A stretch of DNA of 35,254 bases. Origin: Gammaproteobacteria bacterium (GTDB lineage Bacteria > Pseudomonadota > Gammaproteobacteria > JAABTG01). Positions within the stretch are counted from its first letter, which is position 1. The number at the start of each line of letters is the position of its first letter. The notes below the pieces were generated by a model. It saw nothing but the letters and a program-made list of their open reading frames with translations, did not search any database and was not told the origin of the DNA. Made by a program: the position numbers and the translations under genes. Of the stretch, positions 1 through 35,254 are shown piece by piece. The stretch is from the NCBI GenBank assembly GCA_017999615.1, contig JAGNLM010000017.1, positions 1 to 35,254 on the forward strand, in the 5' to 3' direction.

Positions 1-122
1 GGACAATTCAACAGGTTAGCGCCGACGTCTGAGCCTGGAGGCTTGTGAAGCGCCGCATCTTCGGCCTTCGGCGCATAGTATAACACGCTGTTTTGGCTGG
101 CGTTTATGGGTTTCTTTCCAGG
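1..122. other. Lower-GC segment of unknown origin fused to trkH
   Basis: This segment begins where TrkH homology stops. It counts at about 54% GC against roughly 70% around it. It contains an imperfect palindrome at about 50-74 with GCGCCG and CGGCGC arms. No protein family is recognisable in any frame. It could be the end of a mobile element, the edge of a genomic island or an assembly chimera; only the first bases beyond the window could tell. Confidence 0.4.
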
Positions 123-695
123 CACTACGTAGACCAGCCACAGATTCTTCGCCGTCTCGCTGATCCGGGGGGTGAGCTTTTCCTCCTTCATCGGGCCCGG
201 CGTTTCGGCGCGGTAGAGCTGCATGCCGCCGATCCCGAGGAGCGGGAACAGCGCCACCGCCAGAACCACGACGCCCATGCCCCCGACGAAGCAGAGCTGC
301 ATGCGGTAGAAGTTGATGCTGTGCGGCAGCGTCTCGACCGTCGGCAAGACCGAGGCCCCCGTGGTCGTGAGTCCGGAGACGGCCTCGAAGAAGGCATCCA
401 CCAGGCGCATGTGCGGGGCGTCGGACAGCATCAGGGGGATCGCGCCGAGGAGCCCGAGGGCCACCCAGAACACCGTGACCACGAGAAACCCGTCCGTGGT
501 GTGGACCTCCGGCGTTCGCCCGCGCGTGGGCAGCCAGAGCGCGAAGCCCATCCCGAGCATGGTCGCGAAGGCCTCGACGAACGGGGCGGTCTCGCCATCC
601 TCGTACCACCAGCCGATGGCGATGGGGGGCAGCATGGAGACGCTGAGCACCATCGTCAGCAATCCCAGCAGGTACAGGATGGTCCGCAGACGCAT
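3..695 (-). CDS. trkH: Trk potassium uptake protein TrkH, N-terminal part, runs off window with abnormal tail
   Basis: Membrane subunit of the Trk K+ uptake system. Reading from ATG at 695 gives 231 open codons to the window edge. Residues 1-190 follow TrkH closely: a first transmembrane helix (about 5-25), helices near 70-90, the first selectivity-filter loop SGLTTTGAS at 107-115, then FVGGMGVVVLAVA (about 136-148) and the family stretch LYRAETPGP (160-168). After LWLVYV (185-190) the family would continue into another hydrophobic helix. Here the frame instead reads a polar sequence beginning VPGKKPINAS with no TrkH character. The DNA under that tail (about 1-122) is near 54% GC, well below its surroundings. 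I infer that the gene is broken by an insertion or rearrangement, or that the window starts at an assembly junction. Full-length TrkH is about 480 residues and has four pore loops, so this form would not be functional alone. The gene lies downstream of tRNA-Leu on the same strand. Confidence 0.8.
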   Translation of the reverse strand, partial: MRLRTILYLLGLLTMVLSVSMLPPIAIGWWYEDGETAPFVEAFATMLGMGFALWLPTRGRTPEVHTTDGFLVVTVFWVALGLLGAIPLMLSDAPHMRLVDAFFEAVSGLTTTGASVLPTVETLPHSINFYRMQLCFVGGMGVVVLAVALFPLLGIGGMQLYRAETPGPMKEEKLTPRISETAKNLWLVYVVPGKKPINASQNSVLYYAPKAEDAALHKPPGSDVGANLLNC

Positions 696-766
696 GAGCC
701 CACGTCCCCCCTGCGTTGCCCCTACGTCCCCCATACGTCGACCCGGCGAGATCGATTCTCCTGGTC

Positions 767-850
767 TGCCGGGAGGGGGAATCGAACCCCCACTTCCTTT
801 CGGAAACCAGATTTTGAGTCTGGCGCGTCTACCAGTTCCGCCATCCCGGC
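767..850 (-). tRNA. tRNA-Leu, anticodon CAA
   Basis: The minus strand folds as a class II tRNA. The acceptor stem GCCGGGA pairs with TCCCGGC and is followed by discriminator A. The D-arm carries GGTAGACGC. The anticodon stem CCAGA/TCTGG encloses the loop CTCAAAA, which gives anticodon CAA. A long variable arm and a GTTCGATTC T-loop follow. The CCA tail is not encoded, because the genomic bases after the discriminator are GAC. The gene reads UUG leucine codons. It sits between its own promoter and trkH; a tRNA-Leu next to queA is also familiar from Pseudomonas. Confidence 0.95.
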
Positions 851-868
851 AACGGAGGGCCGCCGCGC

Positions 869-898
869 AGTATACGGAAGCGGTCCCGCCCACGGCAA
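869..898 (-). promoter_or_regulatory. Probable promoter of tRNA-Leu
   Basis: On the minus strand TTGCCG (893-898) and TATACT (869-874) are separated by 18 bases. Transcription would start near 862, about 12 bases before the mature tRNA 5' end at 850. The bases after the -10 box are GC-rich (GCGCGGCGG), the discriminator type usual for stringently controlled stable-RNA promoters. The match is seen in the sequence; stringent control is inferred. Confidence 0.6.
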
Positions 899-988
899 AG
901 CGTCGCGTGCCCCGCACGCTTCGTGCCCCGGGTGCTTCGTATGCGCGGCATTCGCAATCCGTGCCCGGCTTGGCTAGCATGCCCGGCC

Positions 989-3117
<2,129 letters not shown>

Positions 3118-3155
3118 AGCGCGGGCTGCGGCGGCGCCCGGCCGGCTGTTCGTAA

Positions 3156-3195
3156 CTCACTCATTCCCTTCGCGTCTCTGCGCCTTTGCGGTGAG
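3156..3195. repeat. REP-like intergenic repeat between tgt and yajC
   Basis: CTCAC (3156-3160) and GTGAG (3191-3195) bracket a pyrimidine-rich core with near 8-base units beginning GCGTCTCT, GCGCCTTT and GCGGTGAG. From memory, closely similar GCGTCT..GCGCCTTTGCGG strings recur between genes in many unrelated bacteria. Their function is unknown, and only one copy lies in this window. Confidence 0.45.
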
Positions 3196-3245
3196 GCCTC
3201 TCCGCCGCCGCCCTGCGCTTGCCTGGCCATCGGGCGCCCACAAGT

Positions 3246-3253
3246 GCCATAAT
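3246..3253 (+). promoter_or_regulatory. Possible extended -10 promoter for yajC-secDF
   Basis: CATAAT at 3248-3253 has TGC directly upstream, giving the TGn extended -10 arrangement. No good -35 hexamer lies 16-18 bases upstream, only TGGCCA-like sequence. It sits about 35 bases before the yajC start in a 171-base intergenic gap, where a promoter would be expected. Confidence 0.4.
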
Positions 3254-3288
3254 TCCGCGCCTTCGCACCGACACCCCAGGACGCACCC

Positions 3289-3615
3289 ATGAGCTTCTTC
3301 ATCGCTGACGCCCACGCCCAGGCCGCCGGTGGCGCGGCGCCCCCCGGCATGGACCTCATCTTCCTCGTACTGCTCTTCGTGGTGTTCTACTTCCTGCTCA
3401 TCCGGCCCCAGATGAAGCGGGCGAAGGAGCACAAGAACATGGTGGCGAGCCTCGCGAAGGGCGACGAGGTGGTCACCGGCGGCGGGCTGCTCGGGCGGGT
3501 GACCAAGGTCGGCGACCACTTCGTCACCCTGGAGATCGCCGACGGCCTCGAGGTGAAGGTCCAGAAGCAGGCCCTGGGAAGCGTCATGCCCAAGGGCACG
3601 ATGAAGAGCCTCTGA
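3289..3615 (+). CDS. yajC: Sec translocon accessory subunit YajC
   Basis: Small inner-membrane protein that binds SecDF and modulates the SecYEG translocon. The 108 residues include a short periplasmic N-terminus rich in Ala and Gly. One hydrophobic helix follows at about 20-37 (MDLIFLVLLFVVFYFLLI), then the family hallmark RPQMKRAKEHKNM. The cytoplasmic domain carries KGDEVVTGGGLLGRV and ends KGTMKSL. ATG at 3289 is the only sensible start. The gene is first of yajC-secD-secF, with 13 bases to secD. Its product is known to associate with SecDF. Confidence 0.96.
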   Translation: MSFFIADAHAQAAGGAAPPGMDLIFLVLLFVVFYFLLIRPQMKRAKEHKNMVASLAKGDEVVTGGGLLGRVTKVGDHFVTLEIADGLEVKVQKQALGSVMPKGTMKSL

Positions 3616-3628
3616 GCGGGGCGCCGTC

Positions 3629-5491
<1,863 letters not shown>

Positions 5492-5501
5492 GGACCGAGC
5501 C

Positions 5502-6434
5502 TTGGACTTTTTCAGCCGCGTCACCAAGTTCGACTTCATGCGCTGGCGCTCCGGCGCGATGGCCTTTTCCGGGGTGCTGACGCTGATCGCGCTCGCCTTC
5601 CTCACCTTCCGGGGCCTGAACCTGAGTGTGGACTACACGGGCGGCACCGTCATCGAAGTCGCCTATCCCGAGATGGTGGACCTCGGACCGGTGCGCGAGG
5701 CGCTCACCGCGGACGGCTTCGAGGACGCGGTGGTCCAGCACTTCGGCACGCCCAAGGAAGTGCTGATGCGGCTCGCCCCGCGCCCCGGGGTGGCGGAGAA
5801 GGAGCTCGCCGAGCGCGCCGTCGCCGCGCTCGGCAAGGTCGGAGCCGGTGAGCCGCGGTTGCAGCGGGTGGAGTTCGTGGGGCCCCAGGTGGGGGACGAG
5901 ATCACCGAGCAGGGCGGGCTCGCGATGCTGGCCGCGCTCATCGGGATCCTGATCTACGTGACCCTGCGCTTCGAGTGGCGGCTCGCGCTCGGCTCGGTGC
6001 TCGCGCTCTTCCACGACACCATCATCGTGCTCGGTTTCTTCTCGGTCACGTGGATGGACTTCGACCTCACGGCGTTCGCCGCGATCCTGGCGGTGATCGG
6101 CTACTCCCTGAACGACACGATCGTGGTCTACGACCGGGTGCGCGAGAATTTCCGCAAGGTGCGCCGCGGGTCCTCGGTGGAGATCATGAACCTCTCCCTG
6201 AACGAGACGCTCTCGCGCACGGTGATGACGGGCGTGACCACGCTGCTGGTGCTCATGTCCCTGTACCTGTACGGGGGCGAGCTCCTGCGCAGCTTCACCG
6301 TTGCCCTCGTGGTCGGCGTCGTGTTCGGCATCTACTCCTCGGTGTACGTGGCGAGCGCCCTGGCGCTCGCGCTCGGGGTGAGCCGCGCGGACCTGATGCC
6401 GGCGCAGAAGGAAGGGGTCGACGCACGCCCGTGA
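5502..6434 (+). CDS. secF: Protein translocase subunit SecF
   Basis: Partner of SecD in proton-driven export. The 310 residues show an N-terminal helix (about 20-36), the periplasmic motif LSVDYTGGTVIEV near 40-52, and helices with YSLNDTIVVYDRVREN near 200-215, the SecF equivalent of the SecD motif. The start is TTG at 5502. It is preceded by GAGG overlapping the secD stop, and gives DFFSRVTKFDFM as N-terminus, close to the family. No ATG or GTG gives a better start without removing conserved sequence. This is the only clear TTG start in the window and may lower SecF yield relative to SecD; that effect is inferred. Confidence 0.95.
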   Translation: MDFFSRVTKFDFMRWRSGAMAFSGVLTLIALAFLTFRGLNLSVDYTGGTVIEVAYPEMVDLGPVREALTADGFEDAVVQHFGTPKEVLMRLAPRPGVAEKELAERAVAALGKVGAGEPRLQRVEFVGPQVGDEITEQGGLAMLAALIGILIYVTLRFEWRLALGSVLALFHDTIIVLGFFSVTWMDFDLTAFAAILAVIGYSLNDTIVVYDRVRENFRKVRRGSSVEIMNLSLNETLSRTVMTGVTTLLVLMSLYLYGGELLRSFTVALVVGVVFGIYSSVYVASALALALGVSRADLMPAQKEGVDARP

Positions 6435-6450
6435 CCCGGGCGCAGGTGCG

Positions 6451-7119
6451 GTGAGCACCCGTCTGCGGATCGGCGCCCGGGGGTGGGAGCACGGGTCCTG
6501 GGACTCGTCCTTCTACCCGCAGGGGCTGCCGCCCGAGTGGCGCCTCACCTACTACGCGAACGCGTTCCGCGCGGTGCTCGTCCCCGCGGAGCGCTTGGCG
6601 GCGAGCACCCCGGCCGAAGTGGCCGGGTGGGCGGGCGACGTCCATTCCGGGTTCCTCTTCTTTGCCGAGCTGGCCGCCGCCGGCGAGGCCGACCTCGACG
6701 CCTGGCTCGACCGGGTCGCGCCCCTCGGGGAGCGCCTGGGGGGGCTCGTGCTCCGGTCCGGGGCAGGGCAGCTCTCGCCGGCCCGGGTCTCCGCGCTCTC
6801 CGGCCGCTGGGCACTCGCCTCGCTGGCGGCCTCCGTGGCCTCCGTGGCCTCCGTGGCCTCCGCGGACCCCGCGGCCGGGGGCGACCCGCCCGGTAGCCCG
6901 CCGGTCCCGCCCGTGTGGCGGCCGGGCTCCGGGGCCGCCAGCTGCGTCGGGCTCCTCGACGGGGAGCCGCGCGGCCCGAGGGAGCTGCGGCAGGTGATCG
7001 AGGCCTTCGGGGCCGCCTCGGCCGGCTGCGCCGAGGCGCTGCTCTGCTTCCCCGGGACCCCGGGGGCCTGGCAGGAGATGGAGCGGGCACAGGTCATCGC
7101 CGGGCTGCTGGGTGGTTGA
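6451..7119 (+). CDS. Divergent DUF72 (YecE-like) family protein
   Basis: A 222-residue protein of unknown function. Its start, RIGARGWEHGSWDSSFYP, resembles the IG..GW....FYP motif of DUF72, a TIM-barrel-like family that includes E. coli YecE. It is shorter than usual (YecE has about 270 residues). The rest is rich in Ala, Gly and Pro, and only the N-terminus is clearly family-like. A tandem DNA repeat at 6829-6864 encodes SVA-type tripeptides. GTG at 6451 lies 16 bases after the secF stop; the gene may be read through from secDF. It could be a diverged or partly decaying DUF72. I cannot assign a substrate. Confidence 0.65.
   Translation: MSTRLRIGARGWEHGSWDSSFYPQGLPPEWRLTYYANAFRAVLVPAERLAASTPAEVAGWAGDVHSGFLFFAELAAAGEADLDAWLDRVAPLGERLGGLVLRSGAGQLSPARVSALSGRWALASLAASVASVASVASADPAAGGDPPGSPPVPPVWRPGSGAASCVGLLDGEPRGPRELRQVIEAFGAASAGCAEALLCFPGTPGAWQEMERAQVIAGLLGG
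6829..6864 (+). repeat. In-frame 9-bp tandem repeat, four copies
   Basis: GCCTCCGTG occurs three times head to tail (6829-6855), then GCCTCCGCG (6856-6864) with one change. It encodes ASV-ASV-ASV-ASA in the DUF72-like protein. The unit is a multiple of three, so copy number can change without shifting the frame. Confidence 0.9.
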
Positions 7120-7175
7120 CCGTCCCGTCCTGCCTGGGGATACTGCCTGACTCACACCGACGTACCGAGCCGCTC

Positions 7176-8033
7176 GTGCCCCCCCGCCCCAGAGCCCCCC
7201 AGCAACGCCGCTCCCCCTCGCGCAACGAGCCGCCCGCCCTCGTGACGGTGCGGGGCCTGTGCTTCGCCCACGGCGAGCGGAAGATCTTCGACGGCGTGGA
7301 CCTGCGGATCGCCCGCGGCAAGGTGACCGCGATCATGGGGCCGAGCGGGACGGGCAAGACGACGCTCCTGCGCCTGATCGGGGGCCAGCTGCGGCCGACG
7401 GCCGGGACGGTGACGGTGGACGGCCAGGACGTGCACCAGCTCTCCCGCGACAAGCTCTTCCAGCTGCGCAAACGCATGGGGATGCTGTTCCAGAGCGGGG
7501 CGCTGCTCACCGACCTCTCGGTCTTCGACAACGTGGCCTTCCCGCTGCGCGAGCACACCGACCTGCCCGAGTCGATGATCCGCCACCTCGTGCTGATGAA
7601 GCTCGAGGCGGTGGGGCTGCGCGGGGCCCACGAACTGATGCCGCGCGAGCTCTCGGGCGGCATGGGGCGCCGGGTGGCGTTGGCGCGGGCCATCGCGCTC
7701 GACCCCATGATGATCCTGTACGACGAGCCCTTCACCGGGCAGGACCCGATCACCATGGGCGTGCTGGTCCAGCTGATCCGCAAGCTGAACGACAGCCTGA
7801 AGCTCACCAGCGTCATCGTGTCCCACGACGTGAAGGAGACCTCGGCCATCGCCGACTACATCTACGTGCTCTCCGGCGGGAAGGTGGTGGGTGAGGGCTC
7901 GCCCGAGGCCCTGGGGCGGACGAGCTCGCCCTGGGTCCGGCAGTTCCTGCAGGGGCTCCCGGACGGCCCGGTACCGTTCCACTACCCGGCCCCGGATTTC
8001 CTCGGGGACCTGCTCGGCGGAGGTGCGACGTGA
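7176..8033 (+). CDS. mlaF: Phospholipid ABC transporter ATPase MlaF
   Basis: ATPase of the MlaFEDB complex, which moves phospholipids between the inner membrane and the periplasmic carrier MlaC to keep the outer membrane asymmetric. From GTG at 7176 the product has 285 residues. Walker [10 protein letters not shown] is at 55-63, Q-loop Q106, signature LSGGM 159-163, Walker B MMILYDEP 178-185 and H-loop H217. The MlaF-type tail [12 protein letters not shown] is present. Residues 1-20 are Pro- and Arg-rich and not family-like. GTG at 7242 would give a 263-residue protein closer to E. coli MlaF, and neither start has a strong Shine-Dalgarno sequence. First gene of mlaFEDCB; its last four bases (GTGA) hold the mlaE start. 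Confidence 0.95.
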
Positions 8034-8812
8034 TCGAGGTCCTGCGCCGGCTCGGGCGCACCGGGCTGCAGTTCTTCGAGCGCCTGGGGCGCGGGCACCT
8101 CTTCCTCGGGTACGTCCTGCTCGGGGTCCCCGAGGTGCTCTCCCGCTTCCGGCTGCTGGTGGCCCAGGTCTGGTCGGTGGGCGTGCTCTCCCTGGTCATC
8201 GTGCTGGTGTCCGGGGTCTTCGTGGGCATGGTCCTCGGGCTGCAGGGCTACAACACGCTGGTGGACTTCAACGCCGAGGAGTCGCTCGGGGTGGTCGTCG
8301 CCCTGTCGCTCGTGCGCGAGCTCGGGCCGGTGGTGGCGGCCCTGCTGTTTGCCGGGCGCGCCGGGTCGGCGCTCACCGCCGAGATCGGCCTGATGAAGGC
8401 GACCGAGCAGCTCGCCGGGATGGAGATGATGGCGGTCGACCCGCTGCGCCGTGTGATCGCGCCGCGCTTCCTCGCCGGGCTCCTGTCGATGCCGCTCCTC
8501 GCGGCCATCTTCAGCGCGGTGGGCGTCCTCGGCGGCTGGTTCGTCGGGGTGGGGCTGCTCGGGGTGGACGACGGCGCCTTCTGGTCGCAGATGCAGGCCA
8601 AGGTGGACCTGCACGACGACATCCTGAACGGCATCATCAAGAGCGTCGTGTTTGGTATCGTCGTCACCTGGATCGCGGTCTTCGAAGGCTATGACGCCGT
8701 GCCCACCTCGGAGGGCGTGGGGCGGGCGACGACCCGCACCGTCGTGCACTCTTCTCTCGCGGTGCTCGGGCTCGACTTCGTGCTGACCGCCCTCATGTTC
8801 AACGACATCTAG
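8030..8812 (+). CDS. mlaE: Phospholipid ABC transporter permease MlaE
   Basis: Integral membrane permease of the MlaFEDB complex. The 260 residues contain about five hydrophobic helices and the MlaE/YrbE family segments: an N-terminal interfacial helix around [69 protein letters not shown] and the [13 protein letters not shown] region. GTG at 8030 overlaps the mlaF stop by four bases. The next gene, mlaD, starts 22 bases downstream behind a good ribosome binding site. Confidence 0.96.
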
Positions 8813-8834
8813 GAAAGTGCGGAGGGTTCCCGCG

Positions 8835-9350
8835 ATGTTCCACTCCAAGACTGTGGAGATCGGCGTCGGCCTGTTCGTCGCCCTCGGCCTGGCGGCTCTC
8901 TTCATGCTCGCGATGAAGGTGAGCAACCTGTCGGCCTTCTCCGGCGGCGACGGCTACCAGGTGACGGCGCGCTTCCAGAACATCGGCGGCCTGAAGGAGC
9001 GGGCACCGGTCACCATGTCCGGGGTGCGCGTGGGGCGGGTGAAGTCCATCGACTTCGACGACCAGAGCTACCAGGCGCTCGTGACGCTCGACATCGATTC
9101 GCGCTGGACCCGCATCCCGACGGACTCCACCGCGAGCATCTTCACCGCGGGTCTGCTCGGCGAGCAGTACATTGCGCTCGAGGCGGGCGGGGACGAGCAG
9201 TTCCTCGCCCAGGGCGGCGAGCTGAAGCTGACCCAGTCGGCGCTGGTGCTCGAGCAACTGGTCGGCCAGTTCCTCTTCAGCAAGGCCGCCGAAGGGCCCA
9301 AGGCCCCCGAAGGGTCCAAGGGCGGCGAAGCCGCCGCGCCTGCACGCTGA
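8835..9350 (+). CDS. mlaD: Phospholipid transport substrate-binding protein MlaD (MCE domain)
   Basis: Inner-membrane-anchored MCE protein that forms a hexameric ring on MlaE. From ATG at 8835 it has 171 residues: an N-terminal helix at about 8-27, then one MCE domain (about 35-115) with FQNIGGLKERAPVTMSGVRVGRV and GLLGEQYIALE. The helix ALVLEQLVGQFLF (about 137-149) is the conserved C-terminal helix. The tail is low-complexity, rich in Gly, Pro, Ala and Lys. The start is fixed by GGAGGG at 8821-8826, eight bases upstream. An in-frame codon at 8817 would precede that site. Confidence 0.96.
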   Translation: MFHSKTVEIGVGLFVALGLAALFMLAMKVSNLSAFSGGDGYQVTARFQNIGGLKERAPVTMSGVRVGRVKSIDFDDQSYQALVTLDIDSRWTRIPTDSTASIFTAGLLGEQYIALEAGGDEQFLAQGGELKLTQSALVLEQLVGQFLFSKAAEGPKAPEGSKGGEAAAPAR

Positions 9351-9361
9351 GGGAGGTGGCG

Positions 9362-9997
9362 ATGAAGCGTCGAATCGCTCTGGGCCTGCTGGCCGCAGCG
9401 CTGGTCTGGCCGGGTGTCGCGGCGACCCACGCCGCGGACGCCGAGGGCGCCCGCCAGGTCGTGCAGGACACGACCGACCGGATGCTCGAGGCCCTCCGGG
9501 CGCAGCGCGACGAGCTGCGCCAGCGCCCCGAGAAGATCTACCCGCTGGTGGACAACATCGTCCTGCCGCACTTCGACTTCACGCGGATGTCGCGCTGGGT
9601 GCTGGGCAAGCACTGGCGAGAGGCGAGCGACGCGCAGAAGGCCCGTTTCGTCGAGGAGTTCCGCAATCTCCTGGTGCGGACCTACGCCACCGCGCTGCTG
9701 GAATACGCCGACCAGACCGTGAACGTGCTGCCCCTGCGGGGCGCCACCACCGGCACCGAGGTGGCCGTGCGCACCGAGGTCCGCCAGTCCGGCGCGCCCC
9801 CGATCCCCATCAACTACAGCATGACCGCGGCGGAAGGGGCCTGGAAGGTCTACGACGTGACGGTCGACGGGATCAGCCTGGTCGCGAGCTACCGCAGCAC
9901 CTTCGCCAACGAGATGGAGCGCGGGGGGATGGACCACGTCATCGCGCTCCTCGAGCAGCGCAACCGCGAGGTCGGTTCGGGGGGCGGCAAGAAGTGA
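9362..9997 (+). CDS. mlaC: Periplasmic phospholipid-binding protein MlaC
   Basis: Soluble periplasmic carrier that exchanges phospholipids between MlaFEDB and the outer-membrane MlaA complex. The 211-residue product begins with a signal peptide: two Arg, a hydrophobic run ALGLLAAALVWPGVA, and a likely cut after THA near residue 26. Family segments follow: YPLVDNIVLPHFDF, WRQ-like KHWREASDAQKARFVEEF, and WKVYDVTVDGISLVASYRSTF near the end. ATG at 9362 is preferred over the in-frame GTG at 9356 because AGGGAGG at about 9350-9356 is correctly spaced for the ATG. The stop overlaps mlaB by four bases. Confidence 0.96.
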   Translation: MKRRIALGLLAAALVWPGVAATHAADAEGARQVVQDTTDRMLEALRAQRDELRQRPEKIYPLVDNIVLPHFDFTRMSRWVLGKHWREASDAQKARFVEEFRNLLVRTYATALLEYADQTVNVLPLRGATTGTEVAVRTEVRQSGAPPIPINYSMTAAEGAWKVYDVTVDGISLVASYRSTFANEMERGGMDHVIALLEQRNREVGSGGGKK

Positions 9998-10298
9998 GCG
10001 GAGCGGTCGTCGAGCTCCTCGGCGAGGGCCGCGTCGCGGTGCGGGGGCCCCTGCGCTACGCGACCGTCCCCGGCCTGTGGCAGGCCGCCCGCAAGCTGGC
10101 GACGGAAGCCCCCCTGGTGACCGTCGACCTGTCGGGCGTCACCGAGTCGGACAGCGCGGCGCTCGCCCTCCTCCTGGAGTGGATGCGCGAGGTCCGGGGG
10201 CGGGGAGGCGAAATCCGCTTCGCCGGCATGCCGAATCAGCTCGAGGCCATCGCTCGCGTGAGTGGCCTCGAAGGGCTGCTGCCCCTGGGGGCGGCGAC

Positions 10299-10302
<4 letters not shown>
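9994..10302 (+). CDS. mlaB: STAS-domain subunit MlaB
   Basis: Small cytoplasmic STAS protein that binds MlaF and is needed for transporter assembly and activity. It has 102 residues in the anti-sigma-antagonist fold: VDLSGVTESDSAALALLLEW at about 44-63 with the conserved DLSGV turn and following Ser residues, then RGGEIRFAGMP and LEAIARVSGLEGLLPL. GTG at 9994 overlaps mlaC in a GTGA junction. It closes the mla operon. In many gammaproteobacteria ibaG comes next, but here only 69 bases separate it from murA. Confidence 0.93.
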
Positions 10303-11631
<1,329 letters not shown>

Positions 11632-11646
11632 ACCACCGGGAGATCC

Positions 11647-12309
11647 GTGGGCGTGCAGGCGGGCCTCACCATTGCGCTGTCCAAGGGCCGGATCTTCCGG
11701 GACGCCCTGCCGCTGCTCGCCGAGGCCGGGGTGGTCCCGCTCGACGATCCGGAGAAGAGCCGCAAGCTGATCCTGCGCACCAGCCGGCCGGACGTGAGCC
11801 TGGTGGTCATCCGTGCGGCCGACGTCCCGACCTACGTGGAATACGGGGCTGCGGACCTGGGAGTGGCCGGCAAGGACGTCCTGATGGAGCACGAGGGTGA
11901 CGGCCTCTACGAGCCGCTCGACCTCGAGATCGCCCGCTGCCGGATGATGGTGGCGGGGCGCGCGGGGGAGGAGGCGGCTCACCCCCGGCGCTTGCGCGTG
12001 GCGACGAAGTACGTGAGGACCGCGCGGGCGTTCTACGCCGAGCGCGGGGTGCAGGCCGAGGTGATCAAGCTCTACGGATCCATGGAGCTGGCGCCGCTCG
12101 TCGGGCTCGCCGACCGCATCGTGGACCTGGTGGACACCGGCAACACCCTGCGGGCCAACGGCCTCGTCCCGATGGACCTGATCGCCCCCATCAGCTCGCG
12201 CCTGGTGGTGAACAAGGCATCCATGAAGATGAAGCACGCCGCCGTCAAGGCGCTCACCGCCGACCTCGCGGCGGCGGTCGCCCGGCGCGCCGGCGCCGAG
12301 GGAGGGTAG
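11647..12309 (+). CDS. hisG: ATP phosphoribosyltransferase catalytic subunit, short form
   Basis: First step of histidine biosynthesis: ATP plus PRPP to phosphoribosyl-ATP. The 220-residue length is that of the short form (HisG-S), which lacks the C-terminal ACT-like regulatory domain and in known cases works as a hetero-octamer with HisZ. Motifs: [16 protein letters not shown] at the N-terminus, [21 protein letters not shown], and the PRPP loop [14 protein letters not shown] at about 159-172. GTG at 11647 keeps the N-terminal strand; a second GTG two codons on is possible. First of hisG-hisD-hisC. No hisZ is visible in the window. Confidence 0.96.
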
Positions 12310-12313
12310 GCCC

Positions 12314-13657
12314 ATGGTGAGCGTCCGGCGGCTGGACAGCGCGGACCCGGGGTTCGCGGCGGAGCTGCAGCGGCTGGTGGCCTGGGAGGCCGTCGGGGAC
12401 TCGGCGGTCAGCGGGACGGTGGCCGCGATCCTCGCCGACGTCCGTAGCCGGGCCGACGCGGCGCTCCTGGAATACACCCGGCGCTTCGACCGCCGGGAGG
12501 TCCAGAGCGCGGCCGAGCTCGAGCTCGAGCCCCGGCGTCTCGCCGAGGCGCTCGCGGGCCTGGACCCCGTCATGCGGGAGGCGCTCGAGGAGTCGGCCCG
12601 GCGGGTGGAGCGCTACCACCAGCACCAGCGCCAGGAGTCCTGGAGCTACCGGGACCCAGACGGGACCCTCCTCGGCCAGCAGGTCACGCCCCTCGACCGC
12701 GCGGGCCTCTACGTCCCCGGCGGAAAGGCCGCCTACCCCTCGTCGGTGCTGATGAACGCCATTCCGGCCCGGGTCGCAGGGGTGGGTGAGGTGGTGATGG
12801 TGGTCCCCGCGCCGGGGGGCGAGCTGAACCCGCTGGTGCTCGCTGCCGCGGCCGTGGCCCGGGTGGACCGGGTCTTCACCGTGGGCGGCGCCCAGGCCGT
12901 GGCCGCGCTCGCCTACGGCACGGAGACCGTGCCCGCCGTGGACAAGATCGTCGGCCCCGGCAATGTCTACGTCGCCGCCGCCAAGCGAATGGTCTTCGGC
13001 ACGGTGGGGATCGACATGATCGCCGGCCCCTCGGAGATCCTGGTCGTGTGCGACGGCCGCACGGACCCGGACTGGATCGCGATGGACCTGTTCTCCCAGG
13101 CCGAGCACGACGAGGACGCCCAGGCGATCCTGGTGAGCCCGGACGCCGCCTTCCTCGACGCCGTGGAGGCCAGCATCGCGCGGCTCCTGCCGACCCTGGA
13201 GCGGGCCCCCATCGTCGCGGCCTCCATCGGCGGGCGCGCGGCCCTCGTGCGGGTGCGGGACCTCGCCGAGGCGGCGGAGGTCGCCAACCGCATCGCGCCC
13301 GAGCACCTGGAGCTCTCGGTGGAGGACCCCGAGGCCCTGCTGCCCCGGATCCGCCACGCCGGGGCGATCTTCCTCGGGCGGTACACGGCCGAGGCGATCG
13401 GCGACTACTGCGCAGGCCCCAACCACGTCCTGCCGACCTCGCGCACGGCCCGCTTCTCCTCGCCCCTGGGGGTGTACGACTTCCAGAAGCGCTCGAGCCT
13501 GATCGGGGTTTCCCCCGAGGGTGCGCGCACGCTCGGGCGGGTCGCCTCGGTGCTCGCCCGGGGCGAGGGCCTCACGGCCCACGCCCGCTCCGCGGAGTAC
13601 CGCATCCCGGCTCCAGGCTCGGTGCGAGGCGCGGATTCGCGGAGGAGACCCCGGTGA
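12314..13657 (+). CDS. hisD: Histidinol dehydrogenase HisD
   Basis: Zinc enzyme that oxidises L-histidinol to histidine in two NAD-dependent steps, the end of the pathway. The 447 residues contain [55 protein letters not shown] and the zinc/substrate segment [13 protein letters not shown] near residue 258-270. Further on are [34 protein letters not shown] and the C-terminal YR-containing tail. ATG at 12314 follows the hisG stop by four bases. The final GTGA overlaps hisC. The C-terminal roughly 15 residues are unconserved. Confidence 0.97.
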
Positions 13658-14754
13658 GTGACGTTCGCGAAGAGGACATGCAGCGCCTGATCCGGCCCGA
13701 GGTCCGGGCCCTCGCCCCGTACCACGTTCCGGACCCCGGCAGCCTGATCAAGCTCGATGCCATGGAGAGCCCGTACCCGTGGCCGGGCGCGCTCGAGAGC
13801 GAGTGGCTCGAAGCCCTGCGGGGGGTGGAGGTCAACCGCTACCCGGACCCCGGCGCCGCGCGACTCAAGGCCAAGCTGCGCCAGGTCATGGGCGTCCCGG
13901 ACGGGGCCGACGTGCTGCTCGGCAACGGCTCGGACGAGCTCATCCAGATCCTGCTCACCGCGGTCGCGGGACCCAGCCGCACCGTGCTCGCCCCGGAGCC
14001 GACCTTCGTGATGTACCGGCAGGTGGCGCGGACACTGGGGATGCGCTTCGTCGGGGTCCCCCTGAGGGAGCTGGATTTCGCCCTGGACCTGGACGCGTTC
14101 CTGGCCGCCGTGCAGGCCCACGACCCGGCGGTGGTGTTCCTCGCCTACCCCAACAACCCGACGGGCAACCTCTTCGAGACGGCGGCGATCGAACGGGTGC
14201 TGGAGGCCGCGCGCGGTCTGGTGGTGGTCGACGAGGCCTACACCCCGTTCGCGCAGGTGAGCTATCTGGCCGAGGTGCCCCGCCACCCGCGCCTGCTGGT
14301 CATCCGCACGGTGTCCAAGCTGGGGCTCGCGGGGCTGCGCCTGGGCTGGCTCGCCGGCGCGCCCGCCTGGGTGCGGGAGCTCGAGAAGGTCCGGCTGCCC
14401 TACAACATCAACGTGCTGACCCAGCTGAGCGCCGAGCTCGCCCTGGAGCACATGGCGGTGCTCGAGGATCAGACGGCGAGGGTCCGGGCGGACCGGGAAG
14501 TGCTGCGCGTCGCGCTGGAGGCCCTGCCGGGTCTCACCGTGTGGCCGAGCCGCGCCAACTTCCTGCTCTTCCGGGTCCCCGCGGGAAGGGCCGGGGCGGT
14601 GCTGGAGGGGCTGCGCACGCGCGGGGTGCTCGTCAAGAAGCTCGACGGCAGCCACCCGATGCTGGCCGACTGCCTGCGCGTCAGCGTCGGGGCCCCCGCG
14701 GAGAACGCGGCGTTCCTTCTGGGCCTCGAGCATACGCTCGCCACCCTGGGGTGA
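13654..14754 (+). CDS. hisC: Histidinol-phosphate aminotransferase HisC
   Basis: PLP enzyme converting imidazole-acetol phosphate and glutamate to histidinol phosphate. It has 366 residues of the fold-type I class I/II aminotransferase family: [11 protein letters not shown] at the N-terminus, [16 protein letters not shown] for cofactor phosphate binding, [21 protein letters not shown], and K222 in [17 protein letters not shown] as the Schiff-base lysine. GTG at 13654 is favoured by GGAGGAG eight bases upstream and the four-base overlap with hisD; ATG at 13678 is less likely. It is the last gene of this his group; the other his genes are not in the window. Confidence 0.96.
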
Positions 14755-14772
14755 CCGCGGGCGAAAGGCCCT

Positions 14773-14785
14773 GCGGGCGTCCCGC
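14773..14785. terminator. Small hairpin between convergent hisC and degS
   Basis: GCGGG and CCCGC form a perfect five-base-pair stem with a three-base loop in the 40-base gap between convergent genes. There is no T-tract on either side, so it would be a weak intrinsic terminator at best. Confidence 0.25.
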
Positions 14786-14794
14786 CAGTCCCGT

Positions 14795-15940
<1,146 letters not shown>

Positions 15941-16029
15941 CGTGTGCACCCTGTCCGGACTGGCCGCGGATCATACCGAACGCGGCCCCCGGCGGCGCGG
16001 GGAAAGAGGGGCCGCGGGCCTCGCCGGGA

Positions 16030-16058
16030 TTGACTTCCGGGCCCTTCTGCCCGAGGCT
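16030..16058 (+). promoter_or_regulatory. Weak promoter candidate for sspA
   Basis: TTGACT at 16030-16035 is a good -35 hexamer in the 227-base gap between divergent degS and sspA. The -10 position 17-18 bases further holds only AGGCTA-like sequence, so this is a tentative call. Nothing clearer was seen for either gene in the gap. Confidence 0.25.
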
Positions 16059-16167
16059 AGGCCGTTCTGCCTGCGGCCTCGGTGCCTGGGCCCCGCCGTT
16101 CCTCGGCCTGTTCTTCGCACCCTCGTGCGCCCTGGAGAAGGAGTGCCGGAAGGACGCTCACCAGTCC

Positions 16168-16782
16168 ATGTCCTTACTCGTCAATCGCTACTCCGTGATG
16201 ACCTTCTATTCAGACCCGACCGATCCTGCCTGTCACGCCGTGCGCTTCGTGCTCGCGGAAAAGGACATCAACGTCGACGTCGTCCAGGTCCAGGGTGACC
16301 ACCGCCCCGAGGAATTGAACGACCTCAACCCCTACGGCGCCGTTCTCACCCTGGTGGACCGGGACCTGGTGCTCTACGAAGAGCACATCATCATGGAGTA
16401 TCTCGACGAGCGCTTTCCGCACCCGCCGCTGATGCCGGTGGACCCGGTCTCCCGTGCGAGCAACCGCCTCCTGCGCTATCGCCTCAAACGGGACATCTAC
16501 GCGCTCGTGGACGTGATGGAGCGCGAAGTGGGCGACGCGCAACGGCGGGGCCTGCGCGACCACCTGACGGCCATCGCGCCCCTCTTCGCGCACAAGCCCT
16601 TCTTCCTGTCGGACGAGCTCTCCCTGGTGGACTGCTATCTCGCGCCGGTACTCTGGCGGCTGCCCAAGTACGGAGTGCAACTCCCCTCCCAGGCCAAGTC
16701 CCTGCTGCAGTACGGGGAGCGGGTGTTCCAGCGGCCTTCCTTCCGGGCCAGCCTGAGCGGCGCCGAGCGCGAGATGCGCTGA
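16168..16782 (+). CDS. sspA: Stringent starvation protein A
   Basis: RNA-polymerase-associated protein with a glutathione-S-transferase fold. In enterics and Pseudomonas relatives it acts as a transcription factor during starvation and acid stress. The 204 residues match SspA throughout: SVMTFYSDPTDPACHAVRFVLAEK, LNPYGAVLTLVDRDLVLYE, the near-invariant IIMEYLDERFPHPPLMPVDPVSRA, FFLSDELSLVDCYLAPVLWRLP and the end LSGAEREMR. ATG at 16168 gives MSLLVNRYSVMTF, like E. coli. ATG at 16198 would lose the first strand. sspB follows after 24 bases, the usual pair. Confidence 0.97.
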   Translation: MSLLVNRYSVMTFYSDPTDPACHAVRFVLAEKDINVDVVQVQGDHRPEELNDLNPYGAVLTLVDRDLVLYEEHIIMEYLDERFPHPPLMPVDPVSRASNRLLRYRLKRDIYALVDVMEREVGDAQRRGLRDHLTAIAPLFAHKPFFLSDELSLVDCYLAPVLWRLPKYGVQLPSQAKSLLQYGERVFQRPSFRASLSGAEREMR

Positions 16783-16806
16783 CCGCACGCCCTCCGGCAC
16801 CCGGCC

Positions 16807-17214
16807 ATGATCCCCCAGCGTCCCTATCTGGTTCGCGCCATCTACCAGTGGGTGGTCGACAACGGCATGACCCCCCACGTCGTGGTCAACGCGGCGCTCG
16901 AAGGCGTGCAGGTGCCGGCGGAGTACGTGCACGAGGGTCAGATCGTGCTGAACCTGAATCCCTCCGCCGTGAAGGAGCTCTACATCGGGAACGAGCGCGT
17001 GGACCTGAGCGCGCGCTTCGGCGGCGTCTCGCGCCCCGTCTCGTTCCCCATCGCCGCGGTGCTCGCGCTCTACGCGCGCGAGACCGGGCAGGGGATGATC
17101 TTCGCGGAAGAGGGGCCGACGCCGACGGAGTCCTCCGAGCCGCCGGAGCCCCCTGAGCCGCCGGAGCCGCCCCCGAGGCGCCCCGAGCGGCCCACCCTGA
17201 AGGTGGTCAAGTAG
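16807..17214 (+). CDS. sspB: ClpXP protease specificity-enhancing factor SspB
   Basis: Adaptor that binds ssrA-tagged proteins (and RseA) and hands them to ClpXP. The 135 residues comprise a folded peptide-binding domain (1-100) with RPYLVRAIYQWVVDNGMTPHVVV, GQIVLNLNPSAVKEL and ARFGGVSRPVSFPIAAVLALYARE. A flexible linker (101-127) made largely of PPE repeats follows. The ClpX-docking motif RPTLKVVK (128-135) is at the very end, nearly identical in type to the E. coli tail. E. coli SspB is about 165 residues; the linker is shorter and Pro-rich here. The last eight bases overlap the end of the convergent FAD oxidase gene. Confidence 0.97.
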   Translation: MIPQRPYLVRAIYQWVVDNGMTPHVVVNAALEGVQVPAEYVHEGQIVLNLNPSAVKELYIGNERVDLSARFGGVSRPVSFPIAAVLALYARETGQGMIFAEEGPTPTESSEPPEPPEPPEPPPRRPERPTLKVVK

Positions 17215-18604
17215 CCGGCGGGAAGACCTTGCCGGGATTGAGGATCCCGTTCGGGTCCAGGTCCTGCTTGATGCGCCGCATCACCGCGAGGGTCGCCGGG
17301 TCGATCTCGCGCGGCACGAACGGCTGCTTCTCGAGCCCCACCCCGTGCTCCCCGGAGATCGTTCCGCCGAGGGCAATCACCCGGTCGAAGACCTCCGAGA
17401 GGCACTGCCGGGCGCGCTCCAGCTGTCCCTCCACGGCGGGGTCCACCATCAGGTTGGTGTGGATGTTCCCGTTGCCCGCGTGCCCGAAGTGCACGATGGG
17501 GACGGCGTGGCGGGCGGACAACCCCTCGAGGGCGTCGATGAAGGCGGGCAGCCGGGACACGGGCACCGCCACGTCTTCGTTGATCTTCTTCGGGGCCAGG
17601 GTGCGCAGGGCGGGGGAGAGGGCCTTGCGGGCGGCCCAGAGGTCCCCGGCGTCCTCGGCCCGGGACGCCACCGCGAGGTCCAGCAGCCCCGCACCCTTGG
17701 CCGCGGCCCCGACCGCCCTCGCGGCCTGCTCGACGCAATCGGCAGGGCCGTCCACCTCGATGAGGAGCAGGGCCGCGGTCTCCGCGGGCAGGGCCACGCC
17801 GGGCGCGCCGCGTACCAGGTCCACCGCGAGTCCGCCGATGTACTCGAGTGCCGAGGGGATGACCGGCTGGGCCATGATCCGGGCGACCGCTGCCGCCGCG
17901 CCGGCGATGTCCCGGTAGGCGGCGCGCAGGGCGAGGCGGGCCTCGGGGCTCGGCGTCAGCTTCAGGGTGGCCTCCGTGAGGACCGCGAGGGTGCCCTCGG
18001 ACCCGATCAGCAGCCGCGTCAGGTCGTAGCCCACGACGCCCTTGGTGGTGCGAAAGCCGGTGCGCAGCGCCTCGCCCGCGCCCGTGACGGCGCGCAGCCC
18101 CAGGGTGTTCTCGCGGGGCGTCCCGTACTTGACCGCGCGCGGCCCGGCGGAGTTGTGGGAGAGGTTGCCCCCCACCGTGCAGTACGCGCCGCTGCTGGGG
18201 TCGGGGGGCCAGAAGAAGCCCACGCTGGCCGCCCGCTCCTGCACCGCGGCATTGAGGACCCCGGGCTCCACGACCATCAGCCGGTCGTCGGGGTTGACCT
18301 CGAGGATGCGGTCCATCCGCTCCAGGGACAGGACCAGCCCCCCCTCGATGGGGACCGACCCGCCCGCGGTCCCGGTGCCCCGGCCTCGGGGGACGAGCGG
18401 GACCCGCCGCTCGGCGCACAGGCGCACCACCTCCAGCACCTGCTCCGGCGCCGTGGCGAACCCGACGAGCGCGGGCAGCGCCTGCCGGCGGCTGTTGTCG
18501 TACCCGTAGGGCCAGCGGTCGGCGGGGTCCTCGAGGACGGCCTGCGCGCCGAGGATGGCGCGCAGGCGCCGGCGGAAGGCCGCGTCGGGCTCGGTGTGGC
18601 GCAT
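17207..18604 (-). CDS. FAD-linked oxidase, GlcD / D-lactate dehydrogenase-like
   Basis: Flavoprotein probably oxidising a D-2-hydroxy acid. The 465-residue product (ATG at 18604; a GTG precedes it directly) has the VAO-type FAD-binding domain with VPRGRGTGTAGGSVP near 72-86, VGGNLSHNSAGPRAVKYGTPREN (about 142-164) and LIGSEGTLAVLTEATL (about 200-215). The C-terminal cap carries IVHFGHAGNGNIHTNLMVD and GGTISGEHGVGLEKQ, the metal/substrate His segments, and ends LDPNGILNPGKVF. It is soluble-looking with no signal peptide. The family includes D-lactate, glycolate and D-2-hydroxyglutarate dehydrogenases; no GlcE/GlcF partners are adjacent, so the substrate is undecided. It lies 40 bases downstream of dolP on the same strand. 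Confidence 0.85.
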   Translation of the reverse strand: MRHTEPDAAFRRRLRAILGAQAVLEDPADRWPYGYDNSRRQALPALVGFATAPEQVLEVVRLCAERRVPLVPRGRGTGTAGGSVPIEGGLVLSLERMDRILEVNPDDRLMVVEPGVLNAAVQERAASVGFFWPPDPSSGAYCTVGGNLSHNSAGPRAVKYGTPRENTLGLRAVTGAGEALRTGFRTTKGVVGYDLTRLLIGSEGTLAVLTEATLKLTPSPEARLALRAAYRDIAGAAAAVARIMAQPVIPSALEYIGGLAVDLVRGAPGVALPAETAALLLIEVDGPADCVEQAARAVGAAAKGAGLLDLAVASRAEDAGDLWAARKALSPALRTLAPKKINEDVAVPVSRLPAFIDALEGLSARHAVPIVHFGHAGNGNIHTNLMVDPAVEGQLERARQCLSEVFDRVIALGGTISGEHGVGLEKQPFVPREIDPATLAVMRRIKQDLDPNGILNPGKVFPPAT

Positions 18605-18644
18605 CACCTGGTCGGCCGGCTCCCGGCCGGGGCCCCGGAGGACG

Positions 18645-19283
18645 TCAGTCCTGGTACTCGAAGAGCTTCACGACCCGCCGGGTTCCCGAGGTGGTGCGGG
18701 CGAGCTCGGCGGCCATCCCGGCCTGGGTGCGGCTCACCATCCCCATCAGGTAGACGGTGCCCCGGTTGGCGACCACCTTGATCGCGTCGGAGTCGAAGCC
18801 GCGCTCCAGCAGCATGCGGGCCCGGACCTTTGTGGCGAGGGCAGCGTCCTCACCCTGGGAGTCCGTGGAGGCGGGTTTGCCCACCGCGAGCTCGTTCTGC
18901 ACCTGGCGAACCTTCTCGATGGCGCGCACGCGCTCGGCGAGGGAGGTTCGCGACTCCTCGCTCGGAACCTCGCCGGTGAGGAGCACCACCCCGTTGTAGC
19001 TCGTGGCGACCACGTGGCTCAGGGGGGGCAGGGGAGGCCGCGTCGGGTCCAGGAGGTCGCTGTCCCCCGCCGGGGACCGCATCAGCTCGGGGTCGCGGTT
19101 GACGAGGTCGTAGACCTTCAGCTCGATGGACTGGTCGTCGAGCTGGGTGCCGACGGTGCGGGGGTCCCCCACCACCGAGGCCGTGCCCACCGCGACCCCC
19201 CCCACGACGACCGGGGCGCAACCGGACGCGGTCAGGGCGAGCCAACCGAGGGAGACCGCAACGAGCCAGCTTCTGTAGTGCAT
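18645..19283 (-). CDS. dolP: Dual BON-domain outer-membrane lipoprotein DolP (YraP)
   Basis: Lipoprotein which in E. coli supports outer-membrane integrity and BAM function and localises to the division site. From ATG at 19283 it has 212 residues: signal peptide with a hydrophobic core (VAVSLGWLALTA) and lipobox ASGC (Cys about residue 22). Two BON domains follow, roughly 45-125 and 130-205, each with the family strand pattern (VVLLTGEVPSEESRTSLAERVRAI and VYLMGMVSRTQAGMAAEL). The C-terminus VVKLFEYQD is typical of YraP. Upstream in-frame residues lie before the signal peptide and were excluded. Adjacent to diaA with a four-base gap, as in E. coli. Confidence 0.92.
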   Translation of the reverse strand: MHYRSWLVAVSLGWLALTASGCAPVVVGGVAVGTASVVGDPRTVGTQLDDQSIELKVYDLVNRDPELMRSPAGDSDLLDPTRPPLPPLSHVVATSYNGVVLLTGEVPSEESRTSLAERVRAIEKVRQVQNELAVGKPASTDSQGEDAALATKVRARMLLERGFDSDAIKVVANRGTVYLMGMVSRTQAGMAAELARTTSGTRRVVKLFEYQD

Positions 19284-19287
19284 GGTG

Positions 19288-19884
<597 letters not shown>

Positions 19885-20262
19885 CTAACCCCCCGGCTCG
19901 AAGGCCGCGCGCACCCACTGCACCGCGGGGCCGGCCCCGTCGACCGAGATCACGTCGAAACGGCAGGGCAGGCGGGAGGCGCCGGGGTGGGTGTGCAGGA
20001 AGTGCGCCGCGCTCGCCGCGAGCCGCGAGCGCTTGCGCCAGTCGACGGTCTCGGCGCCCGCGCCGAAGGCCCCGTTGCGCCGGTAGCGGACCTCGACGAA
20101 GACCAGCGCCTCGCCCTCGCGCATCACGAGGTCGATCTCGCCCCGGCGGGAGCGGTAGTTCCGCGTGACCAGGGCGAGGCCCCGGTCGAGGAGGAAACGC
20201 AGCGCCAGCTCTTCTGCCCAGGCGCCCCGGCCGGCGGCCGTGTCCGCCGCGGGTGCGATCAC
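19885..20262 (-). CDS. yraN: UPF0102 family protein YraN
   Basis: Small protein (125 residues) of unresolved role with an endonuclease-like fold. The family core is present: GAWAEELALRFLLDRGLALVTRNYR, then RRGEIDLVMREGEALVFVEVRYR, with the Glu-Asp...Glu pattern of the PD-(D/E)XK-like site. The SK-type helix is WRKRSRLAASAAHFL. GTG at 20262 is chosen because it overlaps the lpoA stop by four bases (GTGA), and no conserved sequence lies upstream. Position between lpoA and diaA is the same as in E. coli. Confidence 0.93.
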   Translation of the reverse strand: MIAPAADTAAGRGAWAEELALRFLLDRGLALVTRNYRSRRGEIDLVMREGEALVFVEVRYRRNGAFGAGAETVDWRKRSRLAASAAHFLHTHPGASRLPCRFDVISVDGAGPAVQWVRAAFEPGG

Positions 20263-22079
20263 GGTGCGGTGGCGCGCGCGGCCAGGGGCACGGGCACGCC
20301 CCCCCGGAACTGGGCCCAGGAGAGGTCGCGGACGACGCGGTTGCCTTCGTCGAGCCGCAGGCGCCCCGTGACCCCCTCGTAGGCCGCACCGGGGCTCGCC
20401 CGCAGCCGGCCGAGCTCGCGGACCACCCGGTAGGCGTCGATGCCGAAGGCGATGAGCCGGTTGTAGCCGTCCCGCATCTCCTTCCAGTTCTGCTCGAAGG
20501 ACTGCTGAAGGGCGGGGTCCACCGCCTCGGGGTGGAGCACCCAGGGCATGTCGGTGAAGACGACCCCGTCGAGGACCAGGTCCTGCTGGGGGTTCGGGAC
20601 GCCGCCGTAGACGTGGGAGATGGCGTAGACCGGCAGCGAGGCGCCGCCCTGGGCGCTGATCTGGGGCCGGACCTGGCGCGCCTGGGCCGGGGAGCCCACC
20701 AGGAACACGAGGCTCGCGGAGGAGCCCGGCCCGGCTCCGGGCTGCAGCGCGCTGCGGACGGCCTGGGCGATGCCCTCGGGCTGCGCCCCGTAGCGGGCCT
20801 CCACGGGTGGCTGGCCGCCAGCGGCGACCCAGGCCTCGCGGAACGCCGCGGCCACCCGCGCGCCCCAGTCGCTCTCGGGATGGAGCACGGCCGGCCGGCC
20901 GCCCACCTCGGTGAGGGTGCGCCGGGCGACTTCGCGGGCCTCGTCCTCCGGGTTCAGCGCGAACTGGTAGAGCTCGCCCGGGACGGCGGTGTGGGTGTCC
21001 GTGCGGTTGAGCGCCAGGATCGGTACCGGCAGCGCGGCCGCCCCGTCCGTGAGCTGCTGGAGCGCGCCCTTGTCGAGTGGGCCGACCACGAAGTCCGCCC
21101 CGCCCTCGACGGCCTGGTCCAGGACGGTTCGCACGCTCTCGGGAGTCGCTTCGTACAGGCTCACCCGCGAGCCTCCGCCCCCCGTGCCGGAGCCGAACCA
21201 GCCGGCGACGAAGCCCTCGCGGACCGCCCTGCCGGGGGCCACGAACGGCCCGCTCTCGGGCAGGAGGAGCGCGATGTGCGCCGGCATCCCGCCGCGGGCA
21301 CGGGCGGTCTCGAGCACCTCGGGCACGAGGTCGAGCTCGGCCGGGTGGCCGGGGTAGCGGGCGCGCCAGCCGTCCAGGGCGCGGGCGAGGGCCGCCGGGT
21401 CGCGGCCGTGGCGGCGCTGCAGGGCGGCGAGCTCCATCCAGCCGCCGAAGGCGTCCGGGGGCGCCGGCCGATTCTCTTCCAGGGCGCGCGGGCCGGCCCG
21501 CCCGAGGAGGTCCCAGATGACGAGGTGGTTGCGCGCGAGGTCGCTGTCGCTGGCCCCGTAGCGCTCCGCGCGCACGCGCTCGCGGGCCGCCTCCACCGGT
21601 TGGCCCAGCTGCACCCGGGCGTCGGCGCGGACCATCTGGGCCGTCCAGCGGTCGGCCCGGGGCGTCTGCTCCGGGTAGGTCCCCCCGAGCGTGGCCAGGG
21701 CCTGCTCGGCGCGCCGCTCGGCGAGTGCGAACCGCGCCGTGATAATGTCGGAGCGCAGCCGCAGCGCGGCGGGCAGGCCCCGGATCTGCGCCTCGGAATG
21801 CACCCGGCGGGCGGTGGCCGCGTCCCCCGCGGAGAGCAGGGCGTCGGCGGCGCTCAGCCGGTAGCCGAGGGCCGTGTCCTTTCCCCGGGCCTGCGCAGCG
21901 AGGCGCAGCCAGCTGTCCGCGGCCTCGCGGTGGCGTCCCGCGGCCGAGAGCTGACGGGCCTCCGCGTCGGGTGCCGGACCGCTCTCGCGCTCGGGGGGGA
22001 TGGTCACGCAGCCGGCCAGCGTGGCCAGCAGGGGAAAGAGAAACAAAAGGCGGCGCGCGCGCCCTGGCGCCTGTTTCAC
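20259..22079 (-). CDS. lpoA: Penicillin-binding protein activator lipoprotein LpoA
   Basis: Outer-membrane lipoprotein that reaches through the periplasm to activate the bifunctional synthase PBP1A. From GTG at 22079 the product has 606 residues: signal peptide with RR, hydrophobic LLFLFPLLATLAGC and acylated Cys at 24. A helical TPR-like N-domain (about 30-255) follows, then a type I periplasmic-binding-protein-like C-domain from about 267 (HIALLLPESGPFV), with FVVGPLDKGALQQL and a C-terminal FGIDAYRVVREL. A TTG at 22139 could extend the frame, but it is the -35 box of the promoter and the extra residues precede the signal peptide. First gene of lpoA-yraN-diaA-dolP. Confidence 0.94.
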   Translation of the reverse strand: MKQAPGRARRLLFLFPLLATLAGCVTIPPERESGPAPDAEARQLSAAGRHREAADSWLRLAAQARGKDTALGYRLSAADALLSAGDAATARRVHSEAQIRGLPAALRLRSDIITARFALAERRAEQALATLGGTYPEQTPRADRWTAQMVRADARVQLGQPVEAARERVRAERYGASDSDLARNHLVIWDLLGRAGPRALEENRPAPPDAFGGWMELAALQRRHGRDPAALARALDGWRARYPGHPAELDLVPEVLETARARGGMPAHIALLLPESGPFVAPGRAVREGFVAGWFGSGTGGGGSRVSLYEATPESVRTVLDQAVEGGADFVVGPLDKGALQQLTDGAAALPVPILALNRTDTHTAVPGELYQFALNPEDEAREVARRTLTEVGGRPAVLHPESDWGARVAAAFREAWVAAGGQPPVEARYGAQPEGIAQAVRSALQPGAGPGSSASLVFLVGSPAQARQVRPQISAQGGASLPVYAISHVYGGVPNPQQDLVLDGVVFTDMPWVLHPEAVDPALQQSFEQNWKEMRDGYNRLIAFGIDAYRVVRELGRLRASPGAAYEGVTGRLRLDEGNRVVRDLSWAQFRGGVPVPLAARATAP

Positions 22080-22109
22080 CGGGGTGTTTCCGCTCGGGAT
22101 GGGGCGGCC

Positions 22110-22139
22110 AAAGTAGCCAACGGGGGACCGACGTGTCAA
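22110..22139 (-). promoter_or_regulatory. Promoter of the lpoA operon, -35 box inside rsmI
   Basis: On the minus strand a perfect TTGACA (22134-22139) is followed after 18 bases by TACTTT (22110-22115). Transcription would start near 22103, about 24 bases before the lpoA GTG. The -35 box overlaps the first codons of the divergent rsmI (GTG at 22133-22135). Confidence 0.65.
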
Positions 22140-22984
22140 TCGAAGCGGGTACGCTGTACGTGGTCGCGACGCCCATCGGCAACCTCTCCGACCTGAGCCC
22201 CCGGGCCCTGGACACCCTGCGCGGGGTGTCCGCGGTGGCCGCGGAGGACACCCGCCACACGGCGGTGCTGCTGCGCCACTACGGCGTGCAGACGCCGACG
22301 GTCTCGCTCCACGAGCACAACGAGCGCCAGGCGGTCCCGCGCCTGGTCGCGCGCCTGCGGGCCGGCGAGGCCCTGGCGCTCGTCTCGGACGCCGGGACCC
22401 CGCTCGTGAGCGATCCCGGGTGTCTCCTCGTCGCCGAGGCCCGGTCCGCCGGGGTACCCGTGCGGCCCGTGCCGGGCCCCAGTGCGCTCGCGGCCGCGCT
22501 CTCGGTGGCCGGGCTCGCCGCCGACCGCTTCGTGTTCGAGGGCTTCCTGCCGTCCCGGGGCGCGGCGCGCCGGGCCCGGCTGCAGGCGCTGGCCGGGGAG
22601 GAGCGCACCCTGGTGTTCTATGAGGCCCCGCACCGGATCCGCGAGTCCCTCCGGGACCTGGGGGAGGTCTTCGGCCCCGGGCGCCAGGGACTGTTGGCCC
22701 GGGAGCTCACCAAGGTCTTCGAGGAGACGCACCGGGCGACGCTGGCGGAGCTCGAGGAGTGGGTGGCGGAGCGCCCCGAGCGCGAGCGGGGGGAGTTCGT
22801 GATCGTCGTCGAGGGCCGCGAGCCCACGCCGGCCGAGGACGTGGGCCCCGACGACGACCGCGTCCTGCGGGTCCTCCTGAAGGAGCTCCCCGCCTCGACC
22901 GCCGCGACCCTCACCGCCCAGCTCACCGGGAAGCCGCGCCGCGCCCTCTACGCCCGGGCCGTGGAACTCTCCGGCGAGGCGTGA
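22133..22984 (+). CDS. rsmI: 16S rRNA C1402 ribose 2'-O-methyltransferase RsmI
   Basis: Methylates the ribose of C1402 in the decoding centre of 16S rRNA, using S-adenosylmethionine. It has 283 residues of the tetrapyrrole-methylase-like fold: TLYVVATPIGNLSDLSPRAL at the N-terminus, AEDTRHTAVLLRHYG, LVSDAGTPLVSDPG, the SAM segment VRPVPGPSALAAALSVAGL, FEGFLPSR and YEAPHRIRESL. The C-terminal helical domain includes LPASTAATLTAQLTGKPRRALYARAVEL. GTG at 22133 has GGGGGA seven bases upstream and gives the family start. The gene is divergent from lpoA (53 bases between starts) and followed by rnpB. Confidence 0.97.
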   Translation: MSIEAGTLYVVATPIGNLSDLSPRALDTLRGVSAVAAEDTRHTAVLLRHYGVQTPTVSLHEHNERQAVPRLVARLRAGEALALVSDAGTPLVSDPGCLLVAEARSAGVPVRPVPGPSALAAALSVAGLAADRFVFEGFLPSRGAARRARLQALAGEERTLVFYEAPHRIRESLRDLGEVFGPGRQGLLARELTKVFEETHRATLAELEEWVAERPERERGEFVIVVEGREPTPAEDVGPDDDRVLRVLLKELPASTAATLTAQLTGKPRRALYARAVELSGEA

Positions 22985-23003
22985 GGGCGCAGGGCCCTGG
23001 GGC

Positions 23004-23032
23004 TTGCGCCGGGGCCCCGCGCCGCCGACACT
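23004..23032 (+). promoter_or_regulatory. Promoter candidate for rnpB
   Basis: TTGCGC (23004-23009), a 17-base spacer and GACACT (23027-23032) would place transcription start at about 23039, where the RNase P RNA 5' strand begins. The -10 match is only three of six; position supports the call. Confidence 0.4.
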
Positions 23033-23038
23033 GGGCGT

Positions 23039-23414
23039 GGGAGTCGGCCGGACAGTCGCTGCGGCTTCGCAGCCGTGGAGGAAAGTCCGGGCTCCACAGG
23101 GCAAGGTGCCAGGTAACGCCTGGGGGGCGCGAGCCCACGGAAAGTGCCACAGAAAACACACCGCCTACGTGCGCCGGGCGACCGGCGCGCCGGTAAGGGT
23201 GAAAAGGTGCGGTAAGAGCGCACCGCGCCGACGGTAACGCCGGTGGCAGGGTAAACCCCACCTGGAGCAAGACCGAATAGGGGAAGTCGCCGCCCTCGTG
23301 CGGCGAAGGCGTGGCCCACGCCCTTCCCGGGTAGGTCGCTCGAGGTGCGCGGCGACGCGCACCCCAGATGAATGACTGTCCTCGACAGAACCCGGCTTAC
23401 AGGCCGGCTCCCTC
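23039..23414 (+). ncRNA. rnpB: RNase P RNA, bacterial type A
   Basis: Catalytic RNA that removes 5' leaders from tRNA precursors. The conserved elements occur in order. The P1 strand GGGAGTCGGCC (23039-23049) pairs with GGCCGGCTCCC (23402-23412). GGACAGTCGC and GAGGAAAGTCCGGGCTCC come next, followed by GGTGCCAGGTAACGCCTGGGGGG. The GGTAAGGGTGAAAAGGTGCGGTAAGAGCGCACCG region follows, then GGTAAACCCCACCTGGAGCAAGACCGAATAGG. The 3' part has AGATGAATGACTGTC and GACAGAACCCGGCTTAC, with GGGTAGG upstream. It lies between rsmI and mraZ, as in Pseudomonas. Ends are estimated from P1 pairing to within a few bases. Confidence 0.97.
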
Positions 23415-23423
23415 CTCTCTCCG

Positions 23424-23440
23424 GCCGCCCTCCCGGCGGC
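23424..23440 (+). terminator. GC hairpin after rnpB
   Basis: GCCGCC (23424-23429) and GGCGGC (23435-23440) form a six-base-pair stem with a five-base loop, 10 bases past the rnpB 3' strand. No T-run follows, so intrinsic termination is doubtful; it may stabilise the 3' end. Confidence 0.3.
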
Positions 23441-23659
23441 GCCCCACCCTTCGGCGGATCCTCGTCCTGCGGGTCCCGATTTCTCGCCCTTCGCCCGCCG
23501 CGCTCGATGGTGAGTGAACAGTTTAAGGTCACTCATCAATGCCATGATTCGGATGAAATTTATGCTGGATCCGGCACCATGTCGATTTCCTCTTCGGGCT
23601 CTATAACCAATTGTTTGGAATGATTTTTATAGCCACCGAGACCTCGCGGGAAGCTTTCC

Positions 23660-23689
23660 TTGACTCTGAAAAAAGTGGCTCTTCATAAT
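23660..23689 (+). promoter_or_regulatory. Promoter of the mra/dcw cluster (Pmra)
   Basis: TTGACT (23660-23665) and CATAAT (23684-23689), 18 bases apart, form a near-consensus sigma-70 promoter. The start would be near 23696, immediately before the first MraZ box and about 50 bases before mraZ. Confidence 0.7.
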
Positions 23690-23698
23690 TGGCTTTAG

Positions 23699-23743
23699 TG
23701 GTAAAAAGTGGTAGAAAATGGGCTGGAAGGGGATAGGGGGGAG
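23699..23743 (+). promoter_or_regulatory. MraZ operator: TGGKN-type boxes repeated every 10 bp
   Basis: TGGTA (23699-23703), TGGTA (23709-23713), TGGGC (23719-23723) and GGGGA (23729-23733) follow one another at exactly 10-base steps, with a weaker fifth GGGAG at 23739. E. coli MraZ is known to bind TGGGN direct repeats with five-base spacers in the same place to repress its own operon. The last copies merge with the mraZ ribosome binding site GGGGGAG (23736-23742), so binding could block both transcription and translation start. Confidence 0.7.
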
Positions 23744-23748
23744 TTGCG

Positions 23749-24207
23749 GTGTTCCGGGGGGATGTCCCGCTCAGTCTCGACCCCAAGGGTAGACTCGCGA
23801 TTCCGACGCGCTACCGCGACCGCCTGGTCGAAACGTGCGGCGGGGTGCTCGTGGCCACCGTCAGCCTCACCGAGCGCTGCCTCGTCGTGTACCCGTCCTC
23901 CGCCTGGCGCGCCATCGAAGACCAGCTGAAGGCCCTGCCCGCCCTGGACCCTCAGGCCCAGACCATCAACCGCCTCCTGATCGGGCATGCCAGCGACTGC
24001 GAGATGGACGGACAGGGCCGGATCCTCGTCCCCGCCACCCTGCGCGAATGGGCCGGTCTCGACCGCCGCGTGCGCATGATTGGCCAGATCCACAAGTTCG
24101 AGCTCTGGGACGAGGACGCCTGGGCGGCCCGGCGCGCGGAACTGCTGGACCAGGTGGGCGGGCTGCTCCGGGAGCCCTCCGAAGCCTTGCGCTCGCTGGT
24201 GCTGTAG
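23749..24207 (+). CDS. mraZ: Transcriptional regulator MraZ
   Basis: AbrB/SpoVT-like DNA-binding protein that represses the mra operon in E. coli. The 152 residues hold two tandem copies of the fold, each with the DxxxR signature: SLDPKGRLAIPTRYR at about 9-23 and EMDGQGRILVPATLRE at about 85-100. The C-terminus (about 125-152) is a divergent helix. GTG at 23749 is supported by GGGGGAG six bases upstream and by the family start MFRGDVPLSLD. The boxes it should bind lie just upstream. rsmH follows after 28 bases. Confidence 0.96.
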   Translation: MFRGDVPLSLDPKGRLAIPTRYRDRLVETCGGVLVATVSLTERCLVVYPSSAWRAIEDQLKALPALDPQAQTINRLLIGHASDCEMDGQGRILVPATLREWAGLDRRVRMIGQIHKFELWDEDAWAARRAELLDQVGGLLREPSEALRSLVL

Positions 24208-24235
24208 AACCCGGCACCGTGCGTCACGGAGTCCC

Positions 24236-25150
24236 ATGCCCGAGCACCGACCGGTTCTCCTGCGCGAGGTCATCGAGGCCCTTCGCCCCGGGGAGGGCGG
24301 CGTCTTCGTGGACTGCACCTTCGGCCGGGGAGGGCACGCTGGAGCCCTGCTCGAGCGGGTCGGTCCCGGAGGCCGGGTGATCGGGCTGGACCGCGACCCG
24401 GAGGCGGTGGCCGCCGCACGGCGCTGGGCAGAGACCGACCCGCGCCTCGTCGTGCGCGCCGCTCCCTTCTCCGCGCTCGCCCGCGAGGCCGCCGACCTCG
24501 GGGTGGCCGGCAAGGTGGACGGGGTGCTCTTCGACCTCGGGGTCTCCTCGCCGCAGCTCGATGCACCCGAGCGGGGCTTCAGCTTCCTGCGCGAGGGCCC
24601 CCTCGACATGCGCATGGACCCCGGCGCCGGCCCCTCCGCAGGAGAGTGGCTCGACACCGCCGACGAGGCCGAGATCGTGAGCGTGCTGCGCAGCTACGGG
24701 GAGGAGCCGCAGGCACGCCGGATCGCCGCCGCGATCGTGCGCGCTCGCCCCATCGCCACCACGCGGGAGCTGGCCGCGGTCATCGAGCAGGCCGTGCCGC
24801 GCCGCGCCCGCGACCACCACCCGGCCACGCTCACCTTCCAGGCCATCCGGATCTTCATCAACCGGGAGCTCGAGGAGCTCGACAGCGTCCTGCCCCAGTG
24901 CCTGGACGTCCTGCGCCCCGGCGGCCGGCTCGCCGTCATCTCCTTCCACTCCCTGGAGGACCGCCGGGTCAAGCGCTTCATCCGGGACGAGGCGCGGGGC
25001 GACCCCTATCCCCGCGACCTGCCGGTGGCGGCCGCCGCGCTGCACCCCCGCCTGCACCCCGTGGGCCGCGCCGTGCGCGCGACCGAGGAGGAGGTGCGGG
25101 AGAACCCCCGGGCGCGCAGCGCCGTGCTGCGCGTGGCGGAGAAGCTCTGA
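24236..25150 (+). CDS. rsmH: 16S rRNA N4-methyltransferase RsmH (MraW)
   Basis: Methylates the base N4 of C1402 in 16S rRNA, the same nucleotide whose ribose RsmI modifies. It has 304 residues: HRPVLLREVIEAL at the start, SAM motif DCTFGRGGHAGALLE (about 27-41), VIGLDRDPEA, GVLFDLGVSSPQLD, the inserted helical domain with IAAAIVRARP and HHPATLTFQAIRIFINREL, and LAVISFHSLEDRRVKRF. ATG at 24236 is the first start compatible with the family. The final A of the stop is the first base of the ftsL ATG. Confidence 0.97.
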   Translation: MPEHRPVLLREVIEALRPGEGGVFVDCTFGRGGHAGALLERVGPGGRVIGLDRDPEAVAAARRWAETDPRLVVRAAPFSALAREAADLGVAGKVDGVLFDLGVSSPQLDAPERGFSFLREGPLDMRMDPGAGPSAGEWLDTADEAEIVSVLRSYGEEPQARRIAAAIVRARPIATTRELAAVIEQAVPRRARDHHPATLTFQAIRIFINRELEELDSVLPQCLDVLRPGGRLAVISFHSLEDRRVKRFIRDEARGDPYPRDLPVAAAALHPRLHPVGRAVRATEEEVRENPRARSAVLRVAEKL

Positions 25151-25425
25151 TGTGGGACCGGATCCGGGTCTGGCTGACCGTGGCGCTCGGGCTCGCCGTG
25201 TTCGTCTCCGCGGTGTCCGTCGTCTACGTGAAGCACGCCTCGCGCAAGCTCTTCGTGGAGCTGCAGGCGCTCGAGCGCGCCCGTGACGGCCTCAACGTGG
25301 AGTGGGAGCAGCTGCACCTGGAGCAGAGCACCTGGGCGACCCACGGGCGCATCGAGTCCATGGCCCGGGACCGGCTCGGGATGCAGGTGCCAGACGCCGA
25401 GTCCATCGTGCTGGTGAGGCCATGA
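25150..25425 (+). CDS. ftsL: Cell division protein FtsL
   Basis: Bitopic divisome protein that joins FtsB and FtsQ and activates FtsWI. The 91 residues contain a short cytoplasmic N-terminus, one membrane helix at about 7-26 and a periplasmic coiled coil with LFVELQALERARDGLNVEWEQLHLEQS. The end is the FtsL-like ATHGRIESMARDRLGMQVPDAESIVLV. ATG at 25150 overlaps the rsmH stop by one base. The length is slightly under E. coli FtsL (121), mainly from a shorter cytoplasmic part. The stop overlaps ftsI in ATGA. Confidence 0.95.
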   Translation: MWDRIRVWLTVALGLAVFVSAVSVVYVKHASRKLFVELQALERARDGLNVEWEQLHLEQSTWATHGRIESMARDRLGMQVPDAESIVLVRP

Positions 25426-27167
25426 GACCGGACCCCGCCTTCGTCGCCTACCCCGGACGCCGGCGCGTCGTCCTGGCGTTCCTGTCGCTGCTCACGCTCG
25501 CGCTCCTCGGGCGGGCCCTCGGGCTCGTCCTGGTGGACGGGGAGTTCCTGCTGACCCAGGGGGACGCCCGGGCGCTGCGCACCGTGGCGGTGCCGACCCA
25601 CCGCGGGATGATCCTGGACCGCAACGGCGAGCCCCTCGCGGCCAGCACCGCGGTGGAGTCGGTGTGGGTCAACGCGAAGGAGCTCGTGACCGCGCGTGAG
25701 CGCTGGCCGGAGCTGGCGCGGGCGCTGGGCATGAGCGCCAAGCACCTCGAGCAGCTCCTCTCGGGGCGGCTCAACCGGGAATTCGTCTACCTGCGCCGCC
25801 ACCTCGAGCCGGGGCTCGCGGAGCAGGTGAAGGACCTGGGGATCGCCGGGGTCTACCTGCAGCGCGAGTACCGCCGCTTCTACCCCACCGGCGAGGTGAC
25901 CGGCCACGTGGTGGGCTTCACCGACGTGGACGACGTGGGCCAGGAGGGGATCGAGCTCGCCTACGACCACTGGCTGCGGGGGACTGCGGGGGCGAAGCGG
26001 GTGATCCGGGACGGCCGCGGGCGGATCGTCGAGGACGTGGAGAGCATCAAGGCCCCGCAGCCGGGTCGGGACCTCTACCTCAGCATCGACCGGCGCCTCC
26101 AGTACCTCGCCTACCGCGAGCTGAAGGCCGCCGTGAAGGAGCACCGGGCGCGGGGCGGGTCGGTGGTGATGCTGGACGCCCGCACGGGCGAGGTCCTGGC
26201 GATGGTGAACCAGCCGGCCTACAACCCGAACAACACCGCCGACCGCGTGGGCGCCAGGTTCCGCAACCGGGCGGTGACCGACGTCTTCGAGCCCGGCTCC
26301 ACCGTCAAGCCCTTCACGGTGGCCGCCGGCCTGGAGGCGGGCACCATCCGCCCGGAGACGATCATCGACACCAGCCCCGGCACGCTCAAGGTCGGCCGCC
26401 TCACGGTGCGCGACGTCCACAACTGCGGGGCGGTGGACGTGGGCGGCGTGATCCGGAAGTCGAGCAACGTGGGGGCGACCAAGATCGCCCTCTCCATGCC
26501 CGCCCAGTCCCTGTGGCGGGTGTTCCACGGCGTGGGGTTCGGCCAGCCGACCGGGAGCGACTTCCCCGGCGAGGTCTTCGGCATCCTGACCGACCCGAAG
26601 CGCTGGGGCGAGGTGCACCGCGCCACGCTGTCCTACGGGTACGGTCTGAACGTCACCGCGCTGCAGCTCGCCCGGTCCTACCTCGCCTTCGCCTCCGACG
26701 GATTCCTGCCCCCGGTCACGGTGCTACGGCGCGACGGCGTGGAGCGGGGCGAGCGCGTGCTCTCGGCCCAGTCCGTGCGCCAGGTGCGCCGCATGCTCGA
26801 GTCGGTCGCGGAGGAGGGTGGTACGGGCACCAAGGCCCGGGCGGTGGGCTACCGCGTGGGTGGCAAGACGGGTACGGCCAAGAAGACCGCCGACGGCCAC
26901 TACACGAGCAACCGCTACCTCGCCCTCTTCTCGGGGCTCGCCCCCGTCAGCGCGCCGCGCCTGGTGATGGCCGCCACCATCGACGAGCCATCGGGTGACG
27001 CCTATTACGGGGGCCAGGTGGCGGCGCCGGTGTTCGGGCGGATCGTGGGTGAGGCCCTGCGCATCCTGGGTGTGCCGCCGGACGACACCAACGCGGCTCC
27101 CCAGCGCCTGGCGCTGGGCTCCGACGCGCTGGCGGCGCGCACGCCCCCTGCCGGGGGAGGACTCTAG
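25422..27167 (+). CDS. ftsI: Septal peptidoglycan transpeptidase FtsI (PBP3)
   Basis: Cross-links septal peptidoglycan; class B penicillin-binding protein. The 581 residues comprise a membrane helix at about 15-38, a pedestal domain with RGMILDRNGEPLA at 61-73, and a transpeptidase domain with SxxK nucleophile S293-K296 (EPGSTVKPFT), SxN at 347-349 (KSSNVG) and KTG in GGKTGTAKK. ATG at 25422 overlaps ftsL by four bases. The length matches E. coli PBP3 (588). All active-site motifs are intact. murE starts two bases after the stop. Confidence 0.98.
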   Translation: MRPDPAFVAYPGRRRVVLAFLSLLTLALLGRALGLVLVDGEFLLTQGDARALRTVAVPTHRGMILDRNGEPLAASTAVESVWVNAKELVTARERWPELARALGMSAKHLEQLLSGRLNREFVYLRRHLEPGLAEQVKDLGIAGVYLQREYRRFYPTGEVTGHVVGFTDVDDVGQEGIELAYDHWLRGTAGAKRVIRDGRGRIVEDVESIKAPQPGRDLYLSIDRRLQYLAYRELKAAVKEHRARGGSVVMLDARTGEVLAMVNQPAYNPNNTADRVGARFRNRAVTDVFEPGSTVKPFTVAAGLEAGTIRPETIIDTSPGTLKVGRLTVRDVHNCGAVDVGGVIRKSSNVGATKIALSMPAQSLWRVFHGVGFGQPTGSDFPGEVFGILTDPKRWGEVHRATLSYGYGLNVTALQLARSYLAFASDGFLPPVTVLRRDGVERGERVLSAQSVRQVRRMLESVAEEGGTGTKARAVGYRVGGKTGTAKKTADGHYTSNRYLALFSGLAPVSAPRLVMAATIDEPSGDAYYGGQVAAPVFGRIVGEALRILGVPPDDTNAAPQRLALGSDALAARTPPAGGGL

Positions 27168-27169
27168 AG

Positions 27170-28681
27170 GTGACGGCGCCGATGCAACCCGCCGACACGA
27201 GCCTCGCCGCCCTGCTGCGCGGCCTGGTGGAGCTGCCCGAGGGTGGCCCCGAGGTCACCGGGCTCGCTCTCGACAGCCGGGTGGTGAGCCCGGGAGACCT
27301 CTTCTTCGCCCTCGCCGGCAGCGCCACGGACGGGCGGCGGTTCGTCGACGACGCGCTCGCCCGGGGGGCCTGCGCCGTGGTCGAGGAGGCCCCGGTCGCG
27401 GTGGTGGGGGTGCGCGCAGGCGTGCCCGTCGTCGGGGTCCCTCACCTGCAGCAGCGGGTGGGCGTGGTAGCGGACCGCTTCTTCGGCCACCCCTCGGCGG
27501 ACCTCTGGGTGGCCGGCGTCACCGGGACCAACGGCAAGACCACGGTGAGCCACCTGATCGCCCAGGCCGTGACCACCCACGGGGCGCCGCCCGCCGGCGA
27601 GCCCTGCGGTGTCCTCGGGACGCTCGGCTACGGCGTCTTCGGCGAGCTCCACCCGGGCCGCCACACCACCCCTGACGCCGTCACCGTGCACCGGCTCCTC
27701 GCCGGCTTCCGGGACCGGGGGGTGCGCCACGTGGCCATGGAGGTGTCCTCCCACGCCCTCGTCCAGGGGCGGGTGAACGGCGTCGCCTTCGACGTGGCGA
27801 TCTTCACCAACCTGACCCGCGACCACCTGGATTACCACGGCGACCTGAAGACCTACGGCGAGGCGAAGCTGCGCCTGTTCGAGCTCGAGGGCCTGGGGGC
27901 CGCGGTCGTGAACCTGGACGACCCCTTTAGCGCGTCGATCCTGGGGCGCCTGGCGCCCGGGGTCGAATCCCTCGGCTACAGCCTCTCCGACGACCCCCGG
28001 GCCCGGGTGCGCGCCCGCACCCTGGAGATCGGGCCCCAGGGTGTGCGCATGGAGGTCGTGACGCCGGCGGGCGAGGGCGTCCTGGCGAGCCCGCTCCTCG
28101 GGCGCTTCAACGCCGGCAATCTGCTGGCGGCCCTGGGGGCCCTGCTGACCCTGCGCCTGCCGCTCCCGCGGCTCCTGCAGGGCCTCGGCGAGGCTCGCCC
28201 CGTGGCCGGCCGGATGGAGCGCCACGGGGGCCAGGGCGGCCAGCCGCTCGTGGTCATCGATTACGCCCACACCCCGGACGCCCTGCAGAGCGTGCTCGCC
28301 ACCCTGCGGGAGCAGACCCGCGGGCGGCTCACCTGCGTCTTCGGCTGCGGCGGCGAGCGCGACCGGGGCAAGCGCCCGGAGATGGGCGCGGTGGCCGAGC
28401 GCCTCGCCGACGAGGTGATCGTCACCGACGACAACCCCCGGCGCGAGGACGGCGCGGTCATCGTTGACGACATCCTCGCGGGCCTGGCGTGGCCTGACCG
28501 CGCCCGGGTGCAGCGGGACCGGGAGCGGGCCATCGCCCTGGCGCTCGCGGACGCGGGAAGCGAGGACGTGGTCCTGGTCGCCGGCAAGGGCCACGAGGAC
28601 TACCAGGAAGTCAACGGCGTGCGCCGCCCCTTCAGCGACCAGGCGGTGGTCGGGGCGCTGCTCGCGGAGCGCGGCCCGTGA
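27170..28681 (+). CDS. murE: UDP-MurNAc-tripeptide synthetase MurE (meso-DAP-adding)
   Basis: Adds meso-diaminopimelate to UDP-MurNAc-L-Ala-D-Glu using ATP. The 503 residues show the Mur ligase three-domain plan: N-domain with LDSRVVSPGDLFFAL, P-loop VTGTNGKTT (117-125), MEVSSHAL, the lysine that becomes carbamylated at K233 (YGEAK), and DYAHTPD. DNPR at 421-424 marks specificity for meso-DAP rather than lysine, as expected for a Gram-negative. KGHEDYQ is near the C-terminus. GTG at 27170 has GGAGG nine bases upstream; ATG at 27182 is an alternative. Its end overlaps murF by four bases. Confidence 0.97.
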   Translation: MTAPMQPADTSLAALLRGLVELPEGGPEVTGLALDSRVVSPGDLFFALAGSATDGRRFVDDALARGACAVVEEAPVAVVGVRAGVPVVGVPHLQQRVGVVADRFFGHPSADLWVAGVTGTNGKTTVSHLIAQAVTTHGAPPAGEPCGVLGTLGYGVFGELHPGRHTTPDAVTVHRLLAGFRDRGVRHVAMEVSSHALVQGRVNGVAFDVAIFTNLTRDHLDYHGDLKTYGEAKLRLFELEGLGAAVVNLDDPFSASILGRLAPGVESLGYSLSDDPRARVRARTLEIGPQGVRMEVVTPAGEGVLASPLLGRFNAGNLLAALGALLTLRLPLPRLLQGLGEARPVAGRMERHGGQGGQPLVVIDYAHTPDALQSVLATLREQTRGRLTCVFGCGGERDRGKRPEMGAVAERLADEVIVTDDNPRREDGAVIVDDILAGLAWPDRARVQRDRERAIALALADAGSEDVVLVAGKGHEDYQEVNGVRRPFSDQAVVGALLAERGP

Positions 28682-30018
28682 TCCGGCTCGGCACCCGCGA
28701 GGCGGCGGAGCTCCTCGGCGGAACGCTCACGGGCGCGGACGTGCCCTTCGAGGGCTGCGGAATGGACACCCGCACCCTGCCGGCGGGCGCGCTCTTCGTC
28801 GCCCTGCCGGGCACCCGGGTCGACGGCCACGATTTCGTGGAGCGCGCCCGGGAGCGCGGCGCCGCCGCGGCGCTCGTGTCCCGGCCGGTCGCGACCACCC
28901 TGCCCACCGTCCGGGTGGCCGACACGCGCGAGGCCCTCGGCCGGCTCGCCGCGAACTGGCGGGGCCGCTTCCGGCTCCCGCTCGTGGGCGTGACCGGGAG
29001 CAACGGCAAGACTACGGTCAAGGAGATGACCGCGGCGGTTCTCGGGGGCCTCGGCCCGACGCTGGCGACCGAGGGCAACCTGAACAACGACATCGGCGTG
29101 CCCCTCACGCTCGCGCGGCTTGGGCCCGAGCACCGCTTCGCCGTCGTGGAGATGGGCGCCAACCACCCGGGCGAGATCGCCAGTCTCTGCGTGCTCGCCC
29201 GGCCGCAGGTGGGCGTGGTGACCCACTGCGCGCCCGCCCACCTGGAAGGGTTCGGCAGCGTGGAGGGCGTGGCCCGGGCCAAGGGCGAGCTGTTCCAGGC
29301 CCTGCCCGCCGAGGGCACGGCGGTCGTCAACGCCGACGACGCCTACGCCGGGCTCTGGACCCGGATCTCCGCCGCCGGCCGGCGCCTCACCTTCGGGCTC
29401 GAGGCGGCGGCCGACGTGACGGGCCGCTGGGAGCCGCGGGACACGGGCAGCCGGGTGCACCTGGTGACGCCGGCGGGCGAGGCGGACCTGCGCCTGGCGC
29501 TCCCCGGGCGGCACAACGTGATGAACGCCCTGGCCGCGGCCGCCGTGGCGCTGGCCCTCGACGTGCCCCTGGACGCGGTGGTGCGGGGCCTCGAGTCGGT
29601 GCGCTCCGTGCGGGGCCGCCTGCAGGTCCGTGAGGCCCGGGGGCTGCGGGTCCTCGACGACACCTACAACGCCAATCCGGGGTCGGTCGCGGCGGCGCTG
29701 GCCGTGCTCGCCACCTCTCCCGGCCGGCGCTGGCTCGTGCTCGGGGACATGGGCGAGCTGGGCGCGGAGTCGGCGGAGCTTCACCGGCGGATGGGCCGGC
29801 TCGCCCGCGAGGCCGGGGTGGAGCGCCTGTGGACGCTGGGGGCCCTCGCGGCCCTCGCGGCGGAGTCCTTCGGGGACGGGGGGCGCCCGTTCCCGAGCCA
29901 CGCCGCCCTGGCCGAGGCGCTGCGCTCCGAGGCCGAGCCGCCGGCCACGATTCTGGTCAAGGGTTCCCGCTCCATGACCATGGAGCGGGTGGTCGAAGCC
30001 CTGGTGGGAGAGGGCTAG
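28678..30018 (+). CDS. murF: UDP-MurNAc-pentapeptide synthetase MurF
   Basis: Adds D-Ala-D-Ala to the UDP-MurNAc tripeptide, completing the cytoplasmic pentapeptide. The 446 residues contain MDTRTLPAGALFVAL in the N-domain, P-loop GVTGSNGKTTVKEM with K111, NLNNDIGVPLTL, the carboxylate motif VVEMGANHPGEIA, PGRHNVMNALAAAAVA and DDTYNANPGS. GTG at 28678 shares GTGA with the murE stop. mraY begins three bases after the stop. It ends SMTMERVVEAL, usual for MurF. Confidence 0.97.
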   Translation: MIRLGTREAAELLGGTLTGADVPFEGCGMDTRTLPAGALFVALPGTRVDGHDFVERARERGAAAALVSRPVATTLPTVRVADTREALGRLAANWRGRFRLPLVGVTGSNGKTTVKEMTAAVLGGLGPTLATEGNLNNDIGVPLTLARLGPEHRFAVVEMGANHPGEIASLCVLARPQVGVVTHCAPAHLEGFGSVEGVARAKGELFQALPAEGTAVVNADDAYAGLWTRISAAGRRLTFGLEAAADVTGRWEPRDTGSRVHLVTPAGEADLRLALPGRHNVMNALAAAAVALALDVPLDAVVRGLESVRSVRGRLQVREARGLRVLDDTYNANPGSVAAALAVLATSPGRRWLVLGDMGELGAESAELHRRMGRLAREAGVERLWTLGALAALAAESFGDGGRPFPSHAALAEALRSEAEPPATILVKGSRSMTMERVVEALVGEG

Positions 30019-30021
30019 CGA

Positions 30022-31104
30022 ATGTTGCTCTGGCTTGCCGAGCTCCTGGCCCATCAGCACCGGGGCTTCCACGTCTTCCAGTACCTCACGCTGCGGGCCG
30101 TCCTCGGCGTCCTGACCGCGCTGGTGATCTCCCTGCTGGTGGGGCCGCGGATGATCCGGCGCCTCAGCCGCCACCAGATCGGCCAGACGGTGCGCGACGA
30201 CGGGCCCCAGACCCACCTGGCCAAGGCCGGCACCCCCACCATGGGGGGCGCCCTCATCCTCGTCGCGATCGCCGCGACCACGCTGCTCTGGGCCGACCTC
30301 GGCAATCGCCGGGTCTGGGTCGCCCTGGTGGTGACGCTGCTGTTCGGGGCGGTGGGCTGGGCGGACGATTACATCAAGCTGGTGGCCAAGAACCCCCGCG
30401 GCCTGCCGGCGCGCTGGAAGTACTTCTGGCAGTCGGTGATCGGGCTGGGCGCCGCGGTGTTCCTCTACGCCACCGCGAGCGTGCCCGCCGACACCGCGCT
30501 CATCGTGCCCCTCTTCAAGAACATCGTCGTCGACCTCGGCTGGTGGTTCATCCCCCTCACCTACCTGGTCGTGGTGGGGAGCAGCAACGCGGTGAACCTG
30601 ACCGACGGGCTCGACGGCCTCGCCATCATGCCCACCGTCCTGGTGGCGGGGGCGCTCGGCATCTTCGCCTACGTGATGGGCAACGCCCAGTTCACCCACT
30701 ACCTCGGTTTCCCGCTGGTCCCCGGCGCGGGTGAGCTCGTGGTGCTGTGCGGGGCGATCGTCGGCGCCGGCCTCGGTTTCCTCTGGTTCAACACCTACCC
30801 GGCCCAGGTCTTCATGGGGGACGTGGGGGCGCTCGCCCTCGGCGCCGCCCTCGGCACCATCGCCGTGTTGGTGCGCCAGGAGCTGGTCCTGGTCGTCATG
30901 GGCGGGATCTTCGTGATGGAGACCGTGTCCGTCATCCTGCAGGTCGCGTCCTTCCAACTGACCGGGCGCCGGATCTTCCGCATGGCGCCCCTGCACCACC
31001 ACTTCGAGCTCAAGGGCTGGCCCGAGCCGCGCGTGATCGTCCGCTTCTGGATCGTCACCGTGGTCCTGGTCCTGGCCGGGCTCGCCACGCTGAAGGTCCG
31101 GTGA
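30022..31104 (+). CDS. mraY: Phospho-MurNAc-pentapeptide translocase MraY
   Basis: Integral membrane enzyme that transfers phospho-MurNAc-pentapeptide to undecaprenyl phosphate, making lipid I. The product has 360 residues, the same as E. coli MraY, with about ten hydrophobic helices. Catalytic and Mg2+-binding segments are intact: GTPTMGG-like [35 protein letters not shown], and [18 protein letters not shown]. The cytoplasmic [24 protein letters not shown] histidine loop is also intact. ATG at 30022 gives MLLWLAELL. Its stop overlaps murD by GTGA. Confidence 0.98.
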
Positions 31105-32498
31105 GCGACATGGCAGGCCGACGCGTCGAATCCTCCCTGCGCACCCTCCCGGGCGACCCCGCCCGGACTGGCCCGACCGTGGTCGTCGGCCTCGGCAAGA
31201 CCGGGCTGTCGTGCGTGCGCTACCTCGCCCGGCGCGGCCTGCCCTTCGAGGTGCTCGACACCCGGGCCGCGCCCCCCGGTCTCGAGGCCCTGCAGCGCGA
31301 GCTCCCCGGCGTCCAGCCGGTGCTGGGGCCCCTGGACCCCGAGCGCCTGCGCCGGGCGTCCCGCGTCGTGCTGAGCCCCGGTGTGCCGCGGCGCGAGCCG
31401 GCGGTGGCCGGCGCGCTCGCCGCCGGGGTGCCGGTGGTGGGCGACATCGAGCTGTTCGCGCACGAGGCCACGGCGCCGGTGGTCGCGATCACCGGCTCGA
31501 ACGGCAAGAGCACGGTGACGACGCTGGTGGGCGACATGGCCCGGGACCAGGGTCGCGACGTGCGGGTGGGGGCGAACCTGGGAACGCCGGCCCTCGATCT
31601 CCTCGGGGACCGGGAGCCCGACCTCTACGTGCTCGAGCTCTCCAGCTTCCAGCTCGAGACCACCGACTCCCTGGACGCGACGGTGGCCACCGTGCTCAAC
31701 GTGAGCCCCGACCACATGGACCGCTACGACTCGGTCGGCGAGTACGCCGCGGCCAAGGCGCGGGTGTTCCGGGGCACGGGGACGATGGTTCTGAACCGGG
31801 ACGACCCGTGGGTCGTGGGGATGGCCACCGCGGGCCGCCCCACCCTGGGCTTCACTCTGCGCGCCCCGCAGGCGGGCGACTTCGGGCTGCTGGACCGCGC
31901 CGGCGAGCCGTGGCTCGCCCGGGGCAGTGAGCCGCTGCTGCCCGAGGCGGAGCTGCGGATCCGGGGGCGCCACAACACCGCCAACGCCCTCGCCGCGCTC
32001 GCCCTCGCGGAGGTCGTCGGGCTCTCCCGCGCGGGGATGCTCGAGACCCTGCGCCGCTTCCCCGGGCTCGCCCACCGCTGCCAGTGGGTAGCGGCGTCCC
32101 GTGGTGTGGACTGGTACAACGACTCGAAGGGCACGAACGTGGGGGCGACCATCGCCGCGGTCCAGGGGCTGCGGCCCCGGGGGCAGGTGGTCCTCATCGC
32201 CGGTGGCGACGGCAAGGGCGCGGATTTCGGCGACCTGCGCGAGGTCCTCCCGGGCCTGGTGCGGGCGGTGGTGCTGATCGGCCGGGACGGGCCGCGGATC
32301 GGTGAGGCACTCGCGGGTGCACTGCCGACCGTCTCCGCCGCGGACATGGCGGGGGCGGTGGCCGAGTGCCGGCGCCTCGCGGAGCCCGGGGACGCGGTGC
32401 TCCTGTCGCCCGCCTGCGCGAGCTTCGACATGTTCCGGGGCTACGACCACCGGGGTGAGGTCTTCGTCGAGGCCGTGCGCCAGGAGCTGGGGGCGTGA
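31101..32498 (+). CDS. murD: UDP-MurNAc-L-alanine:D-glutamate ligase MurD
   Basis: Adds D-glutamate to UDP-MurNAc-L-Ala. From GTG at 31101 it has 465 residues. The N-terminal Rossmann-like domain starts [11 protein letters not shown] (27-37), the ATP loop is [11 protein letters not shown] (130-140), and further segments are [58 protein letters not shown] and [12 protein letters not shown]. About 25 residues precede the first strand, somewhat longer than E. coli MurD; ATG at 31110 is an alternative. The GTGA overlap with mraY supports the GTG. The end overlaps ftsW in the same way. Confidence 0.96.
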
Positions 32499-33667
32499 GA
32501 AAGCTCGCCGCAGCCGGGGCCATTCCCGCCAGCGAGGCGCCCGCGCGCCACTCGCTCGCGGCCCGGCACGACCTCTGGCTGATGGGCGCGTTCGCCGCGA
32601 TCCTGACGCTCGGGCTCGTGATGGTGGCCTCGGCCTCGATCGCGCTCGCCGACCGCCAGACGGGGCAGCCGCTCTACTACCTCTGGCGCCAGCTGGGCTA
32701 CACCGCTGCCGGCGTCCTGCTGATGGCGCTGACGGTGCGCATCCCGCTCGCCCGCTGGCGCGCCCACGGCCCGCTGCTGCTGTTCGCGAGCGTGGTGCTG
32801 CTGGGGCTGGTCCTGGTCCCCGGGGTCGGCCGCGAGGTGAACGGCAGCTACCGCTGGATCCCGCTCGGCCCCATCAACATGCAGCCCTCCGAGCTGGCGA
32901 AGCTGTTCATGATCCTGTTCCTCGCCGGCTACCTGGTGCGCCGGGGGCACGAGGTGCGCACCCGCTTCAGCGGCTTCGCCAAGCCCATGGCGCTGCTCGT
33001 GGGCATCTCCGGGCTGCTCCTGATGGAGCCGGACTACGGTGCGACGGCGGTGCTGTTCGCGACCACCCTGGGCATGCTCTTCCTCGGGGGGGTCCCCCTC
33101 GTGCTCTTCCTCGGCTGGGTCGCCGCCGGGCTCGGGGTGATGGTGGCGATGGTGCTGCTCGCGCCCTACCGGCTGCAGCGCCTGACCACCTTCATGGACC
33201 CCTGGGTCGACCCCTTCAACACCGGCTTCCAGCTGACCCAGGCCCTGATCGCCGTCGGGCGCGGGCAGTGGCTCGGCGTGGGGCTCGGGGGCAGCGTCCA
33301 GAAGCTCTTCTATCTCCCGGAGGCCCACACCGACTTCCTGGTCGCGGTGCTCGCCGAGGAGCTCGGGCTGCTGGGGCTGCTGGTCGTCGTGGGGCTCTTC
33401 GCGTTCGTGGTCCTGCGTGCCTTCCAGCTCGCGCGCCAGGCCGAGGACCGCGAGGACCCGTTCGCCGCGTACGTCGGCTACGGCATCGGCCTGTCCCTCG
33501 CCCTGCAGGCCCTGGTGAACGTGGGCGTGAACCTCGGCGCGCTCCCCACCAAGGGGCTGACGCTCCCCCTCATGAGCTACGGCGGCTCGAGCATGCTCGT
33601 GAACTGCCTGGCGGGCGGGCTGCTCCTGCGCCTGGCGCAGGAGCAGCGGCTGGGAGGCGCGCGGTGA
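32495..33667 (+). CDS. ftsW: Septal peptidoglycan polymerase FtsW (SEDS family)
   Basis: SEDS glycosyltransferase that polymerises lipid II at the septum with FtsI. The 390 residues form about ten helices. Signature segments are LVMVASASI, GREVNGSYRWIPLGPINMQPSELAKLFMI with the conserved PSE, MEPDYGATAV, LQRLTTFMDPWVDPFNTGFQLTQALIAVGRG, LPEAHTDFLVAVLAEELG with the catalytic-type Asp, and GALPTKGLTLPLMSYGGSS. GTG at 32495 overlaps murD by four bases. The cytoplasmic N-terminus of about 25 residues is typical of FtsW rather than RodA. Confidence 0.97.
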   Translation: MRKLAAAGAIPASEAPARHSLAARHDLWLMGAFAAILTLGLVMVASASIALADRQTGQPLYYLWRQLGYTAAGVLLMALTVRIPLARWRAHGPLLLFASVVLLGLVLVPGVGREVNGSYRWIPLGPINMQPSELAKLFMILFLAGYLVRRGHEVRTRFSGFAKPMALLVGISGLLLMEPDYGATAVLFATTLGMLFLGGVPLVLFLGWVAAGLGVMVAMVLLAPYRLQRLTTFMDPWVDPFNTGFQLTQALIAVGRGQWLGVGLGGSVQKLFYLPEAHTDFLVAVLAEELGLLGLLVVVGLFAFVVLRAFQLARQAEDREDPFAAYVGYGIGLSLALQALVNVGVNLGALPTKGLTLPLMSYGGSSMLVNCLAGGLLLRLAQEQRLGGAR

Positions 33668-34764
33668 GCGGCCCCGTGACGACCCCTGCGCGCTCCGTCC
33701 TGGTGATGGCCGGCGGCACCGGAGGCCACGTCTACCCCGCGCTCGCGGTGGCCGACCACCTGCGCGGCCAGGGCCAGCGGGTGGAGTGGCTCGGGACGGC
33801 CGCGGGGTTGGAGTCCCGGGTGGCGCCCGCCCACGGCTTCGCGCTGCACCGCATCGACGTGGCGGGGCTCCGCGGCAAGGGCGGGGCGGCCTGGCTCGCC
33901 GCCCCCGTGCGCCTGGTGCGGGCGCTCTTCCAGGCCTGGCGGGTGGTGGGCGCGTCGCGGCCCGACGTCGTCCTCGGACTCGGCGGGTTCGTCAGTGGGC
34001 CCGGAGGGCTGGCGGCGTGGCTGCGGGGCCGCCCCCTCGTCATCCACGAGCAGAACGCGGTGCCGGGGCTGACCAACCGGCTGCTCTCGCGCGTCGCCCG
34101 CGTGGTGCTGGAGGCCTTCCCCGGGAGCTTCCCCGCCCGCGCCCGCGCCCGGCACACGGGCAACCCGGTGCGCGCCGCGCTCGCCGGGGTCCCGGCGCCG
34201 GAGGCCCGCCTGGCCGGGCGCGAGGGCCCCCTGCGCCTGCTGGTCCTCGGCGGCAGCCAGGGTGCGCGCGCCCTCAACGAGGCCGTGCCGGCCGCGCTCG
34301 CGGTGCTGCCCGACCCCGGTGCGGTCACCGTGTGGCACCAGGCCGGCCCCGCGCAGCTGGAGGCGGCGCGCGAGGCCTACGCCCGGGCCGGCGTGCCGGT
34401 GCGCCTGGCCGGTTTCATCGAGGACATGGCCGAGGCCTACTCCTGGGCCGACCTGGTCCTCTGCCGCGCCGGGGCCATGACCCTGGCAGAGCTGTGGGCC
34501 GTGGGGCTCGGCGCGGTGCTGGTGCCGTTCCCCTTCGCGGTGGACGACCACCAGAGCCACAACGCCCGCTACGGCGCGCAGCGCGGGGCGGCGATCGCGG
34601 TGCCCCAGCCGGAGCTCTCGGCCGAGCGCTTGGCCCGGCTGCTGGACGAGCTGGCGGGGGACCGGGGGCGGGTCCTCACCATGGCCCGGGCGGCCCGCGC
34701 CCTGGCGGTCCCCGACGCGGCGGAGCGGGTGGCCCGCGCCTGCCTGGAGGTGTGCGATGGCTGA
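33664..34764 (+). CDS. murG: Lipid I GlcNAc transferase MurG
   Basis: Adds GlcNAc to lipid I on the inner face of the membrane, giving lipid II. The 366 residues form a GT-B fold: first glycine loop [16 protein letters not shown] (about 15-30), [28 protein letters not shown], second loop [12 protein letters not shown] near 195-206, [27 protein letters not shown] and [14 protein letters not shown] for UDP-GlcNAc. GTG at 33664 overlaps ftsW in GTGA. The stop lies inside the start of murC (8-base overlap). Confidence 0.97.
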
Positions 34765-35254
34765 TGCGCCCGTGAGCGTTCCCCCGGCCGTGCGCCGGGA
34801 AGGCAATGGCACCGCCTGGATGCGCCGCATCGAGCGGGTGCACTTCGTCGGCATCGGCGGCGTCGGCATGAGCGGGATCGCGGAGGTGCTGGCGACCCTC
34901 GGGTACCGGGTCTCGGGCTCGGACGTGAAGGAAGGCCCTGCCACCCGCCGGCTGCAGGGCATGGGGGTGCGCGTCTTCCTCGGCCACGAGGCGAGCCAGG
35001 TGGAAGGGGTGGACGTGGTGGTCGTCTCCTCGGCGGTCCGCCGCGACAACCCCGAGGTGGTCCGCGCGCGGGAGCTGCGGGTGCCCGTGGTGCCCCGCGC
35101 GGAGATGCTCGCCGAGCTCATGCGCTTCCGGCAGGGGATCGCGGTGGCCGGGACCCACGGCAAGACCACCACCACGAGCCTGGTGGCGAGCGTGCTCGCC
35201 GAGGGTGGCCTCGACCCGACCTTCGTCATCGGCGGCCGGCTGAACAGCGCGGGC
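34757..35254 (+). CDS. murC: UDP-MurNAc:L-alanine ligase MurC, N-terminal part
   Basis: Adds L-alanine to UDP-MurNAc, the first of the four Mur ligase steps. 166 codons are present before the window ends; the full protein is about 470-490 residues. Visible are the Rossmann start [19 protein letters not shown] (28-46), [28 protein letters not shown] and the ATP loop [10 protein letters not shown] (131-140) followed by [14 protein letters not shown] at 34757 overlaps the murG stop by eight bases. The N-terminus is about 20 residues longer than the conserved start. No fault is seen; the truncation is due to the window edge. Confidence 0.96.

Follow-up and report, generated by a model that had tools for sequence, protein, structure and literature searches.

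The first 124 bases of the window, which is the whole 35,254-nucleotide stretch of DNA analyzed here and the complete contig C17 of a 21-contig, 2.47-Mb genome (G000), are very probably the end of an insertion-sequence-like mobile element that has inserted into trkH and of which the genome contains at least two copies sharing the same end. One of the two trkH copies of this genome is interrupted by this insertion-sequence-like element, and gene interruption of this type is an ordinary event. One copy of the element would have inserted into codon 190 of trkH and would have duplicated 3 to 4 bp of the target, namely, CTAC in the orientation of the window or GTAG in the orientation of the gene. 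An assembler with a k value of 127 would have failed at this repeat, leaving contigs C17 and C12 to end with the same 127-mer and contig C16 to start and end directly at target duplications, while the short, collapsed interior of the element would have been left out of the contig set.

Interruption of trkH at the start of the contig

The Pfam TrkH domain (PF02386) covers residues 39 to 190 of a minus-strand frame at positions 126 to 695 (E = 5.6e-33). The initial annotation had described an abrupt end of TrkH homology within a frame that continues, and this description held: the match ended at residue 190 and gained only one residue when the remaining open frame, which runs on for some 40 polar residues down to base 3, was added. 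The 41-residue open frame at bases 3 to 125 had no match in Pfam or NCBIfam at an E value of ≤1. A lower GC content had also been reported and was confirmed, with 54.8% for bases 1 to 124 versus 67.2% for bases 129 to 695 and 72.7% for the contig; values as low as that of bases 1 to 124 occurred in 222 of the 35,002 other 124-base windows of the contig. The exact junction between the element and the target duplication lies at 124/125. It falls a few bases within the region of TrkH homology, since the duplication consists of trkH sequence. Homologues of trkH have no counterpart of bases 1 to 124, as matches in the plasmid collection begin at query base 126 at the earliest among the records listed (5 of 30). 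An imperfect palindrome noted in the initial annotation does exist inside the element at positions 19 to 74 (arms at 19 to 32 and 61 to 74; 79% complementary) but folds no better than shuffled sequences (z-scores of −0.12 and −1.08), and an RNA or hairpin function was rejected.

In a search of the genome with the intact paralogue, three places were detected: the paralogue itself on C2 (483 amino acids), residues 1 to 190 on C17 and residues 190 to 482 at C16:1-879. The 5′ part of the interrupted gene (codons 1 to 190; positions 125 to 695, minus strand), identified by both Pfam and this protein search, is therefore continued from the very first base of C16, where the 3′ part sought elsewhere in the genome was recovered. 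Neither half contains a stop codon. The trkH flanks, C17 up to base 129 and C16 from base 1, were joined by script with one copy of the duplication retained and yielded a frame of 483 codons whose only stop is terminal. The product of this frame was identical to that of the intact second trkH (C2:36474-37922) at 376 of 483 residues (78%) without gaps. This unbroken, gap-free frame indicated that trkH was formerly whole and is now split. As both halves are free of stop codons and the 124 bases at the two element ends do not differ, the insertion is probably recent. In a genome of the same genus (G003), contig C201 carries a trkH gene with 80% identity to the window copy, matching the value for the C2 paralogue. 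Only one trkH is seen in G003, but the assembly of that genome breaks at the other locus.

Target duplications and a second copy of the element

Contigs C17 and C12 begin with the same 127 bases and diverge at base 128. The segment is thus repeated identically at an unrelated locus (C12:1-127), and no other place in the assembled genome matched it at a comparable score. On C17, the element ends in CCAGGCA and is followed by CTAC (positions 125 to 128) and then by GTAGACC. Contig C16 starts with GTAGGCCTC; its bases 1 to 4, GTAG, are the other copy of the duplication, read in the opposite orientation. The far end of C16 reads ...TTTCCCTAT (also given as ...CCCAGTTTCCCTAT), while on C12 the element end GGCA is followed by CTATATAGGCAAATCG. 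Each copy is flanked by a target-site duplication, CTAC/CTAC for the copy in trkH and CTAT/CTAT for the second copy. In G003, both flanks of the second copy are uninterrupted on contig C63 (...TTTCCCTATATAGGCAAATCG / ...CCCAGTTTCCCTATATAGGCAAATCG...); CTAT occurs once there, and an insert is lacking. This empty site indicated that CTAT was duplicated at the second copy and, by the same reading, that CTAC was duplicated at the first. The trkH site falls in a gap of the G003 assembly (the flanking contigs C219 and C43 begin at window position 2762 and C16 position 1540, respectively); for this site, the intact C2 paralogue serves as the uninterrupted comparison. The duplication is 3 or 4 bp in length, the first base being also compatible with belonging to the element; with a 3-bp duplication, the element would end at position 125.

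Both targets are perfect 8-bp palindromes of the form CTAYRTAG, CTACGTAG at positions 125 to 132 of the window and CTATATAG for the second copy, and with mismatches they extend to 6 of 7 half-pairs for the trkH site and 8 of 9 for the other. No other occurrence of CTAYRTAG was detected in the 67,425 bases of this genome that were searched. These observations are suggestive of a CTAYRTAG target preference in a small sample of two sites. Duplication of the whole 8-bp palindrome was rejected, as C16 starts at GTAG and just four bases are seen to be duplicated by reference to G003.

The second copy is located 52 bases upstream of the ATG of tusA (Pfam TusA; E = 2e-22), between this gene and an open reading frame at positions 255 to 899 of C12 (minus strand), which, judging from its sequence, would encode a NarL-like response regulator. 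Located upstream of the tusA-dsrE pair at the junction of the C12 start and the C16 end, and downstream of the narL-like gene, this copy might alter tusA expression. In the simplest reading, the layout would be C17, element, C16, element in inverted orientation and C12. Each copy retains its own pair of duplications, and hence no recombination between the copies is evident. A tRNA gene was the only Rfam match within positions 1 to 1000 of the window and corresponds to a tRNA-Leu (CAA) at 766 to 851, just upstream of trkH. The idea of a tRNA-adjacent island found no support: both copies sit in CTAYRTAG, one inside trkH and one in the narL-tusA gap, leaving no sign of a tRNA-borne island, and the tRNA gene appears to be a bystander, with no indication that this element integrates there. 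The other proposal of the initial annotation, the edge of an inserted element, was upheld by the repeat at the C12 end, the target duplication, the location of the trkH 3′ part on another contig and the empty site in G003.

Shared contig ends and relatives of the element

All 42 contig ends were compared over 400 bases each. Five pairs shared 125 to 127 bases in the same direction (C5/C6, C8/C15, C12/C17, C13/C18 and C19/C21), and five overlapped head to tail by 126 to 127 bases (C2/C20, C3/C13, C4/C10, C5/C20 and C9/C21); two other matches, one of 51 bases within C4 and one of 32 bases between C4 and C6, were shorter. Shared ends of 125 to 127 bases are what a de Bruijn assembler with a k value of 127 leaves at repeats, and C17 stops at a repeat that such an assembler could not resolve. 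The interior of the element, its other end with the inverted repeat and its transposase are absent from the assembly, both ends of C16 starting directly at duplications. As the smallest contig of the genome is 7,878 bp, a contig representing the collapsed repeat, if of the usual length of an insertion sequence, would lie outside this contig set. The four further same-direction pairs mark other unresolved repeats, and the five head-to-tail overlaps would allow contig joining. An open frame in the last 400 bases at the C12 end resembles, by eye, a phage-type integrase.

A blastn search with bases 1 to 127 yielded no match in plasmids or phages at an E value of ≤1, and among 369 genomes of the class only the genome itself matched fully. 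Partial matches inside the segment were detected in two of these genomes, over 32 bases in G254 (E = 1.2e-4) and 25 bases in G144 (E = 9.0e-4). The exact end pattern including the target bases had no matches in the contigs of GTDB representatives or in viral contigs. A shorter pattern with 17 specified bases matched 38 loci, which were judged to be chance occurrences since no likeness beyond the pattern was visible by eye and the upstream inverted partner always had at least 5 mismatches in 18 bases. The 20-base end was found with up to 3 mismatches in 68 of the 369 genomes. Inspection of 30 of these loci revealed a second match in 7, at 6 mismatches only, and none was element-like, although a second end more than ∼1.5 kb away would be missed by this inspection. 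The 19-base end had no matches in viral contigs, and a text search of the literature with the letters of the end sequence returned no match. The DDE_Tnp_1 domain (PF01609) is absent from the assembled genome, and the element interior lies outside this assembly.

The 8-bp palindrome formed by each whole target made the ISPepr1 subgroup of the IS4 family the first candidate. In Table 1 of PMC2266710, this subgroup is listed with YT-AA-YTT ends and duplications of 7 to 8 bp; it was excluded, as neither entry fits the 3- to 4-bp duplication and the end TGCCTGGAAAG observed here. The IS701 family is listed in the same table (PMC2266710) with a 4-bp target duplication, with which the present data are compatible, but the end TGCCTGGAAAGAAACC does not fit the conserved ---YACT-Y--YR end given there, and no transposase is seen here; membership in this family was not supported. 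The general picture resembles that of an insertion sequence that interrupts a gene and breaks a short-read assembly: contig ends carry the repeat, the target is duplicated, the interior is collapsed and the host gene is split across two contigs. It differs in that a single end of the element is visible here. The element is putatively an insertion sequence with a DDE transposase.

Alternative explanations and implications

An assembly chimera, in which trkH and the 124 bases would have been joined in error without being neighbours in the cell, had been proposed in the initial annotation and would account for a segment that stands at a contig end and differs in composition from the contig. This explanation is extremely unlikely in view of two independent junctions with target duplications, a trkH remainder that starts exactly at the duplication on C16 and an empty site at the second junction in the sister genome; the junction is real, even though the contig stops for an assembly reason. 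The same end of both copies points towards C16, a 40.9-kb contig that starts and ends at their duplications, as would be expected if two inverted copies had moved together with the DNA between them as a larger composite element or island. Such a unit is, however, hardly credible when the two copies are flanked by separate duplications (CTAC twice and CTAT twice), when trkH and the narL-tusA region cross the junctions as ordinary host DNA and when G003 joins the C16 end to narL without an insert. The separate duplications and the host DNA across the junctions fit two independent insertions.

A variant of the preferred explanation is that the inserted element is not a full insertion sequence but a non-autonomous element, either a MITE or a derivative lacking the transposase. 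The 124 bases contain no transposase, their 41-residue frame matches no known domain in the searches described above, and the assembly contains no DDE_Tnp_1 gene. However, a transposase need not be encoded in the outermost 124 bases of the element, and only these can be seen. Read pairs usually bridge very short repeats, and the break suggests a longer one. We consider this variant possible but unlikely. A quite improbable extension of the preferred explanation, insertion of an insertion-sequence-like element, is that the element represents an undescribed group of insertion sequences with a strict CTAYRTAG preference, whose inverted copies let the 40.9-kb segment flip; if so, flipping would change the neighbours of the split trkH and the sequence upstream of tusA.

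For annotation, the insertion means that the 231-residue 'TrkH' frame at this contig end represents not a variant transporter but a truncated gene that runs on into a mobile element. It also allows C17, C16 and C12 to be placed in order. One of the two TrkH proteins has likely been lost, as the sequence beyond residue 190 gives way to a short polar tail and the 3′ part has no start. The interrupted trkH would thus be inactive, while the C2 copy presumably still makes TrkH; the C2 gene is intact, and K+ uptake therefore need not be lost in this genome with two trkH copies, one interrupted and the other intact.
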